Assembly: GCF_010993965.1 (NCBI RefSeq)
Contig: NZ_WIXM01000002.1
Coordinates: 372,001-436,000, forward strand
Reading direction: 5' to 3'
Source of the DNA: Gracilibacillus sp. YIM 98692
Lineage (GTDB): Bacteria > Bacillota > Bacilli > Bacillales > Amphibacillaceae
DNA length: 64,000 bases
Shown in pieces: positions 1 to 64,000 of the stretch; the stretch's first letter is position 1; each line of letters starts with the position of its first letter. A program made the position numbers and the translations under genes. The notes under the pieces were generated by a model, which worked only from the letters and a program-made list of their open reading frames with translations, did no database searches and had not been told where the DNA came from.

Positions 1-481
<481 letters not shown>

Positions 482-482
<1 letters not shown>

Positions 483-1039
483 TGTCAGAACAACTGATTA
501 AGGAAACAGAAGAAAAAATGAATCAAGCTGCAAAAGCATATTCCAAAAACTTGGCAACTGTTAGAGCAGGAAGAGCTAATCCTGCATTATTAGATAGTGT
601 GACAGTAGAGTATTATGGTGCACCAACACCATTAAACCAACTTGCTACAATTTCAGTACCTGAAGCACGATTATTAGTCATTACACCATTTGATAAATCT
701 TCTATTTCTGATATTGAAAAGGGAATCCAAAAAGCAGACCTAGGTTTATCTCCATCAAGCGACGGTAATGTAGTCCGTATCAATATACCTCCATTAACAG
801 AAGAAAGAAGAAAAGATTTAGTTAAATTAGTTGGAAAATATGCAGAAGAATCAAAGGTTCAAATCCGTAATATTCGTCGAGATGCTAATGACCAATTGAA
901 AAAGGACGAAAAAAATGGTGATTTGACAGAAGATGAGTTAAAAGGCTTCCAAAATGATGTTCAAGCTGAAACAGATAAGTTTATTGCAAAAATTGATGAA
1001 CTAACGAAGGGAAAAGAACAGGAAATAATGGAAGTATAA
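482..1039 (+). CDS. frr: Ribosome recycling factor
   Basis: This 185-residue protein has the normal length of RRF, which together with EF-G splits the post-termination ribosome. The family hallmarks are visible: the N-terminal helix with [12 protein letters not shown] (about residues 27-38), the [20 protein letters not shown] segment of the small domain, and the [13 protein letters not shown] and [12 protein letters not shown] stretches of the return helices. ATG follows an AGGGGG-type ribosome binding site inside the end of pyrH, and the two genes overlap by one base, so they are probably cotranscribed. A hairpin and T-run just downstream should end this transcript before uppS. Confidence 0.97.
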
Positions 1040-1075
1040 GCAAAAAAAAGGTAGAATAAAATGTAAGTATGATAG

Positions 1076-1098
1076 CCCTCTTGAATAAGAGGGTTTTT
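1076..1098 (+). terminator. Rho-independent terminator after frr
   Basis: The stem CCCTCTT / AAGAGGG with a short AATA-type loop is followed by TTTTT. It lies 37 bases after the frr stop and separates pyrH-frr from uppS. Confidence 0.8.
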
Positions 1099-1169
1099 GC
1101 ACTTTTATATCGAAGGTAATGATATACTTATAATGATACATAGGTGAAATGATTGATGGAGGATATTAT

Positions 1170-1940
1170 ATGGATTTGTTTAAACTTCCTTTTAATAAAA
1201 AGAATAGAAAGGCAGAGTCTTCCTTACAGCATAAAGACCAAGGCAGAATACCTAATCATGTTGCGATCATAATGGATGGAAATGGAAGATGGGCTCAAAA
1301 GAGAGGGTTGCCGAGAGTTGCCGGACATAAAGAAGGTATGGACAATATAAAAAAAGTTGTCAGAAAGGCTAATCAATTTGGAATTGAAGTATTAACCATA
1401 TATGCATTTTCTACTGAAAATTGGAAACGGCCAACAGATGAAATTGAATATTTATTAAAATTACCGATAGACTTTCTGCAACACTACTTACCAGAGTTAA
1501 TGGATCGTAATGTAAAAATTCAAACGATCGGTGAGGTAAATGCATTGCCGCAAAGGACAAAAGATGCTATTAAAAGGGCTGTAGATCAAACAACGCATAA
1601 TACAGGGCTAGTCTTAAATATAGCCATTAATTATGGTAGTCGTCATGAAATGATACATTCTGTTAAACAAATATGCCAAGGAGTTATAGATGGTGCATAT
1701 AGTGTAGATGATATAAATGAGGACATGTTAAATGACTATTTGTTTACAGCTGATTTGGGGGATCCAGACTTAATTATTCGAACAAGCGGGGAACTTAGAT
1801 TAAGCAACTTCTTGTTATGGCAGGCTGCTTATTCTGAGTTATGGTTTACTGACATACTGTGGCCCGATTTTGACGGTGAACAGTTTGAGAAAGCGATTTA
1901 CGATTTCCAAAGAAGAAAACGCCGTTATGGCGGAGTATAG
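1170..1940 (+). CDS. uppS: Undecaprenyl diphosphate synthase (cis-prenyltransferase)
   Basis: This 256-residue protein condenses isopentenyl diphosphate onto farnesyl diphosphate to make the C55 carrier for peptidoglycan and teichoic acid synthesis. The family motif IIMDGNGRWA is at residues 33-42, with catalytic Asp36 and Arg40. The C-terminal PDLIIRTSGELRLSNFLLWQ region binds the homoallylic substrate. I chose the ATG at 1170, preceded by GGAGG at good spacing. An in-frame ATG at 1149 would add seven residues and lacks a ribosome binding site. cdsA follows after 13 bases and dxr comes next, so membrane and isoprenoid precursor genes sit together as in B. subtilis. Confidence 0.96.
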   Translation: MDLFKLPFNKKNRKAESSLQHKDQGRIPNHVAIIMDGNGRWAQKRGLPRVAGHKEGMDNIKKVVRKANQFGIEVLTIYAFSTENWKRPTDEIEYLLKLPIDFLQHYLPELMDRNVKIQTIGEVNALPQRTKDAIKRAVDQTTHNTGLVLNIAINYGSRHEMIHSVKQICQGVIDGAYSVDDINEDMLNDYLFTADLGDPDLIIRTSGELRLSNFLLWQAAYSELWFTDILWPDFDGEQFEKAIYDFQRRKRRYGGV

Positions 1941-1953
1941 GGTGTGAACAGTT

Positions 1954-2736
1954 TTGAAGATTAGAGTAATAACGGCAATCATTGCTATTTTATTATTTTT
2001 CCCTCTAGTATTTATTGGGGGACTGCCTTTTCAAGTAGTGATGTATGCTATTGCTACGATCGGGCTAATAGAATTACTTCATATGAGAAAAACAACAAAG
2101 TATATCATTCCTACATCATTATCCATCATTCTTATGTGGTCACTTTTATTCAAAAGCGAGCTCACTTTATTTACAACCAAGTTAGAAATGGTCATGATTT
2201 TTGTACTACTAGTACTTGCTTACACTGTATTGGTGAAAAACAAATTTACTTTTGATGATGCAGGATTCTTAATCTTATCATCTATTTATGTAGGGCTCGG
2301 TTTTTATTATTTAATCGAAACACGTTTTGTCGAAAATGGACTAGTTTATACTTTTTATGCTATTCTAGTAATACTTTCAACAGATACTGGTGCATATTTT
2401 TTCGGTAGGGCAATAGGAAAGAAAAAGCTATGGCCTAAAATAAGTCCTAATAAAACAATTGAAGGGGCAGTAGGAGGTATACTGACAGCATGTGTTGTCA
2501 CTCTTATTTTCCAACATTTCTTTCCTTTTCATGACTCTCTTTGGTTACTGCTCATGGTGACAATGACAGCTTCATTGTTTGCACAGATAGGGGATTTAGT
2601 TGAATCTGCAATAAAACGGCACTATGAGGTGAAAGATTCAGGCAATGTATTGCCTGGTCACGGTGGAATTTTAGATCGCTTTGATAGTTGGTTATTTGTT
2701 TTCCCTTTATTACATTTTATTCATTTTATATCATAA
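1954..2736 (+). CDS. cdsA: Phosphatidate cytidylyltransferase
   Basis: This polytopic 260-residue membrane enzyme makes CDP-diacylglycerol from phosphatidic acid and CTP, the branch point of phospholipid synthesis. Several hydrophobic segments run from residue 5 to about 215. The CDP-DAG synthase signature (S-x-x-K-R, four residues, K-D, then GHGGxLDRxD) is intact at about residues 218-244 and carries the metal-binding acidic residues. The start is TTG, closely spaced from uppS, and no better ATG or GTG lies in frame nearby. Its product feeds pgsA at 38 kb in this window. Confidence 0.95.
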   Translation: MKIRVITAIIAILLFFPLVFIGGLPFQVVMYAIATIGLIELLHMRKTTKYIIPTSLSIILMWSLLFKSELTLFTTKLEMVMIFVLLVLAYTVLVKNKFTFDDAGFLILSSIYVGLGFYYLIETRFVENGLVYTFYAILVILSTDTGAYFFGRAIGKKKLWPKISPNKTIEGAVGGILTACVVTLIFQHFFPFHDSLWLLLMVTMTASLFAQIGDLVESAIKRHYEVKDSGNVLPGHGGILDRFDSWLFVFPLLHFIHFIS

Positions 2737-2762
2737 ATTATTAATATTGGAGCGTTTCGTCA

Positions 2763-3917
2763 ATGAAATATATTACATTACTAGGGGCAACAGGTTCTAT
2801 TGGATTACAAACTCTAGACGTTATCGGGCAACATCCTGAAGAGTTTCGTTTATTCGCCATAGCATTTGGTAGAAATATTGAAGCTGGATTAGATATTATC
2901 CATAAGCACGAACCTGAAATGGTTGTTGTAGAAAATGAAAAAATAAAGCAAGATCTATCCATAAAATTAGCGAATCAATCTATCGATATCCTTGTTGGTA
3001 AAAATGGAATGGAAGAAGTAAGCAGACACCCAAAGGTGGATATAGTAGTGAATGCTGTGATGGGGAGTATAGGGTTAAAAGCAACATTGACAGCTATTGA
3101 AAATCAAAAAAAAGTAGCGATTGCTAATAAGGAGACATTAGTAACTGCCGGCCATTTGGTAATGGAAAAAGTAAAACAGTATAATGTCTCTTTATTACCA
3201 GTTGACAGTGAACACTCTGCTATTTTTCAGTCATTAAATGGTGAGTCGGTTAATAGTATTAAGAAGATTATCTTAACAGCATCTGGGGGAAGCTTTCGCG
3301 ATAAAACACGAGAACAACTAGAACATGTTACGATACGAGATGCTCTGAATCATCCTAACTGGAGTATGGGCGCCAAAATTACAATTGACTCTGCGACAAT
3401 GATGAATAAAGGCTTGGAAGTAATAGAAGCTCACTGGTTATTTAATATGCCTTATGACCAAATTGACGTCATTCAACATAAAGAAAGTATCATCCATTCC
3501 ATGGTAGAATTTGAAGATAGGAGTGTAATAGCACAGTTAGGTACCCCGGATATGCGTGTACCCATTCAGTATGCTTTAACCTACCCATCCCGTTTTCCAT
3601 TACAGCAAACGAGAAGCTTGAATTTATTGGAAATTGGTGCTTTGCATTTTACTGAAATGGATAAGATAAGGTTCCCATGCCTGCAATTTGCTTATAATGC
3701 AGGGAAAATAGGCGGAACAATGCCAACTGTACTAAATGCAGCCAATGAGGCAGCAGTAGATCTATTTTTACATGAAAAGATTCGCTTTTTAGACATAGAG
3801 AAGGTGATTGAACAAGCTTTAGAAAGACATGATACGGTCAATAATCCTGATTTAAATACTATTGAAACCATTGATCAGCAAACAAGAGAATCTATTTATA
3901 GATCGTATCATTATTAA
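2763..3917 (+). CDS. dxr: 1-deoxy-D-xylulose 5-phosphate reductoisomerase
   Basis: This 384-residue NADPH-dependent enzyme converts DXP to methylerythritol 4-phosphate, the committed step of the MEP isoprenoid pathway that feeds uppS. The N-terminal nucleotide-binding motif is GATGSIG (residues 8-14). The metal-site DSEHSA motif and the flexible-loop HPNWSMG are recognisable, followed by the conserved [18 protein letters not shown] helix. The ATG follows GGAGCG at reasonable spacing. The gene sits 26 bases after cdsA and 32 before rseP, consistent with one operon. Length is standard and no key residue appears to be missing. Confidence 0.97.
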
Positions 3918-3949
3918 TTGTTGCAGGATTTGGAAGGAGCGTGCTTTAT

Positions 3950-5206
3950 TTGAACACCGTCATTGCATTTATATTAATGTTCGGTCTGTTAGTTTCTGTG
4001 CATGAATTTGGACATTTCATATTTGCTAAAAGAGCAGGTATGTTAGTAAGAGAGTTTGCTATCGGGTTTGGCCCTAAAATATTCTCTTTTAAAAAAGAGG
4101 AGACACTTTATACGATACGCTTATTGCCTATGGGGGGGTATGTTCGAGTAGCAGGGGAAGACCCAGAGATTATTGATATAAAGAGAGGTCAACACGTAGG
4201 ATTAACATTCAATCATAAGGAAGAAGTCAATCAAATTATTGTAAATAATAAAGCAAAGCACCCAGACGCACTAGTTATTGAAGTAGATAATATTGACCTT
4301 GATCATGCATTAATCATTGAAGGTTATGAACCGGATGATGAGAATTGGTACTCATTTAAAGTTGCAGACAATGCAGATTTTGTGATGGATGAAAGAGCTA
4401 CTCAAATTGCACCATATAATCGACAATTTTCTTCTAAAACGGTTGGACAAAGAGCGATGCAATTATTTGCTGGTCCTATGATGAATTTTATTCTCACTTT
4501 AGTTATATTTGTTATTCTTGGACTTATTCAAGGAGTACCTGTAGAAGATGTTCAAATTGGCTCCGTTTTAGAAGGAAGCCCTGCAGAAGAAGCTGGAATT
4601 CAACCAGGAGATACAGTAATAGAAATGAATGGTGAATCTATAAATGAGTGGAGTGAATTTCAAACAATTGTACAGTCCAGCCCGAATGAATTGATTGATA
4701 CAGTTGTTTTACGCGATGGAGAGAATATCCCCTTACAAATCACTCCAGATCGTGTGGAAATTCAAGATGAAGAGATTGGTCAAGTGGGTGTAAGGCTAGC
4801 TTTAGAACAGTCATTTTGGAGATCCATTCCATATAGTGTTGAACAAACATATGAATGGTCTACTTTAATACTTGTAAATCTAGGTAAGCTCGTAACCGGT
4901 CAATTTTCCATCGATATGTTATCAGGCCCAGTCGGTATCTATGATGCAACAGATCAAGTTGTAAAAACAGGCTTTCTCAATTTTCTCAAATGGACAGCCG
5001 TTTTAAGTGTTAATTTAGGTATCATTAATTTACTTCCATTGCCAGCGTTAGATGGTGGCAGATTAATTTTTGTAGGTTTAGAAGCTGTACGTGGAAAGCC
5101 CATTGACCCACAAAAAGAAGGAGTTGTCCATTTCATTGGGTTTGCATTATTGATGTTATTAATGATTATCGTAACTTGGAACGACATTCAAAGACTTTTT
5201 ATGTGA
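3950..5206 (+). CDS. rseP: RIP metalloprotease RseP/RasP (site-2 protease)
   Basis: This membrane zinc metalloprotease cleaves substrates within the bilayer; in B. subtilis RasP these include anti-sigma factor RsiW and the division protein FtsL. The zinc motif HEFGH is at residues 18-22 in the first transmembrane helix. A PDZ domain occupies the extracytoplasmic middle (about 190-280), and the second zinc-ligand motif LPALDGG lies near residue 368 before the final membrane helices. I chose the TTG at 3950 because AAGGAG ends ten bases upstream. A GTG at 3941 would add three residues but sits one base from that site. The gene is followed closely by proS. Confidence 0.95.
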   Translation: MNTVIAFILMFGLLVSVHEFGHFIFAKRAGMLVREFAIGFGPKIFSFKKEETLYTIRLLPMGGYVRVAGEDPEIIDIKRGQHVGLTFNHKEEVNQIIVNNKAKHPDALVIEVDNIDLDHALIIEGYEPDDENWYSFKVADNADFVMDERATQIAPYNRQFSSKTVGQRAMQLFAGPMMNFILTLVIFVILGLIQGVPVEDVQIGSVLEGSPAEEAGIQPGDTVIEMNGESINEWSEFQTIVQSSPNELIDTVVLRDGENIPLQITPDRVEIQDEEIGQVGVRLALEQSFWRSIPYSVEQTYEWSTLILVNLGKLVTGQFSIDMLSGPVGIYDATDQVVKTGFLNFLKWTAVLSVNLGIINLLPLPALDGGRLIFVGLEAVRGKPIDPQKEGVVHFIGFALLMLLMIIVTWNDIQRLFM

Positions 5207-5251
5207 TAAATAGATTAGAGATCAAATTAAAAGCTTGAGGTGAAAAATAGT

Positions 5252-6949
5252 ATGAGACATAGTCAAACATTAATTCCAACATTAAAAGAAGTACCAAATG
5301 ACGCTGAAATCAAAAGCCATCAATTGCTAGTACGCGGCGGTTATATTCGCCAAACGGCATCAGGTGTATATAGTTTCCTGCCTCTTGGGCAAAAAGTGTT
5401 AAAGAATGTTGAGAAAATTGTTCGTGAAGAAATGGAAAAAGCAGGGGCAGTGGAAATGCTTATGCCTGCACTACAACCATCTGACTTATGGAAAGAGACA
5501 GGTAGATGGTACAACTTTGGTTCTGAGTTGATGCGTTTGAATGATCGACATGAACGTGAATTTGCTTTAGGAGCTACGCATGAAGAAGTGATTACTAGCC
5601 TTATTCGTGATGAAGTAAAAAGTTATAAAAGACTTCCATTAAGCCTTTATCAAATCCAAACGAAATTTAGAGATGAGAAACGCCCTCGTTTTGGCTTATT
5701 GCGTGGTCGAGAGTTTGTTATGAAAGATGCTTATACATTTCATGATTCTAATGAAAGTTTGGATGAAGCATATGACAAAATGTTTCAGGCGTATTCCAAT
5801 ATCTTTAAACGCTGTGGCTTGAATTTTAGAGCAGTTATTGCGGACTCCGGAGCAATGGGTGGTAAAGATACACATGAATTCATGGTATTATCAGACATTG
5901 GGGAGGACATTATTGCTTATTCAGATAGTTCTGATTTTGCTGCAAATATAGAAATGGCACCAGTATTGGATAACTATCAACAAAGTGAAGAACACATGCA
6001 AGCTAAAGAATTAGTGGACACGCCAAATTATAAATCCATGGAAGAAGTATCCCAATTTCTTAGTTTGCCATTAGAGAAAGGAATTAAATCACTATTGTTT
6101 AAGATAGATGACCAATATGTATTGGTGTTAGCTCGTGGTGACCACGAAATAAATGATATAAAGTTGAAAAATATCTATAATGCTACCAACATTGAATTAG
6201 CTTCGGAGGAAGAAACAAAAGAAATTCTAGGAGCCGATGTAGGATCCATTGGACCAATTGATGTCAAAAATGTGGATGTTATAGCAGATTACGCTTTGAA
6301 ATATATGCGTAACGCATACTGTGGGGCTAATCAAGATGACAAACATTTTGTAAATGTAAACCCAGATAAAGACTTCCATGTTTCAGACTATCATGATGTA
6401 CGTTTTATACAAGAAGGAGATATTTCTCCAGATGGAAATGGTACCATTCAATTTGCGAAAGGTATTGAAGTAGGTCATGTCTTTAAGCTAGGACAGTTTT
6501 ATGCCGAAAAATTAGGAGCTTCCTATTTGGATGAGCAAGGTAAACAACAAACAATGACAATGGGTTGTTATGGTATTGGTATTTCCAGAACGTTAGCAGC
6601 CATTGTGGAGCAGTATCATGATGATAATGGGATTACGTGGCCTGCTTCTATTACACCATACCAAGCTCATATTGTAACGATAAACATCAAAAATGAGGAG
6701 CAGAATTCTGTATCAGAACAGCTTTACAAACAGTTGCAAGGCCAAGGTATTTCTGTCCTGTATGATGATCGAAAAGAGCGTCCAGGTGTGAAATTTGCTG
6801 ACAGTGATCTGATTGGCTTGCCAGTAAGGTTAACAGTTGGGAAACGCGCAAATGAAGGCTATGTAGAGTGTAAAATCAGAGCTACTGGAGAACAATTTGA
6901 TATTCATGTGTCTGAAGTAAATGAAAAAATAGCATCTATCTTAAAATAA
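5252..6949 (+). CDS. proS: Prolyl-tRNA synthetase, bacterial type with editing domain
   Basis: This 565-residue class II synthetase charges tRNA-Pro. Motif 2 ([21 protein letters not shown]) and motif 3 ([11 protein letters not shown]) are intact. The long insertion between them (about residues 225-400) is the Ala-tRNA-Pro editing (INS) domain found in the bacterial form, and an anticodon-binding domain ends the protein. The ATG at 5252 follows GAGGTG with nine bases between. A GTG at 5240 in frame would overlap that ribosome binding site, so it is unlikely. I saw no T-box leader upstream; the gene probably belongs to the cdsA-dxr-rseP transcript. Confidence 0.97.
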
Positions 6950-6951
6950 AA

Positions 6952-6985
6952 AAATTCCCTTGCCACAATGGTGGTTAAGGGAATT
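6952..6985 (+). terminator. Hairpin after proS, possible terminator
   Basis: AATTCCCTT and AAGGGAATT form an extended stem three bases after the proS stop. The T-run is poor on the + strand but good when read on the minus strand, so strength on the + strand is uncertain. Confidence 0.45.
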
Positions 6986-7110
6986 AATAAATTCTAGAAC
7001 ATTCTTCGGGTATAGACACAATTCATGTAAGAAAGATTCCATGTTCTATTCAGGATATGCCCTAATATTTGACATAAAACTAAAAAAAGAAAGAAGCGAA
7101 GGGGATAAAA

Positions 7111-10100
7111 ATGGATGTCTCTAGTCAAAAAAAGTTTCAATTATTAACAGAACAAATTGGTATTCCAAATGATATGAAAAATAAATATTTTCAGAATGGA
7201 AGGATAGAAAAGTTAGAAGTATATAGGTCAAGTAAGGTATGGCAATTTTATTTTAAGCTAGAGAATATCCTGCCTGCTGATGTGTATCAATTATTTATCC
7301 TAAAATTAACCGAATCGTTTGCTAACATTGCCAAAGTAAAATGGGAAATAGCTGTTAAACATCAACAAATGTCAGAGGAAGAATGGTATAAATATTGGCA
7401 AATTTTTGTTTCAGAACTGATACATGAATCACCTAGATACCTTTCATTCGAAAATAAACAACCATCAATTAACGATAATAACATTATGTTAACTGTGTCG
7501 AATGAAATAGAAAAACAGTCCCTTCATAAAGAGATGCAACAACGATTCGATCTTTTTTGCTCTAGAATTGGTGCTCTAAAAAAATCCATTCAGATGCAAG
7601 TAGTTGACCAGCAAGATGAAATAGAGAGATTTCAGCAAGAGAAAGCAATGGAAGATAAAAAGAGGGTAGAAGAAGCGTTCAAGCAACAGGAACAAAGAGC
7701 AGAAGAGAAGAAGCAAGAACAAACTTCTAATGGGCCAGTAGCAATCGGTTATCCAATTAAAGATGAACCAGTAAAAATGGAGGATATTCTTGAAGAAGAA
7801 CGTAATGTTGTTTTTGAAGGCTATTTATTTGATGCAGAAATACGTGAATTAAGATCAGGAAGACATTTATTGATGTTGAAAGTAACCGATTATTCCGATT
7901 CATTTCAAATCAAGATGTTTTCTAAAGGGGATCAAGATGTAGAGAAATTTAAGCAGCTAAAAGCAGGACAATGGGTAAAAGCTAAAGGTACTGTGCAAAC
8001 CGATAACTTTACCAATGAACTCACGATGATGGCAAAAGACATTCAAGAAGTACCATCATCAGTTTCTAGAGTAGATGAAGGAATAGATGGAGAAAAGCGA
8101 ATTGAATTGCATGCACACACGTTGATGAGCCAAATGGATTCCGTTGTATCGGCTTCCCAATTAATTAAGCAAGCTAGTGATTGGGGACATGAAGCCATTG
8201 CTATAACTGATCACGCTGTTGCTCAATCCTATCCGGAAGCTTATGCCGCTGGACAAAAGCATGGAGTGAAAGTCGTTTACGGGGTTGAAGCGAATATTGT
8301 AGATGATGGGGTTCCCATAGCTTATAATGAGCAAGATCGAAATTTAATGGAAGATACCTATGTAGTATTCGACGTGGAAACGACTGGCTTATCTGCAGTT
8401 TATGATACCATTATCGAGTTAGCTGCAGTTAAAATAAAAAATGGAGAAATTATTGACCGATTTGAATCCTTTGCCAATCCGCATCACCCACTATCAGAAA
8501 CTACGATTAACTTAACAGGTATTACGGATGATATGGTTAAAGATGCACCAGAGGTAGAAGAGGTATTAAAAGATTTCCATGGTTGGATCGAAAATGATAT
8601 ATTAGTGGCCCATAACGCTGATTTTGATATGGGTTTCTTGAACACTGGCTTCAAGCGTATTGGCTTGGATGAAGCAGCCAACCCAGTCATAGATACATTA
8701 GAATTAGCCCGACTTTTATTCCCGGAAATGAAAAACCATCGTTTAAATACATTGTGTAAAAAGATGGACATTGAATTAACACAGCATCACAGAGCGATTT
8801 ATGATGCAGAAGCTACGGGTTACTTGCTTTGGAAACTAGTCAAATTATCCAATGAAAAAGGTATTATAAATCATCAACAGTTTAATCAACATATGGGAGA
8901 AGGGAACGCCTATCAACGTTCTAGACCTTTTCATGCCACCTTATTGGCAATAGATAATGAAGGGCTTAAAAATATTTATAAACTTGTTTCTTCAGCGCAT
9001 ATTGATTACTTTTATCGTGTACCTAGAATTCCAAGATCGAAACTTTCCAGTTACCGTAAAGGAATTTTAGTGGGTACTGCTTGCGACCAAGGCGAAGTCT
9101 TTGAAACGATGATGCAGAAATCGAGAGAACAAGCGGAAAAAGTAGCAAAATTCTATGACTATATAGAAGTACAACCTCCAAGTAATTTTGAGCACCTTAT
9201 CGAAAAAGAGCTCGTGCAAACAGAAGCACAGCTTTATGATATTATACGTAATATTGTAGAGATGGCAGATACACTTGGAAAACCGTGTGTAGCAACAGGA
9301 AATGTCCATCATTTAGAGCCAAATGACCGTTTATATCGAAAAATATTAATTGCTTCCCAGAGCGGGAATCCGTTAAACCGTCAAACATTACCTAATGTGT
9401 ATTTTCGAACAACCAATGAGATGGTGGAAGCATTCTCTTTTTTAGGTGAAGAAAAAGCAACAGAGATTGTGATTCAAAATCCAAAATTGCTGGTGGATAA
9501 GATAGATGAAATAAAACCTGTAAAAGAAGATTTATATACACCTAACATTGAAGGAGCGGAAGAAGAGATAAGGGAATTAAGTTATTCTTTTGCAAGAAAT
9601 GTGTATGGTGATCCGATACCAGAATTAGTAGAAAAAAGAATAGAAAAAGAATTAAAAAGTATTATCGGACATGGCTTTGCGGTTATTTATTTGATCTCAC
9701 AAAAACTAGTAAAAAAATCGTTAGATGATGGATACCTAGTTGGTTCAAGAGGATCCGTAGGTTCTTCTCTCATTGCTACGTTTACAGAAATAACCGAGGT
9801 AAACCCGCTTCCACCTCATTATGTTTGCCCGGAGTGTAAGTATAGTGAATTTTTTGATGACGGTTCTGTTGGAAGTGGTTTTGATCTTCCAGACAAAAAC
9901 TGTCCAAAATGTCAGGCGGAATTAAATAAGGATGGACAAGATATCCCGTTCGAGACATTCTTAGGATTTAAAGGGGATAAGGTTCCAGATATTGACTTGA
10001 ACTTCTCTGGTGAATATCAACCTCGTGCTCATAATTACACAAAAGTATTGTTTGGGGAAGATAATGTTTATCGAGCTGGCACCATCGGAACAGTGGCTGA

Positions 10101-11406
10101 AAAAACGGCGTATGGTTATGTGAAAGGATATGCTAGCGATCATGAGATTAATTTAAAAAGCGCTGAAGTAGATAGACTTGTTAAAGGCTGTACAGGTGCC
10201 AAAAGAACAACTGGACAACACCCAGGCGGAATTATCGTTGTACCTGATGATAAGGAAATTTATGATTTTACACCTATTCAATATCCAGCAGATGACCGAA
10301 ACTCAGAATGGCGAACAACTCACTTTGATTTCCATTCGATCCATGACAACTTATTAAAACTAGATATATTAGGTCATGATGATCCTACAATGATTCGAAT
10401 GTTACAAGATCTAAGTGGTATTGATCCTACCACAATTCCGACACATGACGCAGAGGTGATGAAGATATTCTCTGGTCCTGAAGTATTAGGAGTAACACCT
10501 GAACAGATTTTATGTAAGACTGGTACTTTAGGAGTTCCGGAATTTGGAACACGTTTTGTGCGACAGATGTTAGAAGATACTAAGCCGAAAACATTCGCTG
10601 AACTCGTTATTATTTCAGGTTTAAGTCATGGATCAGATGTTTGGTTAGGAAATGCTCAAGAATTAATTAATGATGGTGTATGTGGATTACCTGATGTTAT
10701 TGGATGCCGTGATGACATTATGGTATACCTCATGCACAAGGGACTAGAATCATCTTTAGCCTTTAAAATCATGGAGTTTGTTCGTAAAGGTAGAGGGTTA
10801 GAAGATGAGTGGATCGAAGAAATGAAAAAGCATGGCGTGCCTGATTGGTATATTGATTCTTGTAAGAAAATCAAGTACATGTTCCCGAAAGCCCATGCAG
10901 CTGCATATGTATTGATGGCGATTCGAATTGCCTATTTTAAAGTACACTATCCCTTATATTTTTATGCAGCGTATTTTACCGTAAGAGCTGATGATTTTGA
11001 ATTAGAGACGATGATTAAAGGATCTGATGCGATTCGAAAACGAATTAAAGACATATTAGATAAAGGAAATGATGCGTCACCAAAAGAAAAAAGTTTATTA
11101 ACCGTGTTAGAGTTAGCATTAGAAATGAATGAACGTGGTTATGATTTTCAAAAGGTAGACTTGTACCGTTCTTCTGCCACTGAGTTTTTAGTTGATGGGA
11201 AATCTCTAATACCGCCATTTAATGCGGTTGATGGACTTGGTACAAATGCAGCGATTAACATTGAAAAAGCACGTGAAGACGGGGAATTCCTTTCTAAAGA
11301 AGATTTAAGAGAGCGTAGCAAAATATCTAAAACGGTTCTCGAATATTTAGATCAACAAGGGTGTTTAGAGGGAATGGCGGAAAAAAATCAATTGTCACTC
11401 TTCTAA
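7111..11406 (+). CDS. polC: DNA polymerase III alpha subunit, Gram-positive PolC type
   Basis: This 1431-residue replicative polymerase carries its own proofreading exonuclease. In order: an N-terminal region, a charged coiled coil (about 170-210), an OB fold, a PHP domain starting near HAHT (334-337) that is interrupted by the DEDD exonuclease with FDVETTG (Asp421, Glu423), then the polymerase core. A Cys4-type zinc site begins at Cys906, and the catalytic PDIDLNF has Asp960 and Asp962. Length fits the family (about 1430-1440). The ATG follows AAGGGG. It stands alone between the proS hairpin and the rimP promoter, as in B. subtilis. Confidence 0.98.
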
Positions 11407-11430
11407 AATGTTGTTTATAGATTAAATTCC

Positions 11431-11459
11431 TTGCATTTTCCCTTTATTCATGCTATATT
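11431..11459 (+). promoter_or_regulatory. SigA-type promoter of the rimP-nusA-infB operon
   Basis: TTGCAT, a 17-base spacer and TATATT, with TGC directly before the -10 box. It lies about 240 bases upstream of rimP and drives a long leader with two hairpins. Confidence 0.7.
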
Positions 11460-11487
11460 TTATACAGATTTCGTATGAAGCGTTCAG

Positions 11488-11516
11488 AAAGAGTGGGGAT
11501 CTCCCCACTCTTTCTT
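11488..11516 (+). terminator. Leader hairpin upstream of rimP, attenuator or bidirectional terminator
   Basis: A perfect stem AAAGAGTGGGGA / TCCCCACTCTTT followed by CTT lies just downstream of the rimP promoter. Because it falls between promoter and gene it may attenuate the operon, whose product NusA affects termination. It could also end polC transcripts. Confidence 0.6.
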
Positions 11517-11554
11517 CGTAGCTATTGATTTTGGGAGCTATACGTTTATTGGCT

Positions 11555-11583
11555 AATCCCTTGCCATCGTTGGCAAGGGATTT
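11555..11583 (+). terminator. Second leader hairpin upstream of rimP
   Basis: AATCCCTTGCCA and TGGCAAGGGATT form a strong stem 117 bases before the rimP start, followed by only three T. The role is unknown: attenuation, RNA stability or processing are all possible. Confidence 0.45.
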
Positions 11584-11699
11584 ATCATTCAACATATATG
11601 GAAAATACCTATTAATACATAGAGTGTATGGATCTTTTAAAAAGGGTAACATAATCAATAAATAGTATATCATTGCAGGTGAAGGAGGGTCATATAGTT

Positions 11700-12173
11700 A
11701 TGAGTAAACGAATTGCAGACCAAACAGAAGAACTTGTATTACCTATTTTAGAAGAATTATCATTAGAACTTGTAGATATTACGTTTGAAAAAGAAGGTCA
11801 AAATTGGTTTCTTCGTGTATACATCGATAAAGAAAATGGTGTTGATATTGAAGAATGCGGACAGGTTTCTGAAAAGCTAAGTGATAAGCTAGATGAAGTA
11901 GATCCGATACAAGCAGCTTATTTTCTTGAAGTATCATCTCCAGGCGTGGAGCGTCCTTTAAAGAAGGAAAAAGATTTTCAAGAACATATCGGAAAAACTG
12001 TTTATGTGAAGCTATATCAACCAATTGACGGTGAAAAAGAATTTTCTGGTGAGTTAGTTGATTTTACAGATGGTTATGTAAAGATTTCTTATAGGGTAAA
12101 GACAAAGAAAAAAGAGGTTGAAGTTCCTTTTGATAAAATTGCGAAAGCCCATTTAGCTGTTACTTTTGATTAA
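11700..12173 (+). CDS. rimP: Ribosome maturation factor RimP
   Basis: This 157-residue protein assists late maturation of the 30S subunit. It shows the two-domain family pattern: an N-terminal domain with [22 protein letters not shown] and [10 protein letters not shown], the linker motif [12 protein letters not shown], and a C-terminal SH3-like barrel. The ATG at 11700 is ten bases after GGAGGG. An upstream in-frame start at 11673 has no comparable site. It is the first gene of the nusA-infB operon, and the nusA start lies 13 bases after its stop. Confidence 0.95.
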
Positions 12174-12186
12174 AGGGGGAGAAATT

Positions 12187-13335
12187 GTGAATAAAGAATT
12201 GTTTGAAGCGATGAATTATTTAGAAAAAGAAAAAGGGATCGACAAGGACATATTAATGGAAGCTCTAGAGGCTGCATTAATTTCAGCATATAAAAAGAAC
12301 TTTAAATCTGCGACGAATGTGAGAGTAGATTTAAATGAAGACGCTGGAACCATGGGTGTCTTTGCACAAAAAGAAATTGTAGAAGAAGTAGAGGATCATA
12401 ATCAGCAAATTTCCTTAGAAGAAGCTCAAGAAATTAGCCCTGTATATGACATTGGCGATGTAGTGGAAATAGAAGTGACACCGAAAGATTTTGGTCGTAT
12501 AGCTGCACAAGCTGCTAAACAAGTTGTGACACAACGGGTACGTGAAGCAGAACGAGGCATTATCTATAATGAATATATAGATCGTGAAGATGATATTATG
12601 AATGGAACTATTCAACGTATGGATGGAAGGTTTATTTATGTCCATTTGGGCAAGGTAGAAGCCAAACTACCTGAATCGGAGTGTATGCCAACAGAAACAT
12701 ACCGTGTGCACGATCGTATCAAAGTTTATGTTACAAAAGTAGAAAACACGAACAAAGGACCAAACATTTTTGTATCGAGATCTCACCCTGGTTTGCTAAA
12801 GAGATTATTTGAAATGGAAGTGCCGGAAATTTATGATGGTACCGTAGAAGTCATGTCCGTTGCACGTGAAGCCGGTGACCGTTCTAAAATTTCGGTATAC
12901 GCTCGTGATCCTGAAATTGATCCTGTCGGTTCATGTGTTGGGCAAAAAGGTCAGCGTGTCCAAACAATAGTTGATGAACTAAAAGGAGAAAAGATAGATA
13001 TCGTAGAATGGTCAGAAGATCCGGTTGTCTACGTATCAAATGCTTTAAGTCCTTCTAAAGTGATTCGAGTAATTGTCGATGAAGAGGAAAAAGCAACAAC
13101 GGTTATTGTTCCGGATTATCAATTGTCCTTGGCTATTGGAAAAAGAGGGCAAAATGCTAGATTAGCAGCAAAACTAACAGGATGGAAAATAGATATTAAA
13201 AGTGAGTCTGAAGCGAAAGAGGAAGGGCTTATTACAGAAGAAGAGATTAATGACAGCCTAGAAGCATTAGAATATGAGGACTCTTTGGAATATGAAGAAT
13301 CTTACGAAGACATGGATGAAGATTTGTTTAAGTAA
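12187..13335 (+). CDS. nusA: Transcription termination/antitermination factor NusA
   Basis: This 382-residue protein binds RNA polymerase and nascent RNA, modulating pausing and intrinsic termination. An N-terminal domain (1-130) precedes an S1 domain (about 135-200) and two KH domains with DPVGSCVGQKGQRVQ and LAIGKRGQNARLA. The C-terminal tail is short and very acidic, and the E. coli acidic repeats are absent, as is normal in Bacillus. The start is GTG at 12187 after AAGGGGGA; the longer frame from 12166 would overlap rimP. rnpM follows directly. Confidence 0.96.
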   Translation: MNKELFEAMNYLEKEKGIDKDILMEALEAALISAYKKNFKSATNVRVDLNEDAGTMGVFAQKEIVEEVEDHNQQISLEEAQEISPVYDIGDVVEIEVTPKDFGRIAAQAAKQVVTQRVREAERGIIYNEYIDREDDIMNGTIQRMDGRFIYVHLGKVEAKLPESECMPTETYRVHDRIKVYVTKVENTNKGPNIFVSRSHPGLLKRLFEMEVPEIYDGTVEVMSVAREAGDRSKISVYARDPEIDPVGSCVGQKGQRVQTIVDELKGEKIDIVEWSEDPVVYVSNALSPSKVIRVIVDEEEKATTVIVPDYQLSLAIGKRGQNARLAAKLTGWKIDIKSESEAKEEGLITEEEINDSLEALEYEDSLEYEESYEDMDEDLFK

Positions 13336-13349
13336 GGGGGATGACTCAT

Positions 13350-13619
13350 ATGCCAAAAAAAAAGAAAATACCAATGAGAAAGTGTGTTGTCACGCAAGAA
13401 ATGATGCCAAAGAAGTCCCTTATCAGAGTGGTGAAGACAAAAGAAGGAGAAGTTTTTGTCGATCCCACTGGTAAGAAAAACGGACGAGGCGCTTACGTTT
13501 CTGATTCTATGGATGTGATAGACAAAGCTGAACAATCAAAAGCACTGGATAAACATTTAGAGATTCATATACCATCTGATATTTATGATGAGTTAAGAAC
13601 ATACGTAGAAGGGAAATAA
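13350..13619 (+). CDS. rnpM: RNase P modulator RnpM (YlxR family)
   Basis: This 89-residue basic protein has the YlxR pattern: IPMRKCVVTQEM near the N-terminus, then IRVVKTKEGEVFVDPTGK and the GRGAYV turn. In B. subtilis the family has been shown to bind RNase P RNA and modulate the enzyme. The start at ATG 13350 leaves a normal distance to the GGGGG ribosome binding site. ATG 13341 abuts that site, so it is less likely. The gene lies between nusA and the L7Ae-like gene, and one base separates it from the latter. The orthology call is by family and position. Confidence 0.88.
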   Translation: MPKKKKIPMRKCVVTQEMMPKKSLIRVVKTKEGEVFVDPTGKKNGRGAYVSDSMDVIDKAEQSKALDKHLEIHIPSDIYDELRTYVEGK

Positions 13620-13620
13620 C

Positions 13621-13929
13621 GTGGAAAATAATCAATCATATTTAAACATATTAGGTATTGCTAATCGAGCAGGCAAATGTACTTTTGGCGAATCACTCAT
13701 AATTAAAGAAATTCAAGCAAAGCGTTCAAAATTAGTTTTAATAGCAAGTGATATTGGTGATCAAACAAAAAAGAAATTAACAGATAAATGTCATTATTAC
13801 CAAATTCCTTATTTTTTTGTAGATGACCGTGACACGTTATCTCATGCAGTGGGGAAATCAGGTAGGGTTGCAGTTTCCATTAATGAAACAGGTTTTGCAA
13901 AGAAATTGAAATCACTACTTGATCAATAA
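13621..13929 (+). CDS. rplGA: L7Ae-like K-turn RNA-binding protein (YlxQ)
   Basis: This 102-residue protein starts with GTG, one base after rnpM. The L7Ae/L30e/S12e fold is suggested by [14 protein letters not shown] at residues 10-23, the [10 protein letters not shown] strand and a [11 protein letters not shown] segment near the end. The YlxQ family binds kink-turn RNA in vitro; its cellular role is unclear. Operon position between rnpM and infB matches B. subtilis. Composition is like the neighbouring genes. Confidence 0.85.
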
Positions 13930-13946
13930 CAATCGGGGGTGAACGT

Positions 13947-16031
13947 ATGAAAAAAATACGAGTATATGAATACGCAAAAGAAATAAATAAACCAAGTAAA
14001 GAAGTTATTACAAAACTGAAAGAACTAGATCAACCGGTATCGAACCATATGTCTACCATTACGGAAGATATGAAAGCAAAGCTGGATAAAAGCTTTCAGC
14101 CAAAAAAGGAAGAGTCTAAGCCAAAAACGAACGATTCCTCTCCTCAGAAAAAAGAAGCGAAAAATAACAAAAAAGAGAAAAATTCTAAGAATAAACCGAA
14201 CAACAAAAACAAATCAAATAATAAAAATAAGAAAAATAAAGAAAATCATAGTAAACCACCTAAAAAAGAAGAGTCAACTAAGCCAAATAAGATTACTTAC
14301 TCTGGATCTATTACAGTTGGGGAGCTAGCGGATAAACTAGGCAAAGAGACCAATGAAATTATTAAAAAGCTAATGTTCTTAGGCGTCATGGCTACGAAAA
14401 ATCAAGATTTAGATAAAGATGCATTAGAGCTCATTTGTGGTGAATATGGTGTGGAAGTAGAAGAAGAAATAGAAGTAGATAAAGCTGATTTAACTTCTTA
14501 TATTGAAAAAGATGATCCGGAAGATTTAATAGAACGCCCTTCTGTTGTTACTATAATGGGACATGTTGACCACGGGAAAACTACTTTATTAGATTCCATT
14601 CGTCATACCAAAGTAACAGAAGGCGAAGCTGGTGGTATTACTCAACATATTGGGGCATACCAAGTAGAAGAAAATGATAAAAAGATCACTTTCTTGGATA
14701 CCCCGGGTCACGCTGCATTTACGAGCATGCGTTCTCGAGGAGCACAAGTTACGGATATTGCAATCCTTGTTGTAGCAGCAGATGATGGGGTAATGCCTCA
14801 AACAGTCGAAGCAATTAATCATGCTAAGGCTGCAGAGGTACCAATTATTGTGGCGGTTAATAAGATGGATAAAGAAGGTGCTAACCCCGATCGTGTTATG
14901 CAGGAATTAACCGAGCATGAATTAATCGCAGAAGATTGGGGTGGAGACACGATTTTCGTACAACTGTCTGCCGTTAAAGGGGAAGGTATAGATGATCTTC
15001 TTGAAATGATTTTACTTGTTTCAGAAGTCGAGGAATTAAAAGCGAATCCTAATCGACTAGCAAATGGTACAGTGATTGAAGCGCAGTTAGATAAAGGTCG
15101 TGGATCTGTTGCATCATTATTAGTACAAAATGGTACACTAAATGTAGGTGATCCGATTGTAGTCGGGAACGCCTTTGGTCGCGTAAGAGCGATGGTTAAT
15201 GACTTGGGGAAACGAATTAAATCGGCTGGACCATCTACACCTGTAGAGATCACTGGTTTAAATGATGTACCTTCAGCAGGTGATCGTTTTGTTGTATTTA
15301 AGGATGAAAAACAAGCTCGTCAAATTGGTGAAATGAGACAGCAGCAGCAATTGGAAGAAAAACGTGGTGAGCAAGCACGTGTTAGCTTAGATGACTTGTT
15401 TGAACAAATTAAACAAGGTGATATAAAAGATATTAATGTGATTTTAAAAGCAGATGTTCAAGGTTCTGTGGAAGCTTTAGCAGCATCTTTAAGAAAAATT
15501 GATGTAGAAGGTGTGAAAGTAAATATTATCCACACAGGTGTTGGGGCAATCAAAGAATCAGACATTATTTTAGCTTCAGCTTCCAATGCAGTTGTAATTG
15601 GGTTTAATGTGAGGCCTGACGCTAATGCGAAGAAAGCTGCTGAGTCAGAAAATGTTGATATTCGCCTGCACCGTGTTATCTATAAAGCAATTGAAGAAGT
15701 AGAAGCGGCCATGAAAGGTATGTTAGACCCAGAATATCAAGAAAAAGTAATCGGTCAAGTAGAAGTACGTGAGATTTTCAAAGTATCAAAAATTGGAACG
15801 ATCGCTGGTTCTTACGTGACAGATGGAAAAGTTACAAGAGATTCTGGTATACGATTGATCCGTGATGGTGTTGTGATTTATGAAGGAGAAATTGATACCT
15901 TAAAACGTTTTAAAGATGATGTGAAAGAAGTAGCACAAAATTATGAATGCGGGATAACAATCAAAAATTACAACGACATCAAAGAGGGTGACATCATCGA
16001 AGCCTATATTATGGAGGAAATTGAAATTTAA
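13947..16031 (+). CDS. infB: Translation initiation factor IF-2
   Basis: This 694-residue GTPase places fMet-tRNA on the 30S subunit and drives subunit joining. An IF2 N-terminal module (1-50) is followed by a low-complexity Lys/Asn-rich linker (about 50-115) and a second IF2_N module. The G domain has GHVDHGKTT (205-213), DTPGHAAF and NKMD, and is followed by the beta-barrel and C1-C2 domains. The ATG follows a GGGGGTG site. Its stop overlaps the ylxP start by one base. Length is a little short for the family because the linker is short, as in Bacillus. Confidence 0.98.
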
Positions 16032-16309
16032 TGATTATTTGTGCAGAAGTTGAATTGTTTCTCTATAATTGCCAATCGTTAAAAGATAAAAGGTCCGTAC
16101 TTTTGCGAATGAAAAATCGGTTAAGAAAAGAGTTAAATATTTCGATCGCTGAAACAGATCACCAAAACCTCTGGCAACGGGCTACCATTTCAATCGTAAC
16201 TGTATCAGAATCAAAAGAAATAGCTGAAAAAGTAATTCAACAAGCACTAACTAAAATCGATTCTTTTACAGAATTGGAAATAACAACTACTGTAGTAGAA
16301 GAAAGGTAA
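16031..16309 (+). CDS. ylxP: DUF503 family protein YlxP
   Basis: This 92-residue protein begins with [20 protein letters not shown], the standard start of the DUF503/YlxP family, and contains SIAETDHQNLWQRATISIV. The family has a ferredoxin-like fold and is almost always encoded between infB and rbfA, which suggests a link to ribosome assembly, but I cannot assign a biochemical function. The start overlaps the infB stop by one base, indicating coupling. Confidence 0.85.
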   Translation: MIICAEVELFLYNCQSLKDKRSVLLRMKNRLRKELNISIAETDHQNLWQRATISIVTVSESKEIAEKVIQQALTKIDSFTELEITTTVVEER

Positions 16310-16367
16310 CCTTGAAGATATAAGTGCCCATTTGCTTTAGAGGGTACTTCATAAGAGAGGTGATGAC

Positions 16368-16721
16368 ATGAGTGAATTGCGAGCAAATAGAGTTGCTGAA
16401 CAAATGAAAAAAGAATTAGGAGACATTATATCAAGAAAAATTAAGGATCCAAGAGTGGGATTTGTAACGATTACAGATGTTGAGGTGTCTGGTGATCTTC
16501 AGCAAGCAAAAGTATTTATTTCTGTACTAGGTGAAGAGGAAAAAAGACAAGAAACGTTAATCGGTCTTGCTAAAGCAAAAGGTTTTATTCGATCCGAAAT
16601 TGGTAAGAGAATTCGACTAAGAAAAATTCCAGAGCTTTATTTTGACTTCGATGAAACCATTGAACGAGGAAATAGAATTGAGCACATTCTGAGAGAATTA
16701 AATGAATCAAAAGATAATTAA
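16368..16721 (+). CDS. rbfA: 30S ribosome-binding factor A
   Basis: This 117-residue protein assists 16S rRNA 5'-end maturation and cold adaptation. The type II KH-like fold is recognisable from [48 protein letters not shown] in overlapping parts, and the conserved [21 protein letters not shown] end (given here as a region, residues 87-108). The ATG follows GAGAGGTG. It is 58 bases from ylxP and is followed by a terminator-like hairpin before truB. Confidence 0.95.
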
Positions 16722-16725
16722 TAAG

Positions 16726-16753
16726 AAAACCCTTGTGTTTTAGCAAGGGTTTT
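16726..16753 (+). terminator. Hairpin between rbfA and truB
   Basis: AAAACCCTTG and CAAGGGTTTT pair around a seven-base loop ending in TTTT. It may be a partial terminator, since truB has no obvious promoter in the 27 bases that remain. Confidence 0.6.
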
Positions 16754-16780
16754 CGATCTGTTATGTAGTGGAGGTAAGAC

Positions 16781-17683
16781 ATGAACGGGATATTACCTAT
16801 TTGGAAGCCTAGAGGAATGACCTCACATGATTGTGTAATAAAGGTAAGGAAAAGTTTGAAAACAAAAAAGGTTGGCCATACAGGAACTTTAGATCCGGAA
16901 GTAGAAGGGGTATTGCCAATTTGTGTTGGCGAAGCAACGAAATTGGTCCCTTTCTTAACAGATACAAATAAGGGATATCAAGCAACATTAAAACTTGGTC
17001 AATCTACCATTACAGAAGACCAAACAGGTGAAATTCTTGATCAGACGAATGTTTTACACGCAATCGATCCCCTAAAGGTGAAAGAAGTAATGCAAGAATT
17101 TATAGGGAAAATACAACAAAGAGTTCCTTTATATTCTGCTGTTAAAGTAAATGGCAGAAAACTTTATGATTATGCTAGAGCCGGTGAAGATGTAGAACGG
17201 CCAATACGACAAGTTTATATTCATGAACTGCAGTTTGATTATAGTAAATATCTCCCAGATGATAAACAACAGGAAATTCAGTTTTACGTGATTTGTTCAA
17301 AGGGTACATATATTCGAACGCTTTGTGTTGACATAGGTAAAAGGCTAGGTTATCCAGCACATATGTCTCATCTTATACGATCACAAAGTGGCCCGTTTCA
17401 AGAACATGATACTATTTCTATAGAAAAGTTGGAGAATATACAAGATGATTCCAGCATCCATCGTTATTTAAGACCATTAACAGAAGGTGTTTCACATCTT
17501 GATAAATTGGTTGTTGATACAGAGATGGCTCATAAAGTGAAGAATGGACAAAAATTTCCCCTGCCAGAGCAAATCATGAAAACCGATTATTTTCGATTGG
17601 AACATAACGGTATATTGCTGGCTATTTATCAAGTACATGAAAATAAAAAAGAGATAAAGCCAGTTCGTGTTTTCAAAATTTAA
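16781..17683 (+). CDS. truB: tRNA pseudouridine 55 synthase
   Basis: This 300-residue enzyme converts U55 of the tRNA T-loop to pseudouridine. The N-terminal GILPIWKPRGMTSHD and the catalytic motif HTGTLDPEVEGVLP (catalytic Asp of GTLDP at about residue 39) are intact, as are YSAVKVNGRKLYDYAR and SKGTYIRTL. A C-terminal PUA-like region completes the protein. The ATG follows TGGAGG. ribF lies 20 bases downstream, the usual truB-ribF pair. Confidence 0.96.
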   Translation: MNGILPIWKPRGMTSHDCVIKVRKSLKTKKVGHTGTLDPEVEGVLPICVGEATKLVPFLTDTNKGYQATLKLGQSTITEDQTGEILDQTNVLHAIDPLKVKEVMQEFIGKIQQRVPLYSAVKVNGRKLYDYARAGEDVERPIRQVYIHELQFDYSKYLPDDKQQEIQFYVICSKGTYIRTLCVDIGKRLGYPAHMSHLIRSQSGPFQEHDTISIEKLENIQDDSSIHRYLRPLTEGVSHLDKLVVDTEMAHKVKNGQKFPLPEQIMKTDYFRLEHNGILLAIYQVHENKKEIKPVRVFKI

Positions 17684-17703
17684 AGGGAAAGAAGGGTGAT
17701 CCG

Positions 17704-18648
17704 ATGGAGGTCATTTCAATAAGCTATCCTCATTCTCATAATAGAGATAGTCTGCCAAGTACTGTTGCTTCCATTGGCTTTTTTGATGGTATCCATAAAG
17801 GACATCAAAAAGTGATTGAAGAAGCAGTTAACGTTGCTGCGAGGTCGGGGAAAGAATCAGCTGTTATTACATTTGATCCTCATCCATCAGTAGTATTAAG
17901 GAAGGTGAGTTCATCTGTTCAATATATAACCCCGATACAAGAAAAGAAAACTCTTATCGAAAACCTTGGAGTGGATCGATTATATATTATTGAATTTAAT
18001 AAATCCTTATCATTACTTTCACCGGAAGATTTTATTGAGCATTTTATTTATGAATTACATGTTGATCATCTTATTGCCGGCTTTGACTTTAGTTTCGGTT
18101 ATAAAGGGACCGGTAACATGGATAATATCGAAAAATTTGCACGTCACCCATTAACTACAACAAAAATAGAAAAATTTGATCACGATGGGGAAAAAATCAG
18201 TTCGACAAGTATACGTAAAGCATTAATAGAAGGTAATATATTAAAAGTGGAAAACCTATTAGGGCGTCCATTAACCATGAAGGCAAAAGTGATTCAGGGA
18301 GATAAAAGAGGTAGAACTATTGGTTATCCAACTGCTAATCTGCAATGGGAGGAACCTTATCTTTTACCCAAGATCGGTGTTTATGCAGTAGAAGTGAAAG
18401 TAGGCTCTGAGAAATATCAGGGAATGGCGAATTTAGGATATAATCCAACCTTTACAGAAGGACAACAAGAAGCCAAAATGGAAGTACATCTTTTTGATGT
18501 GAACAAGGATTTATATGGAAAAACGCTTCAAGTTATATGGAGACAATATATCAGAGAAGAAGTAAAGTTTTCGGGAGTAGAAGAACTAGTGGCACAATTA
18601 CAGCAGGATGAAAAAGATATTCGGCAATTCTTTTCAAAAAATGCATAA
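17704..18648 (+). CDS. ribF: Bifunctional riboflavin kinase / FAD synthetase
   Basis: This 314-residue enzyme makes FMN from riboflavin and then FAD. The N-terminal adenylyltransferase domain shows GFFDGIHKGHQ (residues 22-32), TFDPHP and the IRKALIEGNI segment. The C-terminal flavokinase domain has GRTIGYPTANL and NLGYNPTF. The ATG follows AAGAAGGGTGATCCG. The gene is the last of the nusA-infB-truB run; an independent promoter for rpsO begins just after its stop. Confidence 0.96.
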   Translation: MEVISISYPHSHNRDSLPSTVASIGFFDGIHKGHQKVIEEAVNVAARSGKESAVITFDPHPSVVLRKVSSSVQYITPIQEKKTLIENLGVDRLYIIEFNKSLSLLSPEDFIEHFIYELHVDHLIAGFDFSFGYKGTGNMDNIEKFARHPLTTTKIEKFDHDGEKISSTSIRKALIEGNILKVENLLGRPLTMKAKVIQGDKRGRTIGYPTANLQWEEPYLLPKIGVYAVEVKVGSEKYQGMANLGYNPTFTEGQQEAKMEVHLFDVNKDLYGKTLQVIWRQYIREEVKFSGVEELVAQLQQDEKDIRQFFSKNA

Positions 18649-18654
18649 TATCTC

Positions 18655-18683
18655 TTGCATTTTATCATAAAAACATGTATTCT
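18655..18683 (+). promoter_or_regulatory. SigA promoter of rpsO
   Basis: TTGCAT, a 17-base spacer and TATTCT, placed directly after ribF. It would start a leader of about 85 bases before rpsO. Confidence 0.7.
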
Positions 18684-18689
18684 ATATTT

Positions 18690-18774
18690 TGGAACCATCC
18701 GCTTGGCTATTCGAGAACTCCGGCGATAGCTAGGGGAATGGGGCTTAATAATGAAAAAATTGGAGGTGAATAGG
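18690..18774 (+). promoter_or_regulatory. rpsO leader, probable S15 autoregulatory structure
   Basis: The leader contains GGCTATTCGAGAACTCC followed by GGCGATAGCT. These can fold into a short helix mimicking the S15 site of 16S rRNA, as known for Bacillus/Geobacillus rpsO leaders. A GGAGGTG ribosome binding site ends it. The fold is judged by eye. Confidence 0.6.
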
Positions 18775-19044
18775 ATGGCTATCACACAAGAACGTAAAAG
18801 TCAGATTATTACTGAATTTAGAACTCATGAAAGTGACACTGGTTCACCAGAAGTTCAAATTGCTGTCCTTACAGAGGAAATCAATAACCTGAACAATCAT
18901 TTACGTACTCATAAGAAAGATCACCATTCTCGTCGTGGTCTGTTAAAAATGGTAGGGAAAAGACGTAATTTGTTAAACTACCTACGTGATAAAGACGTTT
19001 CGCGTTACCGTACTTTAATTCAAAAATTAGGCTTGCGTCGATAA
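18775..19044 (+). CDS. rpsO: 30S ribosomal protein S15
   Basis: This 89-residue protein binds the central domain of 16S rRNA and makes inter-subunit bridge B4. The family core is clear: [35 protein letters not shown] and [13 protein letters not shown] in order. The ATG at 18775 follows GGAGGTGAATAGG. An in-frame ATG at 18751 belongs to the leader. It is a single-gene unit with its own promoter and terminator, upstream of pnp. Confidence 0.98.
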
Positions 19045-19107
19045 GCTTTTTTTACGCTTGTTTACGCATGCAGTCAAAGTGAGTCGCACCTTGTTACTTA
19101 CTTTTAG

Positions 19108-19136
19108 AAAAAAGCGGGAGTTATCCCGCTTTTTCT
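19108..19136 (+). terminator. Terminator after rpsO
   Basis: AAAAAGCGGGA and TCCCGCTTTTT form a strong GC stem with a short loop and T-run, 64 bases after the rpsO stop. Confidence 0.85.
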
Positions 19137-19285
19137 GTATGCAAAAAAAGTCTGCACAAAGTATTATATTTGTTTGAAAATTAGAAAATACTATTACTAT
19201 AATATACATGGATTATATGCTGTGATTTATGAAAGTTTCGTTACATACTAAATGACAGCATGATAAAATAAGTGTTAGTATTAGA

Positions 19286-19308
19286 AAAAGCAAGAGAATT
19301 GCTTTTTT
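19286..19308 (+). promoter_or_regulatory. Terminator-like hairpin in the pnp leader
   Basis: AAAGCAA and TTGCTTT pair around GAGAA, followed by T residues, 20 bases before the pnp start. It could affect pnp mRNA stability or attenuation. The evidence is only the palindrome and its position. Confidence 0.35.
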
Positions 19309-19327
19309 GAGAGGAGTACTTAAACGA

Positions 19328-21433
19328 ATGGAAGATGTAAAAAAAGTATTTACAACTGAAATTGCTGGTCAAACATTTAATGTGGAAATTGGTGAATTGG
19401 CTAAGCAAGCAAACGGTGCTTGTATGGTGCAATATGGTGATACATCCGTATTAGCAACAGCTACAGCATCTAATGAGCCAAAAGACTTACCATTTTTCCC
19501 GCTAACTGTTAATTACGAAGAGCGTTTATACGCAGTCGGGAAAATTCCTGGAGGCTTTATTAAAAGAGAAGGAAAACCTAGTGAAAAGGCTGTATTAACT
19601 TCTCGACTTATTGATAGACCGATTCGCCCACTATTTCCAGACGGTTTTAGAAATGAAGTGCAAGTAATTAGTACGGTAATGAGTGTTGATCAAAACCATC
19701 CATCTGAAATAGCAGCTTTAATTGGTTCATCTATTGCATTGAGTGTTTCCGATATTCCTTTTGGCGGTCCTATCGCTGGAGTGATTATCGGGAGAGTTGA
19801 TGGTGAGTTTGTGATTAACCCAACACTAGAACAGCAGGAGAAAAGCGATATCGACTTAACTGTTGCTGGTACAAAAGATGCTATAAATATGGTAGAAGCA
19901 GGCGCGAATGAAGTACCAGAAGAAATTATGCTAGAAGCTATTATGTTTGGTCACAAAGAAATCAAACGTTTGGTGGCATTTCAGGAACAAATCATCGCTG
20001 AAGTTTCAAAAGAAAAAATGGATGTAGAATTGTTTGAATTAGACCAAACGATAGCAAACGAAGTAGAACAAAGAGCAAAACAAGAAATAGTTCAAGCCAT
20101 TCAAGTTCAAGAAAAACATGCTCGTGAAGAAGCCATTGAGAAAGTGAAGAAACAAGTCCTACTAGAATATGAAGAAAAAGAAGTTGAAGAAGATGTGTTT
20201 AAACATGTTGAGACAGTACTAGATCAGTTTGTAAAAGAAGAAGTTCGACGCTTAATTACGAAAGAAAAAGTTCGTCCGGACGGGAGAAAAATTGATGAAA
20301 TTCGTCCGTTATCCTCTCGTATTGGCGTTTTACCTCGAACACACGGATCTGGGTTATTTACACGTGGACAAACGCAAGCATTGAGTGTTTGTACATTAGG
20401 TCCATTAGGAGATGTTCAAATACTAGATGGATTAGATGCAGAGGAGTCTAAACGATTTATGCATCATTATAATTTCCCTTCCTTTAGTGTTGGCGAAACC
20501 GGACCAATTCGTGGCCCTGGACGCCGTGAAATTGGACATGGTGCTCTTGGAGAACGAGCATTAGAAGTTGTTATCCCAGATGAGAAAGAGTTTCCTTATA
20601 CAGTTCGCCTCGTTTCAGAAGTGTTAGAATCAAACGGTTCAACGTCGCAAGCTAGTATCTGTGCAAGTACGCTAGCAATGATGGACGCAGGTGTACCTAT
20701 TAAAGCACCGGTAGCAGGGATTGCTATGGGGCTTGTGAAATCTGGTGATGATTATACCATTCTTACAGATATCCAAGGCATGGAGGATTTCTTAGGAGAT
20801 ATGGACTTTAAAGTTGCGGGTACGGAAAAAGGGGTAACGGCACTTCAAATGGATATTAAGATTGAAGGGTTATCCAAAGAAATATTAGAAGAAGCTTTAC
20901 AACAAGCGAAAAAAGGCCGTATGCACATCTTATCACACATGCAAGAAACCATTAAAGAACCAAAGCATCAATTATCTGATTACGCGCCAAAAATTCTAAC
21001 AATGGAAATTAATCCTGATAAGATTCGAGATGTGATTGGGCCAAGCGGTAAACAAATAAATCAGATTATTGAAGAGACTGGTGTTAAAATCGATATCGAA
21101 CAAGATGGACATGTATTTATTTCCTCTACTAATAGTGACATGAACCAGAAAGCCAAACAATTAATTGAAGATATTGTTAGAGAAGTAGAGGCAGGCCAAA
21201 TGTACTTAGGTAAAGTAAAACGAATTGAGAAATTTGGTGCATTTGTAGAACTATTTAAAGGTAAAGAAGGACTTGTTCATATTTCTGAACTTGCAGAAGA
21301 ACGCATAGGAAAGGTAGAAGATGTTGTTTCTGTTGGTGATCAAATTATGGTCAAAGTAAAAGAAATTGATCGCCAGGGAAGAATAAACCTTTCGCGTAAA
21401 GCAGCACTAGCAGATGAAAAAAAGAATAACTAA
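19328..21433 (+). CDS. pnp: Polynucleotide phosphorylase
   Basis: This 701-residue trimeric 3'-5' exoribonuclease uses phosphate to degrade RNA. Two RNase PH domains flank an all-helical domain; the second has [20 protein letters not shown] in its overlapping parts and the [18 protein letters not shown] stretch. KH ([13 protein letters not shown]) and S1 ([19 protein letters not shown]) domains end the protein. The ATG at 19328 follows GAGGAG; the in-frame ATG at 19307 overlaps that site. A hairpin terminator follows. Confidence 0.98.
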
Positions 21434-21440
21434 ATGGAGA

Positions 21441-21467
21441 AGAAGCTGGAAGTCCAGTTTCTTTTTT
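21441..21467 (+). terminator. Terminator after pnp
   Basis: AGAAGCTGGA and TCCAGTTTCT pair, followed by TTTTTT, eight bases after the pnp stop. Confidence 0.75.
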
Positions 21468-21506
21468 CATATCTAACAGGAATCATTGTTTGTAGGGGGA
21501 AACAAA

Positions 21507-22721
21507 GTGTTACATCGTAAACAAAGCAAAAATGGATTACGTATGGTATTAGAGGAGATGACATCTGTTCGATCCGTAACAATCGGTATATGGATTGAAG
21601 CCGGGTCAAGATATGAGTCTCCACAATTAAATGGTATATCCCACTTAATTGAGCATATGTTATTTAAAGGAACAGAAAATCGCAATGCTCAAGAAATTGC
21701 AGAGGCATTTGATGCTATAGGTGGAGAAGTAAATGCATTCACCTCAAAAGAATATACTTGTGTATATGCAAAAGTATTAGATACACATAAGGAAATGGCT
21801 ATTCAAGTATTAGCGGACATGCTTCACGGATCTTTATTTGATCCACATGAATTAGAACGAGAGAAAAAAGTGGTATTAGAGGAAATTAATATGACAGAAG
21901 ACATGCCTGATGATATTATCCATGATCTATTAAGTGAAGCAGTATATGTTGATCATCCACTTGCTTATCCTATTTTAGGAAGTAAAGAAAATGTATCTAG
22001 TTTTACAAGAGAAGATCTGCTAGCATATAAAAAACGCTATTACACGCCTGAAAACATGGTTGTATCAGTAGCTGGTAATGCAGACAAATCTTTTTTAGAC
22101 AAAGTAGAAGGATATATTGACATTAATACCAATAAAGGAGCCTTACCTCAGCTGCAAACTCCGAACTTTCATGTTAATCAGATACGAAAAACAAAACAAG
22201 TAGAGCAAGCGCATGTCTGTCTAGGATATGAAGGTATTCCGGTTACTCATCGTGACATGTATCATCTATTAGTTCTGAATAATGTGCTAGGCGGAAGTAT
22301 GAGTTCACGGCTTTTTCAAGAAGTAAGAGAAAAACTTGGGATGGCATACGCTATCTTTTCTTATCATCAAGCGTTTATGGATTCAGGATTATTGACCATT
22401 TATGCAGGTACTGCTCATCAACAGTTAGACCTTGTTTGTGAAAAAATGGATCAAATTATTCAGAAACTACATTCGGAAGGTATTCACGAAAAGGAATTGG
22501 AAAATGGCAGAGAACAGCTTAAAGGGATATTAATGTTAAGCTTGGAAAGTACAAATAGCAAAATGAGTCGAAACGCACGAAATGAGTTATTATTAAATCG
22601 CCATCCATCCCTTGATGAGACCATGAATGAAATTGATCAAGTTAACCAAAAGAAAATGAATGAGTTAATCGATCGATTTAGGCAAGGCAAGTCTGCGTCA
22701 GCTATTATTACATCTAAATAA
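21507..22721 (+). CDS. mlpA: M16 family zinc peptidase (MlpA/YmxG)
   Basis: This 404-residue protein is a processing-protease-like M16 enzyme. The inverted zinc motif HLIEH is at residues 46-50, with the downstream Glu in a VVLEEINM segment, and the C-terminal domain has NNVLGGSMSSRLFQEVREK. No signal peptide is seen, so it is probably cytosolic. In B. subtilis the position between pnp and dpaA is the same. Its substrate is not evident from sequence. The start is GTG at 21507, seven bases after AGGGGG; the longer frame from 21486 would include that site. Confidence 0.9.
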   Translation: MLHRKQSKNGLRMVLEEMTSVRSVTIGIWIEAGSRYESPQLNGISHLIEHMLFKGTENRNAQEIAEAFDAIGGEVNAFTSKEYTCVYAKVLDTHKEMAIQVLADMLHGSLFDPHELEREKKVVLEEINMTEDMPDDIIHDLLSEAVYVDHPLAYPILGSKENVSSFTREDLLAYKKRYYTPENMVVSVAGNADKSFLDKVEGYIDINTNKGALPQLQTPNFHVNQIRKTKQVEQAHVCLGYEGIPVTHRDMYHLLVLNNVLGGSMSSRLFQEVREKLGMAYAIFSYHQAFMDSGLLTIYAGTAHQQLDLVCEKMDQIIQKLHSEGIHEKELENGREQLKGILMLSLESTNSKMSRNARNELLLNRHPSLDETMNEIDQVNQKKMNELIDRFRQGKSASAIITSK

Positions 22722-22743
22722 ACATATGCTGGGAGGTATTCTG

Positions 22744-22983
22744 ATGCGTTTCCATGACCTTAGTAGTAAGGAATTAATTGATTTGACCACAGGTTCAAGA
22801 TTAGGAGTTCTTGGTCAAACAGATATAGAAATTGACGAAAAAACAGGCAATATTTTATCTTTTACGATTCCTCAATACGGATTTTTAGGCCTGCGCAAGA
22901 CAGATGCTTACTCAAGGATTGATTGGAAAGAGATAAAAAAGATTGGAGACGACATGATTATTGTAGAAACTGAGAAGCTATAA
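22744..22983 (+). CDS. ymxH: YlmC/YmxH family PRC-barrel protein
   Basis: This 79-residue protein resembles the YlmC/YmxH sporulation family: an N-terminal RFHDLSSKELIDLTTGSRLG, then an acidic turn, IPQYGFLGL, and WKEIKKIGDDMIIV at the end. The fold is a PRC barrel. The function is unknown. The ATG at 22744 follows GGGAGG; an in-frame ATG at 22726 precedes it. It is 22 bases after mlpA and ends in a strong terminator. Confidence 0.8.
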   Translation: MRFHDLSSKELIDLTTGSRLGVLGQTDIEIDEKTGNILSFTIPQYGFLGLRKTDAYSRIDWKEIKKIGDDMIIVETEKL

Positions 22984-23008
22984 AGAAAAAGAGTATAAAT
23001 GTCCCTCG

Positions 23009-23035
23009 AAACGAAGCATAACAAGCTTCGTTTTT
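23009..23035 (+). terminator. Terminator after ymxH
   Basis: AAACGAAGC and GCTTCGTTT pair around ATAACAA, followed by TT. It lies 26 bases after the ymxH stop. Confidence 0.8.
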
Positions 23036-23085
23036 ATTTTACTGCAAGAGTACTTTTCATAGCATTCTTGTATTGTTTACTACAC

Positions 23086-23400
23086 AGTAGAACAAAACTG
23101 CGACATAAGCCTTAAAAAAGCTCTGAATACCGCTCCAGAAATATACTTCGCTTTCCGGGGGCACGGCTTCAGATTCCTCGGTATTTTTCTTCCGCTGGTG
23201 AGTAGTAAGAATATGTTTTTTTTCTCACTTAAAACGAGCACTAATCCAAGCTGCGAAAAAATGCGAGACTCCTGTGGGAAAGGAACAGTCTGAAGACCCC
23301 GCAGGAAGCGTCCTTTGCTTCCGAGGAGGCTGAAGCGTTCCCCACGGAAAGCGAGTGTTTTTCCGCAGCGTCGATTAAGCACTCTTCTTTAAACGAGGGG
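23086..23400 (+). repeat. Long GC-richer intergenic repeat, full-length form
   Basis: This stretch fills most of the 710-base gap between ymxH and dpaA. Its ends (starting GTAGAACAAAACTGCGACA and finishing GATTAAGCACTC then TTTAAACGAG) recur inverted at 48552-48668, where about 195 bases of the middle are missing. The middle contains TGCGAGACTCCTGTGGGA, GACCCCGCAGGAAGCG and GAGGAGGCTGAAGCGTTCC, a type of inverted-repeat-rich sequence I know as common in Bacillaceae intergenic regions. No function is known to me. A 100-codon minus-strand frame across it looks like a composition artefact. Confidence 0.75.
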
Positions 23401-23460
23401 GAGGAAAATATTTATAAGTTACTGCGCAGTTTATGGATATTGTGCAATGAGATTTATTCT

Positions 23461-23555
23461 AAAAGGCAATTACCTTTTAGAAAAAGCCTCATAAGCAATG
23501 TGTGAGGGCTTAAATTATTAAAAATTTGAGGACTTGGCGACTAGCCAAGTTCTTC
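23461..23555 (+). repeat. Cluster of three small hairpins before dpaA
   Basis: Three palindromes follow each other: AAAAGG/CCTTTT at 23461, AAGCCTCA/TGAGGGCTT at about 23484-23511, and ACTTGGC/GCCAAGT at 23532-23550 followed by a T-rich tail. The last resembles a sequence at 36903. They may be terminators or repeat debris. Confidence 0.4.
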
Positions 23556-23613
23556 TAATTTTGGTGATTATAGCTGACGTGATGATTGGGGGAACCTTTT
23601 CTTCACTTATGTA

Positions 23614-23641
23614 TGTTAAATACATATAATGTAGTAAAGAT
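23614..23641 (+). promoter_or_regulatory. Candidate SigK promoter of dpaAB
   Basis: CAC, 16 bases, then CATATAATG fits the SigK pattern (AC in -35, CATAnnnTA in -10) with one -10 mismatch. Mother-cell SigK control of dipicolinate synthase is established in B. subtilis. It lies about 50 bases before the dpaA start. Confidence 0.4.
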
Positions 23642-23693
23642 GGACCAAATTCGGTTGATCAAGTAAATAGATAATGAGTGGTGAGGTGACATC

Positions 23694-24572
23694 ATGCAAA
23701 AAGAAAAAAGGGTCGCCATTATTGGTGGGGACGCTCGATATTTGCCCTTAATTCATACATTAAATAAGACAAATGAAATAAATTTAGAGTTAATAGGGTT
23801 TGATCAAGTTGAACAGAGTTATACAGGTGTAAAGCAATCAACATTGGAAGAATTGAAACCTGAACAATTAGATGCTGTTATTTTACCTATTACTGGAATT
23901 GATGACAAAGGTTATGCAGAAGCTGTTTTTTCTAAACAGGAGCTGCAATTAACGAAGGACTGGTTTAAGCGTTTGCCAAGCCACTGTCTAGTATTTACTG
24001 GAATTGCAAATCAAACATTATTAGATTCAGTTAAAATAAAGGGAAATAAGTTGATTAAGCTCATGGAACGAAATGATGTAGCTATTTATAACTCTATACC
24101 TACAGCAGAAGGTGCCATTATGTTAGCGATTCAGCATACCGATATTACAATCCATCAATCAGAAGTTTTTGTATATGGATTTGGAAGAGTAGGGAAAACA
24201 ACGGCAAGTGCATTTAAGGGATTAGGGGCTAAGGTAACGGTTGTTTCTAAGGATGAAACAGATATAGCAAGAGCCTTTGAGCAAGGTTATACAGTTTGTC
24301 ATTTATCAGAAAGTATAAAACTGATTGAGAACTGTCATGTATTAGTCAACACGATTCCAGCAAAGGTGATTAACAAACCGATACTGGAAAAAATGAAAAG
24401 TGATGCCATTGTGATTGATTTAGCATCAAAGCCGGGTGGTACCGACTTTGATTTTGCCAAGGCAAGAGGAATCCATGCTATTCATGCATTAGGTTTGCCA
24501 GGATTGGTAGCACCAAAGACAGCAGGTGAAATATTAGCGTTTCAAATCCAAAAATTTATTTTCTCTTCATAG
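23694..24572 (+). CDS. dpaA: Dipicolinate synthase subunit A
   Basis: This 292-residue protein is the dehydrogenase-like subunit that, with DpaB, oxidises dihydrodipicolinate to dipicolinic acid in the mother cell during sporulation. An N-terminal VAIIGGDARYLPLI region precedes a Rossmann motif VFVYGFGRVGKTTA (about residues 157-170) and the conserved HALGLPGLVAPKTAGEIL end. The ATG follows GTGAGGTG. dpaB is about 100 bases downstream, then asd-dapG-dapA, which supply the substrate. A candidate SigK promoter lies just upstream. Confidence 0.95.
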   Translation: MQKEKRVAIIGGDARYLPLIHTLNKTNEINLELIGFDQVEQSYTGVKQSTLEELKPEQLDAVILPITGIDDKGYAEAVFSKQELQLTKDWFKRLPSHCLVFTGIANQTLLDSVKIKGNKLIKLMERNDVAIYNSIPTAEGAIMLAIQHTDITIHQSEVFVYGFGRVGKTTASAFKGLGAKVTVVSKDETDIARAFEQGYTVCHLSESIKLIENCHVLVNTIPAKVINKPILEKMKSDAIVIDLASKPGGTDFDFAKARGIHAIHALGLPGLVAPKTAGEILAFQIQKFIFSS

Positions 24573-24675
24573 ACGAGTAACAATCATCTGGGCTAGGCAT
24601 ATAATGGGCATTAGATTGATGGTGAGATAATGTTTAGCCTTTCATATAATTATTCGTACATGAGGAGGACGCAAA

Positions 24676-25266
24676 ATGGATTTATCCGGTAAGAAAATAG
24701 GATTTGGATTAACTGGGTCCCACTGTACCTATGAAGCTGTTTTTCCGCAGATAGAAAAGCTCATCCATTTAGGAGCAGAAGTAGTTCCAGTAGTTTCGTA
24801 CACGTTTAAAACGACAGATAGTAAATTTGGGAAAGCAAAAGACCATATGGAACGAGTTCGAAAGCTTACTGGCAGAGAACCTATTTCGACAATTGTAGAT
24901 GCTGAGCCTCTTGGGCCAAAAGAGCCATTAGATTGTATGGTATTAGCTCCTTTAACTGGAAATTCAATGAGCAGGCTTGCAAATGCTATAACCGATTCTG
25001 CCGTTTTAATGGCAACTAAAGCAACCATGAGGAATGGCAATCCAGTTGTTATAGGAGTATCGACAAATGATGCACTAGGTTTGAATGGTGTTAATTTAAT
25101 GCGTTTAATGGCAACAAAGCTAATCTATTTTGTTCCATATGGTCAAGATGATCCATATAAAAAGCCTAATTCACTTGTTTCGGATATGACATTAATCCCT
25201 GAAACTGTAGATAAAGCATTAGAATTTCAACAAATTCAGCCAGTTATTATTGCAAGAAATTCGTAA
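24676..25266 (+). CDS. dpaB: Dipicolinate synthase subunit B (flavoprotein)
   Basis: This 196-residue protein belongs to the flavin-binding PPC decarboxylase-like family. It shows GFGLTGSHCTYEAVFPQIEKL at the start, split here as the first 30 residues, and the flavin-contact region APLTGNSMSRLANAITDS. It is the partner of DpaA in making dipicolinic acid for the spore core. The ATG follows GAGGAGG. It is the second gene of the dpa unit; asd lies 93 bases downstream. Confidence 0.95.
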   Translation: MDLSGKKIGFGLTGSHCTYEAVFPQIEKLIHLGAEVVPVVSYTFKTTDSKFGKAKDHMERVRKLTGREPISTIVDAEPLGPKEPLDCMVLAPLTGNSMSRLANAITDSAVLMATKATMRNGNPVVIGVSTNDALGLNGVNLMRLMATKLIYFVPYGQDDPYKKPNSLVSDMTLIPETVDKALEFQQIQPVIIARNS

Positions 25267-25359
25267 ATATGATGAAATAATTAAAGTATTTACTGTATTA
25301 TGTTAAACTATTAGAGATGACTAAAATATTTATTGTAGTAAATGGAAGGAGTAAAAATT

Positions 25360-26406
25360 ATGACAACAGTGAAAGAATACAACGTAGCAGTAGTAGGTGC
25401 TACAGGTGCAGTAGGCGAAAAAATGTTAGAAACGCTTGATAGTAAAAACTTTCCAATCAAAGAATTACATCTATTGTCTTCTAAAAGATCAGCAGGAAAA
25501 GAACTAACGTTTAAAGGTGAAACATATGTAGTAAAAGAAGCTACTCCTGAAAGTTTTGAAGGAATTGATATAGCACTATTTTCTGCTGGTGGTTCTGTTT
25601 CGAAAAAATTAGCACCTGAAGCGGTGAAAAAAGGAGCAGTTGTTGTTGACAATACAAGTGCATACCGAATGGATCCGGAAGTGCCTCTAGTTGTACCGGA
25701 AGTAAATGAATCAGATATTAAAGAACATAATGGTATTATTGCTAATCCAAACTGTTCAACAATCCAAATGGCAGCAGCGTTAAAACCAATTCAAAACCAG
25801 TTTGGTCTATCCAAAGTGATTGTATCCACTTATCAAGCTGTTTCTGGAGCTGGAGCAAGTGCAGTTGATGAACTTCAATCGCAGTCAAAGGCCTTTTTAG
25901 AAGGTGAAGAGCTTAAACCTGAAATCCTGCCAGTAAGTGGCGAGGAAAAGCATTATCCGATTGCTTTTAATGCATTACCGCAAATCGACGTGTTCCAAGA
26001 TAATGGCTATTCATTTGAAGAAATGAAAATGATTAATGAGACCAAAAAAATCTTACATGATGGTGAATTAAGTGTAGCTGCAACATGTGTTCGATTACCG
26101 TTCTTTACATCACATGCGGAAAGTGTTTATGTTGAAATAGATCAAGATAACATTAGCGTAGACCAACTTCAATCAGCTATTAGTGAATTTGATGGTATTG
26201 TCTTAGAGGATGATCCCGCAAATCAAGTATATCCAACACCATTATCTGCAGCTGGTAAAGCTGATGTATTTGTAGGTAGAGTACGTAAAGACTTAGACAA
26301 TGATAAAGGATTCCATTTATGGGTAGTGTCTGATAACTTATTAAAAGGAGCTGCGTGGAATTCTGTGCAAATCGCAGAATCTTTAATTAAAAATAACTGG
26401 CTCTAA
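25360..26406 (+). CDS. asd: Aspartate-semialdehyde dehydrogenase
   Basis: This 348-residue enzyme reduces aspartyl phosphate to aspartate semialdehyde with NADPH, shared by lysine, diaminopimelate, threonine and methionine synthesis. The N-terminal VVGATGAVG binds NADP. Catalytic Cys132 lies in NPNCST, and the later [12 protein letters not shown] contains the active-site Arg and His region. The ATG at 25360 follows AAGGAG; an in-frame ATG at 25342 overlaps that site. dapG follows after 17 bases. Confidence 0.97.
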
Positions 26407-26423
26407 AAAATAGAGGTGGAACC

Positions 26424-27641
26424 ATGGATATTTTGGTTCAAAAATTTGGTGGTACATCTGTTAGAGATGAAGATTCACGTCAGTATGCAATTAAGCATGT
26501 AAAAGATGCGATTCAAAATAATTATAAAGTTGTTGTGGTTGTTTCAGCTATGGGAAGGTTTCCAGATCCTTATGCAACTGATTCTTTATTAGGATTAGTA
26601 GGTGATCAAAGAACAAAGCTTCTTGATAAAGAGCAAGATTTATTACTTTCCTGCGGAGAAACTATTTCATCTGTTGTTTTTTCTAATGAATTAAAACAGG
26701 AAGGGATATCTTCTATAGCGATAACTGGCGCTGAGGCTGGAATTATTACGACCGACCATTTTACAAAAGCACAAATTAAACGAATACAAGTACAGCATAT
26801 TCAAGCATTATTGCAAGAAAAACAGGTAGTAGTAGTAGCAGGTTTTCAAGGAAAAACGGAACAAAATGAAGTGACAACTATTGGCAGGGGTGGCAGTGAT
26901 ACCTCTGCCACAGCCTTAGGAGTGGCCTTGCAGGCGGATTATGTGGACATTTTTACAGATGTAAATGGGATTATGACAGCAGATCCTCGAATGGTTACGT
27001 CCGCAAGGAAAATAGAAAAAGTATCTTATACGGATATTTGTAACTTAGCATATCAAGGAGCGAAAGTGATCCATCCTCGAGCAGTTGAAATTGCGATGCA
27101 AGCAAACATTCCTATTCGAGTTCGTTCTACTAGAATGAACGATGATGGAACTTTAATTACCTCCATTAATACTTCTAGTGGTCAAGATCATATATATGAT
27201 CAATTTGTAACGGGTATTGCTTATGTCACAGATTTAACTCAAATAAAAATTGAAGAAGAAAAAGAGCCGCAAGAACTTCATGTGAAAGTTTTTCGTGCAA
27301 TGGCGGAAGCTGGCATTTCCGTTGATTTCATTAACATTTCTCCAAACGGTGTGATATATACGATTTTTAATAAATTTGAAGAATTAGCATTGGAAGTTTT
27401 AGAGAGGTTACAATTAAAACCAACGCTTATACGAAATTGCGCTAAAATTTCCCTAGTTGGAGCAGGTATGTCAGGTCTTCCTGGGGTTACCTCTAAAATT
27501 GTTCATACGTTAACGAACAATAATATACCGATATTACAATCGGCTGATAGCCATAGAACCATATGGGTATTAATCAATAATAAAAATTTAAAGAACGCTA
27601 TTAATGAACTTCATCTAGCTTTTCAGCTAGAAAAAGTATAG
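26424..27641 (+). CDS. dapG: Aspartokinase I, diaminopimelate-type (DapG)
   Basis: This 405-residue kinase phosphorylates aspartate. The N-terminal VQKFGGTSVRD (residues 5-15), the GRGGSDTSATAL motif and two C-terminal ACT domains with SLVGAGMSGLPGV are visible. In B. subtilis the isozyme at this position is DapG, inhibited by meso-diaminopimelate; assignment to that isozyme is by gene order. The ATG follows AGAGGTGG. asd-dapG-dapA supply DAP for the wall and dipicolinate for the spore. Confidence 0.95.
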   Translation: MDILVQKFGGTSVRDEDSRQYAIKHVKDAIQNNYKVVVVVSAMGRFPDPYATDSLLGLVGDQRTKLLDKEQDLLLSCGETISSVVFSNELKQEGISSIAITGAEAGIITTDHFTKAQIKRIQVQHIQALLQEKQVVVVAGFQGKTEQNEVTTIGRGGSDTSATALGVALQADYVDIFTDVNGIMTADPRMVTSARKIEKVSYTDICNLAYQGAKVIHPRAVEIAMQANIPIRVRSTRMNDDGTLITSINTSSGQDHIYDQFVTGIAYVTDLTQIKIEEEKEPQELHVKVFRAMAEAGISVDFINISPNGVIYTIFNKFEELALEVLERLQLKPTLIRNCAKISLVGAGMSGLPGVTSKIVHTLTNNNIPILQSADSHRTIWVLINNKNLKNAINELHLAFQLEKV

Positions 27642-27717
27642 AGTTGTTTTCACTCACTTAGGAGATAAATGTATGTGTAACGTTTAGGTGTTGGAATGGA
27701 AAGGAGATGGTGCCAAT

Positions 27718-28590
27718 ATGGACTTCGGAAGACTATTGACAGCAATGGTCACACCATTCAATAGCAATAATCAATTAGACTTAGATCAAACAACCGAATT
27801 GGTGGAATATTTACTGAAAAATGGCACGGACGGTCTTATTGTAGCTGGCACGACTGGTGAGTCACCGACATTAAGTCATCAGGAAAAGCTTAGCCTTTTT
27901 GAACATGTTGTTAAAGTTGTCAACGGTCGGGTGCCCATTATAGCTGGGACCGGTGGAAATAATACGGAGGCATCCATTCAACTAACTAAAGAAGCTGAAA
28001 AATTGGGAGTAGATGCAAGCTTATTAGTGACTCCTTATTATAATAAGCCTAACCAGGAAGGCTTATATCAACATTTCTCATCTATTGCTAAGCAAACAAG
28101 TTTACCAATCATGTTATATAATATTCCTTCACGAACAGTAGTTAGGCTGAATGTAGAGACAACAGTTGCTTTATCACAATTACCGAATGTGGTATCTGTA
28201 AAAGATTCTACTGGTGATTTAGATGCTATTGCATCTCTTTTAGAGCAAGTAGATGACCATTTTACGGTATATAGTGGCGATGACAGCTTAACTCTTCCGA
28301 TTCAATCTATAGGAGGTTCTGGAGTTGTTTCCGTATCTTCTCATATAATTGGAAGTGAAATGAAGGAAATGTTGAACTTATTTGAAAATGGAAATATTAA
28401 AGAAGCAGCAAAGCTACATCGTCGTTTGTTACCAATAATGAAAGCATTATTTATGGCACCGTCACCCTCACCTGTTAAATCTGCTTTAAAATATAAAGGA
28501 ATTGATACGGGATCTGTCCGTTTACCATTAGTACCTTTGTCTCCATTTGAAGAACAAAATCTTTTCCGTGTAATGGAAGATTATCAGTAA
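27718..28590 (+). CDS. dapA: 4-hydroxy-tetrahydrodipicolinate synthase
   Basis: This 290-residue TIM-barrel aldolase condenses pyruvate with aspartate semialdehyde. The Schiff-base Lys162 lies in VKDSTGD, the catalytic Tyr in LLYNIPSRT-type context (MLYNIPSRT), and GTTGESPTLSHQEK marks the pyruvate site. The ATG at 27718 follows AAGGAGATGG; the longer frame from 27688 contains that site. A terminator directly follows, ending the asd-dapG-dapA unit. Confidence 0.97.
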   Translation: MDFGRLLTAMVTPFNSNNQLDLDQTTELVEYLLKNGTDGLIVAGTTGESPTLSHQEKLSLFEHVVKVVNGRVPIIAGTGGNNTEASIQLTKEAEKLGVDASLLVTPYYNKPNQEGLYQHFSSIAKQTSLPIMLYNIPSRTVVRLNVETTVALSQLPNVVSVKDSTGDLDAIASLLEQVDDHFTVYSGDDSLTLPIQSIGGSGVVSVSSHIIGSEMKEMLNLFENGNIKEAAKLHRRLLPIMKALFMAPSPSPVKSALKYKGIDTGSVRLPLVPLSPFEEQNLFRVMEDYQ

Positions 28591-28617
28591 GTGGCTATAT
28601 CATATAGCCACTTTTTT
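28590..28617 (+). terminator. Terminator after dapA
   Basis: AGTGGCTATAT and ATATAGCCACT pair, followed by TTTTT. It begins at the dapA stop. Confidence 0.88.
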
Positions 28618-28691
28618 CATTTTGCTTTGCATGAAATCAGTCTCCTGGTTCATACTAGGAAGAGATTATTAGGAAAGGGGACCTGAATTTC

Positions 28692-29411
28692 ATGGATAAA
28701 CACCGGAATGATACGAAGGAAAAAGACTCTCAGCCGTCCTCCTTAGTAGAAAAAATTCAACAGTTAGGTCAGTCCAACATTCCAAACAATCCAGATTCCA
28801 ATATTCATGTATTATCTATTATTGGACAAGTAGAAGGGCATGTTCAATTACCACCGCAAAATAAAACAACGAAATATGAACATCTTATTCCACAAATCGT
28901 TGCAATAGAACAAAATCCAAAAATTGAGGGTTTAGTTGTCATATTAAATACAGTCGGTGGTGATGTTGAGGCAGGATTAGCTTTATCTGAAATGATTGCT
29001 TCATTGTCCAAACCTACTGTTTCTGTAGTTCTTGGAGGAGGTCATTCCATAGGAGTGCCTATTGCTGTTTCAACAGATTATTCCTTTATTGCACCTTCAG
29101 CTACTATGACGATACATCCTATTCGGCTAACAGGTTTAGTTATTGGTGTACCGCAAACATTTGAATACATTGATAAAATGCAAGAACGTGTTCTTAACTT
29201 TGTAACAGAACATTCCAATATTGAAGAAGAAAAACTGAAAGAATTAATGTTCGAAAAAGGAAATTTAACTAGGGACATTGGTACAAATGTAGTTGGAGAA
29301 GATGCTGTCAAGTATGGGTTAATTAATGAGGTTGGTGGTATTAGCGGGGCAATGGCCAGATTAAATAAATTTATCGAACAATCTAAAGGAACGGAGGATT
29401 TTGTTCAATGA
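28692..29411 (+). CDS. tepA: ClpP-like germination/translocation protease TepA
   Basis: This 239-residue protein is a cytosolic ClpP-fold serine protease of the TepA/YmfB family. A polar N-terminal extension (1-35) precedes the crotonase-like core with [14 protein letters not shown], then [11 protein letters not shown] carrying the nucleophile Ser, and SATMTIHP with the active-site His. In B. subtilis the family is linked to preprotein export and to degradation of small acid-soluble spore proteins. The ATG follows GGAAAGGGGACC. The stop overlaps ylzJ by four bases. Confidence 0.9.
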
Positions 29412-29659
29412 TTTTATATACACCCCTCAGTTACGAAGATATTCATCAGCCAAGTACAGATGAATATCAAAAGTATCAATTAATTTCCTTGCAGCAAAAA
29501 CAATGTATAGTGGAAAAAGTTTCTGGAGACAAAGCGAGAATTGTGCAATTGCTTTCGACCAATCCTAATGACTTTCTGAATCAACAATTGTCTCCTGGGA
29601 GTGTTATTTCTATAAGCGATGAACAGAATGACCAAAATTTGTCTGGAGAATATTCATAA
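29408..29659 (+). CDS. ylzJ: YlzJ-like protein
   Basis: This 83-residue acidic protein starts [12 protein letters not shown] and has the family-like stretch [21 protein letters not shown]. It overlaps tepA by four bases (ATGA), so it is coupled to it, and in B. subtilis ylzJ occupies the same spot between tepA and spoIIIE. No function is known. There is no membrane segment or signal peptide. Confidence 0.75.
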
Positions 29660-29708
29660 ATCGTATTTGACTATGGTATAATGAAGTTAATGCCTTGAAA
29701 ATGAAATG

Positions 29709-29738
29709 AACCCTTGCCTTAAAATTCAGGCAAGGGTT
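29709..29738 (+). terminator. Terminator after ylzJ
   Basis: AACCCTTGCCT and AGGCAAGGGTT form a long stem, but the following GATTTAACTTTTT is a delayed T-run. It lies just before the first copy of the structured repeat. Confidence 0.7.
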
Positions 29739-29753
29739 GATTTAACTTTTTAT

Positions 29754-29890
29754 CATGGTGAACAATCGTACGTAAGACCCCAAGACTTAGATAAATGAAA
29801 AAAGGATAAGTGAGGGATAACGAACGATAGCACCCTGGTAAGTTTCGTTAACCATCAGTGGGGGATAAAGAACCTCACTAATATCTATGA
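29754..29890 (+). repeat. Structured ~140-nt repeat, copy 1, upstream of spoIIIE
   Basis: It begins right after TTTAT with CATGGTGAACAATCGTACGT and continues with the shared blocks ACTTAGAT...ATAAGT, GATAACGAACGATAGCACCC, AAGTTTCGTTAACCATCAGT. The left half matches copies at 41104 and 55345 closely; the last ~20 bases have diverged, so the 3' hairpin is broken. It fills nearly the whole gap between the ylzJ terminator and the spoIIIE ribosome binding site. Confidence 0.85.
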
Positions 29891-29914
29891 AGCTATTAAA
29901 CTAGGAGTGAGAAA

Positions 29915-32245
29915 ATGGCTCGTAAAAAGAAATCCAAAAAGAAAAAACAGACTTTGAAAAAAAATATAAAAATCGAGTTATACGGCATACTATTTGTGTT
30001 TTTAGCTATATTCGGAAGCGGCGCATCCATGATTAATGAAGGTGCTGTGTCCTCCTTACTTGAATATGCTTTTCGATTTTTTCTAGGATTTTGGTTTTTT
30101 ATTGTTTCTTTAATCCTTCTATATGTAGGTATTTATTTAATGATAAAGAGAAATTGGCCAAACCTTTTGTCTAGACGTTGGGTAAGTGCTTACCTAATTG
30201 TAAGTGGTATATTACTCCTTACACATTATGATATTTTTACATCCATGTATGGAACGTCTAATAATTATCCATCTATTGTCAGGGAAACTTTGAATTTTTA
30301 TACTGATTTTGTAAAAGGAGAACGTGATGCTAGTTTTCTAGGTGGTGGAATGGTTGGTGCTATATTATATGCGATTTCCTTTTATTTATTCTCCCATATT
30401 GGTGCACAAATTGTCGCTTTTTTCATCATAGGAATTGGATTGATGACGTTAATGAATATATCTATTGGTGATATTTTATCCAATTTATGGACTAAAGTGA
30501 AAAAAAGATTTTTTGCTCGTTATAAACAATGGAAAGAAAATAAACAGATCAAAAAACAGACAAAGCAAGAAGAAGAAGCGCTATCGGAAGAGAAAGAAGT
30601 TACGATTGAATTAAACAATGGAGCCGAAGCAGATTATCCTTCGATTGCTTATGCATCAAATGAAATGGAGTACACGGAGGAGGCGAAAAGTGAATCGCCT
30701 CCGGAACATAAAGAGACGCCAAAGGTAGACACAGAAGAAGATACATATGGTGAATCGGATCAAGAATCCAGTGAATCATTACCTACTACGGTTTATGAAA
30801 ATATAGACTATCAACTCCCAAGAATGGATATGTTAGAAGTACCAAAAATGCAAGGTAAACAACAAGAAAAGTCTTATATACAACGTGTTGTGCGTAAATT
30901 AGAAAAAACATTCCAAAGTTTTGGAGTCAAAGCGCGTGTGACAAAAGTTCATGTTGGGCCGTCTGTTACAAAATATGAAGTTTATCCTGAAGCTGGTGTG
31001 AAAGTAAGTAAAATTGTTAATTTACACGATGATTTAGCGTTAGCTTTAGCTGCTAAGGATATTCGAATTGAAGCACCAATTCCAGGAAAATCAGCAGTTG
31101 GGATAGAAGTACCTAATGAAGAAACTGCTATGGTTACGTTGCGGGAAGTTTTAGAATCAAAACAATCAAATCCTGGGAATAAATTATCTTTCGCTCTGGG
31201 GAAAGATATATCAGGCGACCCTGTTATTGCAGAGTTAAATAAAATGCCTCACTTACTTGTTGCAGGTGCAACAGGTAGTGGTAAAAGTGTTTGTATTAAC
31301 GGTATTATTACAAGTATTTTAATGCGAGCAAAGCCACATGAAGTTAAAATGATGATGATTGATCCGAAAAAAGTAGAACTTAATGTATATAATGGGATTC
31401 CTCATCTATTAACACCAGTAGTTACAGATCCAAAAAAAGCGGCGAGGGCACTAAAAAAAGTTGTAGCAGAGATGGAAAGAAGATACGATTTATTTTCCGA
31501 AACAGGAACAAGAAATATTGAAGGATATAATGATTTTATCGTGAAACATAACCAGGATGAAGAAGACGAGCAGCCCCAATTACCTTACGTTGTAGTGATT
31601 GTAGATGAACTCGCAGATTTAATGATGGTAGCTTCTAATGAGGTGGAAGATGCGATTACACGACTAGCACAAATGGCTCGAGCTGCAGGTATTCATTTGA
31701 TCATTGCTACACAACGTCCATCTGTTGATGTTATTACTGGTGTGATTAAAGCCAATATTCCATCTCGAATAGCATTTAGTGTTTCATCACAGACCGATTC
31801 TCGTACCATATTAGATTCTGGCGGTGCAGAGAAGCTGCTAGGCCGTGGTGATATGCTATTTATTCCAGTTGGATTATCTAAGCCAGTGCGTATACAAGGT
31901 GCGTTTTTGTCTGATGATGAGGTGGAAGGTGTAGTGGATCATTGTATCGAGCAACAAAAAGCTCAGTATCAAGATGAAATGATTCCTGAAGAAGAGTCCG
32001 AGGTTGTTGAAGAAGTCGATGATGATTTATATGATGAAGCCGTACAGCTTATACTAGAAATGCAAAGTGCTAGTGTATCTATGTTGCAACGCCGATTTCG
32101 AATTGGTTACACACGAGCTGCAAGGTTAATCGATGCAATGGAATCAAGAGGTATAGTCGGTCCATATGAAGGTTCCAAGCCGCGAACGGTCTTACAAAGT
32201 AAATCAGATGAGAATGCAACAGTTCACAGCAGTAGTTCATCCTAG
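29915..32245 (+). CDS. spoIIIE: DNA translocase SpoIIIE/FtsK
   Basis: This 776-residue membrane-anchored ATPase pumps the chromosome into the forespore and clears DNA from closing septa. Four hydrophobic segments lie within residues 20-185, then a charged linker. The motor has Walker A GATGSGKS at 451-458 and a Walker B region [12 protein letters not shown]. The gamma winged helix at the end ([18 protein letters not shown]) reads orienting DNA sequences. The ATG follows AGGAGTGAG. Position after tepA-ylzJ supports SpoIIIE rather than a second FtsK paralogue (SftA). Confidence 0.95.
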
Positions 32246-32356
32246 TCAGCTAATCTACTTTGAAATCAAAGTTCTTCTTTATTAATGACCGTAAAAGTGT
32301 TATATTTGTTTGTAATAGTAAAAAAATCATTAGATATAGATTGGTTGGGGGAAGCT

Positions 32357-33079
32357 ATGATATCTAATATAAATAATCATGCTACAATTACGGCAGTCGA
32401 TCATCTTAAATCATTAATAGAAGAAGGGTATTACAAAGAGAAAGAAAAATTACCCACCGATTATGAGCTAGCCAAAGATTTTGGTGTGACTCGACAAGAA
32501 ATAAAAGAAGCGATCGATTTATTAGAAGAAGAGAATATTTTGGTTCGAAGACCAGGTGTTGGAGTATTTGTCCATACTAAGCCTATTCTTTCATCTGGAA
32601 TCGAACAGCTTGGCAGTGTGACCGAAATGATTGAACGATCAGGTAAAAAGCCAGGGGCTCAATATATTTCGGCTGAAATTACAAAGCCGACAGACGATGA
32701 CAGAAAAAGATTTTCACCACTTAAAATTGATGATTTTGCACAATTAGAACGAGTGAGGACGGCAGATGGTGAACCAGTAGTTTATTGCATTGATAAATTT
32801 GATCAACGTTTATTACCATTAGATATAATTCACACCCAGTCCTCCATTTTCAATGCGTTGAAAACTTATGCGAATAAACATATTGACTATGGTGTTGCCT
32901 ACATTGAACCAATAGGTTATCATGAAAAAATTTCGCCTATTTTAAACTGTGAACCAGATCAAGCTCTATTACTTTTAAAACAAATGCACTATACGAAAGA
33001 TAATGAGCCTGTGTTATACTCTGCTAACTTTTTTCGAGCAGATGTTTTTAGCTTCTATGTATTAAGAAAACGACTTTAA
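32357..33079 (+). CDS. ymfC: GntR/HutC family transcription regulator (YmfC-like)
   Basis: This 240-residue protein has an N-terminal GntR winged helix (residues 10-75; LPTDYELAKDFGVTRQEIKE, then EENILVRRPGVGVFV) and a C-terminal UTRA ligand-binding domain. Similarity in the linker SSGIEQLGSVTEMI and its position after spoIIIE match B. subtilis YmfC, whose ligand is not established. The ATG at 32357 follows GGGGGAAGCT; the longer frame from 32285 would add a hydrophobic 24-residue stretch without a ribosome binding site. Confidence 0.85.
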   Translation: MISNINNHATITAVDHLKSLIEEGYYKEKEKLPTDYELAKDFGVTRQEIKEAIDLLEEENILVRRPGVGVFVHTKPILSSGIEQLGSVTEMIERSGKKPGAQYISAEITKPTDDDRKRFSPLKIDDFAQLERVRTADGEPVVYCIDKFDQRLLPLDIIHTQSSIFNALKTYANKHIDYGVAYIEPIGYHEKISPILNCEPDQALLLLKQMHYTKDNEPVLYSANFFRADVFSFYVLRKRL

Positions 33080-33107
33080 AAAGATCTGGTGTTTCACCAG
33101 ATCTTTT
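33078..33107 (+). terminator. Terminator after the GntR gene
   Basis: AAAAGATCTGGTG and CACCAGATCTTTT form a near-perfect stem overlapping the stop codon, with a TTTT tail. Confidence 0.8.
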
Positions 33108-33172
33108 ACTTAAGCATAAAATTTCAATTTATTTGATAAAATAATGATAAATGTTAAAAAAGGAGATTTGGC

Positions 33173-34435
33173 ATGGAGCATATTACACGTGAAGATGGAT
33201 ATCATTTACATTTGTTACATACAAAGAAATTTAAAACGTTGCATATTTGTTTGAAGTTTGTGGCACCACTTGAGCGCAATTCGATTACAAAGCGAGCCTT
33301 GATTCCTTACATTTTACAGCAAGGAACAGCTGAATATCCAAATGCAATAGAACTGCGACAACAATTAGACCTTTTATATGGTGCAGTACTACATATTGAT
33401 GGGAGTAAAAAAGGTGAGCACCATATCACGACTGTTCGATTAGAAATTGCTAATGAACAATATATTGCCAACCAATCTCATATTATTGATGATGCAGTTC
33501 AGTTATTAAAGGAAATTATTTATCATCCAAAAGTAGAGAATGGTGCATTTGATTCGAATGTTGTTGAAAGAGAAAAGCAAACGCTATTACAAAAAATTAG
33601 AGCATTAAAAGAAGATAAAATAAGTTTAGCCAATACAAGGTTGATTGAAGAGATGTGCGAAGGTGAGCCATACCATTTAAGAGTCCATGGTTATGAAGAA
33701 GATTTGGCGGATTTGAGTGCGGGAGAATTATATAATTACTATCAGCAAATGCTCGCAGAAGACCAACTAGATGTTTATGTTGTTGGAGATATAGAAAACA
33801 TGAATATGAAAAACAAAATAGCTCAATTGATTTCAAAGGAAAGGCAATCTTCCATAGTGAAAACGGACCCAACCGTACCAGAGCGTCCGTCCGATACAAT
33901 TGTTGAAAAAGACCAAGTGCAACAAGCAAAACTTCATTTTGGTTATCGTACAGGGATTACTTATGATGACCCAAATTATGCTGCATTACACGTTTTTAAT
34001 GGAATTTTTGGTGGCTTTCCTAGCTCTAAACTTTTTACCAATGTGAGGGAAAAGCATAGTTTAGCGTACTATGCAGCTTCCAGGTTAGAAAGTCATAAAG
34101 GTTTATTATTTGTTTTTAGTGGTATTGCACCAGATCAATATGATCGTGCAAGAGATATTATTTTAGAGCAGATGGAGCAAATGCGAAAAGGAGAATTCAG
34201 CGAGGACGATATTGCGGAAACAAAAGAAATGGCAATTAATCAGTTGAAAGAAACACTTGATAACCCGCAAGGAATGATTGAGCTTCATTATCAAAAAGTG
34301 ATAGGCCAGTCTGATAAAAATGTAGAACAGTTAATAAAAGAAATTCAACAGGTGACGAAGCAACATATCATCCAAGTAGCGGAAGCCATACAACTTGATA
34401 AGGTATATCTACTAACGAGCGAGGAGGCTGAATAA
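33173..34435 (+). CDS. ymfF: M16-like protein YmfF, zinc motif absent
   Basis: This 420-residue M16 superfamily protein pairs with the next gene. The position where HxxEH should stand reads IPYILQQGT, so the zinc ligands are missing and it is probably the non-catalytic partner. The C-terminal domain keeps HVFNGIFGGFPSSKLF and VREKHSLAYYA. The ATG follows AAGGAGATTTGGC. One base separates its stop from the start of ymfH. In B. subtilis the equivalents are YmfF and YmfH (AlbE/AlbF-like pairing); the substrate is unknown. Confidence 0.88.
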   Translation: MEHITREDGYHLHLLHTKKFKTLHICLKFVAPLERNSITKRALIPYILQQGTAEYPNAIELRQQLDLLYGAVLHIDGSKKGEHHITTVRLEIANEQYIANQSHIIDDAVQLLKEIIYHPKVENGAFDSNVVEREKQTLLQKIRALKEDKISLANTRLIEEMCEGEPYHLRVHGYEEDLADLSAGELYNYYQQMLAEDQLDVYVVGDIENMNMKNKIAQLISKERQSSIVKTDPTVPERPSDTIVEKDQVQQAKLHFGYRTGITYDDPNYAALHVFNGIFGGFPSSKLFTNVREKHSLAYYAASRLESHKGLLFVFSGIAPDQYDRARDIILEQMEQMRKGEFSEDDIAETKEMAINQLKETLDNPQGMIELHYQKVIGQSDKNVEQLIKEIQQVTKQHIIQVAEAIQLDKVYLLTSEEAE

Positions 34436-34436
34436 T

Positions 34437-35720
34437 ATGGAAGAGAAGCATTATGAACAAATAAAAGAAACAGTCTATTCCGATACATTAGAAAATGGCT
34501 TGCAAGTCTATATATTACCCAAACAAGATATGGCAAAATCATATGCTATTTTCACAACGAATTATGGGTCTATAGATCAATCGTTTGTACCAATTAATAA
34601 AGAGGAAGTCGTTACTGTTCCAGATGGGATTGCACACTTCTTAGAGCATAAATTATTTGAAAAAGAGGACCGTGATGTTTTCCAAGACTTCTCTAAAGCA
34701 GGAGCTTCAGCAAACGCATTTACATCTTTTACAAAAACAGCATATTTATTTTCAGCTACTTCTCGCATTAAAGATAATTTGATGACACTTTTAGATTTTG
34801 TACAGGATCCTTATTTTTCAGATCAATCCGTTGAAAAAGAAAAGGGAATAATTGCTCAAGAAATTCGAATGTATGATGACCAACCAGATTGGAGAGCTTT
34901 TTTTGGTACAATTAAGAGCCTTTATCATCATCATCCTGTTCAAATTGATATAGCAGGTACGGTAGATTCTATTAATAAAATTACAAAAGAAGATTTATAT
35001 ACGTGCTATCACACTTTTTACCATCCATCAAACATGGTTCTTTTTGTTGCAGGAAATGTTGATCCGCAGGAGACCATGCAGTGGATCAAAGATAACCAGC
35101 TAAAAAAGAGTTTTGAACCAGCTAATGCCATCAAGCGAGAATTTCCAGATGAACCAAACGATGTAGCCCAAACAAAGGTAGATATTAATATGCCAGTTAG
35201 TGTACCGAAAGCATTGGTTGGTATAAAAGAGCCCCAAATACCTGATGCGCCTGAGGAATTTGTAAAAAAAGAATGGATGCTCGATATCACACTGGATTAC
35301 CTTTTTTCTAAAAGTGGTGTGGGATATGAACGATTATATCGTGAAGGTCTGATTGATCAATCGTTTGGTTATGAAGCACACTTGGAACGTAATTTTGGGT
35401 TTACAATTATTGGCGGTAATTCGCAAGAGCCTGAGAAATTAGCAGAAGTTTTGAAAGATGAATTAATGAATTTAAAGCAACATCAATTTGATCAAGATAC
35501 ATTTGAGAGAATTAAACGTAAAAAGTTAGGTCAAACGATTCGTTCGCTGAACTCACTCGAATTTATTGCTAGTCAATATAGTCATTACCAACTATTGGGT
35601 ATAGATTTTTTTGAAAGCATTCATTCATTGGAGCTGTTAAGTTACGAAGAGTTGGATTCCTTCTTACGTACATGGATCGATGAAAATCATATATCTACAT
35701 GTTTTGTGAAATCGGAGTAA
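34437..35720 (+). CDS. ymfH: M16 family zinc peptidase YmfH
   Basis: This 427-residue peptidase has the intact inverted zinc motif HFLEH at residues 67-71, followed by the downstream Glu region EKGIIAQEIRMYDDQPD. It is expected to work as a heterodimer with the inactive YmfF encoded just upstream. No signal peptide is visible. The ATG follows GAGGAGGC near the end of ymfF. The SDR gene ymfI follows after nine bases. Function beyond metallopeptidase is not evident. Confidence 0.9.
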   Translation: MEEKHYEQIKETVYSDTLENGLQVYILPKQDMAKSYAIFTTNYGSIDQSFVPINKEEVVTVPDGIAHFLEHKLFEKEDRDVFQDFSKAGASANAFTSFTKTAYLFSATSRIKDNLMTLLDFVQDPYFSDQSVEKEKGIIAQEIRMYDDQPDWRAFFGTIKSLYHHHPVQIDIAGTVDSINKITKEDLYTCYHTFYHPSNMVLFVAGNVDPQETMQWIKDNQLKKSFEPANAIKREFPDEPNDVAQTKVDINMPVSVPKALVGIKEPQIPDAPEEFVKKEWMLDITLDYLFSKSGVGYERLYREGLIDQSFGYEAHLERNFGFTIIGGNSQEPEKLAEVLKDELMNLKQHQFDQDTFERIKRKKLGQTIRSLNSLEFIASQYSHYQLLGIDFFESIHSLELLSYEELDSFLRTWIDENHISTCFVKSE

Positions 35721-35729
35721 GCCGATCAA

Positions 35730-36446
35730 ATGTCCCGGAAAAGCTTAATCATTGGAGCAAGTGGAGATATTGGGTTTGCCATTTCAAAAAAACTTGGATG
35801 GATGGGTAACCAACTGATACTACATTATAATAAAAACAAACAAATGATTCGATCACTAGAAGAGGAGTTACCCAATGAGCAAATCATTCATGTGGTACAA
35901 GGGGATTTAACTTATAAAGAAGGACTTCAATCTTTCCTTGAGAAGTTACCCCATGATGTGGATCACGTTATTTTTGCTAGTGGAATAACCCATTTTGGAT
36001 TATTTCAAGAAATGACGGATCAAGATATGGATGAAATGTTGTCTTTACATGTCAAATCGCCATGGAAAATCACACAAAAACTTTTGCCAAATATGATACG
36101 AAAAAAATATGGCAAAATTATTCTGATCACTTCGATTTGGGGAGATATCGGTGCCAGTTGCGAGGTTGCGTACTCCACAGTTAAAGGTGGCCAGAATACC
36201 TTTGTTCAAGCGCTAGCAAAAGAACTTGGTCCAAGTGGTATTATGGTGAATGGTGTTAGTCCAGGTTTTATTGAAACGAAAATGAATCAACATTTAAGTG
36301 AGGAAGAACAACAAATGATTATAGAGGAGATTCCCATGCAGCGAAAGGGAAAACCGGAAGAAGTAGCAAATGCCGTTGGCTTTTTATTAAGCGATCAATC
36401 CAGCTATATTAACGGAGAGATTATTCGAATAAACGGTGCTTGGTAA
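35730..36446 (+). CDS. ymfI: SDR family oxidoreductase YmfI
   Basis: This 238-residue short-chain dehydrogenase has the cofactor motif GASGDIG (residues 9-15), the FASGITH stretch in place of NNAG, catalytic YSTVKGG (Tyr and Lys), and the VSPGFIETKMN segment. It resembles FabG-type 3-oxoacyl-ACP reductases, but the substrate cannot be named from sequence. The ribosome binding site is weak (CGGAG), which suggests coupling to ymfH nine bases upstream. Confidence 0.87.
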   Translation: MSRKSLIIGASGDIGFAISKKLGWMGNQLILHYNKNKQMIRSLEEELPNEQIIHVVQGDLTYKEGLQSFLEKLPHDVDHVIFASGITHFGLFQEMTDQDMDEMLSLHVKSPWKITQKLLPNMIRKKYGKIILITSIWGDIGASCEVAYSTVKGGQNTFVQALAKELGPSGIMVNGVSPGFIETKMNQHLSEEEQQMIIEEIPMQRKGKPEEVANAVGFLLSDQSSYINGEIIRINGAW

Positions 36447-36535
36447 TCGTTAAGAAGTAGAAACTCCTTTTGTCGTGCATATTTTTCACTCATATTCAAA
36501 TGATATAAATGTATGCTGACAAAGGAGGAATGAAA

Positions 36536-36793
36536 ATGTCTGTTATTGACAATTTTGAGTCATGGAAAGATTTCTTAGGTGATCGTTTGCATGATGCCCA
36601 AAATAACGGAATAAGTAACAAAGCGATTTCTGAACTTGCCTATGATATTGGGAATTATTTGTCTACAGAGGTGCAGGCAAAAAACGATCAAGAACAAATG
36701 CTGCGTGATTTATGGAATGCAGCAGATGAAAACGAACAGCATGCTATTGCCAACATTATGGTGAAGCTTGTACAAAATGAAGGAACAAAGTAA
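36536..36793 (+). CDS. ymfJ: DUF3243 family protein YmfJ
   Basis: This 85-residue protein matches YmfJ: SVIDNFESWKDFLGDRLHDA at the start and ADENEQHAIANIMVKLVQ at the end. It is predicted all-helical and cytosolic. The ATG at 36536 follows a strong AAAGGAGG; an in-frame ATG at 36509 lies before that site. The function is unknown. B. subtilis ymfK and ymfL, which would come next, are not present here. Confidence 0.85.
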   Translation: MSVIDNFESWKDFLGDRLHDAQNNGISNKAISELAYDIGNYLSTEVQAKNDQEQMLRDLWNAADENEQHAIANIMVKLVQNEGTK

Positions 36794-36818
36794 AATAAAC
36801 AGCTAAATAAGATCCATA

Positions 36819-36853
36819 CCCTATAAACACCATTAGTGTTTATAGGGTTTTTT
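36819..36853 (+). terminator. Terminator after ymfJ
   Basis: CCCTATAAACACT-type arms (CCCTATAAACAC and GTGTTTATAGGG) are followed by TTTTTT. A strong intrinsic terminator. Confidence 0.9.
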
Positions 36854-37121
36854 AGCGCGTAGGAAAGTATAAAATTTTAACATAGATAGGCTTTCGCCAT
36901 TAGGACTTAGCGATAAGCCAAGTTTTTCTTTATCAAAGGGACTTTTGAATTATTATCTTTATTTCCCATTTTTCTATTATTAAATCTCTTTTCATCTAAG
37001 ATATTTTAAGATATGATAAATATAAGATAAATTGGGCTCATAAAATAAATTATAATTAATGATTATATTGCGTTTTACATATATGACATTTTGATATTAA
37101 GATTAATGGATGGTGTTATGA
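36854..37121 (+). other. Gap between ymfJ and rodZ
   Basis: This is AT-rich sequence with no credible gene. A terminator-like hairpin at 36903-36928 (GACTTAGCGATAAGCCAAGT, then TTTTTC) resembles one at 23531. The remaining part, rich in TTTAT and ATAAA, probably holds the rodZ promoter, but I cannot point to clear -35 and -10 boxes. Confidence 0.5.
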
Positions 37122-38033
37122 ATGGGAATTGGAGAAAGGCTAAAAACTGAACGGGAAGAACAAAATATGTCCTTAGAAGAAATCCAAAGGCATACAAAGA
37201 TACAAAAGCGTTATTTATATGCCATTGAAACAGAAAACTTTGATATTATGCCTGGTTCTTTTTATGTACGGGCATTTATTAAGGAATATGCAAATGCTGT
37301 TGGTTTAAATGCGGATGATTTGATGGAAGAATATCAAGCCGATTTACCGTTAGAACCAGAAGAAAAAGTAATGCCTTCTCGTGTGAATAGTAGTCGAAAA
37401 AATAAAGCATCACTGAAGACACCAGCTATATTTTCATTTTTACCAACCATTATTGTTATTTTGTTGATTACTGGTATCGTGCTTGTTGTTTGGCTATTTA
37501 AACAGGGAGGATTAAGCGATACTGAAACGGATCCAGCAAATAATGTAGTGGAGGAAGAGGAAGGCTCGACAGATGAGGTTGAATTACCGCCAACTGAAGA
37601 AGAAACGAATTCAAGTAATAGTGAAGGTAATCAAAATGGCACGGATGATGGACAGCAAGGAATGGTGGACAGCAATGAAGTTACCAATGAAGGTCCTGAA
37701 GAAAATATGGAAATACAATTAGATCGTTATGAAAATAATCAATCATATTACACTGTGGAAAATGCTCCAGAGACCATTCCATTAAGTGTGAGTTCAGAAA
37801 ACAAAAATTGGTTGGAGATTGAGAACAGTGATGGTGAGAGATTGCATTACGCTAACCTTACAGCTGATCAGAGTCCTTTTGAAGTAGAACTAACAGAAGC
37901 AGAACAATTATATTTTCGTTTTGCAGAGCCACAAAACCTTACTATTTACTTGAACGATCAACTTATTGAATTATCAGAAGAGGTAGAACCAAACACTACA
38001 CAAGAAGTATGGATAAAAATGAACCAATCATAG
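37122..38033 (+). CDS. rodZ: RodZ-like helix-turn-helix membrane protein (YmfM)
   Basis: This 303-residue bitopic protein has an N-terminal Xre/Cro-type HTH (residues 1-75; GERLKTEREEQNMSLEEIQ), which in RodZ contacts MreB. A basic stretch follows, then one transmembrane helix (about 105-127) and an acidic Glu/Asn/Ser-rich outer linker before a small C-terminal beta domain (DUF4115-like). RodZ links MreB to cell-wall elongation; in B. subtilis ymfM lies at the same place, just upstream of pgsA. The ATG is preceded by a modest GGTG site. Confidence 0.88.
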   Translation: MGIGERLKTEREEQNMSLEEIQRHTKIQKRYLYAIETENFDIMPGSFYVRAFIKEYANAVGLNADDLMEEYQADLPLEPEEKVMPSRVNSSRKNKASLKTPAIFSFLPTIIVILLITGIVLVVWLFKQGGLSDTETDPANNVVEEEEGSTDEVELPPTEEETNSSNSEGNQNGTDDGQQGMVDSNEVTNEGPEENMEIQLDRYENNQSYYTVENAPETIPLSVSSENKNWLEIENSDGERLHYANLTADQSPFEVELTEAEQLYFRFAEPQNLTIYLNDQLIELSEEVEPNTTQEVWIKMNQS

Positions 38034-38073
38034 TATTGGTCTTTCTTTTTACATTGGAAAGGGAGTTGCAATA

Positions 38074-38652
38074 ATGAACGCACCAAATAAGATTACTTTG
38101 TCCAGAATTATGCTTATCCCCTTGTTTATTATATTATTGTCTTACCCTTTTCATTGGGGAGATATAGAATTACTAGGCCAATCGCTGCCTTATGCTCATT
38201 TTATTGCGGTAATTATTTTTGCAATTGCTTCGGCAACCGATTGGTTAGATGGTTATTATGCAAGAAAATATAATTTAGTGACAAATCTAGGGAAATTTTT
38301 AGATCCGATGGCAGACAAACTGCTTGTGTCTGCTGCATTTATTTTGCTTGTAACACTAGATATGGTTCCTGCTTGGGTAGTTATTATAATTATTAGTAGA
38401 GAATTCGCTGTAACCGGTTTGCGATTAGTGGCAGCAGGTGAGGGTATTGTTTTAGCTGCAGGGCAAATGGGTAAATTAAAAACTGTTTTGCAAATTTTGG
38501 CGATCATTATCCTTTTGTTACATAACATTCCATTTCATGTTGCCAATATTCCTGTCGATACAATTTTATTGTATTCCGCTTTACTTGTAACCGTCCTATC
38601 TGGTGTAGAGTATTTCGTGAAAAATTGGCATGTAATGGAGGATTCGAAATGA
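38074..38652 (+). CDS. pgsA: Phosphatidylglycerophosphate synthase
   Basis: This 192-residue membrane enzyme transfers phosphatidyl groups from CDP-diacylglycerol to glycerol 3-phosphate. The CDP-alcohol phosphotransferase motif is intact at about residues 54-78 (DWLDGYYARK, then GKFLDPMADK). Several hydrophobic helices surround it. The ATG follows AAAGGGAG. Its stop overlaps the cinA start (ATGA). It uses the product of cdsA at 1.9 kb. Confidence 0.96.
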   Translation: MNAPNKITLSRIMLIPLFIILLSYPFHWGDIELLGQSLPYAHFIAVIIFAIASATDWLDGYYARKYNLVTNLGKFLDPMADKLLVSAAFILLVTLDMVPAWVVIIIISREFAVTGLRLVAAGEGIVLAAGQMGKLKTVLQILAIIILLLHNIPFHVANIPVDTILLYSALLVTVLSGVEYFVKNWHVMEDSK

Positions 38653-39905
38653 AACATACCATCCGTTCAGAAATTATCTCCGTAGGCACGGAGTTATTAC
38701 TAGGACAAATCGTCAATTCTAATGCTGCTTGGATGTCAGAAAAACTGGCAAACAAAGGGATTTCCGTTTTCTATCATACGGCAGTTGGTGATAACTTATC
38801 ACGATTAGAAAATATTTTTGAGCAAGCATCTAAAAGGTCGGACATTATTTTTGTAACAGGTGGATTGGGGCCTACAGAGGATGACTTAACGAGAGAAGCG
38901 TTTCGATCCTTTTCTGGCTTAGAAATAACAGAGGATACTGGAACTATAGCTAAAATTCAACAATTATTCGAACGCATGAACAAGACAATGACACCTAATA
39001 ATCGGAAACAAGCAGTAGTATTCGAAGGTTCCACTGTTTACCAAAATTCAGTGGGAATAGCGCCAGGAATTTTGGTAGAGCATCAAGGCTGTTATTGGGT
39101 GTTTATGCCAGGTGTTCCAAATGAAATGAAGGCTATTATGCAGGAGTCTATACTTCCATTTTTTGAAGATAAATATCAATTAAATCAAGTGATTGAGTCT
39201 AGAATGCTCCGATTTATTGGAATTGGGGAATCACAGTTAGAGCATGAGATTAAAGATCTTATAGCTAAACAGACTAATCCGACCATTGCCCCGTTAGCAA
39301 CCGAAGGAGAAGTTGCTTTAAGAATAACTGCGATGGCTGACTCAAAAGAATTAGCAAATAAGTGGATTGATGAGACTGAAAAAAAGATTAGTCGAAAAGT
39401 AGGCTCTTTTATATACGGTTATGATGAGGAATCTATTGAAGACCGTGTGTTTCAGCTGCTACAGAAAGCCAAACTAACGATTTCAAGCGCAGAAAGTCTG
39501 ACAGGAGGTGCTTTTTCATCTAGGGTTGTTGAGAGAAATGGCTCATCAGATATCCTGCAAGGAAGTGCTGTTGTTTATCAACCATCCATGAAAGTTAAGG
39601 TATTGGGTATCTCCAAAAAAATACTTGATCAATATGGCACCGTAAGTGAAGAATGTGCTGAAGCAATGTCTAATGGGGTTAAAACCTTGTATCATTCGGA
39701 TATAGGCATTAGCTTTACAGGTGTAGCTGGTCCTAGTAAAACAGAAGGTAAAGAAGTAGGCACTGTTTATATTTCCATCTGTGATGGAAAAAATCAAGTC
39801 ATAACAAAGAAGTTTCATTTTCATGGTGATCGTCTGGCAATCCGTAATCGTACAGTGAAAAAAGGTTTCGAGTTATTATATCAATTGCTAAGAAAAGATA
39901 AATAA
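38649..39905 (+). CDS. cinA: CinA family protein (competence/damage-inducible)
   Basis: This 418-residue protein has an N-terminal molybdopterin-binding-like domain (ISVGTELLLGQIVNSNA, then FVTGGLGPTEDD) and a C-terminal CinA/PncC domain (SSAESLTGGAFSSRVV, GVAGPSKTEGK). Family members hydrolyse ADP-ribose or deamidate nicotinamide mononucleotide; in Gram-positives the gene is usually next to recA, as here. The ATG at 38649 overlaps the pgsA stop and follows TGGAGG. A terminator separates it from recA. Confidence 0.93.
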   Translation: MKHTIRSEIISVGTELLLGQIVNSNAAWMSEKLANKGISVFYHTAVGDNLSRLENIFEQASKRSDIIFVTGGLGPTEDDLTREAFRSFSGLEITEDTGTIAKIQQLFERMNKTMTPNNRKQAVVFEGSTVYQNSVGIAPGILVEHQGCYWVFMPGVPNEMKAIMQESILPFFEDKYQLNQVIESRMLRFIGIGESQLEHEIKDLIAKQTNPTIAPLATEGEVALRITAMADSKELANKWIDETEKKISRKVGSFIYGYDEESIEDRVFQLLQKAKLTISSAESLTGGAFSSRVVERNGSSDILQGSAVVYQPSMKVKVLGISKKILDQYGTVSEECAEAMSNGVKTLYHSDIGISFTGVAGPSKTEGKEVGTVYISICDGKNQVITKKFHFHGDRLAIRNRTVKKGFELLYQLLRKDK

Positions 39906-39913
39906 TCTAAAAT

Positions 39914-39956
39914 GATGCATTTTTAACCCGTTTATGGTTTGAAAATGCATTTTTCT
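39914..39956 (+). terminator. Terminator after cinA
   Basis: ATGCATTTTT and AAAATGCAT arms, loop of about 17 bases, then TTTTCTTT. It ends the pgsA-cinA transcript. Confidence 0.65.
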
Positions 39957-40002
39957 TTATGAGAAAATATATTTTTGCTGATTGAAAATTTGGAAATGGA
40001 GG

Positions 40003-40014
40003 GAACGTTTATTC
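40003..40014 (+). promoter_or_regulatory. LexA (SOS) box upstream of recA, one mismatch
   Basis: GAACGTTTATTC fits the Bacillus SOS pattern GAACnnnnGTTC except for the ninth base. It lies ten bases upstream of the recA -35 box. Confidence 0.6.
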
Positions 40015-40023
40015 GTTTTTTTC

Positions 40024-40052
40024 TTGTAGATATAGAAAAAACATTGTAAGAT
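40024..40052 (+). promoter_or_regulatory. SigA promoter of recA
   Basis: TTGTAG, a 17-base spacer and TAAGAT, 29 bases before the TTG start of recA, with the SOS box just upstream. Confidence 0.65.
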
Positions 40053-40081
40053 AGTATTAGTATGTTAAAGGAGGAATAAAA

Positions 40082-42121
40082 TTGAGTGATAGAAAACAAG
40101 CATTAGATATGGCTTTAAAACAAATTGAAAAACAATTTGGTAAAGGCTCTATTATGAAACTAGGTGAACAAGCAGAACAAAAGGTAGCTACTGTATCAAG
40201 TGGCTCGATTGCAGTAGATACAGCTCTTGGTGTTGGTGGATATCCAAGAGGAAGAGTCGTTGAAATATATGGACCAGAATCTTCTGGTAAAACAACTGTT
40301 TCTTTGCATGCAATTGCAGAAGCGCAAAGGGCTGGGGGACAAGCTGCATTTATTGACGCTGAACATGGTATGACTTGTTGCTAGACAAGTAAAGTGGAAA
40401 CACTTTATGAAAACTAGCGGATCGGTTTCTTTGCCGTTCTAACTACATTCCTGAATTGGCTGGGGAAGTTCCAGCCCTGTAACAAAGTTGGGTTACAAGC
40501 CATAATCCCCCGACGTGCGGTAATAGGACACCCTTATTACGGTGCGAAGTTCGGAGAGGACGGCGAAAAGCAGACCTGAGAAGCGGTTAGTGAAGTAGTC
40601 GGTGGTCCAAAAGGTTGCTAAGACTAATGGATGCAAAAAGCATTAGAGTGAATCCACGGAAGTACAACTCGTAAAGCGTGGCGGAGACGAATAAAGGAAG
40701 TGCCGCACCTCAATAGGAGAGGTTCAACCTTGGATAAAGTATTCGTGTTTACTTTATCTGAATTACACCTGTAACGGTGTCTTGTCCTGAGCTATCCAAC
40801 TGTTTGCGAAAGGATGGTTGACGGGTTAGAGTGGGAGTCTAAGGCAACTGCTATAAAGGATAAGGAATGTGGTACAAGTGAACCTCGCTAGAGATTGACA
40901 AGGATGGTGTCATCCCATAATCTCTAAAAGGTAGGAAATGACCTTTGAAAGCGAGGGGCAGCAGCCCGTATTAGCTAAAATGAGTAGCCGTTAGTCACTA
41001 TACACAGCAATGTGTAAAGGAGGATAAAACTACTCTATGCGAAGGGGCATAGTCGGTTTTGTTGCATAATAGAATGTGTTGATTGCTCTTATACATACTT
41101 TATCACGGTGAACAATCGTCCGTAAGACCCGCACTTAGAATAATGAAAAAAGTCTAAGTGGAGGGTAACGGACGCTAGCACCCTGATAAGTTTCGCTAAC
41201 CATCATTAGAGATGAAGAACCTCCCCAATGATGGAAGTTTCTCTTTATGTTTTCTATTGTGCGGCCGATGGAACGCCGTGTGCGAGGAAACTTGCACGCA
41301 CGGTGTGAAGTGGGGGAAAACAGCTCCTAACTGGTAATGCAGAGGATGACTGTTACCTATCACTATCATTAGACCCAGTCTATGCAAGAAAATTAGGTGT
41401 TGATGTGGATGAATTGCTTCTATCTCAGCCAGATACAGGTGAACAGGCGCTTGAAATTGCTGAAGCACTTGTAAGAAGTGGTGCAGTAGATATGCTAGTT
41501 ATTGACTCTGTTGCAGCACTAGTACCAAAGGCAGAAATAGAAGGCGAAATGGGCGATTCCCATGTAGGTTTACAAGCTCGACTTATGTCTCAAGCCTTAA
41601 GGAAATTGTCTGGTGCGATTAATAAATCCAAAACAACTGCTATTTTTATTAACCAAATCCGTGAAAAAGTTGGAGTTATGTTTGGAAACCCTGAGACAAC
41701 ACCTGGCGGTAGAGCATTAAAGTTTTATTCTTCTGTTCGTTTAGAAGTTCGCCGAGCGGAAACGTTGAAGGTCGGTAATGATATGGTTGGTAATAAAACA
41801 CGTATCAAAATCGTGAAGAATAAGGTAGCCCCACCGTTTAAGCAAGCAGAAGTAGACATCATGTATGGTGAAGGTATTTCAAAAGAAGGGGAATTGCTTG
41901 ATATTGGATCTAACTTAGACATTGTTACAAAAAGCGGTGCCTGGTATTCATATAATGATGAAAGGTTAGGGCAAGGAAGGGAAAACGCGAAGCAGTTCCT
42001 AAAAGAAAATGAAGATGTTGCACATGAAATTCATCAGGCCATTCGAGCATATTACGGTTTGGATGAAGAAGATGGAACCGAAGAAAGTGAAGATCAACAA
42101 GAAGCATTAGATATAAAATAA
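40082..42121 (+). CDS. recA: RecA recombinase, interrupted by a group II intron (exons 40082-40367 and 41367-42121)
   Basis: RecA forms filaments on single-stranded DNA, drives strand exchange and triggers LexA self-cleavage. Joining 40082-40367 to 41367-42121 gives exactly 347 codons: a 346-residue RecA with Walker A GPESSGKT (64-71), IDAEHALDP rebuilt at the junction, and intact loops [20 protein letters not shown]. The intron falls after the first base of codon 96 (Ala), two residues past catalytic Glu94. Unspliced RNA ends at a TAG 14 bases into the intron. The start codon is TTG after AGGAGG, which is unusual for recA. Not a pseudogene on this evidence. Confidence 0.95.
41104..41242 (+). 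repeat. Structured ~140-nt repeat, copy 2, inside intron domain IV
   Basis: Starts after TTTAT with CACGGTGAACAATCGTCCGT. Predicted pairings: CGTCCGT with ACGGACG, CTTAG with CTAAG, and CCATCATT with AATGATGG at the 3' end. It occupies most of the loop closed by the domain IV stem (41064-41074 with 41252-41262). It is 139 of the roughly 177 loop bases. Confidence 0.88.
41273..41306 (+). ncRNA. Group II intron domain V
   Basis: A 34-nt hairpin: ACGCCGUGUGCGAG, a GAAA tetraloop, and CUUGCACGCACGGUGU. The catalytic triad is CGC and a small bulge lies on the 3' strand, as in canonical domain V. Confidence 0.92.
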
Positions 42122-42128
42122 AAATGAG

Positions 42129-42163
42129 AGAGCTCCTGTTTGAAAGAATACAGGAGCTCTTTT
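42129..42163 (+). terminator. Terminator after recA
   Basis: AGAGCTCCTG and CAGGAGCTCT form a perfect stem, followed by TTT. The T-run merges into the TTTAT that precedes a repeat fragment. Confidence 0.85.
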
Positions 42164-42165
42164 AT

Positions 42166-42193
42166 CACGGTGAACAATTGTCCGTAAGACCCC
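42166..42193 (+). repeat. Left-end fragment of the structured repeat (copy 4)
   Basis: CACGGTGAACAATTGTCCGT then AAGACCCC matches the first 28 bases of copy 2 with one change and follows TTTAT. Similarity stops abruptly; the rest of the element is missing. Confidence 0.75.
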
Positions 42194-42359
42194 TCTCTCA
42201 TTATATCGATTTTTACAATCCTTGACATACGTGCTTTGGAGGATTAAAATTAAACTGTATAATTTTCCTTCTATTATACATTACCATTAATTAGAGTATT
42301 ATGTTTTACATGCCGACTTAAAAAAGTTGCACAAGTTTATAGCAAGAGGAGGTGAAACT

Positions 42360-43922
42360 ATGGAATTCATTTTAAACATTGTCATCTCCATTTTGCTTAC
42401 ATTTGTCGGTATTGTTGTTGGTTATCTGATTCGCAAGAAAATTGCTGAAAAAGAAATTTCCAGTGCAGAGGAATTAGCTAAACAAATTGTGGAAGAGGGC
42501 CATAGAAATGCAGAAGTGGCTAAAAAAGAAGCATTATTAGAAGCGAAAGATGAGAACCATAAAATTCGTCAAGAAGCAGAACAGGAACTTCGTGAGCGAC
42601 GATTAGAGATTCAAAAGCTTGAAACTCGTCTCATGCAAAAGGAAGAGAATCTAAATCGTAAAGACGAAACTTTAGACAAACGTGAGCTATCGTTAGAGAA
42701 GAAAGAAGGTTCGCTTACAGACAAACAACAACAAATTGAGGAAATGGAAAGCAAAGTTGGAGCAATGTTAAGCGAGCAACAGGCAGAATTAGAACGGATA
42801 TCAGGATATACTACCGAGCAGGCAAAACAAATTATTTTGCAACGTGTGGAGGAAGAAGTAACACATGATACAGCACTCATTATAAAGGAAGCTGAAAACC
42901 GTGCAAAGGAAGAAGCTGACAAAAAAGCAAAAAATATTTTGTCATTAGCTCTACAGCGTTGTGCTGCAGATCATGTGGCTGAAACGACTGTGTCCGTTGT
43001 TAATCTTCCAAACGATGAGATGAAAGGTCGAATCATAGGTCGAGAGGGTCGAAATATTCGTACATTAGAAACGTTAACAGGAATTGATCTGATTATTGAT
43101 GATACACCGGAAGCTGTCATATTATCAGGATTTGATCCGATTAGGCGAGAAATAGCTAGAATTGCGTTAGAAAAGCTTGTACAAGATGGTCGTATTCACC
43201 CTGCTAGAATTGAAGAAATGGTGGATAAGTCCAGACGTGAAGTAGATGAATATATACGCGATTATGGAGAGCAGACAACCTTTGAAGTAGGTGTTCATGG
43301 CCTTCATCCAGATTTAGTGAAAATCTTAGGTCGATTAAAATATCGGACAAGTTATGGACAAAATGTGTTAAATCACTCTATGGAAGTAGCCTATTTATCC
43401 GGACTATTAGCTGCTGAGCTTGGAGAAGATCAGACACTTGCTAAAAGAGCAGGGCTACTACACGATATTGGAAAAGCAATTGACCATGAGGTAGAAGGTA
43501 GCCATGTGGAAATTGGGAAAGAATTAGCAAGTAAATATAAAGAAAATGATGTCGTTGTCAATGCAATTGCTTCCCACCATGGAGATGAGGAAGCAACATC
43601 AGTTATTGCAGTTATTGTAGCTGCTGCAGATGCATTATCTGCAGCTAGACCAGGCGCAAGAAGTGAAACACTTGAAAATTATATTAAACGATTAGAGAAA
43701 TTAGAAGAGATTTCTGAATCCTTTACAGGTGTTGAAAAATCCTTTGCTATTCAAGCAGGTAGAGAAATTCGAATTATTGTAAAGCCTGATGAGATTGATG
43801 ATGCTGAAGCTACAAAAATTGCGAGAGATATTCGAAAACAAATTGAGGATGAACTAGATTACCCAGGTCATATTAAAGTGACTGTCATTAGAGAGACTCG
43901 ATCAGTTGAATATGCAAAATAA
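42360..43922 (+). CDS. rny: Ribonuclease Y
   Basis: This 520-residue membrane-anchored endoribonuclease initiates mRNA decay. An N-terminal transmembrane helix (about 3-24) precedes a long charged coiled coil (30-200). A KH domain follows ([15 protein letters not shown]), then an HD domain with [12 protein letters not shown] and ASHHGDEEA. The ATG at 42360 follows GAGGAGGTG; the frame from 42327 would include that site. A terminator follows. The recA-rny-ymdB order is normal for Bacillaceae. Confidence 0.97.
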
Positions 43923-43953
43923 AGTGGCCATTTATGGTCGCTTTATTTTTTTT
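43921..43953 (+). terminator. Terminator after rny
   Basis: AAAGTGGCC and GGTCGCTTT pair (two G-T pairs), followed by a run of eight T. Overlaps the rny stop. Confidence 0.75.
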
Positions 43954-44153
43954 GCCTCTAAAAGTATAAAAAGACTCTATAAAGCAAATCATCAGTCATA
44001 GGAATTTGCAAGGTTTCTGTGATATGCAAGGACTGACTGTCTTTTCTAGTTCACTGCACCATTTGACATAGAATCCATTTTACCGATGGCTATTTTGACT
44101 TTTTGTTACGATTATGCAAAACTAGGATTACTATAAAAGAAAGGTAGAAGGAC

Positions 44154-44951
44154 ATGAAGATTTTATTTATTGGAGATATCGTTGGTTCACCAGGACGTGA
44201 CATGGTACAAACTTATTTATCGAAACTTAAGAAAAAATATCAACCGCATGTAACGATTATAAATGGAGAAAACGCTGCGGCTGGTAAAGGCATAACGGAA
44301 AAAATTTATAAAAATTTATTAGACTGGGGAGCCCAAGCAATTACAATGGGAAACCATACTTGGGACAAAAAGGAAATTTTTCATTTTATTGATGATGCTA
44401 CTTACATAGTTCGACCTGGGAATTTACCTCCTGATACACCTGGAAATGAAATCATCTATGTGAAATCAAATGGAAAAGAAATAGCAGTATTGAATCTATT
44501 AGGACGCACCTTTATGCAGCCTGTTGATGATCCATTCAGAAAAGTAGATCAACTTATACAAGAAGCTAAAAAGCGTACTAACATCATTTTTGTCGATTTC
44601 CATGCAGAAGCAACTAGTGAAAAACAGGCGTTTGGCTGGTACCTGGATGGGAAAGTAAGTGCTGTGGTAGGTACTCATACACATGTTCAAACAGCAGATA
44701 ATCGAATTTTACCAAAAGGAACATCTTATATTAGTGATGTTGGCATGACAGGACCATATGATGGCATTCTTGGAATGGAGAGAGAATCCGTTATCAAAAA
44801 GTTTTTAACAGGGTTACCGGTACGATTTGAGGTTCCTAAACAAGGAAGGACACAGCTTAGTGGCGTGTTAATAGATATTGATCCAGCAAATGGAATGTCA
44901 AAATCAATCGAAAAAATTCAAATAAATGATGATCACCCATTTTTTTCATAA
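44154..44951 (+). CDS. ymdB: YmdB family metallophosphodiesterase
   Basis: This 265-residue protein is the calcineurin-like phosphodiesterase YmdB, which hydrolyses 2',3'-cyclic nucleotides and affects biofilm and motility decisions in B. subtilis. Metal ligands are in place: Asp8 in FIGDIVG, Glu39-Asn40 in INGENAAAGKG, Asn67-His68 in TMGNHTWD, and later histidines in VDFHAEATSEK and VGTHTHVQTAD. The ATG follows AGAAAGGTAGAAGG. spoVS lies about 140 bases downstream behind its own promoter. Confidence 0.95.
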   Translation: MKILFIGDIVGSPGRDMVQTYLSKLKKKYQPHVTIINGENAAAGKGITEKIYKNLLDWGAQAITMGNHTWDKKEIFHFIDDATYIVRPGNLPPDTPGNEIIYVKSNGKEIAVLNLLGRTFMQPVDDPFRKVDQLIQEAKKRTNIIFVDFHAEATSEKQAFGWYLDGKVSAVVGTHTHVQTADNRILPKGTSYISDVGMTGPYDGILGMERESVIKKFLTGLPVRFEVPKQGRTQLSGVLIDIDPANGMSKSIEKIQINDDHPFFS

Positions 44952-45022
44952 AAATGATAAACGGCTGAAACCCTGCTAAATACCGTTTAGTTTGAATTTT
45001 TAAGACATATGCTTCATAATAA

Positions 45023-45049
45023 AAAGGAATATCTTTCATATAGATGAAT
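45023..45049 (+). promoter_or_regulatory. Candidate SigH promoter of spoVS
   Basis: AAAGGAATA (fits RnAGGAwWW) and GATGAAT (fits RnnGAAT) are separated by 11 bases, one short of the usual 12. spoVS is SigH-dependent in B. subtilis. Confidence 0.55.
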
Positions 45050-45094
45050 ATAGTAAAAGTGGAATAACAATAGGAATTGAAGGAGGTACCAGGA

Positions 45095-45355
45095 ATGGAT
45101 ATATTAAAAGTTTCAGCAAAATCAAATCCAAATTCTGTAGCAGGCGCACTTGCGAATGTATTACGTGAACGTGGTTCAGCGGAAATTCAAGCTATCGGTG
45201 CTGGTGCACTGAATCAAGCGGTTAAGGCAGTGGCTATTGCACGTGGTTTTGTGGCTCCAAGTGGTGTAGATCTCATTTGTATTCCAGCTTTTACTGATAT
45301 TTTGATTGATAACGAAGAACGTACAGCGATTAAATTGATTGTAGAACCGAGATAA
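45095..45355 (+). CDS. spoVS: Stage V sporulation protein S
   Basis: This 86-residue protein is nearly invariant among spore formers: MDILKVSAKSNPNSVAGALA at the start, then IQAIGAGALNQAVKAVAIAR and the IPAFTDI end. It has an Alba-like fold and is needed for proper spore development. The ATG at 45095 follows GAAGGAGGTACC. The in-frame ATG at 45077 lies before that site. A terminator follows. A SigH-like promoter is upstream. Confidence 0.97.
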   Translation: MDILKVSAKSNPNSVAGALANVLRERGSAEIQAIGAGALNQAVKAVAIARGFVAPSGVDLICIPAFTDILIDNEERTAIKLIVEPR

Positions 45356-45373
45356 AAAAGAATAGAAGAAACT

Positions 45374-45405
45374 AACCTGTTTGTTAATGGCAAGCAGGTT
45401 TTTAT
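45374..45405 (+). terminator. Terminator after spoVS
   Basis: AACCTGTTTG and CAAGCAGGTT pair with one mismatch, followed by TTTATT. Confidence 0.75.
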
Positions 45406-45440
45406 TGTATTTTCAACATGGGGAATAGGAGGCGTTTCCA

Positions 45441-46364
45441 CTGATTGATTGTCATTGTGACGCTCTGTATAAAATGTGGTCGCAACAAGCAGATTTTGAC
45501 TCTGATTCTAGGTTAGCTGTTAATATGCAGCGATGGATACATAGTGATGTGAAAGTTCAGTGTTTTGCCATTTTTATACCTCCTGAAGTGCCCATTGAAT
45601 CGAAATTTTCAGTCGGGCTGGAAATGATCGATTTGTTTTATGAGAAAATTATAGCTCCATATCCAAAAGTCCAATTAATTCAAAACGCTAATGATATCCG
45701 TCGTTTAAATGATGGTGAAAAGGGAGCTATGTTAACTTTAGAGGGGTTAGATTTGATCGGTAATGATTTATTTAAACTACGAACATTAATACGTTTAGGT
45801 GTACGCATGATAGGATTGTCATGGAATGATGCTAACTTTGTAACAGATGGTATATTGGAAAAACGAGGTGCAGGATTAACTTCATTTGGTGAACAAGTAA
45901 TAGCACTTGCAAATCAGGAGAGAATTTGGATTGATCTTTCTCATATTTCTTATCAGGGTTTTTTTGATGCGGTTGCTCATGCCGAGTACCCGGTGGCCTC
46001 TCATTCGAATGTAAAGGCAATAATGAATCATCCAAGAAATTTAGACGATAAACAGATAAAAGCTATTGTTGATAAAAAAGGCCTTATTGGTATTAATTTT
46101 GTTCGCTATTTTTTAACAACAAAGGCTACTGCAACAACAGAGGATATTATCTATCATATCCAATATTTAATTCAGATAGGTGCTGAGAATTGCGTTGTAT
46201 TTGGTTCAGATTTTGATGGCAGTGACGACCTTGTAGATATGCCTCGCACTATTGATCAATACAACAAGTTGATCACACGTTTAAGATATTATTTTTCTGA
46301 TTCTATGGTTAACAAAATAGCTTTTGGTAATTTTTTTACCAATTTTTCTAGATTGTCAGATTAA
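45441..46364 (+). CDS. Membrane dipeptidase family (peptidase M19), probable CTG start
   Basis: This protein belongs to the renal-dipeptidase-like M19 metal hydrolases, which cleave dipeptides. Essential residues include DCHCD at the very N-terminus, the MLTLEGLD Glu, DLSHIS and PVASHSN His residues, and VFGSDFDG. The first ATG (45474) would cut off the HCD metal motif. The frame is open back to a CTG at 45441, which stands eight bases after a perfect AGGAGG, giving 307 residues. ATT at 45444 is a less likely start. B. subtilis has tdh-kbl here instead. Confidence 0.85.
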   Translation: MIDCHCDALYKMWSQQADFDSDSRLAVNMQRWIHSDVKVQCFAIFIPPEVPIESKFSVGLEMIDLFYEKIIAPYPKVQLIQNANDIRRLNDGEKGAMLTLEGLDLIGNDLFKLRTLIRLGVRMIGLSWNDANFVTDGILEKRGAGLTSFGEQVIALANQERIWIDLSHISYQGFFDAVAHAEYPVASHSNVKAIMNHPRNLDDKQIKAIVDKKGLIGINFVRYFLTTKATATTEDIIYHIQYLIQIGAENCVVFGSDFDGSDDLVDMPRTIDQYNKLITRLRYYFSDSMVNKIAFGNFFTNFSRLSD

Positions 46365-46485
46365 ATAAATATTTGACTTTGTAATTCGTGTCCATATGTC
46401 CTATAATAGATGAAGTAGTTTTGGCTAACACGTTCTGACCAAGCATGATAGACGCTTATCATCATGTGTAGAAAGGAGATTTAAA

Positions 46486-48063
46486 ATGAATGAAAAACAA
46501 CGACTTGAAAGCCAACAAATAAAGCAATCCAATTCGACGGACGTAAAATCCGATACGAATGATAATTTAGATCGTTTAAAAAATTTATCGAGCGATGATT
46601 TAATATCAAAATATTTCCAAACAACTTATGAGCCTCCTAATATGCGCAAAGCTAAAAAACGTTTAAAAAAAGATGTAGATATTCATTATGATTTTGATAT
46701 CCCTCTTGAAATGCGTGAAATTGGAAAAGGTAAAAAGTTTATGATTCGCACTTATGGTTGTCAGATGAACGAACATGATACTGAAGTAATGGCAGGGATT
46801 CTGACGCAAATGGGATATATGTCAACAGACGATACAAATGAAGCGGATATCATTCTATTAAATACTTGTGCAATCCGTGAAAATGCGGAAAACAAAGTAT
46901 TTGGTGAAATCGGCCACTTAAAATCATTAAAAACAGAAAACCCTGATTTGATATTAGGAGTTTGTGGCTGTATGTCACAAGAAGAATCAGTCGTCAATAG
47001 AATCTTGAAAAAACATCCATTCGTAGATTTGATTTTCGGTACACATAATATCCATCGTTTACCACAATTAATTCAAGAAGCGATGTTTGGTAAAGAAATG
47101 GTAGTCGAAGTGTGGTCTAAAGAAGGAGACATTATTGAAAATTTACCAAAAGCTCGTAAAGGAAAAATTAAAGCATGGGTCAATATTATGTATGGATGTG
47201 ACAAATTCTGTACGTATTGTATAGTGCCGTACACTCGAGGTAAAGAGAGAAGTAGAATGCCTGAAGATATTATTCAAGAAGTGCGTCATTTAGCGGCTCA
47301 AGGTTATCAAGAAATTACTTTACTCGGTCAAAATGTGAATGCTTATGGGAAAGATTTAGAATTTGAATATGGTCTAGGCGATTTAATGGAAGAAATAAGC
47401 AAAATTGATATTCCAAGAGTACGCTTTACAACATCACACCCTAGAGACTTTGATGACAGGCTTATTGAAGTACTTGCAAAAGGCGGTAATCTACTGGACC
47501 ATATTCACTTACCAGTTCAATCGGGAAGCTCTGACGTTTTACGTGTTATGGCTCGTAGATACACTAGGGAAAGTTATTTAGAGTTGGTTCGTAAAATAAG
47601 AGAAGCAATGCCAAATGCTACACTTACAACGGACATTATTGTTGGTTTCCCAAATGAAACAGATGAACAATTTGAAGAAACCATGTCGTTGGTTGAAGAA
47701 GTAGGGTTTGAAAGTGCATATACGTTTATTTACTCACCAAGAGAAGGTACCCCTTCAGCGAGATGGGAAGATAATATCCCTATGGAAGTGAAGAAAGAAA
47801 GATTACAGCGATTGAATGCATTAGTAAATAAACAATCTGCTGAAGCGATGAAAAAGTATCAAGGGGAAACTGTTAAAGTATTAGTAGAAGGGGAAAGTAA
47901 AAAGGATCCTGATGTGCTATCCGGTTACACAGAACGAAACAAATTAGTGAACTTTAAAGGGCCTAAATCTGTAATTGGTAAAATTGTAGAAGTGAAGATT
48001 ACAAATACAAAGACATGGACTTTAGATGGCGAGATGGTCGAGTCTGCAGTTGAGGTGAACTAG
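46486..48063 (+). CDS. miaB: tRNA-2-methylthio-N6-dimethylallyladenosine synthase MiaB
   Basis: This 525-residue radical-SAM enzyme adds the methylthio group to A37 of tRNAs already modified by MiaA. An N-terminal extension of about 80 residues precedes the UPF0004 domain with Cys in [19 protein letters not shown] and GVCGCM, which hold the auxiliary cluster. The radical-SAM CxxxCxxC is at Cys238, Cys242, Cys245, and a TRAM domain ends the protein. The ATG follows AAAGGAG. ricA follows directly, and miaA lies 6 kb downstream. Confidence 0.97.
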
Positions 48064-48486
48064 ATGGGGAAGTATACAAAAGCGGATGTAATAGAAGAAG
48101 CTCATAAATTAGCGGAAAAAATGGCTAATGTAGAAGAAATAGATCGATTTAAACAATTGGAAGCAAAATTAAATGACAATAATAAAATTCAAAGTTCTAT
48201 AAAGAAAATAAAAGCTTTACAGAAGCAAGCTGTTAATTTTCAAGCTTATGGAAAACACGAAGCCTTAAAAAAAGTAGAAGCTGAAATTGATCGTTTACAA
48301 GCAGAAATTGATGAAATTCCAGTAGTTCAGGAATTTAAAGAATCGCAAGTTGTGATTAATGATTTATTACAACTTGTAACCAATACACTTGCCAGAGAAA
48401 TTACTAATGAAGTAATCCGATCCACAGGTGGAGATATACTAGCTGGAGAAACAGGTTCCAGCAAAAACAATCATCACTGTTCTTAA
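48064..48486 (+). CDS. ricA: RicA (YmcA), RNase Y-associated regulator
   Basis: This 140-residue helical protein resembles YmcA/RicA, which with YlbF and YaaT forms the Y-complex that binds RNase Y and Fe-S clusters and influences Spo0A, biofilm and competence. Recognisable segments are IKKIKALQKQAVNFQAYGKH and IRSTGGDILAGETGS, followed by a C-terminal Cys (HHCS). The ATG directly follows the miaB stop, so the genes are coupled. A strong terminator follows. rny, its target partner, is in the same window. Confidence 0.92.
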   Translation: MGKYTKADVIEEAHKLAEKMANVEEIDRFKQLEAKLNDNNKIQSSIKKIKALQKQAVNFQAYGKHEALKKVEAEIDRLQAEIDEIPVVQEFKESQVVINDLLQLVTNTLAREITNEVIRSTGGDILAGETGSSKNNHHCS

Positions 48487-48489
48487 TAT

Positions 48490-48532
48490 AAAAGCATTTT
48501 GGTTCGAGTTTGAACCAAAATGCTTTTTTAAA
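48490..48532 (+). terminator. Terminator after ricA
   Basis: AAAGCATTTTGGTTC and GAACCAAAATGCTTT form a 15-pair stem, followed by TTT. Confidence 0.92.
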
Positions 48533-48551
48533 CGTTTGAAAAGTATAAAAC

Positions 48552-48668
48552 CCGCTCGTTACTCGTTTAACGATGAGTGCTTAATCATCGCTTCGGAAAG
48601 CGAAGTATATTTCTGGAGCGGTCTTTAGAGCTTTTTAAAGGCATCTGTCGCAGTTTTGTTCTACTACG
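48552..48668 (-). repeat. Short, internally deleted copy of the 23.1-kb repeat
   Basis: Read on the minus strand this starts GTAGAACAAAACTGCGACA, continues with CGCTCCAGAAATATACTTCG, and joins directly to GATTAAGCACTC and TTAAACGAG. Both ends match 23086-23400 but about 195 internal bases are missing. It fills the gap between the ricA terminator and the cotE upstream region. Confidence 0.8.
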
Positions 48669-48872
48669 AATATATGCTTATCAGAAAATTCTTTTAGGGG
48701 AGTTCAGGAGTTTTGACCGTTTTTTCTTATAAAATTTTTACTAATAAGTACAAATTCCTGGGCAAGTGCATAGGATGAAGTAGAATCTATAGGTGAAAAA
48801 TCCAAAATAAAAAGCACTATAGGTGAATATCTCGCATATGATGAATTGAAATAAGAGGGAGGTATAAATGCT
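48669..48872 (+). other. Upstream region of cotE
   Basis: AT-rich sequence with no credible gene. It must hold the cotE promoter; a CATATGAT near 48834 could be a SigE-like -10 box but I found no -35 at suitable spacing. Confidence 0.3.
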
Positions 48873-49436
48873 ATGTCTTTTCTTGACCAAGAATACCGTG
48901 AGATTATAACCAAAGCGGTTATAGGAAAAGGTAGAAAATTCAAGCAAGACACCGATACGATAACGCCTGCACATCGACCGTCTAGTATTTTAGGATGTTG
49001 GATCATTAATCATCATTATCATGCAAAATTAGTAAAAAAAGATGTTGTGGAGATTAGGGGCAGCTATGATGTGAATGTTTGGTATGCATATAATGATAAT
49101 ACAAAAACAGAAGTCGTTACGGAACGGGTAGAATACACAGATCACATTAAATTAACGATTCGCGATAAACATCATTTTGGTGAGGATTGTGAAGTGTTAG
49201 CAAAAGTAATTCAACAACCAAACTGCTTAGAATGTAATATCGAAAAACATGGCCAAAAAATAAAAGTAGATGCTGAACGAGAATTTCTTGTAGAAGTACT
49301 TGGCGAAACAAAAGTAATTGTAAAAGTGGATCCTAGCGGCAAAGTGTATAATGATGATGATTGGGATCTAGAAATTACCGATGATGAATTAGACTCCATT
49401 GATCCGGACTTTTTAGCCGATGAAAAAGAAGAATAA
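48873..49436 (+). CDS. cotE: Outer spore coat morphogenetic protein CotE
   Basis: This 187-residue protein directs assembly of the outer spore coat. The family-specific segments are present: [20 protein letters not shown] at the start, [14 protein letters not shown], and [13 protein letters not shown]-like [13 protein letters not shown]. The C-terminal tail is strongly acidic ([21 protein letters not shown] region). The ATG at 48873 follows GAGGGAGGT. It stands alone with a terminator behind it; in B. subtilis the ymcA-cotE-mutS order is the same. Confidence 0.95.
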
Positions 49437-49441
49437 CCTTT

Positions 49442-49474
49442 ACAGTGTGGGCTTACCTCACACTGTATTTTTTT
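49442..49474 (+). terminator. Terminator after cotE
   Basis: ACAGTGTG and CACACTGT pair around a loop of about nine bases, then ATTTTTTT. Confidence 0.85.
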
Positions 49475-49533
49475 GTTTATTTTATCTTTACTCAAAACTG
49501 CTTAAAATCAGCTTGTCATTTGGTATGTTTTCT

Positions 49534-49562
49534 TTATTATCCATTTGTTACTGTGCTATAAT
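49534..49562 (+). promoter_or_regulatory. Candidate extended -10 promoter of mutSL
   Basis: TGC followed by TATAAT (49554-49562), with a weak TTATTA 17 bases upstream. It lies 36 bases before mutS. Confidence 0.5.
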
Positions 49563-49598
49563 GAAGGTTGAATTTAAAAGAACGTTGGGGGATATAGA

Positions 49599-52193
49599 AT
49601 GGGTTATACACCGATGATACAGCAATATTTGAATATAAAAGCTGAATATAAAGATTGCTTTTTATTTTTTCGTTTAGGAGATTTCTATGAAATGTTCTTT
49701 GATGATGCGAAAAAAGCAGCAATTGAGTTGGAAATAACATTAACCAGCCGTGATGGCGGTGGTGACGAAAGGATACCAATGTGCGGTGTGCCCTTTCATT
49801 CTTCAGAAAGCTACATTAAAGCATTGATTGATAAAGGTTATAAAGTAGCTATTTGTGAGCAAGTAGAAGACCCAAAAGCAGCAAAAGGTGTTGTAAGACG
49901 TGAAGTAGTTCAACTGATAACACCAGGTACCGTGATGGAAGGGAACATGTTAGATGATAAAGAAAATAATTATTTGGCGGTCATTGATCAAATAGATGAA
50001 ACACACTTTTCCTTTGCTTATACTGATATGTCAACAGGGGAAACTTTTGTCATGGAGATATCACAAGGCTGGAATGCTGTGCTTAGTGAATTAATTAACC
50101 GACCAATTAAAGAGATTATTGTAGACGAGCATTTAAAAGAATCATTTGTAGTAGATTTGAAAAGTAAGATGCAAGTCACGGTTACATATAATAAAGGTTG
50201 GCAGTTACCAGACCATATGTATCATCTCTCAGAGAATATAACAGATAAGGCCCTTCAAAATAGCTGTATTAAATTGTACAGCTATTTATATCAAACACAA
50301 AAGCGAGCATTTGAACATTTGAAAAAAGCACAGCTTATTGAGTTGAAAGAATATATGTCTCTTGACATGTATTCTAAGAAGAATTTAGAAATTACTTCTT
50401 CTATGATGAGGAATGAAAAATTCGGAAGCTTATTATGGGTGATCGATAGAACTGTAACAGCAATGGGGGCTAGGAAGCTTAAAAAATGGTTAGAACGGCC
50501 GTTATTAACTAGATCCATTATTGAAACAAGATTAAATCTTGTAGAAGGTTTTTATGATCAGTTCATGGAGCGAGAAGAAATTCGTGAGGCTCTTCAATCT
50601 ATCTATGATATTGAGCGTTTATCTGGAAGGGTTTCTTTTGGTAATGTTAATGCTCGGGATCTCATGCAGCTCAAAAGATCTTTAATGAAAGTGCCTGACA
50701 TTATTACCTTATTAAAACAATTCGATAATGAAGCCTTACAATCTTTAGCTGACAAAATTAACCCATTACCTGAGTTGTATCACTTACTTGATAACAGTAT
50801 TGCTGGAGACCCTCCTTTTTCTATTACAGAAGGTAATATTTTAAAAGACGGTTATAATCAACAATTGGATCAATATCGCGATGCATCACGAAACGGGAAA
50901 CACTGGATCGCTGCACTAGAACAAAAAGAAAAAGAAGAAACCCATATAAAATCTCTGAAAATTGGTTTTAATAAAGTATTTGGCTATTATATAGAAGTAA
51001 CACGGGCTAATTTACATCTTATCCCCGATGGCAGGTATGAACGGAAACAAACCTTAGCAAATGCTGAAAGATTTATCACGAATGAACTTAAAGAAAAAGA
51101 AAGTATGATTTTAGAAGCAGAAGAAAAAAGTGTCGAACTTGAATATCAATTATTTTTAGAAATTCGTGACCAAGTAAAAGCTTTTATTCCAGCATTGCAG
51201 AAACTAGCTGAGATAATTAGTGAATTAGATGTTTTACAAAGCTTTGCTTCTATTAGTGAAGAAAATGATTATGTCCGACCGCATTTCTCAGAAAAACAAC
51301 AAATTAGTTTACTAGAAAGCCGTCATCCTGTTGTGGAAAAAGTGATGAAAACAGAATCATTTGTTCCAAATGATATAAATCTGGAAGAAGAAAAACATTT
51401 ACTACTGATTACTGGTCCTAATATGTCTGGTAAAAGTACTTATATGCGTCAATTAGCTCTTACCATATTAATGGCACAAGTAGGCTGTTTTGTTCCTGCA
51501 AAATCTGCCCATTTGCCAATCTTTGATCAGATTTTCACGCGAATTGGAGCTGCCGATGATTTAGTTTCGGGTCAGAGTACTTTCATGGTGGAAATGTTAG
51601 AAGCGAACCATGCGATACAGCATGCAACCAATAAAAGTCTTATTCTTTTAGATGAGATTGGCAGAGGTACAAGTACTTACGATGGAATGGCCTTGGCACA
51701 AGCTATTATTGAATATCTTCATGATCATGTTCAGGCTAAGACTTTATTCTCTACTCATTATCATGAATTGACGAGTCTGGAAACTTCATTGCAAGCGATG
51801 AAAAACATTCATGTGAAGGCGGAAGAGATTGATGGGCGTGTTGTCTTTCTTCATCAAATTCATGAAGGTGCAGCAGATGAAAGCTACGGGATTCACGTTG
51901 CAAAATTAGCTGGTTTACCTGATCCCCTCATTAATAGAGCACAAGTTATCTTGGATAAGCTTGAGGAAAAAGGAGAAGAAAACACAGAAAAAGTTCAAGA
52001 AAGTGAAAAAGCCGATGTAATGGAGCAAATGACATTTTTTACAGAAAGAAAAGAGAAGAAACAAGAGCTGAATTCAAATGATACGGCAGCATTAAAATCT
52101 TTAAAAGGTTTGAATTTATTGGAAATGACACCAATGGAAGCGATGAATCAATTATATGATTTACAGAAAAAAGTGAAACGAGTAAAAGGATGA
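49599..52193 (+). CDS. mutS: DNA mismatch repair protein MutS
   Basis: This 864-residue ATPase recognises mismatches. The mismatch-binding domain has [14 protein letters not shown] (Phe-x-Glu at the start), then connector, core and clamp domains. The ATPase has Walker [10 protein letters not shown] (606-614), [16 protein letters not shown] and the STHYHEL switch. The ATG follows TGGGGGAT. It overlaps mutL by four bases (ATGA), so the two repair proteins are translationally coupled. Confidence 0.98.
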
Positions 52194-54058
52194 GTCAGAT
52201 GAAAATCATCGAACTACCTGATTACTTAGCCAATAAGATAGCAGCAGGTGAAGTAGTAGAAAGACCTGCCTCCGTTGTAAAGGAATTGGTCGAGAATAGT
52301 GTAGATGCAAAGAGTAGTACTATTAAAATTGAAGTGGTTGAGGCTGGGCTGCAATCTATAAAGATAACAGATGACGGTATTGGAATACCAAGAGATCAAT
52401 GTAAAAAGGCCTTTTTACGACATGCAACAAGTAAAATTTCAAATGAAAGTGATTTGTTTCATGTTCATACTCTAGGCTTCAGGGGAGAAGCTCTGGCGAG
52501 TATTGCTGCGGTAAGCCGGTTACAAGTCAAAACTTCAACAGGCGAGGAAGCTGGAACAATTCTAGAGTTAGAAGGTGGTACGATTATAGAAGAGTCTCGC
52601 GGTGATGCTAGGAAAGGAACTGAAATCATCGTGAATGACTTATTTTATAATACACCTGCTCGTTTAAAATATATGAAAACCGTCCATACTGAATTAGGAC
52701 ATATCACGGATATTGTCAATAGAATGGCATTCTCTCATCCGAATATTCGATTTGAGCTCTGGCATAATGAAAAAAGGATCTTTAAAACTTCTGGCAAAGG
52801 CGATTTATTGCAAATAGCAGCTTCTGTCTACGGTATGTCTGCAGCCAAAAAAATGATACCAGTTAAGACGCAAACACTTGATTATAAGATCGAAGGATAT
52901 ATTGCAAAACCTGAAATAAATCGAGCTACTAGAAATTATATGACTACGATTGTGAATGGTCGTTTTATTAAGAGTATCGCGTTAGCAAAAGCAATCACTA
53001 ATGGTTTTCATACGTTACTTCCAATTGGACGTCAGCCAATTGTCGTTTTAAGGGTTGAGATGGATCCTATTTTAATTGATGTGAATGTTCATCCAACGAA
53101 ACTAGAGGTACGGTTTAGTAAGGAGAGAGAGTTATATCAAGCAGTAGAGGAAATGATAAAAAAGGCATTGCAACAGGAAACACTCATTCCGTCTGGATCT
53201 CAAACAAATAAGAAAAAAGAAACAACTGTACAAAACGAGTTAGATTTAACACAAACAAGTATTGATATTTCTAGGTCTACCATTCCAAGAGAAATAGATC
53301 AAAACAAATCGGCATTAAAAGAATTAAAATTACCTGAATCAAATTATATAAAAGAAACAGAACCACAACATATTAAGAATAATCAAGAGAAAAAGCAAAT
53401 GGAACAACAGCTTGATCACGAAGAGGGATTAGTTCCAACAGATGAGGAAACGACAACTGATATTCCACATCATAATCGTGTTCCGCCATTATACCCAATT
53501 GGTCAGCATCATGGTACTTATATCTTAGCGCAAAACGATGAAGGTTTATTTATTATTGATCAACATGCAGCACAAGAAAGAGTTAAATATGAATTTTTTC
53601 GAGAAAAGATAGGGAAAGTGGAAAGTCAAGTACAAGATTTACTTGTACCGCTCACCTTTGACTTTACTCATCAGGAAGCATTGATCATCGAGGAATACAA
53701 GGAAGAGTTACAGAAGGTAGGTCTTTTCTTAGAACCATTTGGAGCAAGTACGTATGTGGTTCGTTCCCATCCAAATTGGTTTCCAAAAGGAGAAGAAGAA
53801 GATGTTCTTCGTGATATCGTAAATCAATTAATTAAAGATAAACAGATTAATATTCATAAACTGCGTGAAGAAGTAGCGATTTTAATGTCTTGTAAGAGAT
53901 CTATTAAAGCCAATCATTATTTAAATATAAAGGATATGGAAAAATTATTAACGGATTTAAGAGAGTGTGCAGATCCATTTACATGTCCGCACGGAAGACC
54001 GATTATTATACAATTCACAAAGTACGAGATGGAAAAGATGTTTAAACGTGTTATGTAG
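52190..54058 (+). CDS. mutL: DNA mismatch repair protein MutL with endonuclease motif
   Basis: This 622-residue GHKL ATPase acts with MutS. The N-terminal domain has [20 protein letters not shown]-type motif I, DDGIGI, and the [12 protein letters not shown] lid. A Lys/Gln/Glu-rich linker covers about 340-440. The C-terminal domain has [12 protein letters not shown] starting at Asp457, the metal-dependent nicking motif of Bacillus-type MutL, plus CPHGRPIII near the end. The start overlaps mutS; an alternative ATG at 52199 would remove three residues. Confidence 0.97.
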
Positions 54059-54100
54059 GGATGGAATAAAAAGGAATCAATGCGGATAGAAGGGATGTAC

Positions 54101-55027
54101 ATGAAAAATAAAGTTGTAGCTGTAGTAGGACCGACAGCAGTAGGAAAAACCGCGTTAAGTATTGAAATTGCGAAGAGGTTTAACGGTGAAGTAATTAGTG
54201 GAGACTCTATGCAAGTATTCAAAGGGTTGGATATTGGAACAGCTAAAGTTACAGAAACGGAAAAACAAGGGGTTCCTCATCATATGATCGATTTATTAGA
54301 ACCTCATGAGTCATTTTCAGTAGCAGAATTCCAAAATATTGTCCGTCAAATTATGAAAGATATTCAACTAAGAGGAAAATTACCAGTTATAGCAGGTGGA
54401 ACCGGACTATATATACAAGCCATTCTGTTTGATTATCAGTTTGCGGATGAAGGTAGCAGTGAAGTTTATCGGTCAAAAATTGAAGAAGAAATAGAACGAG
54501 CCGGCATTGAATCCGTTTATCAAAGATTGAAATCAATTGATCCAAACCAAGCAGAAAAAGTGCATCCTAACAATAAAAGAAGGCTGATTCGAGCTTTAGA
54601 AGTATATGAACGAACAGGAAAAACAATGACTGAGCATCAAGCACAGCAAAGTACAGCGTTGTATGATTCCTATATTGTTGGTCTAGAAATGGACAGAACG
54701 ATTCTATATAGACGCATTAACGAACGTGTAGATCAGATGATAAATGAAGGGCTTATAGAGGAAGTAGAAAGGCTATTCCAACAAGGCTTAGCTAATCATC
54801 AATCGATGAGAGGAATTGGATACAAAGAGGTAATCGAGTATCTTCAAGGTAATCAAAGCTTAGCAGATTCAATTGAGTTACTTAAGCGTAATTCACGTCG
54901 TTTTGCCAAGAGACAGTATACATGGTTTCGAAACAAAATGCCGGTACACTGGTATCCCATTTTACCTGAAACGAAAGATAAGACTTTTAAAAATATTTTG
55001 ACTGATTTAGAAGGATTCTTACAATAA
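54101..55027 (+). CDS. miaA: tRNA dimethylallyltransferase MiaA
   Basis: This 308-residue enzyme adds a dimethylallyl group to A37 of tRNAs reading UNN codons, making the substrate for MiaB. P-loop GPTAVGKT is at residues 10-17. [30 protein letters not shown] and [11 protein letters not shown] are family landmarks. I chose ATG 54101, six bases after AAGGGATGT; ATG codons at 54080 and 54095 are possible but closer to or before that site. hfq follows, the common miaA-hfq pair. Confidence 0.95.
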
Positions 55028-55071
55028 AAATAGAATATTACTCTTATAGAGAAAAAAGAGGAGGATACACG

Positions 55072-55296
55072 ATGTCTCAAAATGTCAATATTCAAGATCA
55101 GTATTTGAATCAATTAAGAAAAGAACGCATTCCTTCTACCATTTTTTTAACAAATGGTTTTCAATTAAGAGGTGTGGTAAAAGCATTTGATAATTTTACC
55201 GTTTTATTAGATTCGGACGGAAAACAACAATTAATTTTTAAACATGCCATTTCCACATTTGTACCATCTAAAAATGTTACATTGGATAAAGAATAG
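55072..55296 (+). CDS. hfq: RNA chaperone Hfq
   Basis: This 74-residue Sm-like hexameric protein shows Sm1 ([25 protein letters not shown] region, residues 22-46) and Sm2 with the family signature FKHAIST. The short C-terminal tail is typical of Gram-positive Hfq. The ATG follows a good GAGGAGG site. It lies 44 bases after miaA and is followed by a terminator and the third copy of the structured repeat. Confidence 0.97.
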
Positions 55297-55302
55297 ATGA
55301 GT

Positions 55303-55330
55303 TGGCGCTATTGATATAGCGCCATTTTTA
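55303..55330 (+). terminator. Terminator after hfq
   Basis: TGGCGCTAT and ATAGCGCCA form a nine-pair stem, followed by TTTTT. Confidence 0.9.
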
Positions 55331-55344
55331 TGTGAATATAAAGT

Positions 55345-55488
55345 GAGACTTCCATCAGTGAGGGGTTTCTTAACACCCCACTGATGGTTAGCGAAACTTA
55401 TCAGGGTGCTAGCGTCCGTTATCCCCCACTTATACTTTTGTCATTATTCTAAGTCTTGAAGTTGGGGTACGGAAGATTGTTCACTGTG
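55345..55488 (-). repeat. Structured ~140-nt repeat, copy 3, between hfq and hflX
   Basis: Read on the minus strand it follows TTTAT and begins CACAGTGAACAATCTTCCGT. It keeps ACTTAGAATAATGACAAAAG, GGATAACGGACGCTAGCACC and GATAAGTTTCGCTAACCATC, and ends with the intact hairpin CCATCAGTG / CACTGATGG. Copy 3 is the best preserved at the 3' end. Confidence 0.88.
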
Positions 55489-55551
55489 ATAAATTTGATA
55501 CATGAAATGTTGCTGTCAGTTCATGCTATGAGAAGAAAACAAGAAAAGTAG

Positions 55552-56802
55552 GTGGGCACAATCGAGAATGTATTACTAATAGCAGTTCATACAAATACCG
55601 CTGATAAAAATAGGTTTAAGTATTCATTAGAGGAATTGCAAGCATTAGTAGAGACAGCAAATGGCCGAGTAGTGAAAACTGTCATTCAAAATAGGTCAAA
55701 TCCCCATCAAGCATATTATTTAGGAGAGGGAAAGTTAAGTGAAATTGCAGAAATGATAAGAAAGGCAAATGTAGAATTAATTATTGCAAATGAAGAATTA
55801 ACGGGAGGTCAAATTCGCAACCTGCAAGAATTTCTTGATATCCGTGTAATAGATAGAAGTCAGCTGATATTAGACATTTTTGCTGCTCGCGCCAGAACGA
55901 AAGAAGGTAAGCTGCAAGTAGAATTAGCACAATATGCTTATATGCTGCCTCGCTTGCATGGACAAGGCTCTGAATTATCCCGGTTAGGGGGAGGTATTGG
56001 AACTAGAGGTCCTGGTGAAACGAAACTGGAAACGGACCGGCGTCATATTCAACGACGGATGGATGACATTAAAAAAAGATTAACACAAGTGGTTAATCAA
56101 CGAGAGCAATATCGAGAAAAAAGGCGCAGAAATACAATGTTTCAAATTGCCCTTGTCGGTTATACAAATGCAGGCAAATCAACCATTTTCAACAGCTTGG
56201 CTAAAAGCAATACATTAAATGAAGATAAATTGTTTGCAACATTAGATCCACTTACAAGGAAATTATATTTACCCTCAGGTTTAGAAGTTATTATTACAGA
56301 CACTGTAGGGTTTATTCAAGATTTACCAACCGAATTAATTGCCGCATTTAGATCTACATTAGAAGAGGTGAAGGATGCTGATATCATTTTGCATGTCACA
56401 GATGTATCAGCACCGAATATGGAGGATCACGAACGAACCGTAAAAAACTTATTAAACGATTTAAATGCAAATCAAATTCCTGCGTTATTTTTATATAATA
56501 AAAAAGATTTAATTAATCAGGAACAGTTTGTACCAGATTCACACCCTTATCTATTGATGAGTGCAAAAAATGACCTGGACATCAATATAGTAAAAGAAAA
56601 GATAGAAAGCTTGATTAAAGAAATTTGGCAACCTTATCAATGCTTTTTACCTGAGTCATTAAGTCATGAATTGGTTTTTATGAAGCAGCATTCCTTAGTA
56701 ACGCATTATACTTATAATGAATCACAGTTAGGATATAAGGTAGAAGGCTATGTGGATCCTGAGCATCCAGTAATGAAGCAAGTAAAGGAGTATAGTATGT
56801 AA
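55552..56802 (+). CDS. hflX: GTPase HflX
   Basis: This 416-residue ribosome-associated GTPase splits stalled ribosomes after stress. The N-terminal HflX domain has YYLGEGKLSEIAEMIRK and GTRGPGETKLETDRR, followed by a coiled coil. The G domain has GYTNAGKST at 203-211, DTVGFIQDLP and NKKD. The start is GTG directly after an in-frame stop, with a weak ribosome binding site. It overlaps ynbB by one base. Together with hfq upstream it forms the common hfq-hflX arrangement, here split by a repeat. Confidence 0.94.
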   Translation: MGTIENVLLIAVHTNTADKNRFKYSLEELQALVETANGRVVKTVIQNRSNPHQAYYLGEGKLSEIAEMIRKANVELIIANEELTGGQIRNLQEFLDIRVIDRSQLILDIFAARARTKEGKLQVELAQYAYMLPRLHGQGSELSRLGGGIGTRGPGETKLETDRRHIQRRMDDIKKRLTQVVNQREQYREKRRRNTMFQIALVGYTNAGKSTIFNSLAKSNTLNEDKLFATLDPLTRKLYLPSGLEVIITDTVGFIQDLPTELIAAFRSTLEEVKDADIILHVTDVSAPNMEDHERTVKNLLNDLNANQIPALFLYNKKDLINQEQFVPDSHPYLLMSAKNDLDINIVKEKIESLIKEIWQPYQCFLPESLSHELVFMKQHSLVTHYTYNESQLGYKVEGYVDPEHPVMKQVKEYSM

Positions 56803-58028
56803 TGGAAATGACAGATATCATCGAAGAACAACTGAAACCAATTTTTAAACAGATTGATGAAATAGAATTCATGAACCAACAGAAAGTATTACATGCTTTT
56901 CAAAAGCATCAAGTAGCAGATAGTGATTTTCATCCGACAACTGGATACGGATACGATGATTTTGGTCGGGATAAACTAGAATCTGTGTATGCTGCTGTTT
57001 TTGGAACAGAAGATGCATTAGTTCGGCCACAATTAGTATCCGGTACTCATGCGATTTCCACAGCTTTGTTTGGTGTACTTAGGCCGAACGATGAATTGCT
57101 GTATATCACAGGGAAACCATACGATACATTGGAGCAAGTAATTGGAGCAAACAAAAATGTTCCAGGGTCATTAACAGACCTAGGTATTACATATCAACAT
57201 GTTCCCTTAAAAGAAGGAAATGTGGACATGTCTGCTGTTAAACATATGCTTTCCAGTAAAACCAAGGTAATAGCTATTCAGCGCTCAAAAGGATATGATG
57301 ATAGACCTTCTATCGATGTGATGTCAATAAAAGAAATCATTGAACGAATACGGTCTTGGGGTTATAACGGTATTATTTTTATTGATAATTGTTACGGAGA
57401 GTTTGTTGAAACAATAGAACCTACTGATATCGGGGCAGATCTCATGGCCGGTTCTTTGATTAAAAATCCTGGTGGTGGAATTGTAAGAATAGGTGGCTAT
57501 ATTGTAGGGAATGCTAATTTAATAAAGAAAGCTTCTTATCGCTTAACAGCACCTGGTATCGGAAAGGAAGTTGGGGCAAGTATAGGAATGCTGCAAGAAA
57601 TGTATCAAGGGTTTTTTATGGCACCGCACATTGTAAGCCAAGCTTTGAAGGGGGCCATATTCACATCTGCTTATCTAACCAAACTTGGTTTTCAAACTAC
57701 CCCTCACTATCAAAGTAAAAGAACAGATTTAATTCAGTCAGTTACTTTTGATACAGCAGAACAAATGGTGAGGTTCTGTCAAACCATTCAAAAGCAGTCA
57801 CCAATTAATTCACATGTGACACCCTATCCTGCTCCAATGCCAGGATATACGAGTGATGTAATTATGGCTGCAGGCACCTTTATTCAAGGAGCTAGTTTAG
57901 AGTTAACAGCAGATGGGCCAATAAGAGAACCTTATACAGCATTTGTTCAAGGTGGGTTAACCTATTCACATGTCAAAAATGCAGTAATCGAGGCATCAAA
58001 GCAGTTAAAAGAACCTTCAAAACTCTAG
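56802..58028 (+). CDS. ynbB: PLP-dependent YnbB family protein (methionine gamma-lyase-like)
   Basis: This 408-residue fold-type I PLP enzyme belongs to the YnbB/aluminium-resistance family related to cystathionine beta-lyases. Expected PLP Lys221 lies in AGSLIKNPGGG, preceded by IFIDNCYGEFVE with the PLP-binding Asp. The substrate is not settled; family names (aluminium resistance, methionine gamma-lyase) should be used with care. The ATG overlaps the hflX stop. glnR follows about 90 bases downstream, the B. subtilis order. Confidence 0.9.
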   Translation: MEMTDIIEEQLKPIFKQIDEIEFMNQQKVLHAFQKHQVADSDFHPTTGYGYDDFGRDKLESVYAAVFGTEDALVRPQLVSGTHAISTALFGVLRPNDELLYITGKPYDTLEQVIGANKNVPGSLTDLGITYQHVPLKEGNVDMSAVKHMLSSKTKVIAIQRSKGYDDRPSIDVMSIKEIIERIRSWGYNGIIFIDNCYGEFVETIEPTDIGADLMAGSLIKNPGGGIVRIGGYIVGNANLIKKASYRLTAPGIGKEVGASIGMLQEMYQGFFMAPHIVSQALKGAIFTSAYLTKLGFQTTPHYQSKRTDLIQSVTFDTAEQMVRFCQTIQKQSPINSHVTPYPAPMPGYTSDVIMAAGTFIQGASLELTADGPIREPYTAFVQGGLTYSHVKNAVIEASKQLKEPSKL

Positions 58029-58037
58029 AAATCTTTA

Positions 58038-58054
58038 TGTGAGGAATTCTTACA
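58038..58054 (+). promoter_or_regulatory. GlnR/TnrA operator upstream of glnR
   Basis: TGTGAGGAATTCTTACA is a perfect match to TGTnA-N7-TnACA. It ends four bases before the -35 box of the glnR promoter and would allow autoregulation of glnRA. Confidence 0.85.
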
Positions 58055-58058
58055 CAAG

Positions 58059-58086
58059 TTGACAACTAATATACTTCGTGTATAAT
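58059..58086 (+). promoter_or_regulatory. SigA promoter of glnRA
   Basis: A perfect TTGACA and a perfect TATAAT with a 16-base spacer, 32 bases before glnR and adjacent to the operator. Confidence 0.88.
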
Positions 58087-58118
58087 GTATGTATGGAATG
58101 TAAGAGAGGGGTGAGTAG

Positions 58119-58514
58119 ATGAGCGATTTTGAAAGACGTTCAATGCCCTTGTTTTCCATTGGAATCGTTAAATCTCTAACTGGTTTGACAGCAAGACAAA
58201 TACGATACTATGAACAGCATGATCTTGTACACCCATCAAGAACAGAAGGCAACCAGCGCTTATTTTCTTTCAATGATGTGGACAGGCTTTTGGAAATCAA
58301 AGATTTGATTGAAAAAGGGCTTAACCTTGCAGGGATTAAACAAGTATTACATATGCAAGAATTGCCGAAGACAAATCAATCAAATGATGAACAGAAAAAG
58401 CCAGAGTTGACGGAGAAAGAATTGCGTAAAATCCTTCATAAGGAGCTTCTCGACGCAGGTAGGTTAGGCAAAACTTCGTTAAGGCAGGGAGAATTATCAC
58501 GATTCTTCCATTAA
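58119..58514 (+). CDS. glnR: MerR family nitrogen regulator GlnR
   Basis: This 131-residue repressor has the MerR winged helix at residues 8-78 ([22 protein letters not shown], in two overlapping parts, and [14 protein letters not shown]). Its C-terminal tail ([10 protein letters not shown]) is the feedback-sensing segment that contacts glutamine synthetase. GlnR represses glnRA in nitrogen excess. The ATG follows AGAGAGGGGTGAG. glnA follows after 20 bases, and the operator and promoter lie just upstream. Confidence 0.96.
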
Positions 58515-58534
58515 TAAAAAAAGGAGAGTTGATA

Positions 58535-59866
58535 ATGGGATTAACAAAAGAAGAAATCAAACAGAGAATTCAAGAAGAGGACGTAAAATTCATCCGCTTA
58601 CAATTCACAGATTTACTTGGTACAATTAAAAACGTAGAAATTCCATTAAGTCAGTTAGACAAAGCTTTAGACAATCAGATGGTATTTGATGGTTCTTCTA
58701 TCGAAGGTTTTGTACGTATCGAAGAATCTGACATGAAGCTTTACCCAGACTTAGACACTTTTGTTGTATTCCCTTGGACTTCTGAAAAAGGTAAAGTAGC
58801 TCGTTTTATTTGTGATATATACAATACAGATGGCACACCGTTTGAAGGTTGCCCTCGTTATAACTTAAAACGCAATTTAAAAAGGGCTGAAGAGCTTGGT
58901 TTTACAGCGTTTAATATTGGTACAGAGCCTGAATTTTTCTTATTTAAACTAGACGAAAAAGGCGAGCCATCCTTAGAATTAAATGATAAAGGTGGTTATT
59001 TTGACCTTGCACCAACCGATTTAGGTGAGAATTGCCGCCGAGACATTGTGTTAGAATTAGAAGAGATGGGCTTTGAAATTGAAGCTTCTCACCACGAAGT
59101 TGCTCCAGGTCAGCATGAAATTGACTTTAAATACTCTGATGCTGTAAAACATGCAGATGATATTCAAACATTTAAATTAGTGGTTAAAACAATTGCACGT
59201 AAGCACGGTCTGCATGCAACATTTATGCCAAAACCATTATTTGGTGTAAACGGTTCTGGTATGCACTGTAATATGTCATTATTCAAAGGGAAAACAAATA
59301 CTTTCCTAGATGAAAATGGCCCACTACAGTTAAGTGAAACTGCATATCAATTTATTGCAGGTACTATTAAACATGCGCTTTCATTTACTGCAGTAACAAA
59401 TCCAACAGTTAATTCATTTAAACGTTTAGTTCCTGGTTATGAGGCACCTTGCTATGTGGCATGGTCTGGATCTAACCGTAGTCCATTGATCCGTGTACCC
59501 GCTTCCCGTGGATTAAGTACCCGTGTTGAAGTACGTAGTGTAGACCCAGCTGCAAACCCTTATCTAGCACTATCTGTACTATTAGCATCTGGATTAGATG
59601 GTATTGAAAACCAATTAGAGGCTCCAAAAGCAGTAGATCGTAACATCTACATTATGGACAAAGAAGAAAGAGAAGCTAATGGTGTCAAAGATTTACCAGC
59701 AACTCTTTCAGATGCATTAGAATACTTAAAAAATGATGAAGTAATTGTGGAAGCTTTAGGTGAGCACTTGTTCGAACATTTCATTGAATCAAAAGAAATT
59801 GAATGGGATATGTTCCGTACACAAGTTCATCCTTGGGAAAGAGAACAGTATATTCAAGCATATTAA
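58535..59866 (+). CDS. glnA: Glutamine synthetase, type I-alpha
   Basis: This 443-residue enzyme makes glutamine from glutamate, ammonia and ATP, and in its feedback-inhibited form signals to GlnR and TnrA. Landmarks are [17 protein letters not shown], the metal and glutamate sites EPEFFLF and [20 protein letters not shown] and the [11 protein letters not shown] loop. No adenylylation Tyr motif of GSI-beta is seen. The ATG at 58535 follows AAAAGGAGAG. A terminator follows. Confidence 0.98.
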
Positions 59867-59871
59867 TAAAG

Positions 59872-59908
59872 AAAAGTCCCTTGATTGTTATGATCAAGGG
59901 ACTTTTCT
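59872..59908 (+). terminator. Terminator after glnA
   Basis: AAAAGTCCCTTGAT and ATCAAGGGACTTTT pair with an eight-base loop, followed by CTTT. It could also serve minus-strand lexA transcripts. Confidence 0.88.
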
Positions 59909-59996
59909 TTATATGAACCGATCAAAAAAAGTTTTTACTATGCTATGTTTAGGAGTTCCATAGAGTTATGTAGGATAGCTTATACCAAAAGTAAAC

Positions 59997-60617
59997 TTAA
60001 ACGTTTCGGTATAAACCGACAACTTTTCCTAAAATGCTGACATTATCATATATTAATGCATCCATTGTCGCATTTTCAGGTTGCAATCGAATATGGTCTT
60101 TTTCTTTAAAAAATCTTTTTACTGTTGCTTCATCATCCTCCGTCATAGCAACAACAATATCTCCATTTTGAGCCGTATTTTGTTGTTTTACAATGACTTT
60201 GTCTCCATGCAGAATTCCTGCTTCAATCATACTATCTCCATCAATAACTAAAACAAATAGCTGTTCATCAGAATGTACATCAGTGCTAGGAATTGGAATA
60301 TATTCCTCAATATTCTCTACAGCCGTAATAGGTAAACCAGCTGTTACCTTACCTATCACAGGGGCATAGGCGGCTTCTGTTTTAGGAATTTCAATTTCAC
60401 CATCTTGTGGAAGTACTTCAATTGCTCTTGGTTTTGTTGGATCTCGGCGAATATATCCTTTTTTTTCGAGCCTTGCTAAGTGTCCGTGCACAGTTGAACT
60501 TGATGCTAATCCAACTGCTTGTCCAATTTCTCTTACGGATGGCGGGTATCCTTTTAGCTCTACCTGTTCCTTAATATACTCCAAAATTTCTACTTGCCTT
60601 TTTGATAGATTTGTCAT
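59997..60617 (-). CDS. lexA: SOS repressor LexA
   Basis: This 206-residue repressor has an N-terminal winged helix (residues 1-65; [20 protein letters not shown], then [19 protein letters not shown]) and a C-terminal self-cleaving domain. The cleavage site is Ala93-Gly94, with catalytic Ser129 in DGDSM and Lys167 in ATVKRFF. The ATG at 60617 follows AAGGAG; the frame open to 60686 contains the upstream SOS box and is not translated. RecA encoded at 40 kb triggers cleavage. It is the only - strand protein gene in the window. Confidence 0.97.
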
Positions 60618-60680
60618 GATTTTATCTCCTTCAGCGTATGTTTTATTACAGGCATTATAGCACATATGGAAAGAATCTAC

Positions 60681-60692
60681 AAACATTCGTTC
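60681..60692 (-). promoter_or_regulatory. SOS box in the lexA promoter region
   Basis: Read on the minus strand GAACGAATGTTT matches GAACnnnnGTTC with one mismatch in the last base. It is 64 bases before the lexA start. Confidence 0.75.
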
Positions 60693-60702
60693 GAATATAA
60701 GG

Positions 60703-60730
60703 TTGACAAGAACGAATGTTCGAGTATAAT
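60703..60730 (+). promoter_or_regulatory. SigA promoter of the yneA-yneB operon
   Basis: Perfect TTGACA and TATAAT with a 16-base spacer that carries the SOS box, so LexA binding should block it completely. Confidence 0.88.
60710..60721 (+). promoter_or_regulatory. Perfect SOS box inside the yneA promoter
   Basis: GAACGAATGTTC is a perfect palindromic LexA box. It lies between the -35 and -10 boxes of the divergent promoter and shares GAACGAATGTT with the lexA-side box. Confidence 0.9.
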
Positions 60731-60772
60731 AAACAATAGAAATGGGAACAAAAGTTCTGTGGAGGTTTTAAC

Positions 60773-60868
60773 ATGTTGAAAAATCTATCAAAAGTAGATC
60801 TTTTTTATTTGTTTTCTTTTATTTCTGCTATTATATTTGTATATGTTTCAATGATTAGTATCATGTAG
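60773..60868 (+). CDS. yneA: 31-residue SOS-controlled membrane peptide at the yneA locus
   Basis: This frame (MLKNLSKVDLFYLFSF..., ATG to TAG) is preceded by GGAGG with seven bases spacing and follows a LexA-controlled promoter. It encodes 31 residues: a short basic N-terminus and one hydrophobic helix (about residues 9-30). In B. subtilis this locus encodes YneA, about 100 residues with a transmembrane helix and a LysM domain that inhibits division during SOS. Here the LysM domain is absent and no remnant is visible before yneB. The gene symbol is by position and membrane segment, not by sequence alignment. Confidence 0.65.
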   Translation: MLKNLSKVDLFYLFSFISAIIFVYVSMISIM

Positions 60869-61555
<687 letters not shown>

Positions 61556-61558
61556 AGT

Positions 61559-61592
61559 GAGGTATACAAATAGAATGTATGCCTCTTTTTTA
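61559..61592 (+). terminator. Terminator after yneB
   Basis: GAGGTATAC and GTATGCCTC pair (one G-T), followed by TTTTTT. Confidence 0.8.
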
Positions 61593-61621
61593 TTGATCTT
61601 AAAATAGAGGGGAGCGTTTCA

Positions 61622-61846
61622 ATGCTTTCTAAGGAAAAGATAGCTCGTATCAACGAACTGGCTAACAAGTCAAAAAAAGAAGGATTAAGTAAGGAAGAGC
61701 AAAAAGAACAACAAGAACTGAGAGAAGCTTATCTAAAAAATGTAAGAAAATCTTTTAAAAACCACATGAAAGGCATGACCGTTGTTGATCCGAATGGGAA
61801 CGACGTTACGCCTGAAAAATTAAAAAAACTGAAACAAAAAAAATAA
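61622..61846 (+). CDS. ynzC: DUF896 family protein YnzC
   Basis: This 74-residue protein is helical and very charged. RINELANKSKKEGLSKEEQK and LREAYLKNVRKSFKNHM are typical of DUF896, and VVDPNGNDVTPEKLK matches the YnzC end. YnzC lies in the SOS-induced yneA operon of B. subtilis; function unknown. The ATG follows GAGGGGAGCG. Here a terminator lies between it and yneB, so it may be transcribed partly on its own. Confidence 0.88.
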   Translation: MLSKEKIARINELANKSKKEGLSKEEQKEQQELREAYLKNVRKSFKNHMKGMTVVDPNGNDVTPEKLKKLKQKK

Positions 61847-61852
61847 ACGATT

Positions 61853-61884
61853 GCCTTCAGAAGCAAATCCATCTTCTGAAGGTG
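61853..61884 (+). terminator. Hairpin after ynzC
   Basis: CCTTCAGAAG and CTTCTGAAGG form a ten-pair stem just after the ynzC stop, with only a weak TGCTTT tail. Confidence 0.6.
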
Positions 61885-62033
61885 CTTTAACTCCGTTCAA
61901 ACATGCTTTATCCATAAAAATATTGAAAATATGCTCTTTTTTAATATGAGATACTTGTCTAATATTGAATTTCGTTATAGGATTATAAATGTGCGTACAT
62001 ATATTGTATATCGAAAGGAGAAAGAATAGAATT

Positions 62034-64000
62034 ATGTCAAATCAAACAGAACAATTGTCTATAAACACGATTCGTACGTTGTCTATAGACGCAATTGAAA
62101 AAGCAAATTCTGGTCACCCGGGGTTACCGATGGGTGCTGCTCCAATGGCGTATACATTGTGGACAAAGTATATGGATCACAATCCAAAAAGCTCTAAGTG
62201 GTTTAACCGTGATCGTTTTGTTCTATCTGCTGGCCATGGATCTATGTTGTTATACAGCCTATTACACTTGTCTGGCTATAATGTAACCATTGATGACTTG
62301 AAAGAGTTTCGTCAATTAGATTCTAAAACACCTGGACACCCAGAAGTACACCATACTGATGGTGTGGAAGCAACGACTGGTCCATTAGGCCAAGGGATTG
62401 CAATGAGTGTTGGTAAAGCAATGGCTGAAAAACATCTATCTGCAAAATATAATAAAGATGACTTTAACGTTGTTGACCATTATACTTTTGCCATTGTAAG
62501 TGATGGAGATCTCATGGAAGGGATTTCTCATGAATCAGCTTCTCTTGCTGGTCACCTAAAATTGGGTAAGCTTATAGCATTGTATGATTCTAACGACATT
62601 TCATTAGATGGTGATTTAAACAAATCATTTTCTGAAGATGTAGAAGGTCGCTTTAAGGCTTATGGATGGCAAGTTATTCGTGTGGAAGATGGAAATGACA
62701 CAGAAGCTATCTCAAAAGCTCTTGAGGAAGCAAAAGCAAACACAGAACAACCAACACTTATCGAAGTGAAAACAGTTATTGGTTACGGTTCACCTAATAA
62801 ATCTGCATCTGCTGCATCACATGGTGCACCACTAGGTGAAGATGAAGTGACGTTAACGAAGGAATTTTATGAATGGGAACATGAGCCATTCCATGTACCA
62901 GAAGAAGTTTATCAGGACTTTGAAACAAAAATCGTAAAAGATGGACAAGAAAAGGAACAAAAATGGAATGAATTGTTTGAATCTTATAAAAATGCCTATC
63001 CAGAATTGGGTAATGAATTAGATAGTGCTATTAAAGGTGAACTGCCTGAAAAATGGGACGCAGACCTTCCAACATTTGAAGCAGGAAAAGATGAATTAGC
63101 AACACGTGCTTCTTCCGGAGAAGTACTAAATGCTCTTGCTAAATCTGTTCCAACATTATTTGGTGGAAGTGCAGACCTTGCTGGTTCTAATAAAACAAAC
63201 TTAAAAGACTTCGGAGACTTCTCTAGCGAGTCACCAGAGCAACGCAACATTTGGTTCGGTGTACGTGAATTCGCAATGGCAGCTGCACTTAATGGTATGG
63301 CGCTTCACGGCGGACTTAAAGTATTTGGCGGAACATTCTTCGTATTCAGCGATTACTTGCGTCCTGCTGTAAGATTGTCTGCTATTCAAAATGCGCCTGT
63401 AACTTATGTATTAACACATGATTCCATTGCTGTAGGTGAAGATGGTCCAACACACGAACCAGTAGAACAATTGGCTGCATTTAGAGCAATGCCAAATCTT
63501 TCTGTAATTCGTCCGGCAGATGGAAATGAAGTACAAGCAGCTTGGCGTTTAGCAATAGAGTCTACATCTCAACCAACTGCACTTGTTTTAACACGTCAAG
63601 GCCTTCCAACTCTTGAAGGAACAGCTGAAAAAGCATACGAAGGTGTGAAAAAAGGCGGCTACGTAGTTAGTCCAGCTTCTAAAGAAACACCTGATGCGAT
63701 TTTAATTGCTACAGGTTCTGAAGTTCAACTGGCTGTTAAAGCACAAGCGGAACTAAAAGAACAAGGTAAAGATGTAAGTGTTGTAAGTATTCCATCGTGG
63801 GATCGCTTTGATGCACAAGATGCATCATATAAAGAATCTGTACTGCCTAGAAGTGTAACCAAGCGCTTAGGTATTGAGATGGCTTCTTCCTTAGGCTGGG
63901 AGCGTTACGTAGGTATCGAAGGATCTGTTCTTGCTATCGATAGCTTTGGTGCTTCTGGAAATGGTGGAAAGATTGTAGAAGAGTATGGTTTCACAGTAGA
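62034..64000 (+). CDS. tkt: Transketolase, 3'-truncated by the window edge
   Basis: About 655 codons of transketolase, which moves two-carbon units between pentose-phosphate sugars using thiamine diphosphate. The ThDP-binding stretch [15 protein letters not shown] is present, with [18 protein letters not shown] near the N-terminus and [19 protein letters not shown] plus [13 protein letters not shown] in the second domain. Typical length is about 667, so only the last dozen residues are missing. The ATG at 62034 follows GAAAGGAG. It follows ynzC as in B. subtilis. The frame has no stop within the window. Confidence 0.97.

Follow-up and report, generated by a model that had tools for sequence, protein, structure and literature searches.

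A protein-less group II intron carrying a dispersed repeat interrupts recA in Gracilibacillus sp. YIM 98692, at a base used by related introns in other genera

The recA gene of Gracilibacillus sp. YIM 98692 is interrupted by a 999-nt group II intron without an IEP ORF (positions 40368–41366), identified by Rfam matches and by homologous introns at the same site. Positions here and below are those of the window, i.e., the whole 64,000-nt stretch of contig NZ_WIXM01000002.1 that was analysed, and features are on the forward strand unless stated otherwise. The host strain is salt-loving, and recA is the main DNA-recombination gene. We hold with high confidence that the element is a protein-less, repeat-carrying and splicing-only intron of a site-specific recA family.

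Exon 1 of recA (40082–40367) has a TTG start and consists of 95 codons plus the first base of a split Ala codon, and its 95-residue translation has the C-terminal end IDAEH. Exon 2 (41367–42121) begins with the remaining two bases of this codon, followed by 250 codons and the stop; its translation, 250 residues, starts with LDPVYARK. Joining the exons completes the Ala codon, split as G/CA, and gives a RecA of 346 residues; exon translations and coordinates thus agree with the first-pass annotation, which held that removal of 999 bases restores a single frame. The same annotation placed the intron immediately after the catalytic glutamate. The insertion is indeed inside the DAEH-A motif, but the cut is within the Ala codon, one codon (His) past the Glu of DAEH, which we take to be the catalytic residue. 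Exon 1 matches PF00154 over positions 1–90 (E 1.6e-43), and exon 2 matches PF00154 over 92–262 as well as RecA_C. CinA precedes the gene, and RNase Y and YmdB follow it. The closest named recA genes are those of G. halophilus (95%) and G. dipsosauri (93%), as judged by the best segments of exon 2. Compared with 15 uninterrupted recA rows, i.e., 13 congeners, G. dipsosauri (probably one of those) and an Oceanobacillus, the exons show dN of about 0.02–0.10 and dS above 1 where computable, with four dS values not computable, the exon 2 value of G001 (dN 0.29) set aside as out of register, identical values for G003 and L027, which are probably one species, and G004, G007 and G008 not included. In both exons, third-position changes greatly exceed the others and amino-acid changes are few; both exons are under purifying selection. 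The open exons, the coverage of the RecA and RecA_C domains by the two pieces and the third-position bias make recA look functional, in support of the earlier view of a working gene and not a pseudogene.

The two exons are the only recA matches in the assembly (98.77% complete, 69 contigs), and a second intact recA, for which the first-pass annotation had proposed a check, was not found across it. The exon 1 frame stops 17 nt inside the intron (ORF 40082–40384, 100 aa), and unspliced mRNA would therefore yield a stub. Since recA is present as a sole, intron-split copy, recombination should depend on RNA splicing. From the gene structure we infer that the intron is spliced in the cell, and that production of RecA, and hence recombination, probably depends on this splicing; a similar dependence of SOS induction would follow.

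The group II assignment is supported by two Rfam models, both above cut-off. RF02004, the domain I core, matches at 40438–40613 (39.4 bits, cut-off 34.5), and RF00029 matches over its full model (1–77) at 41271–41366 (56.4 bits, cut-off 40, E 2.1e-8), covering domains V and VI and terminating exactly at 41366. The match to group II, another of the checks suggested beforehand, is not chance. All the intron coordinates first given are confirmed. Domain V (41273–41306; Rfam and fold, z −4.2) has the 34-nt length, position and CGC triad (41274–41276) described earlier, as well as a bulge, and is followed by domain VI and the 3′ splice site (41307–41366, ending in CCTATCACTAT; Rfam and fold). The domain VI fold has a z of −2.8, with 3 of 200 shuffles equally good, and does not resolve the branch-point A bulge. 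Group II introns usually have the ends 5′ GUGYG and 3′ AY. The 3′ end, AU, is in line with this consensus, and the 5′ end, GUAUG, is one base off, as it likewise is in the G. halophilus intron. No reverse transcriptase or maturase ORF, as expected of a mobile, retrohoming element, is found in the intron. Plasmid and phage collections gave 130 and 7 matching records, respectively, none of which covers more than 80% of the intron (best coverage 25%).

Domain I also provides the expected exon recognition. IBS1 (AACATG, 40362–40367), at the end of exon 1, can form six of six pairs, one of them G-U, with EBS1 (CGTGTT, 40744–40749) in the 8-nt loop (40742–40749) of a hairpin with a fold z of −4.3; the pairing and the loop are those already pointed out in the first-pass annotation. 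A candidate IBS2 (ACGC, 40356–40359, exon positions −12 to −9) and a candidate EBS2 (GCGT, 40676–40679) lie upstream of the respective elements.

Domain IV contains a second element. A 14-pair stem predicted for this domain (left arm 41061–41074, right arm 41252–41265) encloses a 150-bp dispersed repeat (41099–41248, intron positions 732–881) with TTTAT at both ends, and in the predicted fold the repeat forms its own hairpins inside domain IV and leaves domain V intact. With the whole intron as query, 26 further places were found in the genome, all in the repeat stretch (27 of 141 candidates scored), and matches were obtained in 15 of the 17 genomes of the genus; among the matches listed, 13 other congeners match in the repeat and G. 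halophilus in the intron proper. In an alignment of 21 copies (20 and the intron copy), the shared unit spans about 150 bp and the flanks are unrelated; TTTAT marks the left end of 16 copies and the right end of 18. The intron copy folds as DNA with a z of −5.0. A 33-nt core of the repeat, allowing up to three mismatches, has 50 copies in the genome (control pattern, 0) and 10 in G013, and a search in G004, G005 and G015, again with up to three mismatches, found none. Further copies in the window are located at 55338–55493 (reverse strand) and 29749–29882, and a 32-nt piece (42161–42192) just after recA begins in a T-rich stretch past the inverted repeat that follows the gene. The TTTAT motif, a size within 100–400 bp, the many copies and the fold are features of the bcr1 type. 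A plasmid search with the repeat consensus gave a single match, in a Pseudalkalibacillus plasmid, and this was confined to the right third of the consensus.

Introns homologous to that of Gracilibacillus sp. occupy the same recA base elsewhere. A pattern of exon 1 plus the group II start, searched in 397 genomes of the order, matched in 12, and a reversed control gave no match. Eight of the matches are recA, Gracilibacillus sp. included, spread over five genera and four families, and G. halophilus, outside the 397-genome sample, adds a ninth intron at this base. The other four matches (L124, L127, L128 and L129) are not recA and were rejected; their genomes carry whole recA. In an alignment of the nine introns (766 ribozyme columns), the others are 60–71% identical to that of Gracilibacillus sp. 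The lengths are 999 (Gracilibacillus sp.), 809, 2789, 2783, 2790, 1024, 2847, 1821 and 773 nt. Four introns carry a reverse transcriptase frame of 632–640 codons (stop to stop) in domain IV, four, including that of Gracilibacillus sp., are without such a frame, and the 1821-nt copy has broken reverse transcriptase pieces. One genus alone contributes four introns at this base, three with the IEP frame (2783, 2789 and 2790 nt) and one without (1024 nt). Within the host genus, the recA site is empty in 15 of 17 genomes.

In the intron tree, three of the four protein-less introns, among them that of Gracilibacillus sp., are on long branches (0.38–0.58 changes per column), which could mean decay; the three distinct ORF-bearing rows listed singly have branches of 0.005–0.095. 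The ribozyme of the protein-less G261 intron is identical to that of its ORF-bearing sister G108 in 766 of 766 columns and the intron is 1759 nt shorter, and this intron appears to be derived from the IEP-bearing G108 form by a fresh internal deletion. The recA gene of G261 (L123) holds two introns, the protein-less one at residue 95/96 and a second group II intron, with an IEP, at residue 123. The introns of Gracilibacillus sp. and G. halophilus are 65% identical, and neither the intron tree nor the exon 2 tree places the two as sisters; support for the forks in question is weak, and separate arrivals in the two species, as opposed to vertical descent within the genus, are only suggested. Exon 2 of G. 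halophilus recA (L070/L130) has a frame shift near residue 278, which may mean that recA genes with this kind of intron are not always healthy, or may be a draft error.

The pairing between intron and exon is maintained across the family. EBS1 and IBS1 form six of six pairs in all nine introns, G-U allowed, with variants on both sides (EBS1 CGTGTT, CATGTT or CGTGCT versus IBS1 AACATG, AGCATG and AGCACG). EBS1 is within the homologous loop in eight of the nine; the weakest row is G214, where it is outside that loop and further six-of-six stretches are present. The candidate IBS2 pairs with a conserved GCGT in nine of nine introns, although over just 4 bp, and the conserved GCGU is in each case opposite A-Y-G-C of the Asp-Ala codons; it is putatively EBS2. 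IBS1 corresponds to the end of the Glu-His-Ala codons (A R C A Y G). EBS1 is CGUGUU in six of the nine introns, which are not independent, as the G108 and G261 ribozymes are identical and four of the six come from one genus. In CGUGUU, a U is opposite the wobble purine of Glu and a G opposite the wobble pyrimidine of His, so that all synonymous Glu-His spellings can pair. Of 80 named recA loci, 71 contain the motif GAYGCNGARCAYGCN, and most of those recA genes would therefore offer a pairing site.

Interruption of recA in the order is not limited to this base. RecA is matched at E 1e-10 in 396 of 397 genomes. In 23 of the 396 the best match does not reach 1e-130, and in all others it is 7e-144 or better; 23 of the 396 recA genes are interrupted somewhere. 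In Gracilibacillus RecA numbering, the sites are at residues 64, 95/96, 123, 203–206 and about 215. A domain V match is found at the 3′ edge of the recA insert in 10 of the 23. Six others, located at residues 203/204, match a group I model with 28–45 bits, under the cut-off of 50, in a comparison that left out L165 (G242), and seven gave no match at the thresholds used, one of these having been run at the gathering threshold alone. Two interruptions each are found in the recA genes of G138, G214, G261, G285 and G306, and probably also in that of G216, where the pieces are on two contigs. For GroEL, the control gene, 149 of 150 genomes have a best match of 6e-74 or better, and one (G119, 6% contaminated) has a split or broken gene; recA is split in seven of the same 150. 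A higher rate of splitting in recA than in the control gene is suggestive only, with a single control and small numbers. The second recA insert of G214 (L119, reverse strand), about 3.6 kb long and placed after residue 205–215, contains one domain I and two domain V matches, all in sense, and could represent a nested or tandem intron. In L159, L160, L161 and L171 (G110, G388, G306 and G216), recA has inserts directly ahead of the Walker A motif, following residue 64; these are about 310–400 nt in the three complete cases, and have no Rfam match at the thresholds used. A limited literature search found no published account of the multi-site interruption pattern or of the protein-less Gracilibacillus case.

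Based on these observations, we propose that the DAEH-A motif of recA became home to a site-specific group II intron family in several genera of the order, and that the Gracilibacillus sp. member would have lost its reverse transcriptase/maturase and been kept as a splicing-only element. In the folded recA transcript, EBS1, and probably also EBS2, would pair with the end of exon 1, and the ribozyme would join G to CA, restoring the Ala codon and the 346-residue RecA; the ligated junction would read ...GAACATG/CATTAGAC... (slash at the junction). The mobile repeat presumably entered the domain IV loop, which is free, and is predicted to fold there by itself; it would leave together with the intron. 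Splicing could proceed as self-splicing with host factors or with the aid of a distantly related maturase.

As an alternative, a maturase from elsewhere could act on the intron in trans, either the 637-codon IEP on contig 34 or one that is unassembled; this differs from the explanation preferred here in the helper only, and we give it a chance somewhat short of even. Four reverse-transcriptase places occur in the genome, comprising the intact group II IEP frame on contig 34 (L131; TIGR04416, 365.9 bits), a broken IEP in two pieces and a 1280-codon frame. The presence of an intact IEP favours a trans-acting maturase, as does the statement, in passages of PMC4424553, that ORF-less group II introns are rare in bacteria and nearly always share a genome with related IEPs. 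However, the contig-34 IEP is just 33–36% identical to the four IEPs of the recA family, which are 61–91% identical among themselves, and the contig-34 intron can be significantly aligned with the recA intron only over 55 nt of domain V (84%). The assembly is without a closely related maturase for the recA intron. RF00029 finds four introns above cut-off in the genome, one of which is cut by a contig end, and a related maturase could thus be missing from the assembly (completeness 98.77%). A control genome, that of B. subtilis, gave no domain V match, but did give some reverse-transcriptase match. Against a missing relative, the fragment concerned, at the start of contig 20 (L175), which begins inside another group II intron with the tail of an apparent, in part unassembled, IEP, gave no tblastn match to the IEPs used at E 0.01. 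The 1280-codon frame, on contig 14 (L133), has a reverse transcriptase domain and is weakly retron- or Drt2-like, far under those cut-offs. A more far-reaching version of the protein-less explanation is that recA, central to DNA repair in a free-living bacterium, depends on group II ribozyme splicing without any cognate maturase (with host proteins or none), that the guides are shaped to read D-A-E-H by way of codon wobble, which would let the family both enter and persist in almost any bacterial recA, and that a second mobile repeat is aboard; taken as a whole, we put this forward tentatively, as a possibility well below even.

It is improbable that the intron acts as a switch, with splicing efficiency (salt, temperature, ribosome traffic) setting the level of RecA. 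The stop codon shortly past the splice site would make full-length translation wait for splicing, and recA, although it holds introns of more than one type at several sites, has not been lost; yet most genomes of the genus (15 of 17) do without the intron, and repeated invasion of a conserved site accounts for the pattern without any benefit. We regard it as very unlikely that recA is a recent pseudogene with a dead intron, in a cell that lives without RecA: the intron is diverged and has a non-standard 5′ end, but both exons are open and constrained, EBS1/IBS1, domain V, domain VI and the domain IV stem are all there, and the CinA, RNase Y and YmdB neighbours are in place. An assembly or sequencing artefact has a negligible likelihood, even for a draft in 69 contigs, in view of the exact intron ends, the in-frame join, the identical insertion base in other genomes and the distance of over 50 kb that separates recA from each end of its contig (468,733 bases).

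As a splicing-only member of a recA family, the intron belongs to a set in which several steps can be seen together at one site, with IEP-bearing copies, one with an apparently just-deleted IEP (G261) and older protein-less ones. The family offers a direct test of what helps introns splice without their own maturase; it also tests whether the effective target of a mobile RNA can be a protein motif as opposed to one DNA spelling.

Group II introns in recA are already known, and the Gracilibacillus case is a protein-less, repeat-carrying form of a known recA intron. What is new is that the intron has neither a protein of its own nor a close maturase, that a passenger repeat lies inside it, and that one recA base is used recurrently and in a wobble-tolerant manner. 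The missing maturase, the domain IV repeat and the occupation of this base in further genera had all escaped the first-pass annotation. The intron of Geobacillus kaustophilus (Chee and Takami 2005, Gene 363:211, as cited in PMC3522654 and PMC4424553), termed active in a passage of PMC3522654, is likewise a group II intron in recA, the likeness being one of intron type and host gene. In Bacillus anthracis, recA holds an intron of the other ribozyme type, group I (Ko et al. 2002, as cited in an excerpt of PMC3984707). Protein-less group II introns in housekeeping genes are described in PMC4424553, in the part available, as typical of organelles and rare in bacteria. C.te.I1 of Clostridium tetani resembles the Gracilibacillus intron in being protein-less and without a related IEP, and was as of 2015 the sole such bacterial case in the available parts of PMC4424553 and PMC3919590; a survey from 2022 counts ORF-less introns in many genomes (PMC8919778, in excerpt), and the statement is thus valid for 2015 only. 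Unlike the Gracilibacillus intron, which has recA as host and a distant IEP in the genome, C.te.I1 is situated by a surface-layer protein gene and undergoes alternative splicing. As for the passenger repeat, bcr1 of the Bacillus cereus group is similar in its 100–400 bp class, high copy number and TTTAT, a likeness of description, but is reported, in a passage of PMC6542083, to be restricted to the B. cereus group.
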